NCBI RefSeq assembly: GCF_007280415.1
Contig: NZ_VKKU01000002.1
Span: forward strand, 930,001 to 994,000
Length of the DNA: 64,000 nucleotides
Reading direction: 5' to 3'
DNA from: Sphingorhabdus contaminans
Lineage (GTDB): Bacteria; Pseudomonadota; Alphaproteobacteria; Sphingomonadales; Sphingomonadaceae
Shown here: positions 1-64,000 of the stretch, one piece after another
Position numbering within the stretch: position 1 is the first letter of the stretch
How the letters are laid out: each line of letters begins with the position of its first letter
Notes under the pieces: model-generated
Databases searched by the model: none
What the model was told of the DNA's origin: nothing
Seen by the model: only the letters and a program-made list of their open reading frames with translations
Translations under genes and position numbers: made by a program

Positions 1-2395
1 CATCCTTGTCTGCAGGTGCCCAGGGGTCGGACAATATCCGCATGAAGTGGCTGTCGCCCTGAAAATCTTCTGCCTTGGAAACTGCCATTTTGTGCCGCAG
101 CAGGGATTTGGGTGTCATGACAACCAGCGGCTTGCGGAACGACCGCGCCATCTGACGGCGCAGCAGGTGGAAATAATTTGCCGGCGTCGTGCAATTGGCG
201 ACCTGGATATTATCCTCGGCGCAAAGCTGCAGGAACCGTTCCAGACGGGCCGAGCTATGTTCGGGACCCTGACCTTCATAGCCATGGGGCAACAACATCA
301 CGAGGCCGTTGGCGCGCAGCCATTTTGCCTCGCCCGATGCAATGAACTGGTCGATCATGGTCTGGGCACCATTGGCAAAGTCGCCAAATTGCGCTTCCCA
401 CAATACCAGCGTTTTGGGTTCGGCACCGGCATAACCATATTCATAGCCGAGCACGCCAAATTCGGACAGCGGGCTGTCCAGAACCTCGAACCGTCCGTGC
501 GGCAATGTCGAGAGCGGCACATATTTTTCTTCCGTGCCCTGATCGACCCAGACAGCGTGCCGCTGGCTAAACGTACCGCGGCCTGAATCCTGTCCCGAAA
601 GACGCACGCCAAATCCTTCCGACAGCAGGGAGCCGAAGGCCAGGGCTTCGCCTGTTGCCCAGTCAAAATTCTCGCCCGAAGTGAACATCGCCTTCTTCGC
701 GTCGAGAACACGGCCAAGGGTGGGATGGATATTCAGCGTGTCGGGCACCGATGTTAATGTGCGACCCAAGCTGTCGAACAGCTTTTTGGAAATGCCCGTT
801 TCAACGTTACGGCGCGCGGTTTCCGGATCGGCAGGCTTCGAAAGCCCCGACCAGCGTCCGCCAAACCAGTCCGCCGCATTGGGCTTGTAATCGGCGGCGC
901 CTGTAAATTCCTGCTCGAGCAGGGCGACAAAACGAGTCGCATGTTCATTGGCCCAGTCGGCATCAATCACACCTTCGGCCTGAAGCCTTTTGGCATAAAT
1001 CTCGCTGACGCCGGGATGGCCCTTGATCACCTTGTACATCAGTGGCTGGGTAAAGCTCGGCTCGTCACCTTCATTGTGGCCGAAGCGGCGGTAGCACCAC
1101 ATGTCGATCACGATATCGCGGTGGAATGTCTGGCGAAATTCGATGGCGATCTTGCACGCAAAGGTAACCGCCTCGGGATCGTCGCCGTTAACGTGGAAAA
1201 TCGGGGCCTGAACGCCCTTGGCAACATCCGAAGGATAAGGCGACGAGCGCGCATATTGCGGGCTGGTGGTAAAGCCGACCTGGTTGTTCACGATAAAGTG
1301 CAGGCATCCGCCGGTATTATAGCCGCGAATCCCAGAGAAACCGAGGCATTCCCAAACGATACCCTGTCCTGCAAAGGCCGCATCGCCATGCAACAGAACC
1401 GGCAGGACCTGCTCATGCTTGCCAAGGTCGCCGCGGGCGGTCTGGTTGGCGCGCACCTTTCCGAGAACGACCGGATTGACCGCCTCCAGATGGGACGGAT
1501 TGGGGACAAGGCTCATATGCACCTTGATGCCGTCAAATTCGCGGTCGGTGCTGGTGCCCAGATGATATTTCACATCGCCCGAACCGCCGACATCATCGGG
1601 ATTCGCGCTGCCGCCCGAAAATTCATGGAATATGATGCGATAGGGCTTGGCCATCACATTGGCCAAGACGTTCAGGCGGCCACGATGCGGCATGCCATAT
1701 ACGATTTCGCGGACGCCCAGTTGCCCGCCATATTTGATGACCGCTTCGAGAGCGGGAATCATGGATTCGCCGCCGTCCAGACCGAAACGCTTCGTGCCGA
1801 CATATTTGCGGCCCAGGAATTTTTCGTACTGTTCGGCTTCGATAACCTTGGCCAGAATCGCCTTTTTGCCTTCGGGCGTGAAGTGGATGGCGGCGTCCTT
1901 GCCTTCCATCCGTTCCTGCAGGAAACGGCGTTCTTCCACATCGGCAATGTGCATATATTCCAGACCGACGGGGCCGCAATAATTTGCCCGCAAGATGTCG
2001 ACCAGTTCGCGCACGGTCGTCCATTCAAGACCCAGCGTTCCGCCGACAAATACTTTCCGGTCCAGATCAGCGCCCGAAAAACCATGATATTCCGGGGTCA
2101 AATCCGCCGGTATTTCCTGCTTGGAAAGGCCAAGTGGGTCCAGATTGGCCGCAAGATGGCCGCGCACGCGATAGGTACGCACCAGCATCATGGCGCGAAT
2201 GGAATCATTCGCCGCCGCAACCGCGTCGGCCTCTGCCATTTGCTTGCCCGCCGCCTTGGCCGCAGCCTTCACCTCGACCACCATCTGGGTGGGGTCGAGC
2301 GATGCCGTCAAATCGTCGGTGACCGATAAAGGCCAGTTGGCGCGCTCCCAGCTGGGACCGCGCTCAATTTCAAAATCCTGGTTCTCAAGACCCAT
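1..2395 (-). CDS. sucA: 2-oxoglutarate dehydrogenase E1 component (3' end outside window)
   Basis: This is the E1 subunit of the 2-oxoglutarate dehydrogenase complex, which decarboxylates 2-oxoglutarate with thiamine diphosphate in the TCA cycle. The frame is open from an ATG (MGLENQDFEIERGP) at 2395, preceded by an AAGGAAGG Shine-Dalgarno, to the left edge, giving 798 codons. The family is usually about 930-950 residues, so roughly the last 140 are missing. Visible family motifs are MPHRGRLNVLANVM, the thiamine-diphosphate region around NGDDPEAV, YRRFGHNEGDEPSFTQP, and the C-terminal GQGPEHSSARLERFLQL. It lies about 38 bases downstream of sucD and is probably cotranscribed with mdh and sucD. 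The next gene to the left is likely sucB, but that is not visible. Confidence 0.97.
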   Translation of the reverse strand, partial: MGLENQDFEIERGPSWERANWPLSVTDDLTASLDPTQMVVEVKAAAKAAGKQMAEADAVAAANDSIRAMMLVRTYRVRGHLAANLDPLGLSKQEIPADLTPEYHGFSGADLDRKVFVGGTLGLEWTTVRELVDILRANYCGPVGLEYMHIADVEERRFLQERMEGKDAAIHFTPEGKKAILAKVIEAEQYEKFLGRKYVGTKRFGLDGGESMIPALEAVIKYGGQLGVREIVYGMPHRGRLNVLANVMAKPYRIIFHEFSGGSANPDDVGGSGDVKYHLGTSTDREFDGIKVHMSLVPNPSHLEAVNPVVLGKVRANQTARGDLGKHEQVLPVLLHGDAAFAGQGIVWECLGFSGIRGYNTGGCLHFIVNNQVGFTTSPQYARSSPYPSDVAKGVQAPIFHVNGDDPEAVTFACKIAIEFRQTFHRDIVIDMWCYRRFGHNEGDEPSFTQPLMYKVIKGHPGVSEIYAKRLQAEGVIDADWANEHATRFVALLEQEFTGAADYKPNAADWFGGRWSGLSKPADPETARRNVETGISKKLFDSLGRTLTSVPDTLNIHPTLGRVLDAKKAMFTSGENFDWATGEALAFGSLLSEGFGVRLSGQDSGRGTFSQRHAVWVDQGTEEKYVPLSTLPHGRFEVLDSPLSEFGVLGYEYGYAGAEPKTLVLWEAQFGDFANGAQTMIDQFIASGEAKWLRANGLVMLLPHGYEGQGPEHSSARLERFLQLCAEDNIQVANCTTPANYFHLLRRQMARSFRKPLVVMTPKSLLRHKMAVSKAEDFQGDSHFMRILSDPWAPADKD

Positions 2396-2433
2396 ATCTA
2401 TGCCTTCCTTGGGGAGGGAAACGGCAGGGATGC

Positions 2434-3318
2434 TTATCCCTTCAGTACTTCGACCAATGTTTTGCCGAGCAGTGAAGGAGAAGGGGATACGCGAATGCCT
2501 GCGGCTTCCATGGCCGCAATCTTGCTTTCCGCATCGCCTTTGCCGCCGGATACAATAGCGCCCGCATGGCCCATGCGCCGCCCTGGAGGCGCCGTGCGAC
2601 CTGCAATAAAGCCAGCCATCGGCTTCTTGCGGCCCTTCTTGGCTTCATCAATCAGGAATTGTGCGGCTTCTTCTTCTGCGCTGCCGCCGATTTCACCGAT
2701 CATGATGATCGATTTGGTGGCGTCGTCGGCAAGGAACAGTTCCAGACAGTCGATAAAGTTGGTGCCGTTGACCGGATCGCCGCCAATGCCGACGGCGGTC
2801 GTCTGGCCCAGGCCTTCGGCCGTGGTCTGGAACACTGCCTCATAAGTCAGGGTGCCGGAACGCGAAACAACGCCGACCGAACCTTGCGAGAAGATATTTC
2901 CGGGCATGATGCCGATCTTGCATTCGCCCGGGGTCAGAATTCCGGGGCAGTTCGGGCCGATCAAGCGCGATTTCGACCCTGACAGGGCGCGCTTCACCTT
3001 GACCATGTCAAGCACCGGAATGCCTTCGGTAATGCACACGATCAGGGGGATTTCCGCGTCAATCGCCTCAAGAATCGAGTCCGCCGCAAAGGGGGGCGGA
3101 ACATAGACGACCGTCGCATCGGCGCCGGTTGCCTGCTTGGCCTCCAGCACGGTGTCGAACATCGGCAGGCCGATATGTGTTGTTCCACCTTTGCCGGGGG
3201 TAACGCCGCCGACCATTTGCGTGCCATAGGCCAGCGCCTGTTCGGTGTGGAAGGTGCCGGTCGCACCGGTCATGCCTTGCGTAATGACCTTGGTATTCTT
3301 GTTGACGAGAATGCTCAC
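2434..3318 (-). CDS. sucD: succinyl-CoA ligase (ADP-forming) subunit alpha
   Basis: The alpha subunit of succinyl-CoA synthetase converts succinyl-CoA to succinate with substrate-level phosphorylation and carries the phosphohistidine. The 294-residue product matches the family length. It has an N-terminal CoA-binding Rossmann domain ([19 protein letters not shown] near residue 14), [20 protein letters not shown] in the middle, SGTLTYEA, and the active-site histidine in [13 protein letters not shown] at about residue 251. It sits between mdh (27 bases upstream) and sucA (38 bases downstream). The beta subunit gene sucC, which the enzyme needs and which often precedes sucD, is not here and must be encoded elsewhere. 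Confidence 0.97.
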
Positions 3319-3345
3319 ATGCGTCTCCTGAAATATGATGTCCGC

Positions 3346-4403
<1,058 letters not shown>

Positions 4404-4444
4404 CCTTTTTATGATAACAGTTCGCAATAGCATTAATGGCGGTT

Positions 4445-5830
4445 TCAGCCTGCGACGCGACGTAACATTTCCATCCAGATCGGGACCTGTCCGTGGAATC
4501 CTTCGGCCCAAACGCGTTCGTCCAGCCCATGGGCGCCTTCCCGTGCGCCGACAATGCCCCACAGTCCGCCAAAGCCATATACCGGTATACCATTTGCTCT
4601 CAGAAATGCCCCGTCCGTTGCCCCTGCTGACTGGAACGGCATAACCGGCGCATCCTTAAACCGGGTGGCAACCGCCGCCTTATAGGCTTCGGTAATATCG
4701 GCACGCAGCGGTGTGGGTGCTGTTTCGGGGGTTTGCGACCCTTCTACAGCGGTGACGGTTACATCGGGCCCAGCCAGCGCCTGCAATTGCTGGCGCACTT
4801 CTTCAATTTTCACGCCGGGGAAAATTCGGCAATTGACGTTGGCCTCGGCCTTTTGCGGCAGGGCATTGGGGGCATGGCCGCCCGACAGCATGGTCGCGAC
4901 ACAGCGTGTGCGCGTGCTACCGCTGTCCATGGCTTCCAACAGATCGGCGGTCTCGCGGTCGGTCGGATTGGCAAGGAAACGCCGGACCAGCTCGCCATAT
5001 TGGCCGCTATCGCCTTTTGAAAGCGCTTCATAGGTCGCCCGCGTCGCATCGTTGATCATCGGCGTAAAGCGGTGGCGCTCCACTGCGGTCAGCGCATTTG
5101 CCAGCGCATAGATCGCATTGTCCGGACGCGGCGCACTGCTATGCCCGCCGCGATTGATGGCGGTCAGCTTATAGTCGGCATAGGTTTTCTCGGCGATTTG
5201 CATGCCGAAACCTTCCACACGGCCGTCGGGAAAGACCGATCCGCCCCCTGCATCGCTGTTGAGGGCAAATTCGGCATCGATCAGCGACCGCCATTCGGTT
5301 GCGGCACGGCGCGCACTGTTACCGCTGGTCTCTTCATCGCCTGTAAACAGGACGATGATGTCCCGCGTATTCTGAAACTTTTCCGCCCGCAAATATTGCA
5401 GAGCCAGAACAATCCCTGTCAGGCCCGCCTTGTTGTCATTTGATCCACGGCCAAGATAATAGCCGTCCTCTTCGCGAAACTTGAAAGGTGGATATTTCCA
5501 GTCGCTTTCCTTGGCTGCCACCACATCCATATGCGCCATCAGCAATATCGGCTTCTTCCCGCTCGGCTTCGCGGCAGGCCAGCGGGCGATAAGGGTCTGG
5601 GTACCGTCATGATCCTTGACGACAATATCGGTTATACCGGCTTTCCGGAACTCGGCACTCAGCAAGCCGGTCAGCTTTTTGAATTCGGCGGTCTGCCCCT
5701 CGACGGTCGGAATCTCGACAATCTTTGCAAAAAGATCCCGCTCCGCCTGACGTTGGGCATTTTGCGCCTGGCCCTGTGCGGCGGTTATTGCCAGCAAGCT
5801 TGCCGCGACTATCGATAAACGTCTGAACAT
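4445..5830 (-). CDS. M20 family metallopeptidase, secreted
   Basis: A zinc exopeptidase of the M20/M25/M40 family, probably periplasmic. The start is the ATG at 5830, giving a clear signal peptide (MFRRLSIVAASLLAITAAQGQAQ) with an AAGGAG ribosome site in front; 461 residues. Metal ligands are visible in order: MAHMDVV (His, Asp), GSNDNKAG (bridging Asp), FTGDEETSG (Glu base and Glu ligand), NSDAGGG (Asp) and EGAHGLDERV (C-terminal His). A dimerisation insert follows INRGGHSSAP. The substrate is not evident. Related sphingomonad proteins are annotated as dipeptidases or carboxypeptidases. It starts 22 bases after zapE ends, on the same strand. Confidence 0.9.
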   Translation of the reverse strand: MFRRLSIVAASLLAITAAQGQAQNAQRQAERDLFAKIVEIPTVEGQTAEFKKLTGLLSAEFRKAGITDIVVKDHDGTQTLIARWPAAKPSGKKPILLMAHMDVVAAKESDWKYPPFKFREEDGYYLGRGSNDNKAGLTGIVLALQYLRAEKFQNTRDIIVLFTGDEETSGNSARRAATEWRSLIDAEFALNSDAGGGSVFPDGRVEGFGMQIAEKTYADYKLTAINRGGHSSAPRPDNAIYALANALTAVERHRFTPMINDATRATYEALSKGDSGQYGELVRRFLANPTDRETADLLEAMDSGSTRTRCVATMLSGGHAPNALPQKAEANVNCRIFPGVKIEEVRQQLQALAGPDVTVTAVEGSQTPETAPTPLRADITEAYKAAVATRFKDAPVMPFQSAGATDGAFLRANGIPVYGFGGLWGIVGAREGAHGLDERVWAEGFHGQVPIWMEMLRRVAG

Positions 5831-5852
5831 CCTCTTCTCCTTTGCGCAAAGC

Positions 5853-6965
5853 CTAACGCGGACCATGGCCCTCCGCCAGATATTCCTCGGACTGCATTTC
5901 CAGAAGCCGCGATACGGTGCGTTCAAATTCAAACCGGCCATCCCCTTCGGGATAAAGCTGGTCCGGTATGGCATCGGCGCTGGCCAGAAATTTGACGCGA
6001 TATTCGTATAGTGCGTCGATCAGGGTTACAAAACGTGCCGCCTCGTTTCGGTTTTGGGGGCCGAGGACGGGAATGCCGACCATGATGACGGTGTGGAAAC
6101 GACGCGCAATGGCAAGATAATCGGCCGACCCGCGCGCCTCGGCACATAAGCGCTTGAAGGAGAACACCGCGACACCTTTCAGCGCCTTGGGCACATGCAG
6201 GGTCCGCCCTGTACCCACATCCAGTTCCGCAGACGGCACATGGGCGCGATCTTCGGGTGGATAGTCAGTCAGACGGAAAAAGGTTTGCGATAAGGCCGCC
6301 GTTGCCTCCGGTCCGTTGGGCACCAGCCAGGTTCGTGCACTGCCCAAGCGGTCACGGCGGTAATCGACCGGTCCGTCGAGGCTGACTATGTCCAGCCTTT
6401 CCTTGATGAGATCGATGAAGGGCAGGAACAGGTGACGGTTGAGCCCGTCCTTGTACAAATCATCGGGATGCCGGTTCGATGTAGTCACCACCGTGACGCC
6501 TGCAGCGATCAGCCCTGAAAAAAGGCGGGACATGATTGCGGCATCGGCCATATTGTTCACGACCATCTCGTCGAAGCACAGCAGGCGCGATTCTTCCGCC
6601 AGGGATTCCACCAAAGGCGGGATCGGATCGCCCCGTTCCTTTTCCCGCTCCACCTTCAGGCGTGCATGGATATCGAGCATGAATTCATGAAAATGGACCC
6701 GCTTTTTCCGGCGGACCTGAACCGTGTCGAAAAACAGGTCCATCAGCATCGATTTCCCGCGCCCGACACCACCCCAAAGATAAAGGCCCCGCGCCGGGTC
6801 GGGCTTTTTCCGTAAAAAGCGCCAGATGGTGCTTCCCCGTGGAGGCACTGCCTCAAGTTCGTCCTGGACGCGCGCCAGTGCACGGACGGCCTTTAACTGG
6901 TCCGCGTCGGGCTTTAATTCATTGGCCGAAACCAGCGCGTTGTAACGGTTTTCTACCTTATCCAT
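5853..6965 (-). CDS. zapE: cell division protein ZapE (AFG1-like ATPase)
   Basis: ZapE is an AFG1/LACE1-family P-loop ATPase that associates with the division ring in proteobacteria, notably under stress. The 370-residue product has the Walker A motif GGVGRGKS near residue 65, a Walker B core LLCFDEMVV, and the sensor region VVTTSNRHPDDLYKDGLNR, which is typical of this family. The C-terminal part contains RFVTLIDALYEYRVKF, also a family signature. It lies between the thioesterase gene (18 bases upstream) and the M20 peptidase gene, all minus strand, so cotranscription is likely. Confidence 0.94.
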   Translation of the reverse strand: MDKVENRYNALVSANELKPDADQLKAVRALARVQDELEAVPPRGSTIWRFLRKKPDPARGLYLWGGVGRGKSMLMDLFFDTVQVRRKKRVHFHEFMLDIHARLKVEREKERGDPIPPLVESLAEESRLLCFDEMVVNNMADAAIMSRLFSGLIAAGVTVVTTSNRHPDDLYKDGLNRHLFLPFIDLIKERLDIVSLDGPVDYRRDRLGSARTWLVPNGPEATAALSQTFFRLTDYPPEDRAHVPSAELDVGTGRTLHVPKALKGVAVFSFKRLCAEARGSADYLAIARRFHTVIMVGIPVLGPQNRNEAARFVTLIDALYEYRVKFLASADAIPDQLYPEGDGRFEFERTVSRLLEMQSEEYLAEGHGPR

Positions 6966-6983
6966 AACACGCTGCCGGAACGG

Positions 6984-7436
6984 TCATTTCCGGGTGGGTT
7001 TTCGGATGGTGCCGGAAAAGGCAGCGACCCGTTCATCGCCTTGCGTCACGATACCGCGCATGAAAAGCAAACGGCCGGTTTCTTTCAAAAGCTCAACCTC
7101 CGCGTCCAGCGGTTCGCCAATGGTACCGGCGCCGATAAATTGCACCGAAAGGTCCAGCGTGACGGCGGCCCCGGCCTCGATGAGGCCGAACATCCGCGAT
7201 GCGCCGAACATAGCAACATCGATAAAGCCCAGGGTGACGCCGCCGTGGACGGCATTGCGCAGATTGCTGTGACGGTGCTCGGGGAACATGCGCAGCCTCG
7301 CCTTGCGGTCACCTTCACTGCGTACCAGCATCTTGCCCAACACGGTTCCATTATACCGCGTCGCATCGGTCATCTGCCAATTCAGCCAACCCGGATTATC
7401 CGGATCGGGACTGCTGTCGAATGCGGGTGTTTCCAA
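6984..7436 (-). CDS. PaaI-like hotdog-fold thioesterase
   Basis: A single hotdog-domain acyl-CoA thioesterase-like protein. The HGG motif of the PaaI group is in NAVHGGVTLGFIDVAMFGA, followed by the strand TLDLSVQFIGAGTIGEPL. The start is uncertain. The TTG at 7436 (reads LETPAFDSS) lies just after the sdhB stop, has GGGA seven bases upstream and gives a normal 150-residue protein. An ATG at 7553 is also in frame but would overlap the end of sdhB by about 100 bases with residues unlike the family. The substrate is unknown. It is probably translated from the same message as sdhB and zapE. Confidence 0.82.
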   Translation of the reverse strand: METPAFDSSPDPDNPGWLNWQMTDATRYNGTVLGKMLVRSEGDRKARLRMFPEHRHSNLRNAVHGGVTLGFIDVAMFGASRMFGLIEAGAAVTLDLSVQFIGAGTIGEPLDAEVELLKETGRLLFMRGIVTQGDERVAAFSGTIRKPTRK

Positions 7437-7450
7437 CGGATGTCCCGCGA

Positions 7451-8230
7451 TTAAATATGCCGTTCGGCAACCATTTTCTTGGTTTCCGCGATGGCCTTGG
7501 CAGGATTCAAGCCTTTGGGGCAGGCATTGGCGCAATTCATAATGGTATGGCAACGGTACAGGCGGAAGGGATCCTCCAGCTCGTCCAGACGCTCCCCGGT
7601 CATTTCGTCACGGCTGTCGGCAAGCCAGCGATAGGCTTGCAGAAGAATGGCAGGACCCAGGAACTTGTCGCTGTTCCACCAGTAGGACGGGCAACTTGTG
7701 GAGCAGCAGGCGCACAGGATGCATTCATACAGGCCGTCCAGCTTGGCGCGGTCTTCCGGTGATTGCAGGCGTTCCTTGCCCGAAGGTTCCGGCGTGACGG
7801 TCTGCAACCATGGCTTGATCGACGCATATTGCGCGTAGAAATGGGTGAAATCGGGAACCAGATCCTTGATCACTTCCATATGCGGCAGCGGCGTGATGGT
7901 CACTTCGCTTTTGCAATCCTCGATCGCCGTGGTGCACGCCAGCCCGTTTTTGCCGTCGATGTTCATCGAGCAGGATCCGCAAATGCCTTCGCGGCAGGAC
8001 CGGCGGAAGGTAAGCGAACTGTCCTGCTCGCTTTTCATCTTGATCAGGGCATCGAGAACCATCGGGCCGCAATTGTCGGTATCGACCTCAAATGTGTCAT
8101 AACGCGGATTTTCGCCGCTATCGGGATCGTAGCGATAGACTTTGAATTTCTTGACTTTACCCGCGGTGCTGGATGCATGCACCCGGCCCTTCTGAACCTT
8201 ACTGTTTTTGGGTAAAAAGAAATCAGCCAT
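7451..8230 (-). CDS. sdhB: succinate dehydrogenase iron-sulfur subunit
   Basis: SdhB carries electrons from the flavoprotein SdhA to ubiquinone in respiratory complex II at the cytoplasmic membrane. The 259 residues show the 2Fe-2S cysteines in CREGICGSC plus a later Cys ([11 protein letters not shown]), then the two ferredoxin-like clusters in [13 protein letters not shown] and [15 protein letters not shown]. The ATG at 8230 gives the usual family length. SdhA, SdhC and SdhD are not adjacent: the upstream neighbour on this strand is a CNNM-type membrane protein and the downstream neighbour a thioesterase. The complex is therefore encoded at split loci here. Confidence 0.97.
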
Positions 8231-8304
8231 TTGAATATCCCGTGGAATCTAGATGTCTTGTTATTCCGCTATAGTGGCAACGCCCTAACCAACCGTTTCG
8301 CTAA

Positions 8305-9642
8305 TCACAAGCCCTCAACTGCGTCGACTTGGCTTGCCTTTTTTGCAAGCGACACGCGCAATTTATCGATTTTGCGACCGTCCATGTCGACAATCTCGAA
8401 ACGCCAGCCCTGGTCGACGAAGGATTCGCCCTCCTCCGGCAAATGGCGCAAGATATGAAGGACATGGCCCGCAGCCGTGGCATAATCGCGGTCGTCGGGC
8501 AGATCGATGGACAGCACCTCGGCCATGGCATCGGCCGACATCGCGCCGGACACCAGCATCGATCCGTCGTCCAGCGTAACAATGTTCGGGGCGCTACCCT
8601 GCGCCTGATCCGAGGCAAATTCACCCGCGATCGCGGCCAGCAGGTCGTTGGGCGTGACGATTCCCTCAAAATGCCCATATTCATCGTAAACCAGCAACAT
8701 AGGCACATCGGATGACCGCAGGATTTCAAGGGCATCCATGGCATCCAGCTGATCCGGAACAATCTCCGCCTTGCGCATCAGGTCGCGCAGATCGAGCCGC
8801 TTCCCGCCAATCTGCGCCGCGACAATATCGCGCGACTGGACCACACCGATAATATCGTCGGCATTCTCGCCAGTTACCGGAATGCGGGTGTGGGGCGAAT
8901 GGACCAGCATGTCGCGGACATCTTCTTCGGATGCATCTGCGGAAATGCGGTCCACATCGGTGCGCGGTGTCATTACCTCGCGCACGGGACGATCGGCCAG
9001 ACGCACAACACCGGCAATGACCTTATGCTCATGTTCCTCAATGATTCCGGCATGCGTCGCTTCGGCAAAAACCATCCGCAACTCTTCGGTTGTCAGGGCT
9101 TCCCGGCTGTCACGGCGCAGGCCCAGCATGCGAAAAATCAGCGCGCTGGAACGATCCAGCAGCCACACAATAGGAGCCGTAATGCGCGACAGCATTTCCA
9201 TGGGTCCGGCAACAATGATGGCGATGCGTTCCGGCGCCACAAGTGCAAATTGTTTCGGAACCAGTTCACCTACGACCAGCGAAGCATAGGTGGTGATGGA
9301 AATGACAATACCGAACCCCAATGTATCGGCCCAATCGGCAGGGATTCCCAAATAGGCGAGTCGTTGCGCCATAGGTTCGCCCAGAGTGGACCCCGAATAG
9401 GCCCCGGCGATGATACCGATCAGGGTGATTCCAATCTGTACCGTCGATAAAAATTTGCCCGGATCACGTGCCAGCCGCAGCGCCGTATTCGCACCCCGCG
9501 TGCCGCTATCGGCCATGGCTTTCAACTTGGCGGCGCGGGCCGATACAATGGCAAGTTCGGACATTGCGAACACACCGTTGATGGCGATCAGCACAAGGAT
9601 GGTGGCGGCATCAAACCAGGGAAAGGGACTAAGTGGTTGCAT
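8305..9642 (-). CDS. hemolysin/CorC-HlyC-like CNNM transporter family protein
   Basis: An integral membrane protein of 445 residues with the layout of the CNNM/CorC family. An N-terminal DUF21 domain has about four membrane segments (residues 10-160, with MSELAIVSARAAKL after the first segment). Then come the linker TEELRMVFAEATHAGIIEEHE, a CBS pair (HTRIPVTGENADDIIGVV and VPMLLVYDEYGHFEGIVT), and a C-terminal transporter-associated domain ending near DMDGRKIDKLRV. Characterised relatives affect magnesium or cobalt efflux; the ion here is not known. It lies 74 bases upstream of sdhB and diverges from the OmpA-like lipoprotein gene. Confidence 0.9.
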   Translation of the reverse strand: MQPLSPFPWFDAATILVLIAINGVFAMSELAIVSARAAKLKAMADSGTRGANTALRLARDPGKFLSTVQIGITLIGIIAGAYSGSTLGEPMAQRLAYLGIPADWADTLGFGIVISITTYASLVVGELVPKQFALVAPERIAIIVAGPMEMLSRITAPIVWLLDRSSALIFRMLGLRRDSREALTTEELRMVFAEATHAGIIEEHEHKVIAGVVRLADRPVREVMTPRTDVDRISADASEEDVRDMLVHSPHTRIPVTGENADDIIGVVQSRDIVAAQIGGKRLDLRDLMRKAEIVPDQLDAMDALEILRSSDVPMLLVYDEYGHFEGIVTPNDLLAAIAGEFASDQAQGSAPNIVTLDDGSMLVSGAMSADAMAEVLSIDLPDDRDYATAAGHVLHILRHLPEEGESFVDQGWRFEIVDMDGRKIDKLRVSLAKKASQVDAVEGL

Positions 9643-9793
9643 AGAAGGCTATGTCCCATAGTGCCAAACATCCGGTCATGGCAACAAAATGCAACGTCAC
9701 GCGTTAGGCACTGCGATGCGACCCGCACGCGGAATAATCTCCGGTTCATATTCCGTGGCGTTTAATAAATGCATCATCAGGAAGGCTATGAAC

Positions 9794-10459
9794 ATGAATA
9801 CAAAACAAATCCTATCCCTCACCGTGCTGGCATCAATGCTCCCCCTTTCGGCCTGTGTGACCGACCCTGAGACCGGCAAACGCACGATTTCGAAAGCGGC
9901 TATTGGTGGCGTCGGTGGCGCGCTTGGCGGATATCTTCTGGGTGACCTTATCGGTGGTCGGCGTGACCGAACCGAAAAGATCGTTGGCGCGGGCATTGGC
10001 GCAGTCGCAGGTGCAGGCGTCGGCTATTATATGGACGAACAGGAAAAGAAGCTGCGCCAGCAGACCGCTGGTACCGGCGTCAATGTCATTCGTGACGGCG
10101 ACAATCTGGTGCTCGACATGCCTTCGGAAGTCACATTTCCGGTAAACAGTTCGAACATCGAACCCAATTTCCGCACGACGCTTGATCAGGTCGCAGCGAC
10201 CTTGGTCCAATATGAAAAAACCTATGTCGACGTGCTGGGCCACACCGATTCCACAGGCTCGGATGCCTATAATCAGGCGCTGTCCGAACGCCGGGCATCT
10301 TCGGTCGCGGCCTATCTGGGATCACGCGGCGTACAGTCTGCGCGCCTGGCTACCAAAGGCTATGGTGAAAGCCAGCCGAAGGCGAGCAATCTGGATGAGG
10401 CAGGTCGCGCCGCCAACCGGCGGGTCGAAATCCGACTTGTTCCGGTAACCGAAGGCTAG
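9794..10459 (+). CDS. OmpA-family outer membrane lipoprotein with glycine-zipper domain
   Basis: A peptidoglycan-associated lipoprotein of 221 residues. The start MNTKQILSL at 9794 has AGGAAGG eight bases upstream; an ATG two codons earlier (9788) is too close to that site. The signal peptide ends in the lipobox LSAC. Next comes a glycine-zipper stretch with two Gly-rich membrane-active segments (AIGGVGGALGGYLLGDLIGG and VGAGIGAVAGAGVGYYMD). The C-terminal OmpA domain has the peptidoglycan-binding core VLGHTDSTGSDAYNQALSERRA, where Asp and Arg contact diaminopimelate. The architecture is like E. coli YiaD. It probably links the outer membrane to the cell wall. Confidence 0.9.
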   Translation: MNTKQILSLTVLASMLPLSACVTDPETGKRTISKAAIGGVGGALGGYLLGDLIGGRRDRTEKIVGAGIGAVAGAGVGYYMDEQEKKLRQQTAGTGVNVIRDGDNLVLDMPSEVTFPVNSSNIEPNFRTTLDQVAATLVQYEKTYVDVLGHTDSTGSDAYNQALSERRASSVAAYLGSRGVQSARLATKGYGESQPKASNLDEAGRAANRRVEIRLVPVTEG

Positions 10460-10466
10460 GTCCTGA

Positions 10467-10503
10467 ACTCGTAAATATCGTCGACGACGCTATTTACGAG
10501 TTT
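10467..10503. terminator. near-perfect hairpin between convergent genes
   Basis: The arms AACTCGTAAATA (10467-10478) and TATTTACGAGTT (10492-10503) are perfect 12-base inverted repeats. Inside, CGTCG and CGACG can pair further, with one mismatch and a tiny loop, so almost the whole 37 bases fold into one hairpin. It sits exactly between the end of the lipoprotein gene (10459) and the end of the UbiH-like gene (10509), which are transcribed toward each other. A bidirectional terminator is the simplest role, although there is no long T tract on either side. Confidence 0.55.
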
Positions 10504-10508
10504 ACGGC

Positions 10509-11732
10509 CTAAACCGCCACGCCCTTCAGCAACTTGGGTAAAGCACCGCTCTCGCCCCGTGCCTCGGCCATGAAAAAGGCCTTGGCGGGGCGGGTGCGTT
10601 GCACCAGACTCATTCCAAAACGCCGGATGGCCGACGCTGCTTTTCCGGGAATACCGAACAGGCGGTTCAGCCCGTCGGTTGACATGGCGACCATCAGGGT
10701 GTCCACGCTTCTCCACCTGCTATAACGTTCCAGCAACTGGGCATCGCCGAGATCAAGCCCCAGCCGCATCCCGTCCACCAAAACTTCTGCCAGCGCTGCC
10801 ACATCCCGCAGCCCCAGATTTAGCCCCTGTCCGGCAATGGGGTGGATGCCGTGCGCACTATCCCCGATCAGGACAAGCCGCTCAGCGGTAATTGAACCGG
10901 CATGGTGGAAACCAAGCTTATAGGTTGAAAGGGGCGCTGCCATTTCGATCTGACCCAACAGACCGCCCATCGCCTTTTCGACCTCGGCGGCGTATCCCCG
11001 TTCGGATAGCTTCATATAGCCCGGCGCATCGGCTTCATCGACGGACCAGACGATAGCGGATCGATGCCGGCCGTCGGCGCTGTCGAGCATGGGCAGGACT
11101 GCAAAGGGGCCGCTCGGATAAAAAATCTCATATGCGATATTCTGATGCGGTTTTTCGTGGAAGACCGCACCTACCATTGCGCTGTGATTATACTGCCAGT
11201 GGATGATCTTTATTCCGGCTTCATCACGTGTTGTACTTTGCCGCCCTTCGGCGACAACCATCAGGTCTGCAGACAGGGTTTTCCCATTATCGAGCTCTAC
11301 GGTCACGCCCGCCGCATTGCGCGTTTTGGAAAGAATGTGCACTGGCATATGCAAATGAATTGCCTCATTGGCTTTTGCCGCTTCGTACAGGCAGCGCCGG
11401 ATCAACCTGTTCTCGAACATCTGCCCGAGATAGCCGTCCTCGGCACCGGGAACGAAGTCGAGCGAGCCGCGCTTCAGGCCATCACTGACCCAAATCTGTT
11501 CAATCGGGCATCCCTTGCCCTCCAGCGCGTCGCCAAGGCCGATGGCTTCGAACATTTTCATGCTGGAACTGGAAATAGCCGATGTGCGCCCGTCAAAATC
11601 ATGGGCAAGCATCGCTTCGGGATCGGCGCGATCCACGACATGACAACTGATTCCATGATTGGCCAAGGCAAGCGCCTGTGTAAGTCCCACAAGGCCGCCG
11701 CCGATGATAATGATATCCGCTTTTTCCATCAT
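10509..11732 (-). CDS. UbiH/UbiF/VisC-family FAD monooxygenase
   Basis: A flavoprotein aromatic hydroxylase of the ubiquinone-synthesis type, 407 residues. It starts MMEKADIIIIGGGLVGL at the ATG pair 11732/11729; an upstream TTG at 11750 adds only six residues. It has the N-terminal ADP-binding fold (IIIGGGLVGLTQALALA), the family block DGRTSAISSSSMKMFE, the NADPH/FAD motif DLMVVAEGRQSTTR, and the FAD-ribityl motif GDSAHGIHPIAGQGLNLGLRD. These fix it as a ubiquinone ring hydroxylase, but which ring position it modifies cannot be read from the sequence. It diverges from ftsK. Confidence 0.9.
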   Translation of the reverse strand: MMEKADIIIIGGGLVGLTQALALANHGISCHVVDRADPEAMLAHDFDGRTSAISSSSMKMFEAIGLGDALEGKGCPIEQIWVSDGLKRGSLDFVPGAEDGYLGQMFENRLIRRCLYEAAKANEAIHLHMPVHILSKTRNAAGVTVELDNGKTLSADLMVVAEGRQSTTRDEAGIKIIHWQYNHSAMVGAVFHEKPHQNIAYEIFYPSGPFAVLPMLDSADGRHRSAIVWSVDEADAPGYMKLSERGYAAEVEKAMGGLLGQIEMAAPLSTYKLGFHHAGSITAERLVLIGDSAHGIHPIAGQGLNLGLRDVAALAEVLVDGMRLGLDLGDAQLLERYSRWRSVDTLMVAMSTDGLNRLFGIPGKAASAIRRFGMSLVQRTRPAKAFFMAEARGESGALPKLLKGVAV

Positions 11733-11849
11733 GTGCAGCTTATGGCCCAATTGCGTCCCGGACTCAAAGAAGGATTTTGCCCGTAATGCTTGACGGGGAG
11801 TCCGGTGAAGGCGAAAAGGGGGCGTATTAACCTTATAGAGCAGTGTTTC

Positions 11850-14168
11850 ATGGCGTCGCGCATTTCGAAGATCACCGGCAAGAACAATATGGCCAACTGG
11901 CGCCAGATGATGCGCGCGTCTCTGATCCGGAGCGGCGCGTTGTTCGGTGCGGCTGCGCTTGGGTTGTTTGCCTTCTTTTACGGCTTTTCCGTTTTAAGCT
12001 ATTCACCTGCGGATGCGGCGTTCAACAGTGCGGCTGCCGATGTTCAGCATAACTGGATGGGCCAGCCCGGCGCCTATATTGGCGACGCGGCGCTTTTCCT
12101 GTTCGGCTTACCCGCAATTTTCCTGTTTCCCCTGATGCTGATTTTTGCACGGCGTCTTTGGCGCGATGTACCGCAACCGCAGTGGAAACGGCAGTTGGTG
12201 ACCTGCCTTGCAGGCATGTTCATCATCGGTTTCGGAATGGCCTATTGGCAGCATGGCAGTGACATTGGCCTGCCTGCAGGATGGGGCGGAACGTTCGCCC
12301 TTCTGTTGGATAGTGCCGTCACGCCCCTTATCGGCCAGGTTGAGGGTGCGCTGGGGACATTGATCCGCGTCATACTGATCGTCGGCACCTTATTGGGCGG
12401 GATAACGGTGGTGATCCGGTCCCTGCAACTGGAACGCCCGCTGTTGCGCATACCGGCCCTGCCGATGCCGAAATTCGGAATGAATCTGGACGCGGGCACC
12501 GACAGCGACGAGGCCGCACCTGTCATCAATCTGGAACCCAAGCCGCCGCGCAAGTCGGTGGAACCGGAAAGCCGCAAGCCGCCGGTCATCGACGATCGCA
12601 GTTCGGCGCCCAAGAAAGCCGCATTTTCGACAGGGGCCCGGCAAGGCGACTTTTTCGGCAGCTATGCCCTGCCGTCGCTCGATCTGCTGGATCCGCCTCC
12701 AGCCGTTTCGGTGCCGAAACTGGATAAAACTGCTCTGGAGGCTAATGCGCGGCTTCTCGAATCCGTGCTCGACGATTTTCATGTGAAGGGCCAGATTGTG
12801 GCGGTGCGGCCCGGTCCGGTGGTGACCATGTACGAACTTGAGCCCGCGGCCGGTATCAAGTCCAGCCGTGTAGTACAGCTTGCCGAAGATATCGCACGCA
12901 ACATGTCCGCCCTGTCGGCGCGTGTGTCGACCATACCGGGCCGGACGGTGATGGGAATCGAACTGCCCAATACGCACCGTGAGGCGGTGGTGTTCCAGGA
13001 AATGGTTGGCTCCAGTGCCTTTGCCGACCAGAAAGGTGCGCTGCCGATCATTTTGGGCAAGAATATCTCGGGTGATCCGGTGATCGCTGATCTGGCGCCT
13101 ATGCCCCACCTCCTCGTGGCTGGTACGACCGGGTCGGGTAAGTCGGTCGGGTTGAACTGTATGATCCTCTCGCTGCTTTACAGGTTGACGCCTGACCAGT
13201 GTCGGATGATCATGATCGATCCCAAAATGCTCGAACTCAGCAGCTATGATGATATCCCCCATTTGCTTTCTCCTGTGGTGACAGAGCCTGCAAAGGCAAT
13301 CCGCGCCCTGAAATGGGCAGTGGAGCAGATGGAGGAGCGTTACCGCATGATGTCCTCGCTGGGCGTCCGGAATCTCGCCAACTTCAATGAAAAGGTCCGC
13401 GCTGCCAAGGCAAAGGGTTCGCCATTGGGGCGCAGGGTGCAGATCGGATATGATCCGATGACCGGCCAGCCACAATATGAGGAAGAGCAACTGGCCTATG
13501 AACCGATGCCCCAGATTGTCATCATCGTGGACGAGCTTGCCGATTTGATGATGACAGCCGGGAAGGAAGTGGAATTCCTGATCCAGCGGTTGGCGCAAAA
13601 GGCGCGTGCCGCCGGGATACATCTGATCATGGCAACGCAGCGGCCCTCGGTCGATGTCATTACCGGCGTGATCAAGGCCAATTTGCCGACCCGTATATCC
13701 TTCCACGTAACGTCTAAAATCGACAGCCGAACCATTTTGGGGGAACAGGGCGCAGAGCAGCTTCTGGGCAAGGGCGACATGCTGTATATGGCGGGTGGCC
13801 GCGGACTGACCCGCATTCACGGACCTTTTGTGTCCGATGACGAAGTACGGCGCGTGGCTGACCATTGGCGCGGACAAGGGCAGCCTGAATATATCCAGGC
13901 CGTTACCGAAGAACCCGAAGACGGCGGATTCGATTTTGGCGGTATCGGCGGCGAGGATAGCGAGGAAGATGCCCAGTATCGCAAAGCCTGCCAGATCGTA
14001 TTCGAAAGCCAGAAGGCATCGACAAGCTGGATCCAGCGGCAGCTGCGCATCGGCTATAACAGCGCTGCGCGTCTGATTGACCGGATGGAAGAGGATGGAT
14101 TAATCAGCGGTCCGAACCATATCGGCCGGCGCGAAGTTCTGCGTGACCGGAACGGCGAACCGCTTTAG
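11850..14168 (+). CDS. ftsK: DNA translocase FtsK
   Basis: FtsK anchors at the septum and pumps the chromosome terminus into the daughter cells. The 772 residues begin MASRISKITGKNN. Four membrane segments occupy about residues 28-200. A short Pro/Ser-rich linker follows, then the motor, with Walker A GTTGSGKS at 425-432, the Walker B region IVIIVDELADLMMTAG, and ATQRPSVDVITGVIKANLPTRIS. The last 65 residues form the winged-helix gamma domain (ESQKASTSWIQRQLRIGYNSAARLIDRMEEDGL) that reads the KOPS polarity sequences. The linker is short compared with E. coli, as is usual in alphaproteobacteria. A TTG at 11790 is in frame but lacks homology. lolA follows 58 bases later on the same strand. Confidence 0.96.
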   Translation: MASRISKITGKNNMANWRQMMRASLIRSGALFGAAALGLFAFFYGFSVLSYSPADAAFNSAAADVQHNWMGQPGAYIGDAALFLFGLPAIFLFPLMLIFARRLWRDVPQPQWKRQLVTCLAGMFIIGFGMAYWQHGSDIGLPAGWGGTFALLLDSAVTPLIGQVEGALGTLIRVILIVGTLLGGITVVIRSLQLERPLLRIPALPMPKFGMNLDAGTDSDEAAPVINLEPKPPRKSVEPESRKPPVIDDRSSAPKKAAFSTGARQGDFFGSYALPSLDLLDPPPAVSVPKLDKTALEANARLLESVLDDFHVKGQIVAVRPGPVVTMYELEPAAGIKSSRVVQLAEDIARNMSALSARVSTIPGRTVMGIELPNTHREAVVFQEMVGSSAFADQKGALPIILGKNISGDPVIADLAPMPHLLVAGTTGSGKSVGLNCMILSLLYRLTPDQCRMIMIDPKMLELSSYDDIPHLLSPVVTEPAKAIRALKWAVEQMEERYRMMSSLGVRNLANFNEKVRAAKAKGSPLGRRVQIGYDPMTGQPQYEEEQLAYEPMPQIVIIVDELADLMMTAGKEVEFLIQRLAQKARAAGIHLIMATQRPSVDVITGVIKANLPTRISFHVTSKIDSRTILGEQGAEQLLGKGDMLYMAGGRGLTRIHGPFVSDDEVRRVADHWRGQGQPEYIQAVTEEPEDGGFDFGGIGGEDSEEDAQYRKACQIVFESQKASTSWIQRQLRIGYNSAARLIDRMEEDGLISGPNHIGRREVLRDRNGEPL

Positions 14169-14226
14169 GCGTTAAGACTTGGTTCAACGCGCGTTTGGCA
14201 GACGGACCCGCCCTCTCCCTTGGAAA

Positions 14227-14856
14227 ATGACAATGACTTTTGGAAAATATGCCCTGATGTTCACGCCGGTTGCGCTGGTGATGACGATGCCGGGATCGGC
14301 GCAGAGCGGTTCGGCCAAGATGGACCGGGTTGTGGCCCATATGCAGTCGGTCGGTACGATGACCTCGACATTTACGCAGACAGACCGGCGCGGTTCGACC
14401 CTGTCGGGCAAATTGCTGTTGAAGCGGCCTGGCCATATCCGTTTCGAATATCAAAAGGGTGTCCCCCTGCTGATTGTCGGTGACGGCAAATCGCTGACGA
14501 TGGTCGACTATGAAGTCCGCCAGGTGCAGCGCTGGCCCATCCGAAACAGCCCGCTTGCGGCGTTGCTTGACCCGGGTCAGGACCTGCGCCGTTATGGCAA
14601 GTTGGTTGAAACATCGACCGACGATGTGATCAGCGTCGAAGTGCGCGATCCCAAGCGGCCGGAATTTGGTGTCATCACGATGGTGTTCGTGCGTCAGGCA
14701 GGCGCGCCGGGTGGATTGACGCTGAACGGATGGGTGGCGCTCGATTCGAAAAATAACCGCACCAGTGTCCGACTCGGTAATGTGAAATATAATGGAAATG
14801 TGCCTAATTCGGCCTTTACCTGGAAAGACCCGCGCCCCGTTCGCCGTAAAAGCTGA
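14227..14856 (+). CDS. lolA: LolA-family outer membrane lipoprotein carrier
   Basis: A periplasmic chaperone that ferries lipoproteins from the inner to the outer membrane. The 209 residues start MTMTFGKYALMF (ATG 14227, or 14233, which has GGAA at a better distance). A signal peptide ends at about PGSAQS. The fold then follows LolA: an Arg-rich strand after MTSTFTQTDRRGSTLSGKL, RPGHIRFEYQKG, DGKSLTMVDYEVRQVQRWPI, and a C-terminal half with GGLTLNGWVALDSKNNRTSVRL. It directly follows ftsK, an order also known for lolA in other proteobacteria. The gene is followed by a structured intergenic stretch. Confidence 0.9.
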   Translation: MTMTFGKYALMFTPVALVMTMPGSAQSGSAKMDRVVAHMQSVGTMTSTFTQTDRRGSTLSGKLLLKRPGHIRFEYQKGVPLLIVGDGKSLTMVDYEVRQVQRWPIRNSPLAALLDPGQDLRRYGKLVETSTDDVISVEVRDPKRPEFGVITMVFVRQAGAPGGLTLNGWVALDSKNNRTSVRLGNVKYNGNVPNSAFTWKDPRPVRRKS

Positions 14857-14864
14857 TATGGGGC

Positions 14865-15040
14865 GACGAACCGATGCTGTGCGCCGACCAGTCGCCTTGG
14901 CAGGGTTCCTTGTTCATCTGAGTGACAGGAAACGCATAGTATAAATTCCTCATCAGCGGTTGGTAGTTCGTGTGGTTTTCCCCCTGTTGCCCACGACGAT
15001 GAAGCCGGCCCTGATATCCGCGTGACGAACGCAAGCTTAG
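14865..15040 (+). ncRNA. candidate structured small RNA, possibly 6S RNA
   Basis: The 288 bases between lolA and the exonuclease gene have no plausible reading frame but fold well and end in a strong intrinsic terminator. Long-range pairings lie in register: TGCG (14880-14883) with CGCA (15030-15033), GTCGC (14891-14895) with GTGAC (15022-15026), and CAGGG (14901-14905) with CCCTG (15009-15013). Between them are two hairpins, TTCCT/AGGAA (14906-14931) and TCGTGTGG/CCACGACGA (14968-14999). The rod with a central opening, a CCAGTC block near the 5' side and GCGGTTGG in the middle resemble 6S RNA, which binds RNA polymerase. The identity is tentative and the 5' end is a guess. Confidence 0.4.
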
Positions 15041-15085
15041 CCCTCATCCCAAATGCCCCCGGGATGAGGGCTTTGCTTTTTCCGC
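15041..15085 (+). terminator. Rho-independent terminator
   Basis: A perfect 10-base stem, CCCTCATCCC (15041-15050) and GGGATGAGGG (15061-15070), encloses a 10-base loop and is followed by CTTTGCTTTTT. It lies about 185 bases beyond the lolA stop, too far to be simply the lolA terminator, and closes off the candidate small RNA. Confidence 0.85.
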
Positions 15086-15144
15086 TTCATTTTTGCCATC
15101 AGCCGCTTGCCCACGGCCTCGGGTGCATCTAGGGCCTTTAGCTT

Positions 15145-15951
15145 ATGTCACAGACACTCCGCATCGCCTCGTGGAATATCAATTCAGTCCGCGCCCGGAT
15201 CGACATTGTCGAACGCTTTCTCAAAGAGGAAGCACCGGATATTTTATGCCTTCAGGAAACGAAGGTCATCGACAGCCTTTTCCCCGAGGGCCTGTTCCGG
15301 CAACTGGGCTATCGCCACATGATGATCAATGGACAGCCGATGCATCATGGCGTGGCAATTGTCAGCAAGGTGCCACTCATCAATCGCAAGGTTGAAGACT
15401 GGCAGGCGAATGGAGAGGCGCGCCATATCAGTGCCGAGCTCAATATCGAATCCACAAAGGGTGTACGCCTCGACAATGTCTACATACCGGCGGGTGGCGA
15501 TATCCCGGACCGGGAGGCAAATCCGAAATTCGGGCAGAAGCTGGATTTTCTGACCCGCATGAAAGAGTGGTCCGACAGCATCAGCAGCCCGACCATTTTG
15601 ACGGGCGATTTCAACGTCGCCCCGCTCGAACATGATGTGTGGAGCCATAAGCAGCTGATTAACGTCGTCAGCCATACGCCCATCGAGTGCGATCATCTCG
15701 CGGCGATCCAGCAGGCCGGAAACTGGGTGGACATTGCGCGGCATTTTGTCGACCCCAGCCAGAAACTCTACACCTGGTGGAGCTACCGTGCGCAGGATTG
15801 GGAAACGTCGGACCGCGGCCGACGACTGGACCATATGTGGGTGACGCCCGATCTTAAAGACAAGGCCAAATCCCATGTCGTGCACAAACATATACGCGGA
15901 TGGGGCAAGCCTTCGGACCATGCACCCATCGTCACGGAATTCGCCTTTTGA
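15145..15951 (+). CDS. xth: exodeoxyribonuclease III
   Basis: An exonuclease III/AP endonuclease of the EEP (endonuclease-exonuclease-phosphatase) superfamily, acting in base excision repair. The 268 residues include the metal-binding Glu in CLQETKV, the catalytic NVYIPAGGD, the [13 protein letters not shown] motif, RRLDHMWV, and the C-terminal SDHAPIV with the catalytic His. [20 protein letters not shown] is the usual N-terminus. The stop codon overlaps the start of ribA, so the two are translationally coupled. ExoIII enzymes cut 5' of abasic sites and have 3' phosphodiesterase activity. Confidence 0.95.
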
Positions 15952-17012
15952 CGGCCCCTGTGTCGGCGGTGGGCAATCCCCGGAATGCGGCGCGAGCTAT
16001 CGACGCGCTTCGCCGGGGATGGATTGTCCAAATCGGGTCAGCAGGCTCGGCCATCCGGATCGCAGCGATTGAAACGACCAGCGCGATAGCGGACGTCAAA
16101 GGTTTGCTTTTGTCGGCAAGCCGGGCAGCGACGCTGAAACTGGTCAACCAGCGGGCCGCAGCGGACACGAACCTGCCCGTCTGCATCGCAGCGCCTGCCG
16201 ACATGGACCTGTCGATGGCACTCGCCATAGCCGACCCGACGCTTGATTTGCGCTATCCGATGAAAGGGCCTTTTGTGGCCCAGCCAATTGGCGAAGCCGC
16301 CCCGTTGCAGGCGGCAATGGAGTTGGCGCGTCTTGCAGGTCTATTGCCGGCTTTTCTGGTACTGGGTGACGAGGCGGTTGCCGAAGAAAGCGTGAGCCCG
16401 GAAGATGTGGCCGCTTTCGATGACAGCAACGCGCTTGCGATCGCGACTCGCGCGCGCTTGCCGGTCGCGGCAAATGCAGAGGCGGAGATTGTGGCCTTCC
16501 GTTCCGCTGCGGACTCGACGGACCATATCGCACTGGTGATCGGAAAGCGCGACCAGAGCGATCCCGTGGTGCGTTTGCACAGCGAGTGTCTGACAGGCGA
16601 TGTGTTGGGGAGCCTGAAATGCGACTGCGGCCCGCAACTGCATGAGGCGCTGCACCAGATATCGGACGCACAATGGGGCATATTGCTCTATCTGCGGCAG
16701 GAAGGTCGCGGAATAGGCCTTATCAACAAATTGCGCGCCTATGCCTTGCAGGATCAGGGATTCGACACCGTTGACGCAAATGTTCGGCTCGGCTTTGCCA
16801 TTGATGCGCGGGACTTTTCCGTGGCGGCACAAATGCTCAAGCTTTTGGGTGTCTCTTCGGTACGTTTGCTGACCAATAACCCTGAAAAGGTTGCCGGATT
16901 GCAGGCCGAGGGGATCGGGGTTCCCGAGCGCCTGCCCCTGAAGATTGCTTCAAACCCGCACAATGCCCATTATCTTGCGACCAAGCGCGACCGCACCGGG
17001 CATAAGCTCTAA
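15948..17012 (+). CDS. ribA: GTP cyclohydrolase II with an N-terminal RibB-like domain
   Basis: GTP cyclohydrolase II starts riboflavin synthesis by opening GTP. The C-terminal ~200 residues are canonical: zinc ligands in [20 protein letters not shown], then [20 protein letters not shown] and [11 protein letters not shown], ending near [12 protein letters not shown]. The first ~150 residues resemble a 3,4-dihydroxy-2-butanone-4-phosphate synthase fold but lack its acidic DDEDRENEGD active site, so that domain is probably inactive. The start is a TTG at 15948 that overlaps the xth stop (TTTTGA), with GGAA eight bases upstream; a GTG at 15960 is the alternative. This gives 354 residues. RibA is required for FMN and FAD. 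Confidence 0.9.
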
Positions 17013-17038
17013 GCCATAATATAGGTCAGGGGTTGCCC

Positions 17039-19027
17039 CTAAAATCCTTGCGGGTCCTCGGGCTCAGCCTGTGGCTCAGCCGGTCGGCGCCCCAGCGCTT
17101 TATCGATAAACTCTTCATCCAGTTGCTCGGGCCGGGTGCCATCGGGCAATCCGGGGTCGTCGACAGACGGAACACCCTCTATCGGATTTCCATTCTCGTC
17201 CAGAAGCAGGGGTTCGCCATCTTCACCCAGAAGCTCCTCGTCTTCCAATCTTTCCGGGAAAGTGACTTCGGTGGCGAACTGCTCGACTGGACGGCCAGCG
17301 ACCGCGACACGCATGAACGCCGCCCAGGCCTGCGCCGGAGCCCGCCCGCCTTCCAATCCGCCGACGGCACGCGCATTGTCACGACCCATCCATACACCGG
17401 TCGTCAGGCCGCTTGAAAAGCCCAAGAACCAGCCGTCCTTGTTGCTGCTGGTGGTCCCTGTCTTTCCGGCCACGGGTCGGCCAATATTTGCTGCGCGGCC
17501 GGTTCCGGTTGCAACTGCCGTCTGCATCAGGTCAGTCATGCCGCCGGCAACCCATTCCTCAACCAACTGGATCGATTTCTGCGGCTTGGCCGAATAGATT
17601 ACTTCGCCGTCAATCGTCGTCACTTTGGAAATGCCATATGGAGTCAGGCTGCGCCCTTTTGCCGCCACTTCGGCAAAGGCACGGGTCATGTCGATCACGC
17701 GCGCTTCGGACGTGCCCAATACCATGGACGGTTGCGTGTTGATCGGTGTCGTAATGCCGAACCGGCGCGCCATATTGGCAATGCTGCTGGTGCCCACTTC
17801 CTCACCCAGCTTGGCGGCCACCGTGTTCTTTGAATAGGCAAAGGCCGTGCGCAAGCTGATCTCGCCGGCATAATTGCCACCACTATTCTTGGGCTGCCAG
17901 CCGTCTATCTCGACAGGTTCATCGACAACCGTATCTTCGGGACGGAATCCCGATTCCAGTGCGGTCAGATAGACGAACAATTTCCATGCCGATCCCGGTT
18001 GACGAACCGCGGTCACCGCCCGGTTATAGTTGCTGGTCACATAGTCGGTACCGCCAACCATCGCCTTCACGGCACCGTCGCGGTCAATGGCGACCAGCGC
18101 GCCCTGGGCGCCTTTTGGCACATTGTTGACAATCGCCTTTGTCGCGGCGCGCTGCATTTTCAGGTCGAGCGTGGTCCACACGTCAATCGGCTTTTCCGTC
18201 TCATCGATCAGGCCATCCAGTTGCGGCAACACCCAGTCGGTGAAATATCGGACACTGTCCTGCGGCGGTTCGGCTGCAATCTTGACCTGGGCTGGCTTGA
18301 CCGCTGCGGCTTGTTCCGCCGTTATCATGCCTGCATCCTGCATCACTTCGACAACGACACCGGCGCGGTCGAGCGCGGCCTTTGCGTCTGCGGTCGGCGA
18401 ATAGCGTGAAGGCGCCTTCACAAGCCCCGCGATAATGGCAGCCTCGGCCAGCGAAAGTTCTTCCGCGCCGTGGTCGAAAAATTTACGGCTCGCGGCATCA
18501 ACGCCATAGGCGCCGCCACCGAAATAGACCTTGTTCAGATAAAGCTCGAGTATCTGCTCCTTGGAAAACTTGGTTTCCATTGCCAGAGCAAGGATTATCT
18601 CGCGGATTTTCCGCCCGAACTCCTTGTTATTATTCAGGTAGATGTTACGCGCGAGTTGTTGTGTGATGGTGGAGCCGCCTTGTGTCCAGCGGCCTTCGAT
18701 CGCGCGCACATAAAAAGAGCGGGTAATACCGATCGGGTCGACGCCCGGATGCATGTAATAGCGGCGATCCTCAACAGCGACCATCGCCTCTTTCATCTCG
18801 GTCGGTAACTGCGAAAAGGTGAGCCAGCGGCCAAAACTGGGGCCAAGGGACTGGATTACTGTGCCATCTGCTGCACGTACGCGGATCATCTGGCCATTTG
18901 GTGATGCCTTCAAATCCTCGAAACTGTCGATTTCGCCGCGGGCAACGGCGACGAATATGCCGAGTACCATCAACCCCAACAGGAACGCGCCAACACCGAT
19001 TTTGAAAAGACGAACAACCCACATCAT
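17039..19027 (-). CDS. class A penicillin-binding protein (PBP1A family)
   Basis: A bifunctional peptidoglycan synthase with a single N-terminal membrane anchor (WVVRLFKIGVGAFLLGLMVLG). The glycosyltransferase domain has the catalytic Glu in AVEDRRYYMHPGVD, then the QGGSTITQQLARN and GKIREIILALAME-type motifs (here RKIREIILALAME). The transpeptidase domain has the SxxK motif in QPGSAWKLF, SKN in YSKNTVA, and KTGTTSSN. The tail is acidic and Pro-rich. I chose ATG 19027, which has GGACGAGG seven bases upstream; an ATG at 19069 and a TTG at 19090 are also in frame but lack such a site. This gives 662 residues. It converges on ribA with 26 bases between. Confidence 0.92.
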   Translation of the reverse strand: MMWVVRLFKIGVGAFLLGLMVLGIFVAVARGEIDSFEDLKASPNGQMIRVRAADGTVIQSLGPSFGRWLTFSQLPTEMKEAMVAVEDRRYYMHPGVDPIGITRSFYVRAIEGRWTQGGSTITQQLARNIYLNNNKEFGRKIREIILALAMETKFSKEQILELYLNKVYFGGGAYGVDAASRKFFDHGAEELSLAEAAIIAGLVKAPSRYSPTADAKAALDRAGVVVEVMQDAGMITAEQAAAVKPAQVKIAAEPPQDSVRYFTDWVLPQLDGLIDETEKPIDVWTTLDLKMQRAATKAIVNNVPKGAQGALVAIDRDGAVKAMVGGTDYVTSNYNRAVTAVRQPGSAWKLFVYLTALESGFRPEDTVVDEPVEIDGWQPKNSGGNYAGEISLRTAFAYSKNTVAAKLGEEVGTSSIANMARRFGITTPINTQPSMVLGTSEARVIDMTRAFAEVAAKGRSLTPYGISKVTTIDGEVIYSAKPQKSIQLVEEWVAGGMTDLMQTAVATGTGRAANIGRPVAGKTGTTSSNKDGWFLGFSSGLTTGVWMGRDNARAVGGLEGGRAPAQAWAAFMRVAVAGRPVEQFATEVTFPERLEDEELLGEDGEPLLLDENGNPIEGVPSVDDPGLPDGTRPEQLDEEFIDKALGRRPAEPQAEPEDPQGF

Positions 19028-19114
19028 GAATGAGCCTCGTCCGCTATTTGGAGTATATGCAGATGCCATCGGGGGCGTTGTTATCGCCAATGGGATTCAG
19101 GGACAAGGACCAAG

Positions 19115-19507
19115 TTATTCGGGGTCGAATTCAAGTGCGGCGCTGTTAATGCAGTAACGCAGACCCGTTGGTCCCGGCCCGTCGGGGAAAACATGGCCGA
19201 GATGCCCTTCGCACGCGGCACAGCGTACTTCGGTACGGATCATGCCATGCGACGTGTCGCGATGCTCCTCGACAACTTCCGGATCAGCAGGCGCGGTAAA
19301 GCTGGGCCAGCCCGACCCGCTGTCAAATTTCTTATCCGAAACAAAAAGGGCGGTGCCGCAACCCGCGCAGCGAAATTCGCCGGGGCGTTTTTCATCAGTC
19401 AGCTTTCCTGCAAAAGCGCGTTCTGTCCCAGCCTCGCGCAGGACATGATATTGTACCGGGTCCAGCTGCTCCCGCCATTCCGCATCGCTTTTGTGTACTT
19501 TTTCCAT
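19115..19507 (-). CDS. msrB: peptide-methionine (R)-S-oxide reductase
   Basis: MsrB reduces the R epimer of methionine sulfoxide in oxidised proteins. The start is ATG 19507 ([15 protein letters not shown]), with GGCGGAAAA just upstream; a reading from 19585 adds an unrelated N-terminus. The 130 residues include the zinc ligands CAGC and CAAC, the core [29 protein letters not shown], and the catalytic cysteine in RYCINSAAL. It lacks a signal peptide, so it is cytoplasmic. It diverges from the DUF4402 gene across about 100 bases. Confidence 0.96.
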
Positions 19508-19608
19508 TTTTCCGCCTTTCAGACCATGGAGATGGTGGGGTGGGTGCCGTTCTTCAAGACCGGGGTTTAACCTAAGGTTTACCATAAAGCGGCTAAGGTA
19601 AAAAGGCT

Positions 19609-20139
19609 ATGATAGGACCAGATCATAAGCGCCGCGCTTTGACCGTGATGATGCTTGTACCGTTGCTTATGGCTGCGGGCGAGGAATCCTGTCTGTTGTG
19701 CACAAAAACGCAAGAAAGCGCGGAAGTAGCTTCAGACAGGGCAACACCCCTTTCCATTGATATCACCACACAACTCGATTTCAGCCGCGCTGCACTTTCC
19801 GGCGGCGGCGGTGGCCAGATTGATGTGGACCCCCAAAATGGCAGCCGGCGTGTCGACGGATCCATCATCGACCTTGGCGGACCTGCCTTCGCCGGTACGG
19901 CTGTTGTGCGTGGAGAGCCGGGTCGTGCCATTCGTATCGACATGCCCACAACCGCCGATATGACCTCTTCCACCGGAGCAGTGATCAAGATTGTCGGACT
20001 GCGCGCCAGTATCGTCGGTAATCCGCGGCTGGATCGCGAAGGCCGCCTCAGCTTTTCCTTCGGTGGTAAATTGGTGGTGCAGGGTAATGCTTCGGGGACT
20101 TTTCGTGCACGGATCCCCATAACCGCCCAATATGAATGA
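19609..20139 (+). CDS. secreted DUF4402-like protein
   Basis: A 176-residue protein with an N-terminal hydrophobic export signal (TVMMLVPLLMAAGEE), then a CLLC cysteine pair. A repeated-strand body follows, containing FSRAALSGGGGGQIDVDPQNG, GTAVVRGEPGRAIRIDMP and LVVQGNASGTFRARIPITAQYE. The pattern, with glycine-rich first strand and a closing G.Y...V.Y-like strand, matches the DUF4402 family of sphingomonad surface or fimbria-like proteins of unknown function. It starts at ATG 19609 with AAGG upstream. It converges on holA with a gap of only two bases. A CLLC pair is unusual here and could carry a disulfide. Confidence 0.72.
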   Translation: MIGPDHKRRALTVMMLVPLLMAAGEESCLLCTKTQESAEVASDRATPLSIDITTQLDFSRAALSGGGGGQIDVDPQNGSRRVDGSIIDLGGPAFAGTAVVRGEPGRAIRIDMPTTADMTSSTGAVIKIVGLRASIVGNPRLDREGRLSFSFGGKLVVQGNASGTFRARIPITAQYE

Positions 20140-20141
20140 AT

Positions 20142-21164
20142 TTACCGGCTTCGTGCCGCAGCCCGGGCAATCCGGATCAGTTCTTCTTCCAGTATAATCA
20201 CGCCCAACCCTTCGCGAACGCTCATAAGTTTCGATTCCAGATCGAGAAGATGGCCGTTCAGGCCGACTAGCCGCGCGGATGTCCAGCGGCCCAACTGGTT
20301 GACGAAATCGTCCGCATCTTTCCAGAAAATCGAACGCGTCGCTTTCACAACGGCGCCGGGATTGGAGCCCTTGTCGACTTTGGCCCGCAAGGCAGCGAGC
20401 AAAGCCACGCGGCGTTGAAGTGCCCGGGTGATGCGGATTGCATCCACGCCCAGATTATGGGCCGATACTAATTCGCGCCCTGTACCCCGCAGGTCGCCAT
20501 TCATGATCTGGTTGATCAGACCGTTGACATTCTCCTCACCCGTTTCGGCCGACAAGGCTTCAAAAATGGTGACATCGACGGTCGCCGGCCGTTGCGGTGA
20601 CGCATCATAATAAAGCGCCAGTTTCTCGATTTCGGCCTGCGCCAATTTGCGATCCTGATGGGTATAGCGGGCAATACGCGCGGCAAGACTGCGGTCGAGC
20701 TTCAGGCCGACCGTGGCGGCATAGCCCATGACGGCCGACGCGGCGTCTGTTTCTTCGGGAAGATAACATATATGCGACATGGCGCGAGGATGGCTTTCCA
20801 CCAATTTGCGCAATTTGCTTGTCTTGGTCAGATTTCCGGCGGTTGCGATTACCGGGTTAACGCAACTGTCCAGTTCAAGCAGATTTTCGACTGCGGCCAA
20901 GGCTTCTTCGCGGCGGAAATTGACCCGAACATAGCGTTTGTCGCCAAATAACGACAGGGCAGAGGCTTCATCGGCCAGCAGCGCCGGGTCATTGCGGATG
21001 CGGTCGCTGTCGATGTCGATCCGTTCGGCCCCAACCAGTTGTGCCGCCATTTGACTGGCAATGTCGGCAATCGCCGATTCATCCTGACCGAAAATGAAGA
21101 AAAGCCGTATATCGGACCGCGTTGTTATAGCGCTGATGAAACCGCGTTCCTTGGCGTTGGTCAT
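20142..21164 (-). CDS. holA: DNA polymerase III subunit delta
   Basis: The delta subunit opens the sliding clamp within the clamp loader. The 340 residues fit the alphaproteobacterial family. The N-terminus has FFIFGQDESAIADI, followed by ERIDIDSDRIRNDPALLADEASALSLFGDKRYVRV, the characteristic domain I block, and NPVIATAGNLTKTSKLRKLVE. The C-terminal collar domain follows (LGVDAIRITRALQRRVALLAALRAKV). Its ATG overlaps the lptE stop by four bases (ATGA), so it is the last gene of a DUF3576-leuS-lptE-holA operon. The alphaproteobacterial delta is divergent, but the neighbour order supports the call. Confidence 0.92.
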   Translation of the reverse strand: MTNAKERGFISAITTRSDIRLFFIFGQDESAIADIASQMAAQLVGAERIDIDSDRIRNDPALLADEASALSLFGDKRYVRVNFRREEALAAVENLLELDSCVNPVIATAGNLTKTSKLRKLVESHPRAMSHICYLPEETDAASAVMGYAATVGLKLDRSLAARIARYTHQDRKLAQAEIEKLALYYDASPQRPATVDVTIFEALSAETGEENVNGLINQIMNGDLRGTGRELVSAHNLGVDAIRITRALQRRVALLAALRAKVDKGSNPGAVVKATRSIFWKDADDFVNQLGRWTSARLVGLNGHLLDLESKLMSVREGLGVIILEEELIRIARAAARSR

Positions 21165-21649
21165 TCGCCGCCTGCGTAGAGCGAAAGGCGCGTCACTATC
21201 TGGTCCGCGACACGCTGGGTCAGATTTTCCAACGCGGTATTTTCGCCGGCTATGGTGGCATATTCGGAACTGACCACATCGATGCCGGCATCTGCCCCGG
21301 CCGTCGCGTCCAGCACGGTTTCCCCGGTTGTCAGCGAGATAAGCTGGTAACGGGCCCGCAATGTGCGTCGTTCACGGGTGACGGTATCGTCGGCGCGAAC
21401 ACCAAAGCCTTCAATCTGGTCATCGAGAGCAACCACCAGCCGGAATTTGGCCGATGCGGATTGTGCGAATCCCAACCGGTCGTTCAACGCATTGCGCATC
21501 AGCCATCCATTTTTTCCGGCGATAGGCTCCACCATGACCGTGCCAAGAGTGGAGGCAACGGCGCCCGTCGATCCTCCGCTATATAGCGGTTTCAGCCCGC
21601 ATGCGGATAGCATCAGGCTGAGCAGAATTAAAGCGAGCAAATGTCTCAT
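21161..21649 (-). CDS. lptE: LPS assembly lipoprotein LptE
   Basis: LptE is the lipoprotein plug of the LptD outer membrane translocon that inserts lipopolysaccharide. The 162 residues have a lipoprotein signal with the lipobox LSAC ([17 protein letters not shown]), then GLKPLYSGG, a motif typical of alphaproteobacterial LptE, and the two-strand body through [20 protein letters not shown]. It overlaps leuS by four bases upstream and holA by four bases downstream, the common leuS-lptE-holA order of proteobacteria. The body is diverged, so the call rests on this context plus the lipobox and GLKPLY. Confidence 0.9.
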
Positions 21650-24162
21650 ATGACGATGTTGACCAGCCTGTCCGGGACGACAATAACCTTGCGGATTTCC
21701 GCATCTCCGATGGCATGCTGGACCTTTTGGCTGGCAAGCGCAAGCGCCTGCATCTCGTCCTGGCCCAGTCCTTTTGCAACGGTGAGTGTATCGCGCAATT
21801 TGCCTTTGACCTGGATTGCGATAGTCACTTCATCTTCCACCAACAGCGCCGGATCAACCTGGGGCCAGGATGCATCGGCTATCAGGCCTTCGCCCAATCT
21901 TGTCCATGCCTCTTCAGCCAGATGCGGAACCATGGGTGCGGACAGGAGAAGGATAGTCCGGATGGCTTCGTCGCGGGATGCGGAAGGGGCGGCCTTTTCT
22001 ATGGCGTTGGCCAGATCATAAATCTTGGCGACGGCCTTGTTAAAGGATAGCGCCTCGATATCTGCGCCGACGCCTGCAATCGCCTGATGCGTTTTGCGCA
22101 TCAGCGCCTTGTCTTCACCCTCGGCACCACTGACCTGTCCCGTCAAACGCCAGAGACGCTGGACAAAGCGCCAGCAACCTTCGATGCCGGCCTCGGACCA
22201 TTCCAGATCGCGTTCGGGCGGGCTGTCCGACAGCATGAACCAGCGCACGGCGTCGGCCCCATATTGGTCGACAATGTCATCGGGATCGACGACATTCTTC
22301 TTCGACTTGGACATTTTCTCGATACGGCCGGCCGTCGCAGGCGCTCCCGTTTCGACGATGGTCCAGATATCGCCTGCGCGTGTGACCTGATCGGGACTCA
22401 GCCATTTGCCGTCGGCATCCTGAAAGGTCTGGTGCGTCACCATGCCTTGCGTGAACAGCGAGGCAAAAGGCTCCTTGACGTCAATCATGCCGATATGGCT
22501 CAGGGCGCGTGTCCAGAAGCGTGCGTAGAGAAGATGCAGGATCGCATGTTCCACACCGCCAATATATTGCTGCACCGGCAGCCATTTTTCGGCAATCGCA
22601 CGATCAAAGGGCTTGTCCCCCGGCTGGCTGGCAAAACGGATGAAATACCAGCTGGAATCGACAAAGGTATCCAGCGTGTCGGTTTCGCGGCGTGCGGGCT
22701 TGTGACATTGCGGGCAGTCGACTTTGCTCCATGTCGGGTGACGGTCGAGCGGATTGCCGGGGATGTCAAAAGTCACATCTTCGGGAAGCTTTACCGGCAA
22801 TTGCGCCTCTGGCACGGGCACGGCGCCACAGGAATCGCAATGGATGATGGGAATGGGCGTGCCCCAATAACGCTGGCGGCTGACACCCCAGTCGCGCAAC
22901 CGGTATTGCGTCTGCCCTTGACCCCAGCCTTCGGCTTCTGCCTTGGCGATAACATCGGCAATTGCCTGTTCGCTGGTCAGGCCGTCCAGCCAGTGGGAAT
23001 TCACGATTGTCCCGGGGCCGGTATAGGCGACGTTACCTGAAAAATGGCTGTCTGTCAGATCACCGTCTGAGACCACGCGCGTTACCGGCAAATCATATTT
23101 CCGCGCGAAATCAAGGTCGCGCTGGTCGTGCGCCGGGCAGCCAAAAATGGCGCCGGTCCCATAATCCATCAGCACAAAATTGGCGACATAAACAGGCAGA
23201 TGCCAGCTGGGGTCCAGCGGATGTTCGACCGTCAGGCCTGTGTTAAATCCTTTTTTCTCGGCCGTCTCAATGTCGGCTGCGGTCGTTCCACCCTTGCGGC
23301 ATTCTTCGATAAAGGCCTGCAATTCGGGCGCGTTGGCTGCCAGCTTTTGCGCAACGGGATGGTCTGCGGCAATCGCGACGAAGCTCGCCCCGAACATGGT
23401 GTCCGGCCGTGTCGTGTAGACATCGATGCCGTCGCCATTCGATCCCGGGAAAGCAAAGCGGCAGCGCAAGCCTTTTGATTTGCCGATCCAGTTTTCCTGC
23501 ATTAGCCGGACCTTGTCAGGCCATTGGTCCAGCGACGAAAGGCCGTCGAGCAATTCGTCCGCAAAATCGGTGATTTTCAAAAACCACTGGCTGAGCTTGC
23601 GCCGTTCGATAGGAGCGCCCGAGCGCCAGCCTTTTCCGTCGATCACCTGCTCGTTCGCCAGCACGGTCATATCGACCGGGTCCCAATTGACGGCGGATTC
23701 CTTGCGGTACACCAGACCGGCGGCGTACAGTTTCAAAAACAGCGCCTGTTCATGGCCATAATATTCCGGCTCGCAGGTCGCCAGTTCGCGCGTCCAGTCG
23801 ATGGCAAAGCCCAGACGCTTCAACTGCGCCTTCATGTTCGCGATATTGTCGCGGGTCCAGCCGCCGGGGTGCACACCCTTTTCCATAGCGGCATTTTCGG
23901 CGGGCATACCGAATGCGTCCCATCCCATGGGGTGCAAAACTTCGTGCCCGGTCATCCGCCGGTAGCGGGCAAGAACGTCCCCCATCGTATAGTTGCGGAC
24001 ATGCCCGATATGGATACGCCCTGACGGATAGGGAAACATTTCCAGCACATAGCTGCGCGGTTTGGGCGAGCTGTCATCGGCGACAAAGCTCGCCTTCTCT
24101 TCCCAAATCTTTTGCCACCGCGCGTCGGCGACGTGCGGGTTGAAACGATCAGGCTGGCTCAT
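21646..24162 (-). CDS. leuS: leucyl-tRNA synthetase
   Basis: A class I aminoacyl-tRNA synthetase charging tRNA-Leu. The 838 residues start [22 protein letters not shown]. The HIGH motif is at 51-54 in [16 protein letters not shown]. The CP1 editing domain follows ([22 protein letters not shown]), and [14 protein letters not shown] lies near residue 615. A zinc-binding pair in CDSCGAVP is present. The C-terminus shows [11 protein letters not shown]-like [16 protein letters not shown]. It starts four bases after the DUF3576 gene and overlaps lptE. Confidence 0.98.
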
Positions 24163-24165
24163 CGA

Positions 24166-24597
24166 TTATCCGCTTATGGACGTGCGGCGAAGGTCGCGGG
24201 CCTTGGTCAAAATGATGGCTTCCATCTTTTGGACGGTGGCGGCGCGCAGGGGTGCGGCAACCCATTGACCATTTTGCGAAACTTCACGGCTGCCGGCAAC
24301 GCGCAACGCATCGGCGCGCAAGTCCTGATCAAGAATTGAGACGGTCAGCTTGATGCGTTCGCCAGGGCTTTGCGGATTTACATACCAATCGGTCACAATC
24401 ACGCCGCCAGCCGAATCGGTCTGGACGAGCGGCATGAAGGACAGTGCATCAAGCGAAGCGCGCCACAAATAGCTGTTCACGCCGATTGTCGTTACCTGAC
24501 TTGCCGCGAGGTCGGCCTTCGGGCGCGCCGTGCCTCCGCACGCCGACAACAACATGGTGCCAGAGGCGAGGATAAGTGCCAGGCGAGAGATGCGCAT
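24166..24597 (-). CDS. DUF3576 lipoprotein
   Basis: A small lipoprotein of 143 residues; the start at 24597 has AAGGA eight bases upstream. MRISRLALILASGTMLLSAC gives the lipobox LSAC. The conserved DUF3576 core is IGVNSYLWRASLDALSFMPL, followed by GGVIVTDWYVNPQSPGERIKLTV and LRADALRVAGSREV. The family is restricted to alphaproteobacteria, and its function is unproven. It sits immediately before leuS-lptE-holA, which suggests a role in outer membrane biogenesis, but that is inference. A longer reading to 24738 has no homology in its extra 47 residues. Confidence 0.88.
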   Translation of the reverse strand: MRISRLALILASGTMLLSACGGTARPKADLAASQVTTIGVNSYLWRASLDALSFMPLVQTDSAGGVIVTDWYVNPQSPGERIKLTVSILDQDLRADALRVAGSREVSQNGQWVAAPLRAATVQKMEAIILTKARDLRRTSISG

Positions 24598-24762
24598 ATA
24601 ATGTCCTTGAACGATGAATTTCTGGGGAACCTCTATAACGCCTTGCTGGCTTGAGCAAGCTTTCTGGGTGCTGAACCAACGAGTTTCCCAATGGGCGGTA
24701 AGGAATGTTGAGCCGACTTTGTGGATATCATGCAACATATTGGCAAAAATCGCGTTCTAATT

Positions 24763-24774
24763 CCGATTAATCGG
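24763..24774. promoter_or_regulatory. perfect 12-base palindrome
   Basis: CCGATTAATCGG is fully self-complementary and lies in the divergent intergenic region, about 70 bases upstream of the secreted protein gene at 24846 and 165 bases from the DUF3576 start. Its symmetry and position suit a repressor or activator half-site pair. No regulator is adjacent, so the match is unassigned. Confidence 0.3.
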
Positions 24775-24845
24775 TATCGACGCTTTCGATTTGCGCGATT
24801 TGGTCCTATATCTGTTGGGGAACAGGGAGTCGTTTTGGTTCTGTG

Positions 24846-25601
24846 ATGAACAAGGGTAAGCCTTTCCGGCGGAAAAACGCCGCTTTTGCAGCAGCAATGC
24901 TTGCAACGGGCTCGCTTGTCCTGTCGCCGCTGGTCATGCCTGCCTGGGCCGCCGATTCCGTCGCGCAAACAAAATCGTCCGCGAAAGATTGGCTGAATAC
25001 ATTCACGCCCTCCGGTGTCGACAGCCGCCTTGCCGCGCGGTTTGACGCTTCGAAAAGCCAGAACAGCGCCCGCTTTCCTTTCACCTTGGCCGGCGCAGAC
25101 TCTTCGCGCAGCCGTACGATCATCGTCGCCGCCCGCGCAAACAGTCGTTTGACCGCCGGTGCAGTTTCCGTGCGCAGTGCAATTGCTGCAACCGAAACAG
25201 GCGCAGGAAAGGCCATGCGGCTTTCCACGGTGGACTATCGCCTGACCGCATCCAAGGGTTGGCAAGGTTTTGCCTTGCCTTCGACGCCCAAATTGTCGGC
25301 TAAGGTTCCTCTGAGCGAACTGGGCCGCGGGAATTTCCGTCTGGATGATAGCGCAAAGAAACCAAGCAAGTTCAGCACGAATATCAAACTTGATCAAAAT
25401 CGTGAAGTCGCACCGCCCGCACGGGGTAGCGCAGCGTCCGGTGACTATAAGCTTGATGTCGGCGGAAGCTTCTCAATCAGCCGCAAGATTGATGTGACCG
25501 CCGGACTGCGTTACGCGAGCGAAAATGACCGCGTACTTTCGAGGGTGGACAACCGCAAGGATAGCGAAGCGGTCTATGTCGGGACGAAAATCCGCTTCTA
25601 A
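24846..25601 (+). CDS. secreted or outer membrane protein of unknown function
   Basis: A 251-residue protein with a long signal peptide (MNKGKPFRRKNAAFAAAMLATG... ending PAWAADS). The mature part is rich in Ser, Ala, Lys and Arg. The last third has alternating strands (GDYKLDVGGSFSISRKIDVTAGLRYASENDR, then VYVGTKIRF) ending in Arg-Phe, like a small outer membrane beta-barrel. I recognise no named family. ATG 24846 and GTG 24843 are both possible starts. A palindrome lies upstream. It may be a sphingomonad-specific outer membrane protein. Confidence 0.65.
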   Translation: MNKGKPFRRKNAAFAAAMLATGSLVLSPLVMPAWAADSVAQTKSSAKDWLNTFTPSGVDSRLAARFDASKSQNSARFPFTLAGADSSRSRTIIVAARANSRLTAGAVSVRSAIAATETGAGKAMRLSTVDYRLTASKGWQGFALPSTPKLSAKVPLSELGRGNFRLDDSAKKPSKFSTNIKLDQNREVAPPARGSAASGDYKLDVGGSFSISRKIDVTAGLRYASENDRVLSRVDNRKDSEAVYVGTKIRF

Positions 25602-25606
25602 TCCCT

Positions 25607-26149
25607 CTATTTGCTGCGAAACGCATCAATTGCAGCCCACCCGTCAATCTTTTTGGGGAACAACATTCGGCCCCTTGCCCGGTTCATTCCGCCCAGTGCG
25701 ATAACGGCGCAATCGCCTGCTTGCCGTGCGAGCCCATCGAAGGCCGGAAGACCAAGGTTCGGTGCGCCCGGATGGCTTGCGGTTGGAAATAGCGGCGAGA
25801 TCAGTAGCGCATCGGCACCGTTCCGGCGCGCCTCGGCAAGTTCGCGCCGATTGTGCACGGGCGCGGTATGGAATTGTGTCCGTGCACCGGCGGAACGCTG
25901 GTGAAAACCGTCCGCGCGCCATGCGCGTGCCAAACGGGCATCGCCCGCCAACAGCAGGATGTGCCCCCTTTGCCGGCAGACATGGGCGACTTTGAGGAAA
26001 AGCGTTTTTCGGTCGGATAACGCCATATCATAATGGCGAAAGATCACCCCGGATCGGAATGGAAGGCGGCGCACCGCGTCCAGCAACCCATCGCCGAAAC
26101 GGGGATCTGTCATCAGCCAAAATGCTGGAAGGGGGTGGCGGCGGCGCAT
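25607..26149 (-). CDS. ThiE/TenI-like protein
   Basis: A 180-residue protein of the thiamine-phosphate synthase superfamily. The barrel motifs are visible: RADGFHQ (in place of the usual GADGVHLGQ), GADALLISPLFPTASHPGAP, matching the family's GADYIGVGPVFPT block, and AVIALGGM. The residues of the pyrophosphate site are only partly kept and the protein is short compared with ThiE (about 210), so it may be a TenI-type or otherwise diverged member, not a thiamine-phosphate synthase. It is transcribed away from yggS with only 23 bases between the starts. Confidence 0.72.
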   Translation of the reverse strand: MRRRHPLPAFWLMTDPRFGDGLLDAVRRLPFRSGVIFRHYDMALSDRKTLFLKVAHVCRQRGHILLLAGDARLARAWRADGFHQRSAGARTQFHTAPVHNRRELAEARRNGADALLISPLFPTASHPGAPNLGLPAFDGLARQAGDCAVIALGGMNRARGRMLFPKKIDGWAAIDAFRSK

Positions 26150-26172
26150 CCACTTGCCTATAGCGCCGCACC

Positions 26173-26850
26173 ATGCAGGAAGCGATACGCGAAACGGCCG
26201 AGGGCCGGCTGAATGAAATCACATCACAAATGTCGGCCGCTGCAAAGCTTGCGCGCCGCGCACCGGCGGACATCACCCTGATCGCCGTGTCCAAAACGCG
26301 AAGCATTGGCGACATAGAACCTCTGATCCGTGCAGGTCACCGCAATTATGGCGAGAACCGTATACAGGAGGCCCAGACCAAATGGCCGGAATTAAAAGCC
26401 CTGGATGCGGACATTGTCCTTCATCTGATCGGCCAGTTGCAATCGAACAAGGCCGCAGAGGCGGTCAGCCTGTTTGATGTCATCCATTCGCTGGATCGCC
26501 TTTCTCTTGTCACGGCCTTGGGCAAGGCCATGCGTGAACAGGGGCGGCTCTTGCCATGCTTCATCCAGGTGAATATCGGCGCAGAACCGCAAAAGGGTGG
26601 TTGTGCGATCGACGCCCTGCCCGAATTGCTCGCCGCCACACAGTCCGAGCAAATTCCGGTTGCAGGTCTGATGTGTTTGCCGCCTGCGGATTTAGAACCG
26701 GCACCTTATTTTGCGTTGCTTGCCGAAATGGCGGCGCGCCATGGTTTGGACGGGTTGAGCATGGGCATGTCAGGCGATTTTCAAACCGCCATCATGCTTG
26801 GCGCCACGCATATTCGCGTTGGCACCGCCTTATTTGGCGAGCGCGGGTGA
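26173..26850 (+). CDS. YggS-family pyridoxal phosphate homeostasis protein
   Basis: A 225-residue PLP-binding protein of the YggS/PROSC family, related to the N-terminal barrel of alanine racemase but not a racemase. The PLP lysine is in AVSKTRSIGDIEPL, followed by AGHRNYGENRIQEA, then LHLIGQLQSNKAAEAV, VNIGAEPQKGG, and LSMGMSGDFQTAIMLGATHIRVGTALFG at the C-terminus, all conserved. It controls PLP distribution and amino acid balance in other bacteria. Its 3' end overlaps that of the convergent PdeM gene by about 20 bases. Confidence 0.93.
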   Translation: MQEAIRETAEGRLNEITSQMSAAAKLARRAPADITLIAVSKTRSIGDIEPLIRAGHRNYGENRIQEAQTKWPELKALDADIVLHLIGQLQSNKAAEAVSLFDVIHSLDRLSLVTALGKAMREQGRLLPCFIQVNIGAEPQKGGCAIDALPELLAATQSEQIPVAGLMCLPPADLEPAPYFALLAEMAARHGLDGLSMGMSGDFQTAIMLGATHIRVGTALFGERG

Positions 26851-27525
26851 TGCCGGCACGGTGAACAGCGCGATGCCCGTACGCGTCGGCACAAGCGCCT
26901 CAATCCTATCCATATTAGTGCAACCAAACGCCGCGATAAGCGCAGGGTCCCGCACATCCAGCCCGCCCGTCAATGCACCAAAGGCCGGCATGACCAGTTT
27001 TCGTTCACTTCGCACGAAACAACGGCGCGACACATGCCGCCCGCGGACAGCCTGCCGGAACTTTGGATGGAAATGTCCGGAAATTTCCGGTCCTTCTTCT
27101 GCATCCAGTGCTTCATGGCGGAATATCACATTGCCGCGTCTCAAAGATTCGACCGTCTCGCCACCCCAATGGCCCTGCACATCGGGGTCATGGTTTCCGG
27201 TTACCCAAATCCAGCGCACGGCTGTAACAAGCTCCTTCAACAAAGCCGACGCGCTGCCCTGAAGCCGTTGTTCCCCGGCACCGTCATGGAAATTGTCACC
27301 CAGAGAAACGACGGTTTCGGGGCGGCATTCCTCGACCAATGCGGCCACCTGTTCCAGCGTGGCGAGGCTGTCATAAGGGGGGAGCATCTGCCCCCCGAGG
27401 GCAAAGGCGCTGGCCTTTTCAAGATGGAGATCCGAAACGACCAGCATCTTTTGCGCTGGCCAGTAAAGCGCAGCATCACCGGCAATTTCAAAACTGTGCC
27501 CGCCAAAGGTGAATGTCCGTGCCAT
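26830..27525 (-). CDS. pdeM: ligase-associated DNA damage response endonuclease PdeM
   Basis: A calcineurin-like metallophosphoesterase of 231 residues. The metal-binding motifs are DLHLEKASA, GDNFHDG, GNHDPDV and SGHFHPK. The family belongs to the ligase-associated DNA damage response set with a helicase, an ATP-dependent ligase and an MBL exonuclease. The matching helicase is in this window, at 30668-33073, but two unrelated genes lie between. The ligase and MBL exonuclease are not seen. The gene converges on yggS. Confidence 0.85.
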   Translation of the reverse strand: MARTFTFGGHSFEIAGDAALYWPAQKMLVVSDLHLEKASAFALGGQMLPPYDSLATLEQVAALVEECRPETVVSLGDNFHDGAGEQRLQGSASALLKELVTAVRWIWVTGNHDPDVQGHWGGETVESLRRGNVIFRHEALDAEEGPEISGHFHPKFRQAVRGRHVSRRCFVRSERKLVMPAFGALTGGLDVRDPALIAAFGCTNMDRIEALVPTRTGIALFTVPASPALAK

Positions 27526-27569
27526 TGCAACCGCCTATGCGGATTAGGACGGCATGTGGCAAGCGGTCG

Positions 27570-28529
27570 TCAGTAGGCAGACGCCAAACGTGCGGGTGTC
27601 TGGCGCGACACGCCTTTAGGCAAGTCAAAGCCAACGCGGCGGTTGCCAAAATCGATCAACACACGGTCGAACAATTTAAGCGCATCCATCCCCAGCAAGA
27701 TTGCCGGCCGATCGTTCAACGAAAGCGCGGTGAAGGCATAATTTTCGGCAAAGGTGATGGGCAGGTCATTGATGGTCAATCCGCCCACTTCAATTTCCTT
27801 CAATTGTGTGAACTCCCCGTTCAAAATGGATCCGGTAACGCTCTTCATCTTTACCGGGATGAAATCGACCGTGCGATGCCGTCGGCGGAGTTTGTCGCGA
27901 AGCGCAATATTGGCCATGCTGCTTTGCGCGCCGGTATCCAATATGATGTCGACCTTTATCCCGTCGATCTTTGCACTCGATAAAATCATGCGTCCGGCTT
28001 TGCGCTTTGCACTGACGACGATCATGCCGTTTTCAAGCCTCGTTTTCCCGCGCGTGCGGCGCGACGGCAGGACATCCATTTTCTGGCTGGCGAAGTCCAG
28101 CAGAACACGGTTGTCTTCCAGACTGTCGATACCCAATAGTCCATAGGCACCCAGATTGGACCGTTCGAGTCCTGGGGCTTCCACCCCTTCCAAATTTACC
28201 GCCGCAGTGGTCAGCTTATCGATGTAAAAGGAATTGACCTGCGTTTTACCTGAAATGGTCGCAAGTGTCAGCGTTGGACCCGACTCCAGGGCCAGATCGC
28301 GTGCCAGATCATTGGCAATCACCGTCCGTTCGGCGCCGGTATCGACAATGAAGGGAACGGCTGCGCTTCCATTGACCTGAACTTGCACCGTCATCCGGTC
28401 GCTGCGGTCAATGCCGAACTGTTCGACAATTGCAGGGGGCTCCGCGGCATTTGCGTCGACATCGTCCTGTGCAGACGCAGGTCCCAGAAAAGCAAAAGTG
28501 GAAAAAACCGCTAGGGCAATATGTTTCAT
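27570..28529 (-). CDS. retropepsin-like aspartic protease family protein
   Basis: A secreted protein with two aspartic protease-like half domains. It starts MKHIALAVFSTFAFLGPASAQ at 28529 with GGAG upstream, giving a signal peptide ending ASAQD; 319 residues. The first half has FIVDTGAERTVI, the second IILDTGAQSSMAN, each followed by the matching flap and LLGIDSLED or LLGMDALKLFD. The double DTG motif indicates a single-chain pseudo-dimer like a pepsin. It lies between pdeM and a divergent S9 peptidase gene. The substrate is unknown. Confidence 0.85.
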   Translation of the reverse strand: MKHIALAVFSTFAFLGPASAQDDVDANAAEPPAIVEQFGIDRSDRMTVQVQVNGSAAVPFIVDTGAERTVIANDLARDLALESGPTLTLATISGKTQVNSFYIDKLTTAAVNLEGVEAPGLERSNLGAYGLLGIDSLEDNRVLLDFASQKMDVLPSRRTRGKTRLENGMIVVSAKRKAGRMILSSAKIDGIKVDIILDTGAQSSMANIALRDKLRRRHRTVDFIPVKMKSVTGSILNGEFTQLKEIEVGGLTINDLPITFAENYAFTALSLNDRPAILLGMDALKLFDRVLIDFGNRRVGFDLPKGVSRQTPARLASAY

Positions 28530-28692
28530 TTCTCCATCTCCTGCGCACATGATAGGCTTCTTTATATGCCGCCACAAGTCGCCGCCTGTCGAAGCGAATT
28601 TGGGCTTTGTCGAAGGCGGCGTGGGCTACCGATTGCGATAGAAGGCTGCCTTGTTTAGCCCTTTTGTCATTCGAAAAGAGAAGGGGATTGCC

Positions 28693-30609
28693 GTGAAGAA
28701 ATTACTCCTGTTGGCCGCCTTGGCCTTGCCGATGGCACCTGCCCTGGCCGATGCACCCAAACCGGATGCGCTTGTCGCAGATGGCGTACCGCCTGTACCC
28801 GATGAACTGCCCGCCGAAACGCGACCCTATATGGAATTCCGCACCGCCGGTTTTGTTGGCTGGCATCCCACCGACCGTTCCATGCTGGTTGCCACCCGCT
28901 TTGCGAATACGGCACAGTTACATCGCGTCGCAGGGCCAATGATGGCCCGCAAACAGATCAGCTTTGAAGCCGAACCCGTCGGCAATGGCAGCTGGGCGCC
29001 CAAGAAAGGCGATGTTTTGCTCGTGCAGAAAGACGTGGGCGGCAATGAATTCTTTCAGATTTACGCCCTCAAAGATGGCAAGCTGAACCTTTTGACAGAT
29101 GGCAAAAGCCGCAATGGGCTGAATGCATGGAGCAAGGACGGCGAATTGGTTGCCTATACCTCGACGCGACGGAATGGCACCGACAACGACATTTATGTCA
29201 TGAATCCGCGCGACCCCTCGACCAACCGCATGGTGGCGGAGGTCAAGGGGGGCGGCTGGGCCGTGTCGGATTTTGCCCCTGACAAGAAAAGCGCGCTGGT
29301 CGCCCAATATGTGTCGGTAACCAATGTCGACATTTCACTTCTGGATCTTGCAACCGGTAAGATGACGCCGATTGGCGATCATGCCAAAGACATCGCCTAT
29401 GGCGGTGGGGAATTTGCGCCGGACGCTACGCTTTGGGTAACGTCGGACGAAGGTTCGGATTTCCAGCGGCTGGGTACGCTCGACCCCAAAACCGGTGTCT
29501 TTACCGCGCGTGGGCCGAAGGAAAGCTGGGACGTCGACGCTTTTGACATTTCACCCGACGGCAGCTTCATCGTCTATGCAACGAATGAAGCAGGGATGAG
29601 CAAGGTCAAGATCCTTGACACCAAGACCGACAAGGTGCGCGTGGTTGAAGGGTTGCCTGCCGGTATTGTTGGTGGTTTCGACATCTCCGAATGGGGCGAG
29701 ATCGGGATTACCTTCACTTCGGCCCGCAGCGCCGCCGACGCCTATAGCATCGATCCCAAATCGCTCAAGGTTACCCGCTGGACCGAAAGCGAAACGGGCG
29801 GCCTCGATGTATCCAAAAATGTCGAACCCGAGCTGGTGAAGGTAAAAAGCTTTGATGGCCTGGAAGTATCCGGCTTTCTCTATCGCCCCGATCCTGCAAA
29901 ATTCCCCGGCAAGCGTCCCATGATCATGAATGTCCATGGCGGACCCGAAGGCCAGTCGCGCCCCGGATTCCAGGGACGCAGCAACTATTTGCTGAACGAA
30001 ATGGGTGTGGCGATCTTCTATCCCAATGTTCGGGGGTCGACCGGTTACGGCAAAACCTTTGTCAGCCTCGACAATGGTCCGTTCAAACGGGAGGATTCGG
30101 TCAAGGATATGGGCGCATTTCTTGATGTACTGGGTAAGGACAAGGGGCTGGATGCCAGCCGCTTCGGACTGACAGGCGGGTCCTACGGTGGTTACATGTG
30201 CTATGCCGCAGCCGTGCAGTATAAGGACAAGCTGCGTGCCACCAACTGCATCGTCGCCATTTCAAACTTTGTGACCTTCCTTGAAAATACCCAAAGCTAC
30301 CGTCGCGACCTGCGCCGTGTCGAATATGGGGATGAACGCGATCCGGTGCAGCGGGCAAAACTGCTCGAAATCTCGCCGCTGACACGGGTGGCCGAAATTT
30401 CAAAGCCGATGTTCGTCGTCACGGGCGGTAACGACCCGCGCGTGCCGGCATCCGAAGCCGACCAGATCGTTAAAGCCATCCGCGACAAGGGCGGCGTTGC
30501 CTGGCATTTGCTTGGCAAGAATGAAGGGCATGGTTTCGCGAAGAAGGAAAATATCGACTATCAGTTCTGGACGACATTGCTGTTCTGGAGACAGAATTTG
30601 CTTAACTGA
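28693..30609 (+). CDS. S9 family prolyl oligopeptidase-like serine peptidase
   Basis: A secreted peptidase with a beta-propeller (about residues 40-370) and a C-terminal alpha/beta-hydrolase domain, 638 residues. The start is the GTG at 28693, preceded by AAGGGG, which gives the signal peptide MKKLLLLAALALPMAPALA. The catalytic serine is in TGGSYGGYMCYAAA, the aspartate in TGGNDPRVPASEAD, and the histidine in NEGHGFAKKEN. This is the dipeptidyl peptidase/acylaminoacyl peptidase layout, but its specificity cannot be read. A strong hairpin follows the stop. Confidence 0.9.
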   Translation: MKKLLLLAALALPMAPALADAPKPDALVADGVPPVPDELPAETRPYMEFRTAGFVGWHPTDRSMLVATRFANTAQLHRVAGPMMARKQISFEAEPVGNGSWAPKKGDVLLVQKDVGGNEFFQIYALKDGKLNLLTDGKSRNGLNAWSKDGELVAYTSTRRNGTDNDIYVMNPRDPSTNRMVAEVKGGGWAVSDFAPDKKSALVAQYVSVTNVDISLLDLATGKMTPIGDHAKDIAYGGGEFAPDATLWVTSDEGSDFQRLGTLDPKTGVFTARGPKESWDVDAFDISPDGSFIVYATNEAGMSKVKILDTKTDKVRVVEGLPAGIVGGFDISEWGEIGITFTSARSAADAYSIDPKSLKVTRWTESETGGLDVSKNVEPELVKVKSFDGLEVSGFLYRPDPAKFPGKRPMIMNVHGGPEGQSRPGFQGRSNYLLNEMGVAIFYPNVRGSTGYGKTFVSLDNGPFKREDSVKDMGAFLDVLGKDKGLDASRFGLTGGSYGGYMCYAAAVQYKDKLRATNCIVAISNFVTFLENTQSYRRDLRRVEYGDERDPVQRAKLLEISPLTRVAEISKPMFVVTGGNDPRVPASEADQIVKAIRDKGGVAWHLLGKNEGHGFAKKENIDYQFWTTLLFWRQNLLN

Positions 30610-30626
30610 CCTGCAAATTGCACTCG

Positions 30627-30656
30627 CCTCCTCCCGGAACGGTTTCCGGGAGGAGG
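30627..30656. terminator. GC-rich hairpin between convergent genes
   Basis: CCTCCTCCCGGAA (30627-30639) and TTCCGGGAGGAGG (30644-30656) are perfect 13-base inverted repeats with a four-base loop. It lies between the ends of the S9 peptidase gene (30609) and the Lhr-like helicase gene (30668). There is no T tract on the plus side and none on the minus side, so it may block read-through in both directions or protect 3' ends. Confidence 0.6.
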
Positions 30657-30667
30657 ATAGGGGCTCA

Positions 30668-33073
30668 TCAAGGCGTCATCGCCACGCCCGCCAAACTTTC
30701 GGCCTCTAACAGCAACTCGTCATCGACCGACCCTTGCGCCACGCTTTCCCGTCCGATCATCACCAGCAACGGGACCGCCAGCGGGCTGACCCTTTCGAGA
30801 TCGACATGCAACATAGTGTCCGCGGCGCGGTCGAGCAGATTGCCGAGCCGTCCAACATCGGTCAGCCGCGCCCGTGCATCGGCCCAGGCGGCCTCCAACA
30901 AAAGGTGGTCGGGCTCATATTTACGCAGCACGTCATAGATCAGGTCGGTTGAAAAGGTCACCTGCTTGCCGGTTTTGCGCTTACCCGGATGCTGTCGCTC
31001 GACGAGCCCGCTGATTACCGCAACCTCGCGGAATGCGCGTTTCAGCAAATAGCTGCCCTCGACCCATTCGATGAACTCGTCGGCTAATATGTCGGCGGAA
31101 AAAAGTGGCGCGGGGTCCGTTACCGGCTTCAGGCTCCAGACGCCCAGCGCATAGTCGCTGGCAACAAAGCCCATGGGCATCAGTCCCCGGCTTTCCATCC
31201 GGCGGGTCAGCAGCATTCCCAGTGACTGATGCGCATTCCAGCCTTCGAACGGGTAGGCGACCATATAATGCCGCTTGTCGTGCGGAAATGTTTCCACAAG
31301 CAATTGTCCGGCTTCCGGCATCTGGCTGCGATAGTCCTGCATCTCCAGCCATTCGCGGACATCGTCGGGAAAGCGGGCCCAACCGGCCCGTTCGGTCAGC
31401 ATCTGCCGGACCCGGCCTGCAAGATGGGTGGTCAGGGGCATCCGCGCGCCCATATAGCTGGGGATTGTGTTGGCGGGCTTTGTCGATGCGCGGACAATCA
31501 GGTCGAGATCCTTGATCGATTCAACCTCCAGCGCCATGCCCGCAAAGGTGAAACGGTTGCCGGGGGTCAACGTTGAGGCAAAGCTTTCTTCCACCTTTCC
31601 CAGTTTGCGGCCATTCCGGAAGCGCACATCCAGCATGGGGGAATCGACGATAATGCCCGCATTGAACCGGTGCTGTGCGGCAAAGCGGGGATGCGCGAGA
31701 TGCCATTTTCCGTCGGGACGCAATATCAGCTTGCGGAACTTGTCATAGGCTTTCAGCGCGTAGCCGCCGGTTGCAACAAATTCGATGACGCGGTGGAACG
31801 TGCCTGCATCCAGAGCAGAATAAGGCAGTGCCGATTGCACTTCGGCCAGAAGCTCGGCTTCGTCAAAGGGGCCGGCGCAGGCGATGCCCATGACATGCTG
31901 GGCAAGCACATCATAGCTTCCAGGCTGAAAGGTTTCGCCATCACGTACCCCTTCATGGACGGCATCATAAGCGGCCTGCGCTTCCAGATATTCGAAGCGG
32001 TTGCCAGGTACCAATATCGCCTTGCTCGGTTCGTCCATACGGTGGTTGGAGCGGCCGATACGCTGCAGCAAACGGGAACTGCCCTTGGGGGCGCCCATCT
32101 GGATGACACAGTCCACATCGCCCCAGTCGACACCCAGATCGAGAGAGGCCGTGCACACCAGCGCGCGCAATCTCCCTTCCGCCATTGCGCCCTCCACCTT
32201 TCGCCGTGCCTCTATCGACAGCGATCCATGATGGATACCGATCGCATATTTGGGATCGTTGGCATCCCACAATTTCTGGAAGATATATTCGGCCAGAAAG
32301 CGCGTGTTGCAGAAAATCAGGGTGATGTTGTTGCGGCCAATTTCTTCGATCAACTGGGGTATGGCATGTTGCCCGCTATGCCCCGCCCACGGCACCCGCC
32401 CCTCGGGCAAAAGGATCTCGAGGTCCGGTTCCGCGGCAGTTTCGCCTGTCACAAGCTGCACCAGATCGATGTCGCCATCGGGGGCAAGCCATGCGCGGTA
32501 GTCGTCGGGGTCGGCGACGGTTGCCGACAGCGCAACGCGTTCCATCTGTGGCGCCAGTGTCTGGAGGCGCGCCAGCGACAGGCTCAGCAAGTCACCGCGC
32601 TTGCCATTGGCAAAGGCATGCACCTCGTCGACAATCACGCGTTGGAGCGTCGAAAAAAGAAAGACGCTGTCTTCGTGGCTGAGCAACAGCGACAATGATT
32701 CCGGTGTTGTCAGCAGAATATGCGGCGGTTTGACGCGTTGCCGTTGTTTGCGGTCCGACGGTGTATCGCCGGTTCTTGTTTCGACCCGGATGGGCAGGCC
32801 CATTTCCTCGATCGGCATCAACAAATTGCGCCGGACATCGACGGCAAGCGCTTTCAAGGGGGAGATGTAGAGCGTGTGCAAACCTTCGGCAGGTTCGGTG
32901 GCCAGTGCATTCAGCGTCGGCAGAAATCCGGCTAACGTCTTTCCGGCACCCGTCGCGGCAACCAGCAAGGCATGCCGGTTCTGCGCTGCTGCATCGAGCA
33001 TGTCCAGCTGGTGCCGCCGCGGAGCCCAGCCCCGGGCGGCAAACCAATTCAATATGATGGGTGAAAGCGTCAC
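30668..33073 (-). CDS. ligase-associated DNA damage response DEXH-box helicase (Lhr-like)
   Basis: An 801-residue superfamily 2 helicase of the Lhr-like ligase-associated type. Walker A is in AATGAGKTLAGFLPT, followed by TLYISPLKALAVDVRRNL, motif II VIVDEVHAFANGKRGD, motif III ALSATVADPDDY, motif V TASLDLGVDWGDVDCVIQMG and motif VI LQRIGRSNHR. The C-terminal third has the DUF4040-like region (PGNRFTFAGMALEVESI). The start is a GTG at 33073, six bases from the stop of the phosphomutase gene, so coupled translation is likely. It acts in DNA repair with an ATP-dependent ligase and PdeM. Confidence 0.92.
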   Translation of the reverse strand: MTLSPIILNWFAARGWAPRRHQLDMLDAAAQNRHALLVAATGAGKTLAGFLPTLNALATEPAEGLHTLYISPLKALAVDVRRNLLMPIEEMGLPIRVETRTGDTPSDRKQRQRVKPPHILLTTPESLSLLLSHEDSVFLFSTLQRVIVDEVHAFANGKRGDLLSLSLARLQTLAPQMERVALSATVADPDDYRAWLAPDGDIDLVQLVTGETAAEPDLEILLPEGRVPWAGHSGQHAIPQLIEEIGRNNITLIFCNTRFLAEYIFQKLWDANDPKYAIGIHHGSLSIEARRKVEGAMAEGRLRALVCTASLDLGVDWGDVDCVIQMGAPKGSSRLLQRIGRSNHRMDEPSKAILVPGNRFEYLEAQAAYDAVHEGVRDGETFQPGSYDVLAQHVMGIACAGPFDEAELLAEVQSALPYSALDAGTFHRVIEFVATGGYALKAYDKFRKLILRPDGKWHLAHPRFAAQHRFNAGIIVDSPMLDVRFRNGRKLGKVEESFASTLTPGNRFTFAGMALEVESIKDLDLIVRASTKPANTIPSYMGARMPLTTHLAGRVRQMLTERAGWARFPDDVREWLEMQDYRSQMPEAGQLLVETFPHDKRHYMVAYPFEGWNAHQSLGMLLTRRMESRGLMPMGFVASDYALGVWSLKPVTDPAPLFSADILADEFIEWVEGSYLLKRAFREVAVISGLVERQHPGKRKTGKQVTFSTDLIYDVLRKYEPDHLLLEAAWADARARLTDVGRLGNLLDRAADTMLHVDLERVSPLAVPLLVMIGRESVAQGSVDDELLLEAESLAGVAMTP

Positions 33074-33079
33074 AAGGGC

Positions 33080-34465
33080 TTAATGCCCGACAGTTTCTCC
33101 GCGTTCCAGACCTGATGCAGCAAGTTGCGCATCAATCTGCGCCATAAGCCGGTCCAAACCCTCTTCGCTCGACGCTTCGGCGCGGGCGACCAGCACATCC
33201 TGGGTGTTAGATGCCCGTAGCAGCCACCAGCCGTCCGGCGTGTTCACGCGGGCGCCATCGGTATTGTTGACATCTGCACCTTCGGCGGAAAGCCGTGCAA
33301 GCACCTCGTCGATAACTGCGAATTTGCGACTTTCGTCGACCTGGAAACGCATTTCAGGCGTGTTGATCATGTCGGGCATCGCGCCGCGCAATTCGGTGAC
33401 GCTCTTGCCCAGCTTGGCCGATGCCGCCATCAGGCGGACTGCAGCGTAGATGGCATCGTCAAAGCCATAATATTGATGTTTGAAAAAGACATGGCCGCTC
33501 ATTTCGCCCGCCAATGGTGAACCTGTTTCCTTCATTTTGGATTTGATCAGGCTATGGCCGGTTTTCCACATAAGGGGCTGGCCGCCCAATTCGCCAACCC
33601 GGTCATACAAAGCCTGCGATGCCTTGACGTCAGCAATGATCGTCGCGCCAGGCATGTCGCCCAGAACATCCTCGGCATAGATTTGCAAAAGCTGGTCGCC
33701 CCAGATGATACGGCCTTCGCCGTCAATCGCGCCGATCCGATCGCCATCTCCGTCAAAAGCCACTCCAAAATCGAGTTTCTTCTCGGCGACAAGCCGCTGC
33801 AAATCGACCAGATTTTTTGGGTCGGTGGGATCGGGGTGGTGATTGGGAAACTGTCCATCCACATCCACAAACAGAAGATGATGCTCTCCTGGCAACATCT
33901 TCACCAGCTTTTCAATCGCCGGTCCCGCCGCGCCATTGCCAGTGTCCCAACCGATGCGGAACGGCTTTTCCGGTGCGGCCTCGGCAACGCGGGCGACATA
34001 TTGATCAAGGATATCGAGATGTTCCGAGGTGCCTGTTCCCGAAACCCAGTCACCCGCAGCGGCCATGACACCCAGTTTCTGGATATCTGCGCCGAAAAAC
34101 GGGCGACCCTGCAGCACCATCTTGAAGCCATTATAATTGGCTGGATTGTGGCTGCCGGTTATTTCAATGCCGCCATCGACATCATCCAATACAGCCTCGG
34201 CATAATATAGCATCGGCGTCGGCCCCATGCCGATGCGCACCACGTCTACACCGCAGTCATTCAGTCCGCGTACCAATGCTTCTTCGAGCATGGGCGAGCT
34301 GACCCGGCCATCATAGCCAACAGCCGCTTTCTTGCCGCCAGCACGGACAAGGCAAGTGCCAAAGCCGCGGCCGATCGCGTAGGCATCTTCGGCACCAAGC
34401 GTTTCGCCGATGATACCGCGAATGTCATATTCACGAAGCGACGTTGGATGAAAATTATGGCTCAC
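33080..34465 (-). CDS. phosphomannomutase/phosphoglucomutase
   Basis: An alpha-D-phosphohexomutase of 461 residues that interconverts mannose or glucose 1- and 6-phosphates, feeding GDP-mannose, UDP-glucose and cell-surface sugars. The phosphoserine loop is GIEITGSHNPANYNGFK, the metal site is AFDGDGDRIGAID, the sugar loop is GEMSGHVFFKHQYYGFDDA, and the C-terminal phosphate loop is LLRASNTQDVLVARAE. The start is the GTG at 34465 with AAGGGAG upstream; a TTG at 34495 would add ten residues. Mannose 1-phosphate and glucose 1-phosphate are both plausible products. It lies between the J-domain gene and the helicase gene, all minus strand. Confidence 0.93.
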   Translation of the reverse strand: MSHNFHPTSLREYDIRGIIGETLGAEDAYAIGRGFGTCLVRAGGKKAAVGYDGRVSSPMLEEALVRGLNDCGVDVVRIGMGPTPMLYYAEAVLDDVDGGIEITGSHNPANYNGFKMVLQGRPFFGADIQKLGVMAAAGDWVSGTGTSEHLDILDQYVARVAEAAPEKPFRIGWDTGNGAAGPAIEKLVKMLPGEHHLLFVDVDGQFPNHHPDPTDPKNLVDLQRLVAEKKLDFGVAFDGDGDRIGAIDGEGRIIWGDQLLQIYAEDVLGDMPGATIIADVKASQALYDRVGELGGQPLMWKTGHSLIKSKMKETGSPLAGEMSGHVFFKHQYYGFDDAIYAAVRLMAASAKLGKSVTELRGAMPDMINTPEMRFQVDESRKFAVIDEVLARLSAEGADVNNTDGARVNTPDGWWLLRASNTQDVLVARAEASSEEGLDRLMAQIDAQLAASGLERGETVGH

Positions 34466-34495
34466 AGGACACTCCCTTAAAAATCTGCGGGTCAA

Positions 34496-34909
34496 TTAGC
34501 GTGATTTACTTTCCAAATCCCTTAGCAAAAGGTCGCGGGCTTCATTTAGTTCCCGGGCCCGTTCAGCGCTGCCACCTGTGTCAGGATGATTTTGGGCAAT
34601 CAACGCGCGGTGGCGACTGCGGATCTGCTCAGCCGTATCATAGCGCGATACGCCAAGCAGAAATCGGGCCTTGTCGATGCTATACTGTTCGCTTTGTTTT
34701 GCACCAGTGCCAAATAAACGCCAGGTGAGACCACGATACCATGTGACAGCAATCGCAATAGCGACGGCACCTATCAATATACTCCCGCGCGCCGCGACAA
34801 AGGCGCCTGCCAGCCCCAGCAGGAGCGGAAGCAGCTGCTGGCGACGAATTTTCCCTTTCCAGACCCCCCAGCCAAGACCTGCAAGGACAAGGGCGATCAA
34901 CGCTCCCAT
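34496..34909 (-). CDS. membrane-anchored J-domain protein
   Basis: A 137-residue DnaJ-type co-chaperone with a hydrophobic N-terminus holding two likely membrane segments (residues 1-18 and 25-55) and a C-terminal J domain (KARFLLGVSRYDTAEQIRSRHRALI) with the HPD motif in NHPDTGGS. The arrangement resembles TIM14/Pam18-type or DjlA-like anchored J proteins. It would recruit DnaK to the inner membrane. Its start overlaps the MipZ stop by one base (TGATG), so the two are coupled. Confidence 0.8.
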   Translation of the reverse strand: MGALIALVLAGLGWGVWKGKIRRQQLLPLLLGLAGAFVAARGSILIGAVAIAIAVTWYRGLTWRLFGTGAKQSEQYSIDKARFLLGVSRYDTAEQIRSRHRALIAQNHPDTGGSAERARELNEARDLLLRDLESKSR

Positions 34910-35691
34910 CAGACGAGCATCGCCATCTGCGGTTCGGGAAGCGCCAGCCCGGTTACAAGTTCGCGCAATTCCTGCCGCGCAACAATATGGGCGGTAGCCA
35001 ATTGTCCCAGATGCCCCTTGTCGATCAGGGTGAGGCCCGACGGGAACAGTTCCCGGTAAATCACACGCTCATTCAGGCCCGGAACAGACCGGAAGCCAAC
35101 CCGCTTGGATAGTTCAGCGATGGCATCGGTCATACGCTGCTGGTTGCGGGCCTCCATATTATGCAGCCGGTTACGGACGACGACCCAATCGATGGTAACC
35201 CCGTCCGCCTTCGCGCGTTCCTTGCGGGCTTCCCAGATCAGCTCGGCATAAAAACTCAAACGCCGCACCTTGAAATTTTCCGCATCAACCTGGCCGATGA
35301 GATCGAAATCGACAAAGCTGTCGTTGATCGGCGTCACCAGCGTGTTTGCGCGCGTGGCCACGAAACGCGCATATTTGTCGTCACGGCCAGGGGTGTCGTA
35401 GATCAGGAAGTCATGGTCCTTTCCGAGCCGTTCCACCTGACGTTCCAATGTTGCTTGTGAATCATGTTCGAACACCTCGAATACCGGCATCGGCAAGGTA
35501 ATGCCGCGGCGTTTGATCGTGTCCTGGCGATTCTCGAGATAGCGATACAGGGTACGCTGGCGCGAATCGAGGTCGATGCATGCGACGCGCGCGCCACGGG
35601 AAGCCAGCGCAATCGCCACATGCACCGCGGTTGTTGATTTTCCAGTGCCGCCTTTTTCATTGGCGAAAACGATATGATGTGCCCCGGCCAT
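34909..35691 (-). CDS. mipZ: division plane positioning ATPase MipZ
   Basis: A 260-residue ParA-superfamily ATPase. The start is ATG 35691 (MAGAHHIVFANEKGGTGKST); a reading from 35763 adds 24 residues without homology. The deviant Walker A KGGTGKST is near residue 13, followed by VACIDLDSRQRTLYRYLENR, DFLIYDTPGRDD (Walker B), and DSFVDFDLIGQVDAENF. These are the hallmarks of MipZ, which forms bipolar gradients with ParB and inhibits FtsZ assembly away from midcell in alphaproteobacteria without Min. It diverges from panC. Confidence 0.92.
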   Translation of the reverse strand: MAGAHHIVFANEKGGTGKSTTAVHVAIALASRGARVACIDLDSRQRTLYRYLENRQDTIKRRGITLPMPVFEVFEHDSQATLERQVERLGKDHDFLIYDTPGRDDKYARFVATRANTLVTPINDSFVDFDLIGQVDAENFKVRRLSFYAELIWEARKERAKADGVTIDWVVVRNRLHNMEARNQQRMTDAIAELSKRVGFRSVPGLNERVIYRELFPSGLTLIDKGHLGQLATAHIVARQELRELVTGLALPEPQMAMLV

Positions 35692-35789
35692 GTGCCCTAA
35701 AATGTCCCTGTTCGATATTTGCCTTGAAATGCCACTAAGGCATCTCTCATAGGCGATGTTCAAGAGCCAATAACCAAGGCGAACCGCAC

Positions 35790-36629
35790 GTGCAAACCAT
35801 CAATCAGCTTGACTTATTACGAAACAACATTGCAGCACTACGTAAAAATGGTCAGCGTGTTGCCTTGGTACCCACTATGGGGGCGTTGCATGCCGGACAT
35901 ATGGCTCTGGTAGAACAGGCTAAGCGGCACGCTGACGCTGTTGTGGTCTCGATTTTCGTAAATCCCACACAATTTGGTCCTAATGAGGATCTTGACGCCT
36001 ACCCACGCACCTTGGAGCGTGATTCCGATCTTTTGCGCGCGGCCGGTGTCGCTCTTCTGTGGGCACCTCAGGTTGCCGCCATCTATCCTGAAGGTTTTGC
36101 GACAAAGGTGCATGTGGACGGGCCAAGCGCGGGATATTGCGGGGGTGCGCGTCCCGGACATTTTGATGGCGTGGCGTTAATTGTGGCCAAATTGTTCAAT
36201 CAGGTGACACCGGACGTTGCGTTCTTTGGGGAAAAAGATTTCCAGCAACTGGCCGTTATCCGCCGAATGGCAAAGGATCTTGATTTTGGTCTGGAAATTA
36301 TAGGTGTACCTATCGTGCGGGATGAAGACGGTTTGGCCCTTTCGTCGCGCAACGCCTATCTGACGGTGGAAGAACGGCACAAGGCGCTGGCCTTGCCTCG
36401 CGCGCTTCATGACGCGTCCGTTCGCATCCGTGGCGGCGCCGATGTTGCGACCACCGTCGCTGCAGCGAGTGCAGACATACTAAATGCAGGCTTCGCGCAG
36501 GTCGACTATTTCGCCCTCGCTGATTCGCACACATTGGAACCGATGACGCATTATGACGGTCGTAGCGCACATATTTTGGCGGCGGCAAAAATAGGCAAAA
36601 CGCGGCTGATTGATAATATAGCCGTGTAG
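35790..36629 (+). CDS. panC: pantothenate synthetase
   Basis: PanC joins pantoate and beta-alanine using ATP to make pantothenate for CoA synthesis. The 279 residues contain the nucleotide-binding [14 protein letters not shown] near residue 28, the pantoate site [34 protein letters not shown], and the KMSKS-equivalent block [10 protein letters not shown] near 190. The length is usual for the family. It starts at ATG 35790, divergent from MipZ across about 98 bases. It appears to be a single-gene unit followed by the Sel1 small protein gene. Confidence 0.97.
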
Positions 36630-36736
36630 CCGAACAGCTTATCATCCATTTCGGATATAATTTTTGTTCATTTCGTTAACCATTTGTTAGCCATGTTTGG
36701 CGAGATTGTCCTCAACAAGGGAATTGGGGACATAAT

Positions 36737-37036
36737 ATGGGCAACAGTCTTAAAAGTGCGAACTTTCTTATGGAAAGTCGTTTGGCCGACGCGGCCAAAG
36801 GATGTGCAGAAGCCTTATACGATCTGGGAATGGCCTATTCGACAGGCGCCAACGGTATCGAAATCGATCTGGTCGAGGCACATAAATGGTTCAACCTCGC
36901 TGCGCTAAACGGAAGCGAAGCCGCCATGATGTGCCGTGCGGACATTTCCGACGATATGACGGCTCGTGAAATCGCCGAAGCACAGCGTCAGGCACGGGCT
37001 TGGTTGCAAAGCATGGATCAGCGCCGCGCCGCCTGA
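36737..37036 (+). CDS. small Sel1-repeat protein
   Basis: A 99-residue protein with one clear Sel1 repeat (ALYDLGMAYSTGANGIEIDLVEAHKWFNLAALNGSEAA). The repeats normally stack to form a scaffold; one repeat plus a helical tail is unusual, so it may act by binding a partner. There is no signal peptide, so it is likely cytoplasmic. A TATAAT box lies at 36656-36661, about 75 bases upstream, with no good -35 box. The function is unknown. Confidence 0.75.
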   Translation: MGNSLKSANFLMESRLADAAKGCAEALYDLGMAYSTGANGIEIDLVEAHKWFNLAALNGSEAAMMCRADISDDMTAREIAEAQRQARAWLQSMDQRRAA

Positions 37037-37121
37037 GATTACGAATGTAAGGCCGTAGTTTCGGCTTTTCAAAACGCACCCGGTTGTTAGATACGGGCTC
37101 CGATAGAAAGGGGCCCCCGCA

Positions 37122-38333
37122 ATGGTACAGATAACACTAACCGAAGTTTATCTGATTGCGATGATCTTGATCTTCGCGGTACCCTTTTTGATCTGGCGTC
37201 TTTTTTGCACCGAATATTATGCACCGCTTGTGGTTGTGCAGATCATTTGCGGAATTTTGCTGGGCCCCGGCATATTGGGGGCATTTTTTCCGGACTATTA
37301 CGCCTTTGTCTTTCGACCCGAGGTCATCGGCGCCCTGAATGGCGTCGCCTGGTGGGCGGTCATGATATTTGTCTGGATCGCAGGAATTGAACTCGATCTG
37401 TCGGAAGCGTGGCAAAAGCGGCGTGAAACAGGTGTAACCGCCGGTCTGGCATTGATCGTCCCTCTTGTTTTTGGAAGCGTCGCTGCCGCTATTTTGCTGC
37501 AAACCGGTTCTGGTTGGGCAGGTGCCAAGGGTCAATATTGGCAAGTGATTGTCGGTATCGGGATGGCCTGCGCCGTTACCGCCCTGCCGATCCTAATCCT
37601 GTTCATGGAAAAGCTCGAAATATTGCGCCAGCCGCTGGGCCAGCGCATTTTGCGTTACGCAAGTCTGGATGATGTCGTCATCTGGGGCGTCCTGGCGGTG
37701 ATATTGCTCGATTGGCAACGCATGGGGCGACAGGGTGCATTTCTCGCCGGTTTTGCCGTCGCCGCCTATCTGATACGCAGGTTAATGCCCAAAATTGCAG
37801 AAAGCGACCGCTGGTATGTCGGCTTGATCTGGCTCGCGATCTGCGGATTGGCAGCCGACTGGGCAGGCTTGCACTACATGGTCGGTGCGTTCCTGTCGGG
37901 TGTGGTTCTGGATGCAAAAAATTTCGATCAGAAACGAATGGATTATTTCCGCGCGACGGTATTGCTGGCGATGATGCCGGTATTCTTTTTAAGTACAGGT
38001 TTGCGCACAAACTGGGATGTGGGCGGAGCTGTGGTTTTCGCCGCGGCTGCCTTGTTGCTTGCCGCATCGGTGACCGGCAAACTCGTGGGTATCCAGTTGG
38101 CGGGCCGTATTTTAAAATGGGAAAAGGGCGAGGCGTCCCTCATTGGCTGGCTGTTGCAGACCAAAGCGCTGATCATGATCATCTTTGCCAATATTTTGCT
38201 GGATAAGGATATCATCACAAATCAGACGTTCACAGCGCTCCTTTTGATGGCGGTTGGCAGCACGATGCTGACCATCCCGATCGTCACCCCGAAACTGAAA
38301 ACACTTAAAACGATGGTTTCGCGGTCGAGTTAA
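37122..38333 (+). CDS. cation:proton antiporter (CPA2/Kef type membrane domain)
   Basis: A 403-residue protein of about twelve hydrophobic segments throughout, with no cytoplasmic RCK domain. It has GPGILGAFFPDYY after the second segment, VWIAGIELDLSEAW, and YASLDDVVIWGVLAVILL, the acidic-residue ion site of CPA antiporters. Kef-type exchangers move potassium or sodium against protons; the ion here is not clear. It lies between the Sel1 gene and the epimerase gene, same strand. No SD-type site is strong in front, but AAGG occurs at the usual distance. Confidence 0.85.
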   Translation: MVQITLTEVYLIAMILIFAVPFLIWRLFCTEYYAPLVVVQIICGILLGPGILGAFFPDYYAFVFRPEVIGALNGVAWWAVMIFVWIAGIELDLSEAWQKRRETGVTAGLALIVPLVFGSVAAAILLQTGSGWAGAKGQYWQVIVGIGMACAVTALPILILFMEKLEILRQPLGQRILRYASLDDVVIWGVLAVILLDWQRMGRQGAFLAGFAVAAYLIRRLMPKIAESDRWYVGLIWLAICGLAADWAGLHYMVGAFLSGVVLDAKNFDQKRMDYFRATVLLAMMPVFFLSTGLRTNWDVGGAVVFAAAALLLAASVTGKLVGIQLAGRILKWEKGEASLIGWLLQTKALIMIIFANILLDKDIITNQTFTALLLMAVGSTMLTIPIVTPKLKTLKTMVSRSS

Positions 38334-38396
38334 GGACGCTAACAGGATTTTTACAATCTCGGCACTATCGCTCTGTTTGACCATAAGGAATCGTAC

Positions 38397-39377
38397 ATGA
38401 CCGCACCAATAATTGTAACTGGCGCCGCAGGCTTCATCGGGCATGCTGTTGCGCACAGGCTTTTGGCGCGAGGCGAGCACGTAATCGGTGTTGATATCGT
38501 CAACGACTATTATGACCCAGCTTTGAAAGAGGCGCGTCTGGCAACTTTTGAAGGGCAGAATAATTTTACCTTTGAACGATGCGATGTAGCGGATGCGGCG
38601 GGAATTGCTAAGCTGGTCAAGGATAATGGTGTACGGCGGGTGGTACATCTCGCAGCGCAAGCAGGTGTTCGGTATAGTATCGAAAATCCATTCGCCTATG
38701 AGCGATCCAATCTTGCCGGTCACCTTTCGGTGATGGAAGCATGCCGCCACGCCCCCGATTTCGAACATCTTGTCTACGCGTCCTCCAGTTCGGTTTATGG
38801 CGACAAGCCGATGGGTGGCGAAGGATTTTCCGAAGACGAACCCGCCATGAGCCCCGTTTCGCTCTACGCTGCGACGAAGCGGGCGTGCGAATTGATGAGC
38901 CAGTCTTATGCAACTCTTTACGGATTTCCGCAGACCGGGTTACGGTTTTTTACGGTTTATGGCCCTTGGGGTCGGCCCGACATGGCCTATTTCAGCTTCA
39001 CGCAGAAGATATTGAAAGGCGAAAGCATCGAAGTTTTCGGCAATGGCAAAATGGCGCGTGATTTCACTTATATCGACGACATCGTGGACGGTATCCTCGG
39101 GGCGCTGGATAACCCGCCGGCAACCGGTGAACATAGGGTTTTGAACATCGGTGACAGCCATCCGGTTGGACTGATGGAAATGATCGAGACTTTGGAAAGA
39201 GCCATAGGCCGTGAGGCGGTAAAGGTCATGCGACCCATGCAGCCGGGCGATGTCACTGCGACTTATGCGGACGTGTCAAAATTGCACGCGCTCACTGGGT
39301 ATAAACCCAAAGTCATGTTGGCAGAAGGACTGCAGCGTTTTGCCGACTGGTATTTAGACCACTATAAAGCGGGTTGA
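38397..39377 (+). CDS. UDP-glucuronate 4-epimerase-like sugar epimerase
   Basis: A short-chain dehydrogenase/epimerase of 326 residues. GAAGFIGHAVAHRLLARGEHV is the NAD-binding site, and IVNDYYDPALKEARL matches the UDP-glucuronate epimerase group. The catalytic Tyr-Lys pair is in SLYAATKRACELM, with SSSVYG before it and GPWGRPDMAYFSFTQKIL after it. The probable substrate UDP-glucuronate is converted to UDP-galacturonate for LPS or capsule. It is the only sugar-modifying epimerase in the window and lies 9 kb from the polysaccharide locus, so a link to it is only inferred. It converges on the TetR gene with five bases between. Confidence 0.9.
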   Translation: MTAPIIVTGAAGFIGHAVAHRLLARGEHVIGVDIVNDYYDPALKEARLATFEGQNNFTFERCDVADAAGIAKLVKDNGVRRVVHLAAQAGVRYSIENPFAYERSNLAGHLSVMEACRHAPDFEHLVYASSSSVYGDKPMGGEGFSEDEPAMSPVSLYAATKRACELMSQSYATLYGFPQTGLRFFTVYGPWGRPDMAYFSFTQKILKGESIEVFGNGKMARDFTYIDDIVDGILGALDNPPATGEHRVLNIGDSHPVGLMEMIETLERAIGREAVKVMRPMQPGDVTATYADVSKLHALTGYKPKVMLAEGLQRFADWYLDHYKAG

Positions 39378-39382
39378 AAAAC

Positions 39383-39979
39383 CTAGTCGTTGGCGGATTG
39401 GCTGCGCGCCTGCCATTCGTCAAACGATGCGGCGAGTTTGCGGCCTGCGATCTGCCGGCCTGCCTCGCGCGGTAGCCCGAGGGACGCCGATAGGGGGCCG
39501 CCCAGCAAAGCGTCGCCTAATGCCATCAGTACCATTTCCAGTGTCAGTTCGTGCAGCGAAGCGTCCGCCATTCCATCTTCGGCAATCTGATCGACCAGAT
39601 TATGGATTGCTTCTACAATAGGGTCCAGCGCATCCTCATTACCCGACAACAGCATCCAGGAGGCAAGAGCCCCTGCGCCTTCGCGGTCAAAATGGTCAAA
39701 AATCAGATCCGCCAATTCATCAGGTGTCACTTCACCGCCGCGCATCTGGAAAACCGCTTCCCCGATTTTGGTGCAGATGCTGTTGCCCATATAGGCAGCA
39801 AGATCGCGTTGTAGTCCGGACGCCGAGCCAAAATGATGAAGCAGGTTGGCATGGGTTCGCCCGATGCGCCCCGCCACAGCCTTCAGAGTGACTGCTTGTG
39901 GTCCAGCCTCCAGCAATAGTTCGCGCGCCGCCTCCAGCGCAGCAGATCGACTTGCCTCGGGGCTCAGCCGGCGGGGCAT
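39383..39979 (-). CDS. TetR-family transcriptional regulator
   Basis: A 198-residue regulator. The start is ATG 39979 (MPRRLSPEASRSAALEAARELL) with AAGGA seven bases upstream; an ATG at 40024 adds 15 residues and a still longer reading has no homology. The N-terminal helix-turn-helix is AVTLKAVAGRIGRTHANLLHHFGSASGLQ. The rest is the helical ligand/dimer domain. It diverges from the metal-dependent hydrolase gene across 405 bases, so that gene is the likely target. A 20-base dyad close to the hydrolase start is a candidate operator. Confidence 0.88.
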   Translation of the reverse strand: MPRRLSPEASRSAALEAARELLLEAGPQAVTLKAVAGRIGRTHANLLHHFGSASGLQRDLAAYMGNSICTKIGEAVFQMRGGEVTPDELADLIFDHFDREGAGALASWMLLSGNEDALDPIVEAIHNLVDQIAEDGMADASLHELTLEMVLMALGDALLGGPLSASLGLPREAGRQIAGRKLAASFDEWQARSQSAND

Positions 39980-40384
39980 GGCAGCATCCTTGATATTCAC
40001 GACCTTGGTATTTTCTATCGCCATGTAAAGTATTTGCCTCTTATCTTTATCATTGCGGGCCAATTCTACCCGTCTCTTCCATCCTTGCCAAACATCATGA
40101 GGATACCACGGGCATTTGTCCAATCCTCCCTCCATATCCACATATTCTATCGGGGAAAAATCGACCGAACAAACATGTATTGCAAGAGACTTGGTGCAGG
40201 GTTGATCAAGCACCTGTGAAGGCATCTCTGGGGCAGACCTGTTGGTAGGCAGAAGGATAAAGATTACAGGTTTACTCAAACCAGCATCCATCACTCTGAT
40301 AATATTATATATTTTTGCATTCCTTATATGCCGTTAACCAATGGCATTAAACGGAATTTCATGGGCTTTGGCTAAACGGGCAGG
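39980..40384. other. 405-base divergent intergenic region
   Basis: No reading frame of the expected length or codon use is convincing here. It holds the control regions for the TetR gene (left) and the metal-dependent hydrolase gene (right), including an AT-rich run (ATAATATTATATATTTTTGC around 40300-40320) suited to a promoter and a dyad at 40328-40347. Nothing else was recognised. Confidence 0.5.
40328..40347. promoter_or_regulatory. 20-base imperfect palindrome, candidate TetR operator
   Basis: ATGCCGTT-AACC-AATGGCAT is symmetric except for one G/T position, with a four-base centre. It lies 37 bases upstream of the hydrolase start and just after an AT-rich promoter-like run. The size is right for a TetR-family dimer. 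The assignment to the divergent regulator is inferred from location. Confidence 0.4.
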
Positions 40385-41311
40385 ATGCACGAGACCAAAA
40401 CATCCGGCTTTAACGCATTATCTCCCGAACAGCGGCCGGATATTGTGGCGCGCAGCTATCGCGCACCCGCGGACGCAGTAAGTGAACGGCACTGGGTACG
40501 CCAAGACCCCTTCGCTACAGCATTTTTCAATGCTCTGTCCGCCGTTTTCCCGCACGGCGAAACTTTCATGATTCGCAGCCTTCTTCCATGGGTGGACCGT
40601 GTTGAGGAGCCACTGCGGAGCGAGGTTGAAGCCTTTATCGAGCAGGAAGCCGGGCATAGCCGCGAACATGTGGCCATGAACAAGGCGCTGATCGGCGCGG
40701 GATATGACATAGCGCCGCTCGACCGGAAAATTCGCGGCTTTGTATCATTCTTCGAAGATGCAAATGACCATGTGAAGCTGACGGCCACGATGTGCATTGA
40801 ACATTTCACCGCAATCATTGCGGCAGAACTGCTGAAGAACCGCAACCATCTTGCGGGTGTTGACGACAAGATGCTCGAATTGTGGCTTTGGCATGCAATT
40901 GAGGAAGTCGAACATAAGGGCGTTGCCTTTGATGTCTGGAACCACGCCACCCGGGACTGGAGTGCTGCGCGCCGTTATTTGTGGCGCAGCTTCTTCATGG
41001 TCGCCGTAACAACCAGTTTCTTCATCAACCGCACCCTCGGCCAGATCGAGTTGCTGCGTCAGGACGGGTTTGGCTTTTTCACGGCGTTGAAAAACATTCT
41101 TGTATCCGGTTTTGGAAAAGGCGGCATAGGTCGCAATGTCCTGCGTCCCTGGGCTTCTTTCTTTCGCCCGGGATACCATCCTTGGGATTTTGATGATCGT
41201 CTGCTTTTGGCCCAGGGTGAGGCGGATCTTGCATCAATTGCCGCATCGCGCGCGGGTTATGGTGCTAACGGTAAAAAACCGGTCCAGGCTCCGTTGGTTG
41301 CGGCGGCCTAA
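40385..41311 (+). CDS. predicted metal-dependent hydrolase (COG3687/PF10118 type)
   Basis: A 308-residue alpha-helical protein of the predicted metal-dependent hydrolase family. Conserved acidic/His residues typical of a di-metal site are in AFIEQEAGHSREHVAMNKAL, MCIEHFTAIIAAELL and WHAIEEVEHKGVAFDVW, which resemble ferritin-like helices. A hydrophobic segment lies near MVAVTTSFFINR. The substrate is not known. It is divergent from a TetR-family regulator gene that likely controls it, and its last bases overlap the end of the GNAT gene. Confidence 0.82.
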   Translation: MHETKTSGFNALSPEQRPDIVARSYRAPADAVSERHWVRQDPFATAFFNALSAVFPHGETFMIRSLLPWVDRVEEPLRSEVEAFIEQEAGHSREHVAMNKALIGAGYDIAPLDRKIRGFVSFFEDANDHVKLTATMCIEHFTAIIAAELLKNRNHLAGVDDKMLELWLWHAIEEVEHKGVAFDVWNHATRDWSAARRYLWRSFFMVAVTTSFFINRTLGQIELLRQDGFGFFTALKNILVSGFGKGGIGRNVLRPWASFFRPGYHPWDFDDRLLLAQGEADLASIAASRAGYGANGKKPVQAPLVAAA

Positions 41312-41898
41312 GCCGCACGCAACTCGTTCAGATATCGGTTAAAGCCCGGATCGAAAGCGCTTCGCATAAGGTTATCCTCGCCATCTGAGGATGACAGTTC
41401 CATTTCATAAAGCGCGCTCGCAACCATCTGCCCGCGGCCCAGGCTGTGCCGGTGTTCGACACGTCCGGTGTTTTTGAAGCCCAGTTTACGCAGCACCCTG
41501 CCCGACGCGGGATTATCGGTGAAATGACCCGCGATCAGCTTTTTATACCCAATGGCGTGGGCAATACGAATCACTGCCCGCCCGGCCTCGGTCGCAAAAC
41601 CGAGACCCCAATAAGGGCGCGCAATCCAATAGCCCAATTCGACCTCACCATTATGTTCGCCTAAGCCGCAGCTGCCCACGAGGCGGGGTGCGCCGTCTGT
41701 CCGCAGCATCAGCATGAAGTTCGGGAGCAATATCGGCTGCGACGCGGTCACGAAGGAGCGGGCGTCATCCAGGCGATAAGGCCATGGCGCGCGCGCCAAA
41801 TTGCGGACAATGCCTTCATCGTCAATCGCCCGGTGCAATTCCTGCGCATCTTCGGGCCAACTCGGCCGCAACAGTAATCTTTCGGTTCGTGCGAACAT
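41308..41898 (-). CDS. GNAT-family N-acetyltransferase (RimJ/RimL-like)
   Basis: A 196-residue acetyltransferase of the RimJ/RimL type. The N-terminus has TERLLLRPSWPEDAQEL, the acceptor block is VELGYWIARPYWGLGFATEAGRAVI, where the acetyl-CoA pyrophosphate loop is YWGLGFATEA, and the last core part is NPASGRVLRKLGFKNTG. The substrate could be a protein N-terminus or a small molecule. The C-terminal ~35 residues after LYEMELSSS extend past the usual fold. It converges with the hydrolase gene, overlapping by four bases. Confidence 0.88.
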   Translation of the reverse strand: MFARTERLLLRPSWPEDAQELHRAIDDEGIVRNLARAPWPYRLDDARSFVTASQPILLPNFMLMLRTDGAPRLVGSCGLGEHNGEVELGYWIARPYWGLGFATEAGRAVIRIAHAIGYKKLIAGHFTDNPASGRVLRKLGFKNTGRVEHRHSLGRGQMVASALYEMELSSSDGEDNLMRSAFDPGFNRYLNELRAA

Positions 41899-41994
41899 TT
41901 TCTCTCTCCGCTTCTTGGAGCCGCCCTTTGCAGAACAAAGCGACAGTCCTGTTACATCGACCCCTCAGGGCAAGCTTGAACAGGGAGAATGAGG

Positions 41995-42029
41995 CAAAAA
42001 GAAAGGGAGACCGGTTGACCCGTCTCCCT
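41995..42029 (-). terminator. Rho-independent terminator of rplU-rpmA
   Basis: Read on the minus strand, AGGGAGAC and GTCTCCCT form an 8-base stem (with a further GG/CC pair after one mismatch) around a TCAA loop, followed by TTTCTTTTTG. It lies about 70 bases after the rpmA stop and fits the end of the ribosomal protein operon. Confidence 0.8.
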
Positions 42030-42101
42030 GTTCGAAGGTGGAAACCACCTTTGGCGATTTCCGGGTCATCCGTCTGGACAACCCGTCATCGATTGTCCGT
42101 C

Positions 42102-42371
42102 TTATTCGGCAGCGATGGCCGGCATATCCACCGACACATATTTGCGGCCAAGTTTGCCAGCATGGAATCGCACGCGACCTGCAGTCAGTGCAAAAAGGGT
42201 GTGGTCCTTTCCAAGGCCGACATTGGCACCCGGATAAACCTTGGTTCCGCGCTGACGCACGATAATGTTGCCGCCAACGACGGTTTCGCCGCCAAATTTC
42301 TTAACGCCCAGGCGACGGCCTGCTGAATCGCGACCGTTGCGTGACGAACCACCTGCTTTTTTATGTGCCAT
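42102..42371 (-). CDS. rpmA: 50S ribosomal protein L27
   Basis: L27 contacts the peptidyl transferase centre of the large subunit. The 89 residues begin [25 protein letters not shown] and include [17 protein letters not shown] and [17 protein letters not shown], the conserved family core. The N-terminus starts directly with the conserved MAHKKAGG, so no cleavable extension is present. It follows rplU by about 33 bases on the same strand, and the pair is ended by a terminator at 41995-42029. Confidence 0.99.
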
Positions 42372-42404
42372 GGTCTAAACTCCTTGCGCTGTCCGAGCCG
42401 AGGC

Positions 42405-42818
42405 TCAGGCTTCCTTTTTGGCTGCTGCCTTCTTAGGCGCAGCGGCTTTCTTGGGTGCAGCGTCAGCTGCAGGTGCCGCTTCGGCCTTTTCAGCCTTAGG
42501 TGCAGCAGCCTTCTTTTCTTCCTTGCCGACGGCGAGGATGCGCAGAAGCGTCAACGACTGGCGATGACCCTGCTTACGGCGGTAGTTGTGGCGGCGACGC
42601 TTCTTGAAAACGATCACCTTTTCGCCGCGCTCTTGCGCGATGATCTCGGCAGATACCGTCAGGCCGTTTACGTCCTGCGCCTTGTCGCCGTCACCGGCCA
42701 ACAGGATATCTCCCAGCGAGATCTTGTCACCCGCTTCACCCGACAGTTTTTCAACTGCGATTTTATCTCCGGCGGCGACGCGATACTGCTTGCCGCCTGT
42801 GCGCACGATAGCGAACAT
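42405..42818 (-). CDS. rplU: 50S ribosomal protein L21 with Ala/Lys-rich tail
   Basis: L21 binds 23S rRNA. The first ~97 residues are canonical ([25 protein letters not shown], then [27 protein letters not shown]). The last ~40 residues are a low-complexity tail of Ala, Lys, Pro and Glu ([18 protein letters not shown] and similar), common in alphaproteobacterial L21 and presumably disordered or RNA-contacting. It is first in the rplU-rpmA unit. The 204 bases upstream hold its promoter, in which I see no obvious attenuator. Confidence 0.98.
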
Positions 42819-43022
42819 GGCTCTAACTCATCCGTTTCTACAGCTTAGCGCTTTTAAGGAGCGCGGTTGCTCACGCGTGGTACCAGTCGGCGAATCCCGA
42901 CAGGCCACGCAAGAAGGGGCGCAGCTAGTCTAGGAAATCGCCGCTGTCAACGCCTTTTGCCGCCTTTTCGGCGCTATTGCGCGCCCCTTGCGCAGTTGAA
43001 GGGGGTGCCTTAGACAAGGATC

Positions 43023-43529
43023 ATGTCCATAAACAAGCTTGCACCCGCGTTCCTGGTTGCTCTTCTGCTTAATGCATGCAGCACAACCGAGGGCCAGTTC
43101 CCGTCGCTCGAACGGCGCCCTTACGAGAGCAACGCGCCGGTTTCTGTGCCCGAAACTGCCTCTGATGTAGCGCCGGAATTGCCGCAGCAGCTGCAGGCGA
43201 AGGTTGATTCCCTCATCCGGAGGCATGCTGCGGCACAGGATGATTTTCAGCGTAAACTGCCAACGGTTCAGGCTTTGGCATCCCGCGCCGCCGGAAGCGC
43301 GCCCGGCACCGAAAGCTGGGTGAATGCGCACCTGCAACTGTCGCGCCTTGACCAGTCGCGGGCCGATTCGATTGCGGTTGTGCGTGAGTTTGATTCGCTC
43401 ATTGCGGAACAGGGAAAAGCGGATTCAACCCTCGTCCCGCTTCTCAGCAAGGCGCAACAGCCTGTTTCCGAAATGATTGCGGAGCAGAATGCGGAAATCG
43501 ACAGGCTCTCCCGGTTGATCGGGGAATAG
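43023..43529 (+). CDS. small lipoprotein with helical C-terminus, unknown function
   Basis: A 168-residue probable lipoprotein. The signal MSINKLAPAFLVALLLNAC gives the lipobox LNAC. The mature part begins with a Pro/Ser-rich stretch and then becomes helical and rich in Gln, Ser, Arg and Ala (QLSRLDQSRADSIAVVREFDSL, ending EIDRLSRLIGE), likely coiled coil. No domain is recognised. AAGGA lies only two bases before the ATG at 43023. It precedes ppc by about 67 bases on the same strand. Confidence 0.7.
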   Translation: MSINKLAPAFLVALLLNACSTTEGQFPSLERRPYESNAPVSVPETASDVAPELPQQLQAKVDSLIRRHAAAQDDFQRKLPTVQALASRAAGSAPGTESWVNAHLQLSRLDQSRADSIAVVREFDSLIAEQGKADSTLVPLLSKAQQPVSEMIAEQNAEIDRLSRLIGE

Positions 43530-43596
43530 CTATTCCCTAGCCCAAAGACGCGCATTTTCTTGCGTGCAGGTCTGTTGCAGTGCACAAATACGCATC

Positions 43597-46284
43597 ATGA
43601 CCGGCCAGAACACTTACACCATTTCGCAAAATCCAGACGTCCGTCTTTTGGGCAAGATGCTGGGTGACGTTATCCGCGCCTATGGTGGAGAAAAGCTGTT
43701 CCGCCAGACAGAATATATCCGGTCTACAAGCGTCGACCGGTTTCGCGGCATAGAGGGAGCTGGCGAAAGCGATCGGGGTCTGGGCGCGCTCAGTCTGGAC
43801 GACACGTTGAATTTTGTACGTGGATTCATGTTGTTTTCCTTGCTCGCCAATCTGGCCGAAGATCGCCAGGGCCTCGCACATGAAGACGGGGCTACCGTTG
43901 AAGAGGCCTTTGAGCGTCTCAAAAAGGAAGGAGTCAGCCCAGACGCTGTGCTCGCGATGCTGTCCGCTAGCCTGATTGTTCCCGTTTTGACGGCGCACCC
44001 GACGGAAGTTCGGCGCAAGAGTATTATCGACCACAAGAACCGGATCGCGGCATTGATGGCGATGCGCGACGAAGGGCAAACCAGCACAGCGGATGGTGAC
44101 GATATAGATTCCGCCATTTACCGGCAGATCGCCCTGCTGTGGCAGACCCGGCCCTTGCGCCGTGAGAAGTTGTTCGTAACCGACGAGATCGAAAATGCCC
44201 GCGCCTATATGCAGGAGGTTTTCCTGACGGCGCTGCCCAAGCTGTATATGCGCTGGGAAAAGGCATTAGGCGCCCGACCACCGGGATTTGTCCGTCTGGG
44301 AACCTGGATCGGCGGCGACCGCGATGGCAACCCGTTCGTTAATGCCGAAACTCTGCGTTATGCGGTGACGCGCGACGGCGGCACGGCGATCCGCCATTAT
44401 CTGGAAAGCATCCACCGGCTTGGTGCCGAGATATCCATTTCGAGCGGGATGAGCGAAACGCCCGAATCGGTTCTGGCGCTTGCCGACAAGAGCGGCGATC
44501 TGGCGCCCAGCCGTGCGGACGAACCCTATCGCCGTGCGCTGTCCGGCATATATGCAAGACTGGCTGCGACACATGTGGCGTTGATCGGCGATTCGCCGCC
44601 CCGCCCTTCCGCCTTGGCAGGCGAGCCCTATGGCGGGCCGGACGAGTTGCGCGCCGACCTGGTCACCGTTGCGGCCGGACTGGCAAAGGATGGCGACGGA
44701 GCCTTGTCGAGCGGCGGGGCATTGGGCCGCCTGATCCGCGCGGTCGAAATTTTCGGTTTTCATCTGGCAACGCTCGACCTGCGGCAGAATAGCGATGTGC
44801 ATGAGCGGGTTATCGCCGAACTGTTGCGCAAGGCGGGGGTGACTTACGACTATGCGGCGCTTGACGAGCAGGCCCGGGTGGATTTGTTACTTGAGGAACT
44901 GTCACATAACCGTCCGCTTGCCGGCGCTTGGACCGAATATAGCGAGGAAACCGCCAAAGAACTCGCTATCATCCGTGCGGCTGCGAAAGCGCAGGCGGAT
45001 TTCGGGCGGCAGGCCATCACCACCTATAATATCAGCAAGACCGAAAGCGTTTCGGACATGCTGGAGGTTTATGTCCTGCTGAAACAGGCAGGGCTATATC
45101 AGGTTGCCGAAGATGGCACGCCCAGTGCGACGATCATGTCGGTGCCTCTGTTCGAGACCATTGCCGACCTTCAGGCGGCGCCTGCCACGATGAAGGCCTT
45201 TTTCTCCCTTCCTCCGATGCGCGCACTGGCTAAGGCGCGCGGGCATCAGGAAGTGATGATCGGCTACTCCGATTCCAACAAGGATGGCGGCTATCTGACA
45301 TCGACATGGGAATTATATGAAGCGTCCAGCGCTTTGGCTCCGGTTTTTGCCGAAGCAGGGGTCGCCATGCAGCTTTTCCACGGTCGTGGCGGTGCGGTGG
45401 GGCGGGGAGGCGGATCGGCGTTCGGCGCCATCCTCGCGCAACCGCAGGGCACGGTGCAAGGCCGTATCCGTATTACCGAGCAGGGCGAAGTCATTGCCGC
45501 GAAGTACGGAACGGTCGACAATGCTGTGACGTCGCTGGAAACCATGGCTTCGGCAACGATGCTCGCCACGCTGTCGAGCGACCCTATCGACAAGGCTGAT
45601 GTAGTCCGATTCAAGACAGCCATGGCGGATCTGTCGGCACGTGCCTTTCGCCGTTATCGCGGGCTCGTGTACGAAACGGAAGGATTTCGCACCTTCTTTC
45701 GCCAGATGACTCCCATCGGAGAGATTGCGACGCTGAAGATCGGGTCACGTCCGTCCAGCCGCACGGCGTCAGATGCGATCGAAGATCTGCGGGCCATTCC
45801 CTGGGTGTTCAGCTGGGCGCAGGCACGCGTTATGCTGCCGGGCTGGTATGGTACGGGTCAGGCTCTGGCCGATTTTGCCGACAAGGGGCTATTGAAGGCG
45901 ATGGCCGGGGAATGGTCCTATTTCCAGACGATCCTTGCCAATATGGAAATGGTGCTGGCAAAATCCGACATGGGCATTGCGGCGCATTATGCCGGACTGG
46001 TCGAGGATCACGACCTTTCGCAAAGGTTGTTCGGCCGCATAAAGGATGGCTGGCACGCGGCCCGTGACAGCTTGCTTGATGCGACCGGTCAGAGGCATTT
46101 GCTGGAGGCGCATCCGGCTTTGAACAATTCGATCCGTTTGCGGTTGCCCTATATCGAACCGCTCAACCTGTTACAGATTGAGCTGATGAAGCGCTACCGT
46201 GCGGGCGAAGAGGATGAGCGGATCGGGGAAGGTATCCAGCTGACAATCAACGCAATAGCAACGGCATTGCGCAACAGCGGCTAG
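43597..46284 (+). CDS. ppc: phosphoenolpyruvate carboxylase
   Basis: PEP carboxylase adds bicarbonate to PEP to make oxaloacetate, replenishing the TCA cycle. The start is the ATG at 43597 ([22 protein letters not shown]); a GTG at 43564 adds eleven unrelated residues. The 895 residues contain the active-site His in [13 protein letters not shown], the Lys in [14 protein letters not shown], the Arg-rich [13 protein letters not shown], and the C-terminal tail TALRNSG, whose last residues normally contact the aspartate inhibitor site. It fits the local TCA-cycle gene content but is not close to mdh/sucD. Confidence 0.97.
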
Positions 46285-46411
46285 CCCGGAAAATCTATCA
46301 TATCCAATCGACAAAAGCGGTTGGCCGTTCGACGAGGCGTGAAATTGAGCCTTCACCTCTGGCACAGGGCTGTTACACCATCCGGCATATCATTTGACCG
46401 GAGAGAACCCC

Positions 46412-48238
46412 ATGCGCCTAGCACCCTATGCCTTATCGATACTTGCCCTAGCGCTCAGCGGCGTCAGCACGGCCGCACTCGCGCAAGATGCGGTCGCCGC
46501 AACCGCAGGACAGCAGGACCAGAATGCCGCCATCCAGGCCTTCTTTGAGGAATATGACGCGCAGCAACTGGCAATGTCCCCCCTCGCAAAATCCTATCGT
46601 GGAATAAAGGATAGTGACTATGGTCGTTGGGACGACGGTTCGGACGAAGCGGAGGCACGTGCACAGGCAGCTGAACAAGCGGCACTCAAGGAAATGCGCG
46701 CACGATTTGATCCGGCAAAGCTGAGCCCGGAAAACAGGCTATCCTATCGCCTGTTCGAAAAACGCGCCTCCCGTACCACTGCGGCGTTCAAATATAATGA
46801 TTACGGCTATGTTTTTGACCAGATGAACGGCGCGCAAAGCCAGATTCCAGCCTTTCTGATCAACATCCACCGCATCGACAACAAGTCTGATGCGCGCGCC
46901 TATATCAACCGCCTTTATGGGATCGGCCCCGGCCTGAATCAGGCCATCGCCTCATCCAAGGCCCGCGCTGCAAAAGGTATAATGCCACCTAAATGGGTGT
47001 TCCCCTATGTCATCAGCGATGCCCGCAATGTCATTAGCGGTGCCCCCTTTGATGCTGGCCCCGATGCACCGCTATACGCCGATTTCAAGGCCAAGGTCGC
47101 CAAACTCGCAATTAGCGATGTCGAAAAGAACTTACTGATCGAGCAAGCGGCACAAGCGCTTAATACCGCCGTCAAACCTGCTTATGAGGCCTTGATCGCA
47201 GAGATGACGGCACAGGAAAAAGTTGCGGGTACCGATGATGGTGTCTGGCGCTTTCCTGATGGCGCCGGTTATTATGCCGAGCGTCTTTCCAACTATACCA
47301 CGACCAATATGACTGCTGACCAGATCCATGAATTGGGGCTGGCGCAGGTTGCCCGTATTCACCGTGAAATGGCCGTGGTGCAAAAGAAGATGGGCGTGAA
47401 GGGGGACCTGCAGGCCTTCTTCAAATATATGCGGGAAACGCCGAAATTCTATGCGCCGGAAACCGATGAAGGCCGGGCGCTCTATCTGGCCGAAACGCAA
47501 AAGGCGCAGGACGCCATCACACCGCTTCTTCCCAAATGGTTCGGGACATTGCCCAAGGCGCCACTAGTGGTAAAAAGGGTGGAGGAATTCCGCGAAAAGT
47601 CGGCAGGCAAGGCTTTCTACCAGCGGCCCGCTCCCGATGGTTCGCGTCCAGGCACCTATTATGCCAATCTCTACAAAATGGCCGACATGCCGCTGACCGA
47701 GGTTGAGGCCCTTTTCTATCATGAAGGTATTCCGGGCCACCATTTGCAACTGGCGATCCAGACCGAGCTGAAGGATGTGCCGGCTTTCCGCAAATTTGGC
47801 GGCGTGACGGCCTATTCGGAAGGCTGGGGCCTCTATTCCGAAAAACTGGCCAAGGACATGGGGCTCTACACCGATCCCGCACGGGATTTTGGCCGATTGC
47901 AGCTCGAACTGCATCGTGCAATCCGCCTGGTTGTCGACAGCGGCCTGCACCATAAGCGCTGGACCCGCGAACAGGCGATCAAATATGTGCAGGACAACAG
48001 CGCGGACGCCCCCGGCGGCATCGTGAAAGCGATTGAACGCTACATTATCTACCCCGGTCAAGCGACCGCCTATATGGTCGGCCGCCTGAAGATCAGCGAA
48101 TTGCGCGAAAAGGCGCAAAAGGCACTTGGGTCAAAATTCGATGTGCGCGGATTCCATGATACGGTCCTGAAATCGGGGCCGGTTCCGCTGGATGTGCTGG
48201 AGGAACAGGTTAATGCTTGGATAGCGTTGAATAAATAG
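46412..48238 (+). CDS. DUF885 family metallopeptidase-like secreted protein
   Basis: A 608-residue secreted protein of the DUF885 family. It starts at ATG 46412 (MRLAPYALSILALALSG), with GGAGAG at the usual distance; the signal ends AALAQDA. The conserved HExxH-like zinc motif is YHEGIPGHHLQ, followed by YSEGWGLYSEKLAKDMG, with a helical body. The family is considered a metallopeptidase by analogy with M3/M32 enzymes, and few members are characterised. The C-terminal tail reads EEQVNAWIALNK. It sits alone between ppc and the polysaccharide region. Confidence 0.88.
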   Translation: MRLAPYALSILALALSGVSTAALAQDAVAATAGQQDQNAAIQAFFEEYDAQQLAMSPLAKSYRGIKDSDYGRWDDGSDEAEARAQAAEQAALKEMRARFDPAKLSPENRLSYRLFEKRASRTTAAFKYNDYGYVFDQMNGAQSQIPAFLINIHRIDNKSDARAYINRLYGIGPGLNQAIASSKARAAKGIMPPKWVFPYVISDARNVISGAPFDAGPDAPLYADFKAKVAKLAISDVEKNLLIEQAAQALNTAVKPAYEALIAEMTAQEKVAGTDDGVWRFPDGAGYYAERLSNYTTTNMTADQIHELGLAQVARIHREMAVVQKKMGVKGDLQAFFKYMRETPKFYAPETDEGRALYLAETQKAQDAITPLLPKWFGTLPKAPLVVKRVEEFREKSAGKAFYQRPAPDGSRPGTYYANLYKMADMPLTEVEALFYHEGIPGHHLQLAIQTELKDVPAFRKFGGVTAYSEGWGLYSEKLAKDMGLYTDPARDFGRLQLELHRAIRLVVDSGLHHKRWTREQAIKYVQDNSADAPGGIVKAIERYIIYPGQATAYMVGRLKISELREKAQKALGSKFDVRGFHDTVLKSGPVPLDVLEEQVNAWIALNK

Positions 48239-48351
48239 CAGAATTTTGCATTTGTCGATTTGACGCATAGTTTGGTTTATAAATTTTAACCATCTTTCAT
48301 TAACTTGGTCGGGTGCGGGCATTTGCCCTCACACGACCGGGAGAGTGGGGC

Positions 48352-49629
48352 ATGGGTTTGTTTGTGGAGTCCTTTTTTTCCAAAGACATTAAGGCGGTAT
48401 TGTCTCAGCCTTGGTTTGTTGCCGTGCTTCTTATTACCATGGCACCGGGATTACACGCCATTGCAACGTGGGATCTTGACGGCCGACTTTCGTCCACCGC
48501 CTACGCAGTCCGCCATTATTCGTACATGGTTGTTCTCGTTGAAATTTTAGTCATCTGGTTGGCGTTGAGAAATGATCTGTCTTTCTCGAATACCTTTTGG
48601 GAGCTTCCAAAACGTGTACGAACGCTGCTGGCTTTATGGCTAACTTTTTCGTTGATCGCATTGTTTTCGACCATGTCCGGTCTGTCCAACGCGTTATTCA
48701 CTTTAGTTCGCTACTTAACCCACGGATTCTTTTTGGTTTCTTTGGTTCATTTACTGAGCAAGAGCAACCGGTTCGATATTCAAATTTCGCTCAAGGTTTT
48801 GAGCGCTGGTGCCGTAGTCTATGTGGTTCTGCTGGCTATATTCTGCATTCTGGTTCCAAATCCCCAAGATTTTCCTTGGGTCAGAAGGGTGCCTTCGGCG
48901 ACTAACATTCGTCAGATTGGGAACAATGTCGGGTTATTAGCTATTGCGCCTGTTGCCCTACTGATGGCTTCCAAACGTCGTTCCTGCGTTGGTCCGACAA
49001 TCGCCTTTGTAATTATACTATCTTTTGCAACTTGGACTGGCAGTCGTGCCACTTTACTGGGGTTATTCTTTGGAATTGCCTGCGGTTTGGTAATTGTTAG
49101 ACACTTCACAACTTTAAGAAACATGGCCTCGGCTGCAGTAGCTGCTGTCATGTCAATTTTGATATCCGTAGCCATGCCAGTACCAGACCCGACTTTTGGC
49201 CTTTTTAGGCTTGTGAAAGCGAGTGGCGAACAGGACGATCCGTCAAGCGGCAGATGGGAGCTGTGGGCACAGACATGGGAGCAGATAACTCAGTCACCCT
49301 GGATAGGACATGGCGCTGGCAGGTATCGTGACGATATGAACCTGCATTTCGGAACCACATGGAATCACCCCCACAATTTTATTCTGCAGTATCTTTATGA
49401 CTGGGGCTTCGTTGGGGGGAGCATAGCGTTAATTTTACTTGCTATTTTGGGTGTCGCGATCCTGCGCAGAACCAAAGCCGATCCGCTATCGCGCTTTATA
49501 GCAATCACGGCTTATTGTGCGATTTGCGCCACGGCGATGATTGATAGTCCACTTTTCCATCCCCTACCGATTATGATTGCTTTAACCTTAATTGCTCCGG
49601 TGTTTGCAATTGCTAAGGAGTCATTATAG
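48352..49629 (+). CDS. O-antigen ligase/polymerase-like membrane protein
   Basis: A polytopic membrane protein of 425 residues from the O-antigen ligase (Wzy_C) family. It starts at ATG 48352 (MGLFVESFFSKDIKAVL) with GGGAGA upstream. About ten hydrophobic segments are present. The periplasmic loop contains SRATLLGLFFGI before it and WELWAQTWEQITQSPWIGHGAGRYRD, with NHPHNFILQYLYDWGFVGG, whose HPHN pattern is typical of the family. It may ligate polysaccharide to lipid A core or polymerise it. It begins the polysaccharide region on the plus strand, upstream of a convergent TonB-like gene. Confidence 0.82.
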   Translation: MGLFVESFFSKDIKAVLSQPWFVAVLLITMAPGLHAIATWDLDGRLSSTAYAVRHYSYMVVLVEILVIWLALRNDLSFSNTFWELPKRVRTLLALWLTFSLIALFSTMSGLSNALFTLVRYLTHGFFLVSLVHLLSKSNRFDIQISLKVLSAGAVVYVVLLAIFCILVPNPQDFPWVRRVPSATNIRQIGNNVGLLAIAPVALLMASKRRSCVGPTIAFVIILSFATWTGSRATLLGLFFGIACGLVIVRHFTTLRNMASAAVAAVMSILISVAMPVPDPTFGLFRLVKASGEQDDPSSGRWELWAQTWEQITQSPWIGHGAGRYRDDMNLHFGTTWNHPHNFILQYLYDWGFVGGSIALILLAILGVAILRRTKADPLSRFIAITAYCAICATAMIDSPLFHPLPIMIALTLIAPVFAIAKESL

Positions 49630-49681
49630 AATCCAAGTTAAGCCTTAACTACAACGCAGCAAACTAGGCCAAAGCTGGATT

Positions 49682-50467
49682 CTATTCAGCAATATCGTCG
49701 GCAGCCTTGGTTGCAAAATCGAAATGTATCCGGACCCAAACGCCCAGCTGCGCCTTGTTATCAATCCGTGGCGGCTTGACGAGGAATTGCCATGCCGCGA
49801 GCCGTAATGCTTTGGCGAGCCCGGTGCCTCGCGGATTTTCACCGATAATCTGACAGTTTTCGACCCGGTTGCGTTCGGCCATGCGACAGGCGATGTCCGC
49901 GGATGCGCCGGGAGGGATGCGTTTAACAGCGGCCAGATAAGGGGCCAGCTCGGCAATATAAGGTTCGCGCAGCCAGGCCACGGGATAGAGTTGCGCTCCA
50001 CCGGGGCCAAGGCCGGGTCCTATCGCTCCATTCGATCCCAGTCTGGATTCGGAATTGTTTCCCGAACTTGCACTACCGCCGCTCGATAATTTAGACAGGT
50101 CCATAGCTTCAAAATTCGATTTGCTGACCCTTATAAAGTCCGGACTAGGCGGAGGAGCTTTTACCGGGTTTGCCGTTGGTAGAAGCGGTCTGGGGATAGG
50201 GGAGGCAGACTTGCGCTGCTGGGCCTTTGCCGACGAAGTTTTGGTTTCGCTCTTCTCGTTAATCTTGGAGGCGTCCTTTGCGTTGAGGGAAAATGTGCTT
50301 AGGCCCTGTCGTGGCCCGTCGGAAACGGCTGGCTGAACAGTCAGACTAAGGATCGCAAAAATAAACAGTGCTTCAAAAAGCAGTGCGACAGCAAAAAAGA
50401 AGCCACGCTGCTGAAATGAATCCCTTATCGACCCATTAAAATGATCGTTCCGTTTAATTGGCGCCAC
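49682..50467 (-). CDS. TonB-like protein with Pro-rich linker
   Basis: A 261-residue protein with one N-terminal membrane segment (RGFFFAVALLFEALFIFAIL), a 90-residue linker rich in Ser, Pro and Lys (SPIPRPLLPTANPVKAPPP), and a C-terminal domain (IACRMAERNRVENCQIIGENPRGTGLAKALRLA, then VWVRIHF) that resembles the TonB C-terminal fold. It starts at a GTG at 50467. TonB usually couples the proton motive force to outer membrane receptors. Here it sits between two O-antigen ligase-like genes, so a role in polysaccharide export is possible but unproven. Confidence 0.72.
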   Translation of the reverse strand: MAPIKRNDHFNGSIRDSFQQRGFFFAVALLFEALFIFAILSLTVQPAVSDGPRQGLSTFSLNAKDASKINEKSETKTSSAKAQQRKSASPIPRPLLPTANPVKAPPPSPDFIRVSKSNFEAMDLSKLSSGGSASSGNNSESRLGSNGAIGPGLGPGGAQLYPVAWLREPYIAELAPYLAAVKRIPPGASADIACRMAERNRVENCQIIGENPRGTGLAKALRLAAWQFLVKPPRIDNKAQLGVWVRIHFDFATKAADDIAE

Positions 50468-50517
50468 TCAGCTCAAGGGTTTCGATCATTACGCGGCGGG
50501 TGAAAATTTTGCCGATC

Positions 50518-51921
50518 TTAAGATTTTAAATTACTTACTGATTTGGCGCGCAATGGTTGAGAGGAATTTCTGGAAAACCAAAGCAATATCAAGGCAAAGA
50601 CACTCATGAAAAATGGAGTTCGCAAAGGATAATCCAAGGCACTAGCGGCGGCTATCATAAAGATAAGATACCCTCCCATGCGCGCCATGGACACGGAGAT
50701 AGATTGGCCGTCTTTACGAAACCAAATATCAAATGAGCGCCAAACTAAGGCAACAATTCCTATGGCAAGGAGAATTGTACCGCCAATCCCAAAACTCAGC
50801 GGTATTTCAAGATATTCGTTGTGGGCACTATTTAGATAAGTTGTGTCTAGCAATAGCCTTGGCTCGTGCTGCTCGTATACTGTTGCAAATGAACTTGCAC
50901 CCGAACCCCAAGGCCAATAGTCAAATAGATGCCTTATAGATGCGACCCAAAACTGGCCTCTTTCATCATCGGCAGAATCTTGGAATATCAACCTTTCGAT
51001 TGCTTCCGCCCGCGAAAGAACGAGCGCAGTTAAGGTTAAAGAAATTATAAGAAAAGCCATGACCAAAGGAAAAACATATCTCGCAGCTTTTTTGCTTCTA
51101 TTGGGCATAGAATTTATATGGGAGAGATATATGGCCGCTGCTCCGATGAGCCCCATTACAGTAGTCATGACGCCTGACCGAGAACCTGTCACAAGTACCA
51201 GGGGTATAATTACAATTGCAATGCACATCGTAATTACTGCGGTAGTTTTGGTCCCCCGACCCTTTGAAGCTCTCTGAATATAAAAGACTGCCAATAGGGG
51301 CAACAGACAAGCTAGAAATAATGCCGCGTGATTGCGGTTTGCAAACAAGCCGACTGCGCTGTTGTTATTGGTAATGTTGTACAAATGATATGTAGAACCA
51401 CCTCCACCAACAATTTGCATTAAACCTAAGAGACCAGAAAGCGCGCCTAATCCAACGATCAAAGTGATAAATCGATCAAGATCGGGGGTTCTTAGCTGCA
51501 CTCCCAAAATGAACACTGCAAGAGCAGGAACTACAAAACTAACTGAAACCCAGCTCTCCATTGGGCTGACAGACAATGGGCGCCATTCATCCGGCAAACC
51601 TGAAATGTCGCCGATTTCCAAAATCAAGGCTCTGCCCGGCTGCGCTCTCCAAATTTCAGGTGGCAACGGAATTAAATGCATAAATGCGAGCAAAAGTACT
51701 GCTGCGTAGCCTACTAGTGCGTATCGATGATCTCTAAGTTGGCCGAATTCAAGCGTCGACAGGCCAATTGCACAAACTACAATTGAGCAAGGTAGGAGAA
51801 ATGCTAATGATTGCACGTCTGACCGTGAGGAGCCGCCAGTGAGCGCCAGAATCATCATAAAGCAAGCCAGAGTCCAAAATTGGATTGGTTTTGAAATGGT
51901 TTGTCTTTGGAAATGAAACAA
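50518..51921 (-). CDS. O-antigen ligase/polymerase family membrane protein
   Basis: A 467-residue polytopic protein of the Wzy_C family with about twelve hydrophobic segments. It starts at a TTG at 51921 with AGGA seven bases upstream. The conserved block is VTGSRSGVMTTVMGLI, followed by the periplasmic loop SIRHLFDYWPWGSGASSF, and LNSAHNEYLEIPLSFGIGG, where the SAHNEYLE pattern is characteristic of ligases and capsule polymerases. It shares family but little sequence with the protein at 48352. The role may be polymerisation of the repeat unit. Confidence 0.8.
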   Translation of the reverse strand: MFHFQRQTISKPIQFWTLACFMMILALTGGSSRSDVQSLAFLLPCSIVVCAIGLSTLEFGQLRDHRYALVGYAAVLLLAFMHLIPLPPEIWRAQPGRALILEIGDISGLPDEWRPLSVSPMESWVSVSFVVPALAVFILGVQLRTPDLDRFITLIVGLGALSGLLGLMQIVGGGGSTYHLYNITNNNSAVGLFANRNHAALFLACLLPLLAVFYIQRASKGRGTKTTAVITMCIAIVIIPLVLVTGSRSGVMTTVMGLIGAAAIYLSHINSMPNRSKKAARYVFPLVMAFLIISLTLTALVLSRAEAIERLIFQDSADDERGQFWVASIRHLFDYWPWGSGASSFATVYEQHEPRLLLDTTYLNSAHNEYLEIPLSFGIGGTILLAIGIVALVWRSFDIWFRKDGQSISVSMARMGGYLIFMIAAASALDYPLRTPFFMSVFALILLWFSRNSSQPLRAKSVSNLKS

Positions 51922-52194
51922 AGCGAAATCCTAAAAAGTAGTTTAATTACGAAAGCCGCAATTAGGACAAACTTGAGAAGAGCTATCAATGTCAAGTTTT
52001 CAACTTTTATCAAGGGAGCTTCGCGCATGTATACGAAAGCGAATGCGACGCTCGGCCATGAAGGTATCGCGAACTGTCGATAAACGGTAGAAGTCACCGT
52101 TTATTTCCGCTAACGGCACGCCTCGTGCTCGGGTTCAAGCCAGCAGCTAAGAAAAACATAATTTGATTTAAGCCAATTCTGGAATTAAAAAGTC

Positions 52195-54393
52195 ATGATG
52201 CAAAACATCTCTCCCGTCGTGGAATCCGCGCAATTTGGTGAATCTAGACTGGAAGGAAATCAAACAAATTTTGCACCTCCGATATTGTTGCAAGTTTGGC
52301 AAGTGGTGCTTCGTTGGAAGTGGGTCATCTTCGGTGTAATTGCCTTCGCCTTGGCGATTGGCTTGGTTGCAACGATTTTAGCTACCCCACAGTATACGGC
52401 GACGGCTAGGATAGAGATAAGTCGCGAGCAGAAGAATGTCACCAACGTTCAAGGAATTGAGTCTGCGGAAGCGGCGCGCAATTTGGAGTTCTATCAAACA
52501 CAGTATAACTTACTCGAAGCAAGGTCGCTTGCGGAGCGAGTTTCGCGCGAGCTCAAATTAGGTAGCAGTGATTCTATTTTTAAGGTGCATAACGTTAATC
52601 CTGATGAAGGTAGTTTGTTTTCGTTAAAGTCTAACAACCCTCCTACCGCAAAAGAAAGACAGCGCCGGGAGAAGCTTGCGGTAGATCTCCTGCTGAAGCA
52701 CATTTCCATTTCACCCATCCGAAACTCAGCATTAATCGATATTAGTTATACCAGCGCTTCGCCATCTTTTTCGGCGCAGATAGCTGATACATGGACGCAA
52801 CAGTATATTATCCAAAGCATGGACCGTCGATTTGCATCAACTGCGGATGCACGTAAGTTTCTCGAGGGACGGCTTGCGGATTTGAAAGCCCGTCTGGAAA
52901 CATCAGAGCGTGAACTGGTTAGCTACGCTGCAAACAAAGGGATAGTTGCTCTCGGAAAAAGCAAAAGCTCAGATGGCAAAACGGAAATAGAGCGTACTCT
53001 TGTGTCGAGTGACTTGGAGTCTTTGAATTTGGCACTCGCTCAGGCAACGGCGGACCGAATTTCTGCCGAAAGCAGAGCTCAACAGCGGTCTGGCGGGGCT
53101 AATAGTGCAGCGTTGAATAACATAGCGATCTCGCAACTACGGCAGAAGCGGGCCGACGTAGAATCAGAGTATTCGAAGTTACTCGTTCAATTTGAGCCAG
53201 GTTACCCAGCAGCTAAGGCACTTGCGGAACAGGTGCGAGCTTTGGATACAAGTATTGCTCGAGAAGAGGCGCGGGTGTCGTCCAGTCGCTCCGCCGAGTA
53301 TCGAGAAGCTTTACAAAGAGAGGAGAATTTAAGGCAACAGGTGGAGTCGTTAAAGGCGAGAATGAACTTACAGCAACGTGACAGCATTCAATATAACATT
53401 TTTCAGCGTGAAGCGGATACCAATCGCGAACTCTATGACGGCCTTTTACAGCGATATAAAGAAATCGGTGTAGCGGGAGTAGGGGCTAATAATATCGCTA
53501 TCGTGGATAATGCCAAGATACCGGACAAGCCTTCATCTCCGAATTTACCCCTGAACTTAGCACTTGCATTAGTCGCAGGAATTGGCCTTTCAGCAATGGC
53601 AACATTTGCTCTGGAGCAAATTGACGAAGGTCTGCGAGATCCGAATCAAGTTCAGCGACTTCTGCAAATACCGCTACTTGGAAGTGTTCCGGATATTGAA
53701 GATGAAAACGCGTTAGCTTTGCTGAGTGACGCGAAGTCCGCGCTGTCAGAAGCCTATTTAAGCATTAGATCCAACTTGGCCTTTTCGACTGATCACGGTG
53801 TCCCACGAGCATTTATGGTAACCAGTACGCGACCTGCTGAAGGGAAAAGCACGACGAGCATAGCGCTTGCGACAATGTTAGGCCGAACAGGAAAGCGCGT
53901 TCTTTTAATCGACGCAGACATGAGATCGCCATCTATGCATCATTTTACCCAACAGAAGAATGACATTGGATTGAGCAACTTTCTTGCAGGAGAAAATGAT
54001 TGGCAGCGTCTTATTCTTCCTACTGACATTAAAAATCTGAAATTGCTGCCTGCAGGACCAATGCCGCCAAGCGCAGCGGAACTGCTTAGCAGTGACCGGA
54101 TGCTGATGCTCATAAACCAGATGGGGGACCATTTCGATCACATCGTTATCGATTCTCCACCCATTCTTGGCTTGGCAGATGCGCCATTATTGGCGCGAGC
54201 TGTCGAAGGATGTGTATTCGTAGCTGAAGCTGAGGGTGTTGCCATTCGCGGAATCAAGGGTTCTTTGGGTCGCTTGCAGTCAGTTCATGCTCACATTTTT
54301 GGCGTAGTCCTAACAAAATTGAAGCATCGCCAAGCCGGCTATGGCTATGGCTATGGCTATGGCTATGGTTACGGCGCCAGTGATAATGAATAA
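52195..54393 (+). CDS. Wzc-like polysaccharide co-polymerase and tyrosine autokinase
   Basis: A fused Wzz/GumC-type chain-length protein and BY-kinase of 732 residues. The N-terminus has a cytoplasmic part and a first membrane segment near 41-65 (VIFGVIAFALAIGLVATIL), then a long periplasmic helical domain (about 80-440) and a second membrane segment near 455-475. The cytoplasmic kinase has Walker A RPAEGKST near 549, Walker A' LIDADMRSP, and Walker B IDSPPILGLADA. The tail is a tyrosine cluster, GYGYGYGYGYGYG, the autophosphorylation site. It controls polymer length and export and is the usual partner of Wzy. Confidence 0.93.
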   Translation: MMQNISPVVESAQFGESRLEGNQTNFAPPILLQVWQVVLRWKWVIFGVIAFALAIGLVATILATPQYTATARIEISREQKNVTNVQGIESAEAARNLEFYQTQYNLLEARSLAERVSRELKLGSSDSIFKVHNVNPDEGSLFSLKSNNPPTAKERQRREKLAVDLLLKHISISPIRNSALIDISYTSASPSFSAQIADTWTQQYIIQSMDRRFASTADARKFLEGRLADLKARLETSERELVSYAANKGIVALGKSKSSDGKTEIERTLVSSDLESLNLALAQATADRISAESRAQQRSGGANSAALNNIAISQLRQKRADVESEYSKLLVQFEPGYPAAKALAEQVRALDTSIAREEARVSSSRSAEYREALQREENLRQQVESLKARMNLQQRDSIQYNIFQREADTNRELYDGLLQRYKEIGVAGVGANNIAIVDNAKIPDKPSSPNLPLNLALALVAGIGLSAMATFALEQIDEGLRDPNQVQRLLQIPLLGSVPDIEDENALALLSDAKSALSEAYLSIRSNLAFSTDHGVPRAFMVTSTRPAEGKSTTSIALATMLGRTGKRVLLIDADMRSPSMHHFTQQKNDIGLSNFLAGENDWQRLILPTDIKNLKLLPAGPMPPSAAELLSSDRMLMLINQMGDHFDHIVIDSPPILGLADAPLLARAVEGCVFVAEAEGVAIRGIKGSLGRLQSVHAHIFGVVLTKLKHRQAGYGYGYGYGYGYGASDNE
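54337..54372 (+). repeat. in-frame GGCTAT tandem repeat encoding Gly-Tyr
   Basis: Five exact copies of GGCTAT (54337-54366) and one variant GGTTAC (54367-54372) encode six Gly-Tyr pairs at the end of the Wzc-like kinase. The unit is six bases, so slippage changes the number of tyrosines without shifting the frame. Tyrosine clusters at this place are the phosphorylation target in this family. Confidence 0.95.
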
Positions 54394-55275
54394 AATTCGT
54401 TCTCTCTCCGCCAGGATGTTTTAAGGGCACCGGTTACGAAGATCCGAGCCGATGTTTGAAACAGCGTGCGCGGATATGAAGTCCCATCTTGGTTAGCTTG
54501 TACCAAAGTGAGTTGAACCCGACTTCAATTTTGAAGTTCCCAAGGGGCTAAATTTTCTTTTCCATTGTTGCTAGCCCGAAGAGCGTTGCGGTGGTAGCAG
54601 CGAATGGGGTTTGATCAGGCTACACTTCGGTAGTTTTGCGCCAATCTTCTTGGCATTGTCGCGATGCGGATCAAGTTCTGCGCGCGTTGGGCTTTTAAGT
54701 GATCTTGTTTGACGGGAGCCGTAGCGATGCCGCGAGGAGGGGCGAAGTGATACCGCAGATTGTGTGTGAGTGAGTGCTGATGTTCAATGAGGACGACCTC
54801 TAAGTGCCCAAGCCAGCAGTTCTGCCAATCGAGTGATACCGGAGCTGGGTCAAAAAATTTAGGTCGATCACCAATCAAAGTATTCGAATCGCCTTCAGTC
54901 ATGGACCACGCGCGCACGAGCATCAAGCTCCACGTGAGGCACAACATCTCAACTAGTAATGGCTGAACACCTTCCAACACAGTTGCACCACCTAGGCTTG
55001 CTTCGTTCTCGTCAATTCGGCCCGGCGCCTCTCTGCGTGTACATAGCAGTGAAAGGAAATTTAAACCTGCAGCTAATAAGACATGCCGGGACGGAACTTT
55101 CAAATAATAGCTAATTCCATCACTAGCTCGAAAACGATTAACGTTGCGAAGATCGCGACCTTTTACCAGTTAAACTTCGATCCTGCCTTTATTTCTATCG
55201 CCATTCGGTTCATTTGCTGGCTATACTGTTATGATGGTAGTTAAGATTCACTGTGCCGATACAAAGGCATCAGCC
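54394..55275. other. 882-base region with no convincing gene
   Basis: This stretch separates the Wzc-like kinase gene from the AT-rich minus-strand operon. One frame on the minus strand is open for 162 codons (54615-55103), but its translation has no recognisable domain, start site or membrane pattern. No transposase, inverted-repeat ends, tRNA or terminator was found. The composition is intermediate and falls to AT-rich near 55.1 kb. It may be the decayed edge of a horizontally acquired polysaccharide segment. Confidence 0.5.
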
Positions 55276-56421
55276 TTATAACTTATCTAATATTAGATGA
55301 GCTATGTCGATTCCGAGTTTTTCCCGTGTGTACTGTGTTCCTACTTTCTTACAGTTCGACGACATATAGAAGAGAAGTTCAGATTTTTTCTTTAGTTCGA
55401 TAACTTTCATTGCGATATCTTTCACGGCTCCAGCCTCAAACTGAATTCCGCACGCGTTTTCTTCCAAAAACGTACCTGCTTCGCAATGCGGCGTAACAAG
55501 CGTCGGCAGCCCAAGTCCTAGATATTCCCAAACTTTCACCGGAAATGAGTCTTCTGAAATATTACCACTTTTCCTTAGGCACAGGCCCACATGGCATTTT
55601 GAAATTTCAAGAATTGTATCTTCAAAACTCAATCGGCCTTTGAATACAAAGTTTGGCAAATCGCACGCTCGGGCGAGTTCTGCCTGATTTCCGTAACCTA
55701 TGACTATAACGTCAATATCTTCTGTGGAGAGAGTGGATGCAAGATCGATAAGGCTTTGAATATCCTGGAAATATCCCATGACGCCGTGGAAACAAACTGT
55801 GAATTTTTTGTGCTTGGGTGCTGATACATTAGCAATTCGGGCAGGGTACCCATTATAGACGCACCTGACATCAGCAGTTGGAGCATCCTCTAATACCACA
55901 CGTGCAAGTCCATTGGTTGCAGCGACTATGAGTTCCGCGTTCACGTACATTCGGCGCGAAAGCGAAGCAAATATCCGATAAAATATTGATCTAGAACCTA
56001 TAAGTCCTGACTCCGCGTACACTTGCGGATAAATATCTCTCAGTTCGATGATATAACGAATTCTGCGATATCGGGCGTAAGTGCTAAGTATCAATGCGCT
56101 TAAGTATGCTGGCGAAGAAATTACAAGGATGTCACTTTGCGTAATAAGCGATGGAACAGCCTTAGAGGCCGCCACACCCAATCTAATCTCTCCCCATATT
56201 CGCCTTAACAGTCCCTGTGAATTTTCAACTTCATGAACCGCTAAGTTGATGATCTGGCATCCGGAAATGGGCTGAGCATGGGGGGTCGAAGTCAAAACAT
56301 ATATACCATCAATTCCAGGGTGATGCCGCAACGCTAACGCCTCAATCACAGACTGCGCTCGAAGGCTACCCGCTCCGGGATAGGGTGGCAAGTGTTGAAA
56401 GAAAAGAACGAAATTTGTCAT
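55276..56421 (-). CDS. glycosyltransferase, GT4-like
   Basis: A 381-residue glycosyltransferase of the GT-B/GT4 type that probably adds one sugar of the polysaccharide repeat unit at the cytoplasmic membrane. The N-terminal domain contains PGAGSLRAQSVIEALA, and IRYIIELRDIYPQVYAESG near 135 is the GT4 acceptor pattern. The C-terminal domain has VCFHGVMGYFQDIQSLIDLA, then CLRKSGNISEDSFPVKVWEYLGLGLPTLVT, with the E..GLP signature of nucleotide-sugar binding. ATG 56421 is chosen; a TTG at 56430 is in frame. It is the last gene of the operon, 95 bases after the Wzy gene. Confidence 0.88.
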   Translation of the reverse strand: MTNFVLFFQHLPPYPGAGSLRAQSVIEALALRHHPGIDGIYVLTSTPHAQPISGCQIINLAVHEVENSQGLLRRIWGEIRLGVAASKAVPSLITQSDILVISSPAYLSALILSTYARYRRIRYIIELRDIYPQVYAESGLIGSRSIFYRIFASLSRRMYVNAELIVAATNGLARVVLEDAPTADVRCVYNGYPARIANVSAPKHKKFTVCFHGVMGYFQDIQSLIDLASTLSTEDIDVIVIGYGNQAELARACDLPNFVFKGRLSFEDTILEISKCHVGLCLRKSGNISEDSFPVKVWEYLGLGLPTLVTPHCEAGTFLEENACGIQFEAGAVKDIAMKVIELKKKSELLFYMSSNCKKVGTQYTREKLGIDIAHLILDKL

Positions 56422-56516
56422 CTTTGTCAAACTATGAGGACGCGTCGCGCCATGAAATATGGCAACAATTAAGATACTTACGATACAGCAGGGAACACCT
56501 AGTTTTCAATATTAGT

Positions 56517-57809
56517 CTACCCTCGATAATGCTGATTAACAATCTTGGGAGCGTATCGATCATCAAATCTACCATTCCAAACCAAAAATGCTGTCAACCA
56601 AAATGCGTAATTAGAAATAAATCCTGAGGACTGGGATACGGACAACAAGGGCATTGCGACAAAAAAGGCTACTCTCATCGCATCATGTCGATTTGGCGAA
56701 CTTTTTCGCAACGCCTTGAACGCTGGAAGCGCAAGACCGAGAATGCAGACAGTAGCCCCGACAACACCAAATTCAACGATAAATTCTGCTACGGCATTGT
56801 GAAGGCTTTTAGCAGTAAGGAGCTCAAAGTTACTCAAAGAAAGTAAATAAACGGAACCCCCAGGCCCTAAACCAAGAAAGTTATTTTGGTAAAGGGCTTC
56901 AATATTGTATATTAAGGCGTCTGTGCGATCATAAATAGAGCCACCAAGGTTGTATGGATCAAAATGGATGATGCGATCAATAGGGTCTATAAATAAACTA
57001 TAGAAATCGAAATTTGTTTCATATAGGTCAATATTTGAATTAATTCCAAAGTATAGAGATGGGTAAATTAAGCACATTCCAAAGGGGATGGCATATACCA
57101 GCTTTACTTTGAATGCCCTTGCTATCGACAGCAAATAAAATATCGCATATACAATCACGCACGCGATAATAACAGCTTTCGCGTCATTACGAACATTAAG
57201 GAGAAGCATCAAGGTTGAAAGGATAAATTTCTCTAATAATGTTTTTTCACTTATAAGTAAAACGCAAAACATCCCACCTAAAAACAAAGCTAAGTCATTC
57301 GGGGTGTAGAAAAAGGTATTGATCCACAAATAGCTCTCTTCATTTACAACTGTTGGTATTTCAAAGGCTATTATCTCTTGGGAGATCGCGAGCGCTAACG
57401 AGGCATATAGCGCAAAATATGAAATCTTTAGCAGCACCAATGACCCATTTTTGAAACTACTTTGTATGAAACTGAGAAATCCCAAAAATGTCCAAAGTTG
57501 CCAGTACTTTAGCGATTGAAATGCCATGGACTGCCATGGAGTGTCGTTGAAATATCCTGCAAAAATCCCATAACAAAGTACCGCTAACGATATTGCAGTA
57601 TTAGTTCTGAAACGAGACGATGCAAGCATTATCCAAATAAACACGATTGAAAATATTAAGTAGTAAGGAGTAATTCCAACATCTGCAGCTGGACGAAGTA
57701 CTGGATTAAAAATGGCAACCAATACTACGAATATAGCGATATATATCTTCGCATCTCTAAATTTAGATACATCAATGTTCTGAGTTCGATCGATTGCAGT
57801 GGGGTTCAT
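56517..57809 (-). CDS. Wzy-like oligosaccharide repeat unit polymerase
   Basis: A 430-residue polytopic membrane protein with about eleven hydrophobic segments and a large loop (LYETNFDFYSLFIDPIDRIIHFDPYNLGGSIYDRTDALIY). The late block LGLGPGGSVYLLSL and SLHNAVAEFIVEFGVVG carry a HN-AE pattern of the Wzy/ligase family. Its start abuts the wbpG-like gene stop (57809/57810), so it is cotranscribed and coupled. It would polymerise lipid-linked repeat units in the periplasm, upstream of the Wzc-like kinase's length control. Confidence 0.8.
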   Translation of the reverse strand: MNPTAIDRTQNIDVSKFRDAKIYIAIFVVLVAIFNPVLRPAADVGITPYYLIFSIVFIWIMLASSRFRTNTAISLAVLCYGIFAGYFNDTPWQSMAFQSLKYWQLWTFLGFLSFIQSSFKNGSLVLLKISYFALYASLALAISQEIIAFEIPTVVNEESYLWINTFFYTPNDLALFLGGMFCVLLISEKTLLEKFILSTLMLLLNVRNDAKAVIIACVIVYAIFYLLSIARAFKVKLVYAIPFGMCLIYPSLYFGINSNIDLYETNFDFYSLFIDPIDRIIHFDPYNLGGSIYDRTDALIYNIEALYQNNFLGLGPGGSVYLLSLSNFELLTAKSLHNAVAEFIVEFGVVGATVCILGLALPAFKALRKSSPNRHDAMRVAFFVAMPLLSVSQSSGFISNYAFWLTAFLVWNGRFDDRYAPKIVNQHYRG

Positions 57810-58910
57810 CTACCTATATCTCAACTTTTTATAATATTCTACCAAATAGTTTCCTATTTTTGCATACGAGGGATAATTGTAGTGACTGCAAGGCTTTCTA
57901 TACATATATTCGTTAAATTCTTTCTGAGAAAAACCTAACTTTTTTATCACATAATTTTTATCTACATCTAATTCATCTGATTGATATGCCGGATACTTTA
58001 ATTCATCAAGCGCTGCGATCCTGGTTTCTTCGTTATTCATAATTAAATCAGAAAAATGAATCTTGCGTTTATCAACTTTGAATTTTTCGGGTAATATATA
58101 TGACTGATAAAACTTTGTAAAAATTGATTCATAGTGTTTTCCGCCATAATACTTCCAAGATAGCTCTCTTGAGAGAACCTCCATTGCTTCCTTTTTAGAA
58201 TAATTAAAATAGTTTAAAATAGCTACGGATTGTACTTGTCCAGAAAATTTCAGCCAAGCCATTTTCCAAATACTTATTGTGGGATAGTTTCGGATCTTTA
58301 TTTCGCCATATCTATTGTGAATGGATTTGAGGTTTCGTAAGTCAAATTTAAAGTGCTGCCAACTTTTCGGCATTATAGATTCGGTTGCCGCGTTGGTGCC
58401 GGACAATATGTACTTTATCTTTTGTTCTCTTGCGATTTTGAACATCGCTGCGAAAATAGCGTGATCAGTGACCATTTCGATGTCGATTACATCGGCTTTG
58501 AAGAACGAGCGTTGAATATCTCGAAACTCCTGCCAATCTATCACGTAGGTCATTAGATCTAAGTCGAGTTTCTTGACAATGTTTTCGATGTTTTGGACAG
58601 CTAATTCTGAATTCCATCCATTGTCAAAATGCACGGCTAGTGGCTTAAGGCCAAGCTTAACAGCTTGATATGCAACGTAAGAAGAATCCACACCACCGCT
58701 CAATCCTACGATGCAATCATACTCTCCGTGTGATTTACTTTTTATCTTTCTAACGACAGCAGCGAGTTGTTCTGCAGCATCAGGCTTTCCTGCAGGGATC
58801 AAAGAAACCTTGAACTCATGCTCTTTGCAATAGTTGCATATACCTTGGTCATCAAACTCAATTGGGACGGCTGTTTCGTCCATCACGCAACGGGTACAAA
58901 TCTGGTTCAT
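57810..58910 (-). CDS. N-acetyl sugar amidotransferase (WbpG-like)
   Basis: A 366-residue PP-loop ATP pyrophosphatase of the WbpG/PseA/WbuX family. The N-terminal zinc cysteines are CTRCVMDETAVP and CNYC; the PP-loop is GLSGGVDSSYVAY near residue 70. It is thought to activate an acetamido sugar so that ammonia from HisH/HisF converts it to an acetamidino group, as in Pseudomonas aeruginosa O-antigen ManNAc3NAmA. It is followed by wzy and preceded by the hisF-like and hisH-like genes with gaps of 0-2 bases. The sugar acted on is unknown. Confidence 0.9.
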   Translation of the reverse strand: MNQICTRCVMDETAVPIEFDDQGICNYCKEHEFKVSLIPAGKPDAAEQLAAVVRKIKSKSHGEYDCIVGLSGGVDSSYVAYQAVKLGLKPLAVHFDNGWNSELAVQNIENIVKKLDLDLMTYVIDWQEFRDIQRSFFKADVIDIEMVTDHAIFAAMFKIAREQKIKYILSGTNAATESIMPKSWQHFKFDLRNLKSIHNRYGEIKIRNYPTISIWKMAWLKFSGQVQSVAILNYFNYSKKEAMEVLSRELSWKYYGGKHYESIFTKFYQSYILPEKFKVDKRKIHFSDLIMNNEETRIAALDELKYPAYQSDELDVDKNYVIKKLGFSQKEFNEYMYRKPCSHYNYPSYAKIGNYLVEYYKKLRYR

Positions 58911-58912
58911 TT

Positions 58913-59680
58913 TTAGCTTTCTTGAAGTGCTTCTTCTAGCGCAGAGTATTCAGGGTACGAAATCAACACGGCTTTATGTTTGCCATAAAAAACGAACATG
59001 CTGCCAGCAGAAACCGCTGAAGCACCTCCCTGCTGGACCGCTTGGCGAAAATGCTCAATAGATCCAGCGCCTCCTGAGGCAATTACAGGAATGGAGACGG
59101 CTTGGCTAATCAGTTCGATTAGATGCAAGTCATATCCCATCATTTCACCCTCGTGATCTATGGACGTAAGCAATATTTCTCCTACGCCCAGGTTTTGGGC
59201 ATTCAAGGCTGCTTCAAGCGGCTTAAGACCTACTGACTTTGTGCCCGACTTAATCATTACATCTCTGTTTCCAAATAACCTCCGCTTAACGTCGATCGAT
59301 GCGATGATGGCTTGGCTGCCAAAAATCGAAGCCGCTTCTCTAATCATTTCAGGGTTTGAATGTAAGGCGGTATTAACAATGATTTTTTCTACACCGAGCC
59401 GTAGTAGCGTATGGAAATGCTCAATTTTTGTGACGCCCCCACCATATGCAAGTGGCATGAAACACTCAGAAGCAATTTCTTCTAAGAATTCAAAATCGGG
59501 CTCACGTTCCTCACGCGTTGCCGCGATGTCGAGCAATACCAATTCATCGACTTCCTTGTCATTGAAAATGCGGATAGCATTTATGGGATCGCCTATGTAG
59601 ATTTCATCTTTAAATCTGGACGTTTTCACCAGCCCACGATTCTTGAGCAATAAGCAGGGTATAACTCTGTGACGTAGCAT
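58913..59680 (-). CDS. HisF-like cyclase subunit for amidino modification (HisF2)
   Basis: A 255-residue HisF paralogue; start ATG 59680. Catalytic Asp11 of histidine-pathway HisF, in CLDVKDGRVVKG of Thermotoga, is replaced by Leu here (CLLLKNRGLVKT), while the second aspartate of LLTSIDHEGEMMGYD is kept. This agrees with a role as ammonia channel, not imidazole glycerol phosphate synthase. It has ASGGAGSIEHFRQAVQQGGASAVSAGSMFVF at the C-terminal phosphate sites. It lies one base downstream of hisH-like and two bases before wbpG-like, forming a trio. Confidence 0.9.
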   Translation of the reverse strand: MLRHRVIPCLLLKNRGLVKTSRFKDEIYIGDPINAIRIFNDKEVDELVLLDIAATREEREPDFEFLEEIASECFMPLAYGGGVTKIEHFHTLLRLGVEKIIVNTALHSNPEMIREAASIFGSQAIIASIDVKRRLFGNRDVMIKSGTKSVGLKPLEAALNAQNLGVGEILLTSIDHEGEMMGYDLHLIELISQAVSIPVIASGGAGSIEHFRQAVQQGGASAVSAGSMFVFYGKHKAVLISYPEYSALEEALQES

Positions 59681-59681
59681 A

Positions 59682-60302
59682 TTAAACCATTTCCACGAAG
59701 CCACGCAATAGGGCCTTCCCAAAACGATGGCTCTTCTCTGGATGAAATTGGAACCCGTAAAGATTTTCATTTTGGAACGCCGCGTCAAATGCAGTCAAGC
59801 CATGCTGAGCGCGTAAGAGAACATCGCCTGCGTTCTCGCACCGAACAAAGTAAGAATGAACAAAGTAGAAACGTGCGTCCTTGTCGACAAATTGCAGAAC
59901 GGGGCTATTCTTCGCTAACGTAACCGTATTCCAACCCATATGCGGAACTTTTACGATTTCATCAGAGTCGGGGTTGAACCGTATCGCTTTAGCGGCGACC
60001 CAACCCAGACCGGGAGTCGTGCCTTCTTCGCTTGACTCCGTCATAAGTTGCATACCGAGGCAAATGCCGGCAATGGGTATTTTTCTAACCAATGCTGCAT
60101 CGTCTAGGGTGCTTTTTAATCCCGACCTAATAAGTTGACCCATGCCAGCGTCAAAAGCTCCTACGCCAGGTAGTATTAACTTCGACGCACGTTCAATTAC
60201 TCTTGGATCGGAGGTTATCTCCACGATGGCGCCAAGTCGCGTGAGCATATTCTGTATTGAGCCCAAATTTCCCACGCCATAATCAACGATCACGATAGTC
60301 AA
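59682..60302 (-). CDS. HisH-like glutamine amidotransferase, copy near WbpG
   Basis: A 206-residue class I glutamine amidotransferase. The catalytic cysteine is in GICLGMQLMTES, the His-Glu pair in GFQFHPEKSH, and VPHMGWNTVTL is the usual HisH loop. It hydrolyses glutamine and passes ammonia to the HisF-like protein encoded one base downstream. The start overlaps the end of the 60283 gene by about 20 bases. The location next to WbpG shows that the pair serves sugar modification, not histidine biosynthesis. Confidence 0.93.
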   Translation of the reverse strand: MTIVIVDYGVGNLGSIQNMLTRLGAIVEITSDPRVIERASKLILPGVGAFDAGMGQLIRSGLKSTLDDAALVRKIPIAGICLGMQLMTESSEEGTTPGLGWVAAKAIRFNPDSDEIVKVPHMGWNTVTLAKNSPVLQFVDKDARFYFVHSYFVRCENAGDVLLRAQHGLTAFDAAFQNENLYGFQFHPEKSHRFGKALLRGFVEMV

Positions 60303-61734
60303 TTTCCAAAACCTCTTCTACAAATTTGGTGAAATTTGATATCCAATCCAATTCGAAAAACTCGGTGTATTGAACTGAGTTACTATGTTTTTGATTTTGA
60401 GCCGTCGCTAGAATACTTCCCAGTTCATTAAACGATAAAAAGCTTGGAAACGGAGGGTCTGGCAATGCGAACCGGGATTTTGGGGTAGACCACATCAATG
60501 GCTTGCATCCCATCGCCGCTGCTTCAAACAATCCTGTAGATAGCTCGCTTATTACGAAAAGGGATCTACTAAGAGTATGATAAATATTCGGATTACTGTC
60601 TATTTCCACACCTTGTGGTAAATTAATACTTTGCAGTCGTTCTCGTTCGATGGGGTGTGGTCTAAATAGAACGCGCTTCGCACCAATCTCGGAATTGTTT
60701 CTAATGTCATTGGCCAAGGATATGTAAGACTGAGTGTCAAATCCATCGCCGAGTATTAGAATATCACTCTTATCGGCTGGCTCATATGTTCTCTTTAATG
60801 ATTCAGCGAAATGTGGGTTGCCCACAGCGATTTTCGCTACGGGCATGTTAAATTGCGCATTCCACCATTTGCCATACGTAAGCATATAATGCGGGAGTGT
60901 CTGCCGAAATCCAGTATGCGCGATCACATGGTCACCAATATTGTACCCGTCATGTCCACTTGAAATCATTCCGTGCTGATATTCGGCGGTAACAACTTTG
61001 GCCATACGGGCGGCCTGGATCACCCCTATCATATTACTCCCCAAGCATCCGTCTTCAAGCATAAGAAGCCGGATTTCCCGCTTCAGAAACCATCGATAGT
61101 AGTAATCAACTATTTGGGGATAGGTGGCCAGCCGGTGGGAAAGCATCGCGGCGAGGGTATTAACCTCCTCGTCGCTGAGGTCAAAGCCGATGATGGTACG
61201 AGCACGTAAGGCTGCCATAGCGATAACAGTTAATGCCAAATCCCGATGCTGCTTGCTGGTCCGGCACCAGCCCAATGCGTGTGCTCGCACTTTTGAGGGT
61301 GTATTGTACAAGGTATTGGTGGGGGCAAAGTTTTTCGGCCACGTCCAGTTTCCATGCCCTTGAAAAATCAATGACTGCTTGGGACTGGCTTCGGCAAGAG
61401 AGCTTGCTAACCGATCGCGCGTGCAATCGAGTTCGGCATAATTTCCCAACCCAGTCGTTAAAAAGCACACCTGGGCCTGTTTGGGTTGTGAAGTTACATT
61501 ATGCCATAAAGAACGTATCAGATAACGGGCTTTCCTAGGATATCCCCTCTGGGTGAAATTAGCCCCCATAATTGGACGCTCATAGAAAACTTTTCCAATA
61601 ATAGTACGTATAAAGGCTAACCGGATAAATGCCCATGCCGGTATGTCTGTTGTTGGGCAGTTGAAAGCGAGTAAGTCGGGATCATTCTCAACCGCCAACA
61701 AATCAATTAGATTAAAAAATGGCTGTTGAGACAT
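60283..61734 (-). CDS. putative GT-B-type surface polysaccharide transferase
   Basis: A 483-residue protein I cannot place in a named family. It is cytoplasmic with no membrane segment. The pattern is of a GT-B fold: EYQHGMISSGHDGYNIGDHV near 265-285, GNPHFAESLKRTY, ILGDGFDTQSY, LFRPHPIERERL, and SELSTGLFEAAAMGCKPLMW in the C-terminal lobe, like the donor-binding site of capsule and CDP-glycerol-type transferases. Start ATG 61734 overlaps the Wzx stop (TGATG). Its place in the operon argues for a transferase of the repeat unit. Confidence 0.6.
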   Translation of the reverse strand: MSQQPFFNLIDLLAVENDPDLLAFNCPTTDIPAWAFIRLAFIRTIIGKVFYERPIMGANFTQRGYPRKARYLIRSLWHNVTSQPKQAQVCFLTTGLGNYAELDCTRDRLASSLAEASPKQSLIFQGHGNWTWPKNFAPTNTLYNTPSKVRAHALGWCRTSKQHRDLALTVIAMAALRARTIIGFDLSDEEVNTLAAMLSHRLATYPQIVDYYYRWFLKREIRLLMLEDGCLGSNMIGVIQAARMAKVVTAEYQHGMISSGHDGYNIGDHVIAHTGFRQTLPHYMLTYGKWWNAQFNMPVAKIAVGNPHFAESLKRTYEPADKSDILILGDGFDTQSYISLANDIRNNSEIGAKRVLFRPHPIERERLQSINLPQGVEIDSNPNIYHTLSRSLFVISELSTGLFEAAAMGCKPLMWSTPKSRFALPDPPFPSFLSFNELGSILATAQNQKHSNSVQYTEFFELDWISNFTKFVEEVLEIDYRDR

Positions 61735-63005
61735 CAATTTTTGCACATTTTATTTAATAAGCCAAACCACGGCATGCGATAGCAATATTGAGCCAAAGCC
61801 CACGTCGTCAAGAACAGTAAGATCTGCCCAATCATGAATGAAATGGCTGCTCCCAATAACCCGTAATTTTGAATTAGGAAAATACTAATTAAAAAAGCTA
61901 CAATTCCGGTAGAAATGGTTGATAAAGACAATAAGCCTGTTCTAGTTGAAAAGAAAACATAGTTCGTAACCATGTAGTACATTCCAGTAAAGGCATTGCC
62001 CAAAAACATAAAAAAAGTTATTTCTGAAACTTCTATGAATTCAGGTCCAAGTAAAAATGGGATAAAGAATTCTATTGTAATAGAAAGAATAATAGCTACG
62101 AATATGATACCCAAAAAATATAAATATGTGTAGTAAACAATAGTAGATTTTTCTTCCAAACTCGCGTTGGTAAGTTTCTTCATAAGCCAAGGAGCAAAAG
62201 CACGGTTGGATGCATCAGCCAAAATACCGAGTATCAATCCAATTTGAACTGCCGCGAAATAAATGCCTGTACTTCCAATATCCATAATTTTTGTCACGAG
62301 CAGACGATCTGCCATACTCAGTATCAGACCGCCAACTGCATGTGGCATGAGTGGGAGGCCGTAGCGAAGCGCATCGGCAATGTACTTCTTGTCAACTACA
62401 TTACTGACCCAGCCTTCTTTTCGCAGCTTAATAAATGCGAAAATAGCGATTACGCTCCAAGCGATTGCTAGCCCGGATAGGCGACCTTCCCAAGACGCCA
62501 TCAAGCCCACAACTAAGAAAATCGACAGAACACTGTCTGTGATTGCATGACTAAGTCTGAGCACTCCATACGAAAGAGCCCGATCTGAGCATTGCCATAA
62601 TGTCAGTAAAAGCTGAACCAAAAACTGGCAGCCCGCTAATCCGACCGCGATAATTAGCCAGCTCACCGGCAGGGTTGTAAGCGATAGCAACGGTGTCGGA
62701 AAAACTGCGATCAATGCTGAAGTAACGAATACACTCGATAGCAATATCAAAAACACAGATGAGACGTATTTTGACAGCGCGATCTTCGAGTCAAAAAAAC
62801 GGACCATAACCGCGCCATGAGTGTTGAAACCGACAATGATAAAAAGAAAGGAGCTCACGACGGTAAACATTCCAACTTTGCCATAATCGTCGGCTGATAA
62901 GTATCGGGTAAGAATTGGAAGCAAAATTAACGGTACGCCTGCGACAGAAAAGTTAGCCAAAGCGTAAATAGCGGCATTGCTTAATAAGGATCGCTGGAAT
63001 TTCAC
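61734..63005 (-). CDS. Wzx-like polysaccharide flippase
   Basis: A 423-residue member of the oligosaccharide flippase (PST/MOP) family with about twelve to fourteen transmembrane segments. Signatures are SNAAIYALANFSVAGVPLILLPILTRYLSADDYG at the N-terminus (Wzx-type start) and YGLPLMPHAVGGLILSMADRLLV near 215-237. It flips undecaprenyl-linked repeat units across the inner membrane so Wzy can polymerise them. It begins ten bases after the second hisH-like gene and overlaps the start of the transferase gene, so the operon order is hisF-hisH-wzx-GT. Confidence 0.92.
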   Translation of the reverse strand: MKFQRSLLSNAAIYALANFSVAGVPLILLPILTRYLSADDYGKVGMFTVVSSFLFIIVGFNTHGAVMVRFFDSKIALSKYVSSVFLILLSSVFVTSALIAVFPTPLLSLTTLPVSWLIIAVGLAGCQFLVQLLLTLWQCSDRALSYGVLRLSHAITDSVLSIFLVVGLMASWEGRLSGLAIAWSVIAIFAFIKLRKEGWVSNVVDKKYIADALRYGLPLMPHAVGGLILSMADRLLVTKIMDIGSTGIYFAAVQIGLILGILADASNRAFAPWLMKKLTNASLEEKSTIVYYTYLYFLGIIFVAIILSITIEFFIPFLLGPEFIEVSEITFFMFLGNAFTGMYYMVTNYVFFSTRTGLLSLSTISTGIVAFLISIFLIQNYGLLGAAISFMIGQILLFLTTWALAQYCYRMPWFGLLNKMCKN

Positions 63006-63015
63006 TAGTGTTAAT

Positions 63016-63669
63016 TCAAACCACCGTTTCGAGAAAATGTGATAATATCTTGAGTCCGACTTTACCGCTCTTTTCAGGATGGAACTGCAGGCCCGATATA
63101 TTGCCGGACTGGATCGCAGCAGTTATATGATGGCCTCCATAACGGTATGTCGCTAAGATATTTGCTTCTGACTCAGGGGCGTATTGGTAGGAATGAACAA
63201 GATACACGGCGTCTTGCGGAGAGAGGCAAGCAATAGCGTTTTTGTGGCTGTTGATCGAATCGTGCAGCTCGAGAGTGCTCCATCCAATAAATGGCGATTT
63301 TAGTGTTATTCCGCTTTTGTCGGTCATTGGAATTCGAACAACCCGGCCCGGTATGAGATCGAGCCCTGAGTGTTCACCAAATTCGGTACCTTTTGTTGCG
63401 AGCAACTGCATTCCGAGGCATATACCCAACATCGGCCGACCGAACGAAGCGAACTCCCGGATCGCTGCAGCTATTCCTTGTCGTTCCAACCCGTCCATAC
63501 CATCTCGAAATGAACCAACACCTGGAATCACAAGTCGCTCAGCGTTTAAAATATCTTCAGGTGATGTGGCAATGCGGATCTCTGATGCACCGCTTGTCTG
63601 CAAAGCCCGCGTCACGCTAAACAAGTTACCGAGTCCGTAGTCAACTATTGACACACAAGATTTGCTCAT
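63016..63669 (-). CDS. HisH-like glutamine amidotransferase, second copy
   Basis: A 217-residue class I amidotransferase distinct from the copy at 59682-60302 (about one third identical by eye). The catalytic motif GICLGMQLLATKG and the LQFHPEKSGKVG His-Glu pair are intact. It has a longer middle region, RVVRIPMTDKSGITLKSPFIGWSTLEL, where the loop near the active site is replaced by FIGWS. The ATG overlaps the stop of the partial hisF-like gene by four bases (ATGA), so the two form a unit. It probably supplies ammonia to that partner. Confidence 0.9.
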   Translation of the reverse strand: MSKSCVSIVDYGLGNLFSVTRALQTSGASEIRIATSPEDILNAERLVIPGVGSFRDGMDGLERQGIAAAIREFASFGRPMLGICLGMQLLATKGTEFGEHSGLDLIPGRVVRIPMTDKSGITLKSPFIGWSTLELHDSINSHKNAIACLSPQDAVYLVHSYQYAPESEANILATYRYGGHHITAAIQSGNISGLQFHPEKSGKVGLKILSHFLETVV

Positions 63670-64000
63670 AAAGTTCTCACTGTCACGGTTGTGGTTTGAG
63701 CAATGTGATGTAGAGTTTGCATGTCTGTCCTATTGTAATGCAAAGCATCAGCCACTGCGACCGCATCGGCTCCAGCTTCGATTGCGCCGATTATATGATC
63801 AGATTGGCCATATCCTCCGCTAATTATAACGGGGACTTTTGTGACCGCATGCACCGCCTCCAATAAACGAAGGTCAAAGCCTTTACGCGTTCCTTCTTGG
63901 TCTATTGACGTTAGCAGTATTTCTCCGACCCCAAGCTCCACTGCTTCTTGAACCCATTCGATTACGCTGATGCCGCTTCTCTCTCGACCACAATCTGTGT
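63666..64000 (-). CDS. HisF-like protein, second copy (5' end outside window)
   Basis: The C-terminal ~111 residues of a HisF-type barrel; the rest lies beyond the right edge. It reads DCGRERSGISVIEWVQEAVELGVGEILLTSIDQEGTRKGFDLRLL, then IISGGYGQSDHIIGAIEAGADAVAVADALHYNRTDMQTL. The SID motif and both phosphate loops are kept, but the C-terminal loop (ADALHYNRTDM) differs from the paralogue at 58913-59680. N-terminal residues, including Asp11, cannot be judged. It is coupled to the HisH-like gene. Whether it belongs with a second amidotransferase off the edge is open. Confidence 0.85.
   Translation of the reverse strand, partial: TDCGRERSGISVIEWVQEAVELGVGEILLTSIDQEGTRKGFDLRLLEAVHAVTKVPVIISGGYGQSDHIIGAIEAGADAVAVADALHYNRTDMQTLHHIAQTTTVTVRTL

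Follow-up and report, generated by a model that had tools for sequence, protein, structure and literature searches.

A Wzc-type tyrosine kinase gene within a polysaccharide cluster

In the 64-kb stretch of DNA analysed here (hereafter the window), a single plus-strand open reading frame of 732 codons encodes a protein in which the Wzz, GNVR and AAA_31 domains (PF02706, PF13807 and PF13614) score above their Pfam cut-offs and the tyrosine autokinase domain TIGR01007 above its NCBIfam cut-off. The gene and the features of its product, apart from the C-terminal tail, are as follows.

52195–54393, plus strand: coding sequence of a 732-aa Wzc-type polysaccharide co-polymerase/BY-kinase (PCP-2a; Pfam, NCBIfam, PDB)
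52285–52554, plus strand: Wzz chain-length-determinant domain, residues 31–120 (PF02706, 45.8 bits, cut-off 25.5)
52312–52314, plus strand: Arg40, at the alpha-1 place of an acidic residue (D28 in K30, with partner K701; MAFFT alignment with E. coli K-12 Wzc)
53401–53610, plus strand: GNVR domain, residues 403–472 (PF13807, 47.9 bits, cut-off 27.7)
53824–53853, plus strand: Walker A motif STRPAEGKST, residues 544–553 (E549, G550 and K551 invariant in 96 orthologues; aligns with Wzc K540)
53899–53925, plus strand: Walker A' motif VLLIDADMR, residues 569–577 (D573, D575 and R577 invariant)
54139–54162, plus strand: Walker B motif HIVIDSPP, residues 649–656 (D653 and P656 invariant)
54250–54252, plus strand: Gly686, aligned with Glu675 in the tyrosine pocket of E. 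coli Wzc (alignment column with G in 46 and E in 1 of 96 orthologues)

With Wzz and cytoplasmic BY-kinase parts in one chain, the motifs PAEGKS, LLIDADMR and HIVIDSPP, and a C-terminal tyrosine cluster, the protein is, by its sequence, a member of the Wzc/PCP-2a-type tyrosine autokinases, and the first-pass annotation was right to call it a Wzc-like kinase. Wzc and CapB are the nearest PDB chains by sequence, and full-length Wzc chains are the top PDB fold matches of an AlphaFold2 model whose domain placement is uncertain (mean pLDDT 79, pTM 0.42). The kinase domain of this model superposes on CapA1B1 at 1.6 Å, and residues 714–732 are predicted to be disordered.

The surrounding cluster includes three genes for polysaccharide assembly:

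50518–51921, minus strand: divergent neighbour of the kinase gene, Wzy-type polymerase/ligase (Wzy_C; PF04932, 50.3 bits)
48313–49629, plus strand: second Wzy_C-type polymerase/ligase (PF04932, 84.2 bits)
61734–63005, minus strand: Wzx-type flippase (PF01943, 69.1 bits)

It also holds genes for a glycosyltransferase and for HisF- and HisH-type amidotransferases; the latter comprise HisF-like and two HisH-like genes (58913–60302 and 63016–63669, minus strand), i.e. duplicated amidotransferase subunits, which would belong to probable sugar-amidination modules. Between the two Wzy-type genes, positions 49682–50467 (minus strand) encode a proline/serine-rich protein of ~260 aa without a Pfam match. 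No gene for a cognate phosphatase or Wza was found within the window; candidates elsewhere in the same genome are two LMW-phosphatase and three Wza-type genes. Compared by gene type, the cluster is similar to that known as Cluster B in Sphingomonas sp. LM7, a locus for a cell-associated polysaccharide with a Wzc autokinase (RS19310), Wzy, a HisF2/HisH-type amidotransferase and an N-acetyl sugar amidotransferase (PMC11340318); the window has PF00977, PF00117 and PF02540/QueC-type genes in the same stretch. Judging from this gene content, the product of the window cluster is possibly a capsule.

A hexanucleotide array encodes the tyrosine tail

The final coding stretch of the kinase gene comprises two features:

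54337–54372, plus strand: hexanucleotide array encoding Gly-Tyr x6, residues 715–726 (tyrosines 716, 718, 720, 722, 724 and 726)
54373–54390, plus strand: tail end GASDNE, which differs among orthologues (disorder predicted from residue 714)

Read directly, the array consists of five GGCTAT units and one GGTTAC, with GGC GCC AGT GAT AAT GAA TAA directly 3' of it; in frame it reads GYGYGYGYGYGYG, and the translated protein ends in ...KLKHRQAGYGYGYGYGYGYGASDNE. TRF reports a perfect 5.3-copy array of 32 bp, by a wide margin the top tandem repeat of the window. The first-pass annotation had described the five copies plus a near copy exactly, had placed them correctly in the C-terminal tyrosine tail of the kinase, and had rightly noted that a change in unit number stays in frame. 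Its expectation that tyrosines would change two at a time was off by a factor of two: one unit encodes Gly and Tyr, two residues with one tyrosine, so that a slippage step adds or removes a single tyrosine.

The array is not expected by chance, as the motif pattern gave four overlapping matches there against a mean of 0.02 in shuffled sequences. A fifth match, GYEYGY at 431–448 (minus strand), lies inside a sucA-like (2-oxoglutarate dehydrogenase-like) open reading frame and was dismissed as chance.

The number of tyrosines is nearly constant among orthologues

A search of 44 other genomes of the genus and 80 loci from named genomes yielded 96 unique proteins, including that of the window. Among these orthologues, which are related genes and hence non-independent samples, the tyrosine total is six in 61, and the unbroken YxY chain has a modal length of six (60 of 96; five to eight in 89). 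Constancy is more pronounced at closer range: exactly six alternating tyrosines occur in 19 of the 20 orthologues with at least 65% identity, with differing codons, and the remaining one has eight. Tail length is equal in all six pairs at 92–99% identity, the closest pair of unequal length being the loci L010 and L011 (six and eight; 90.9% identity). Two plasmid copies of the gene in Sphingobium yanoikuyae (97% nucleotide identity) differ by one synonymous tail codon and are the same in tail length and tail protein. A family-wide pattern scan found (GY)4G or longer in 113 of 397 genomes, and three overlapping pattern matches, equivalent to six units, look commonest.

These counts bear on the idea, put forward in the first-pass annotation, that the array is a contingency microsatellite, with copy number differing from lineage to lineage and polymer length tuned thereby. 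A perfect 32-bp array of in-frame units is what such a locus would look like, the near relative L011 carries eight units, nearly all of them GGG-TAT, and codon sharing within arrays (see below) suggests that units turn over. In pneumococcal serotype 19A, moreover, wze varies by one [YGX] repeat between subtypes, a tail-length polymorphism in a related system (PMC8519296). Against this stand the near-constant count in the near orthologues, the equal tails of the close pairs, the identical tail proteins of the S. yanoikuyae plasmid copies and the many orthologues in which E, D, S or Q breaks the DNA repeat with six tyrosines kept. The invariance of repeat number that the first-pass annotation had itself named as contrary evidence is nearly attained in these relatives. 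A contingency repeat between species is thus not supported by the sequences compared, in which the species of the window is represented by one genome, and we regard this explanation as decidedly unlikely. The eight units of L011 were not accepted as proof of variability: this is a single case, and its contig stops shortly after the tail.

Codons are replaced far more often than length is altered: on a tree of 36 genes, length changes at least five times, against 75 codon changes summed across 11 codon sites of the 28 six-unit arrays. Eight-rung ladders occur in separate branches (L079, L108, L011, L087 and L101). Since three of these (L011, L079 and L108) adjoin six-rung relatives, changes by two units at once may be preferred to changes by one. 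Part of the constancy in count could also come from a mere absence of mutation and need not be due to selection.

The ladder is kept at the protein level

In the last 50 residues of the 96 orthologues, 94.4% of Tyr-Tyr spacings are exactly two, as are all five spacings in the window protein, which gives it an unbroken YxY pattern. The first tyrosine lies eight residues past a conserved lysine in 79 of the 96. The intervening residue is far less uniform: glycine predominates (385 occurrences), followed by E (22), S (20), D (17), A (7), Q (7) and N (5), and interruptions such as YGYGYEYGYGY are found among the relatives. As E, S, D, A or Q often replaces glycine, the constrained feature is, on this comparison, the Y-x-Y-x-Y ladder of the protein and not a DNA microsatellite. 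A microsatellite acting purely at the DNA level was rejected, since intervening codons become those for E, D, S or Q and the tyrosines are kept. This retention of tyrosines at every second residue suggests that selection acts on the ladder itself.

A Gly-Tyr tail might alternatively serve mainly as a sticky low-complexity segment, for self-association or docking, and not as a phosphorylation counter; the preference for glycine between tyrosines and the predicted disorder of the tail would fit such a role. We nevertheless hold it to be very improbable: acidic or polar residues replace glycine with tyrosines and spacing kept, the kinase motifs are intact, and the homologous E. coli tails are proven phosphorylation sites (PMC8285477).

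Codon sharing within arrays points to unit turnover

Given a (GY)6 protein, a run of at least five identical units, as seen in the window gene, has a probability of ~0.006 under the codon usage of the gene itself and of 0.002 under that of 11 window open reading frames. In 23 near orthologues, adjacent Gly or Tyr codons are identical in 158 cases against 96 expected from own-gene usage (~1.6-fold), with sharing above expectation in 19 of the 23 genes, whereas in the remainder of the same genes successive Gly and Tyr codons reach 0.989 of expectation. Shuffling codons between arrays likewise left an excess (z = 6.3 for Gly and 3.4 for Tyr). The genes are related to each other, and the signal leans on a few arrays: without L011, L013 and L005, the pooled-array z values are 1.8 for Gly and 2.8 for Tyr, and the own-gene test stands at ~6. 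More distant orthologues show a small excess (z = 2.4).

Could the DNA repeat be a mere by-product of a conserved (GY)6 protein and codon preference, with slippage or mutation playing no relevant part? Among more distant orthologues, many arrays mix their codons and show no surplus of identical units, and the adjacency statistic for the window gene alone gives p = 0.10, both as this explanation would have it. On the other hand, codon sharing within arrays exceeds both own-gene and pooled-array usage, and the run of five in the window gene is itself improbable at the values given above. The arrays of the sister genes L010, L011 and L013 (82–91% identical) are dominated along their whole length by GGC, GGG and GGA, respectively, a wholesale switch that is hard to achieve by point changes. 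A mere by-product therefore seems unlikely to us. The excess sharing is instead a mark of unit turnover; units probably turn over, with slippage as the simplest cause. Of the slippage scenario in the first-pass annotation, past slippage or unit turnover is indicated by codon homogeneity, and lineage-variable copy number is not supported.

A putative step counter related to the E. coli ratchet

The tail tyrosines of E. coli K30 Wzc move in turn, beginning at the C-terminus (C-to-N), into the active site of the neighbouring subunit, a second tyrosine, two residues upstream, occupies a pocket, and the octamer disassembles after the fourth phosphorylation (PMC11986026, PMC8285477). In a 3YE background, the substitution N711Y stabilised the tail and raised phosphorylation (PMC11986026). 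The window protein shares with K30 Wzc (PDB 7NHR, 9EXO), its top fold match, the order Wzz-GNVR-BY-kinase-tyrosine tail, the Walker A, A' and B motifs and the YxY tail. The ladders differ in continuity: that of K30 is broken (Y706, Y708, a gap with N711, then Y713, Y715 and Y717), whereas that of the window protein runs unbroken over six rungs from Y716 to Y726.

Two further details differ. The pocket residue Glu675 of E. coli Wzc, proposed to reject phosphotyrosine, is replaced by Gly686 and recurs in a single orthologue. The K30 ion pair between alpha-1 and alpha-23, D28-K701, is absent, with Arg40 and Arg712 at these places; in the column of E29 of E. coli K-12 Wzc (MAFFT), 87 of the 96 orthologues have arginine. 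Because of Gly686 and the missing D28-K701 pair, the ratchet cannot match that of E. coli in every detail, and the sphingomonad ladder may work like it without being identical.

By analogy with E. coli, we infer a ratchet that advances in two-residue steps over about six rungs. In this reading, the array specifies the tyrosine tail of an autokinase that would govern polymerisation and export of a surface polysaccharide; the tail takes the form of about six tyrosines spaced two residues apart, immediately C-terminal to the kinase domain. Each rung would correspond to a single step of the YxY phosphorylation ratchet published for Wzc, a phosphatase would reset the tail, and the number of rungs would fix how many steps a single assembly cycle can hold. 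The count would stay near six because each rung is such a step, and the DNA repeat would be near-perfect because alternating Gly-Tyr codons are prone to slippage: units would be gained and lost and so homogenised, with alleles far from six removed by selection. To the observed repeat, ladder geometry, conserved count, codon sharing and kinase motifs, this account adds by inference tail phosphorylation, octamer cycling, selection behind the constant count and slippage behind the codon sharing. Overall, a conserved ladder of about six rungs, with unit turnover and selection holding the count near six, is the likely explanation of the array. Its more specific form is put forward tentatively: a slipping repeat clamped in length, in which unit gain and loss homogenises codons and selection maintains a six-rung step counter that operates without the pocket glutamate of E. 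coli.

Relation to other systems and atypical copies

The field views Wzc-dependent polymerisation as controlled by total phosphorylation and not by particular tyrosines. A 2025 review describes the number and arrangement of tyrosines as poorly conserved across species (PMC12220298). Sphingomonads contrast with this description, since within one family a ladder of about six rungs is kept free of gaps, with changing codons and intervening residues. This makes them a natural and non-pathogenic test system, both for the relation of rung number to polymer amount or length and for the need for the pocket glutamate.

Pneumococcal CpsD/Wze similarly carries a short in-frame tyrosine repeat, [YGX]3-4, at the C-terminus of a BY-kinase (PMC8519296). 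There, the kinase is a separate polypeptide (PCP-2b) and the period is three residues, as opposed to one chain and a period of two in the window protein; repeat number is reported to differ between pneumococcal subtypes (3 vs. 4) and is nearly constant between sphingomonad species. BY-kinase tyrosine tails are well established, and a repeat-number polymorphism in such a tail is on record for pneumococcus (PMC8519296). The titles and abstracts listed for slippage or tandem repeats in wzc contained nothing on tail length, and the motif GYGYGYG was absent from the papers listed. Mildly new, in our view, are three features of sphingomonads: the near-constant, unbroken ladder of six rungs, the surplus of shared codons in it and the absence of the pocket glutamate.

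Several atypical copies came to light alongside these comparisons. One genome of the same genus (G008, C1:768230–770327) holds, near an intact gene, a second wzc-like copy in three adjacent frames (matches to residues 14–110, 106–343 and 338–727), apparently a decaying paralogue. On a Sphingomonas paucimobilis plasmid (NZ_CP065671.1:5895–9265), a Wzc-type gene match is divided, with an annotated transposase of the IS3 family in between, and on another plasmid of this species (NZ_AP023324.1) a Wzc-type gene lies in three pieces. Finally, a record titled Arthrobacter sp. TPD3018 (L113), an actinobacterial name, contains a sphingomonad-type Wzc with the ladder YGYGYGYEYGYSY; the assembly is probably mislabelled or contaminated.
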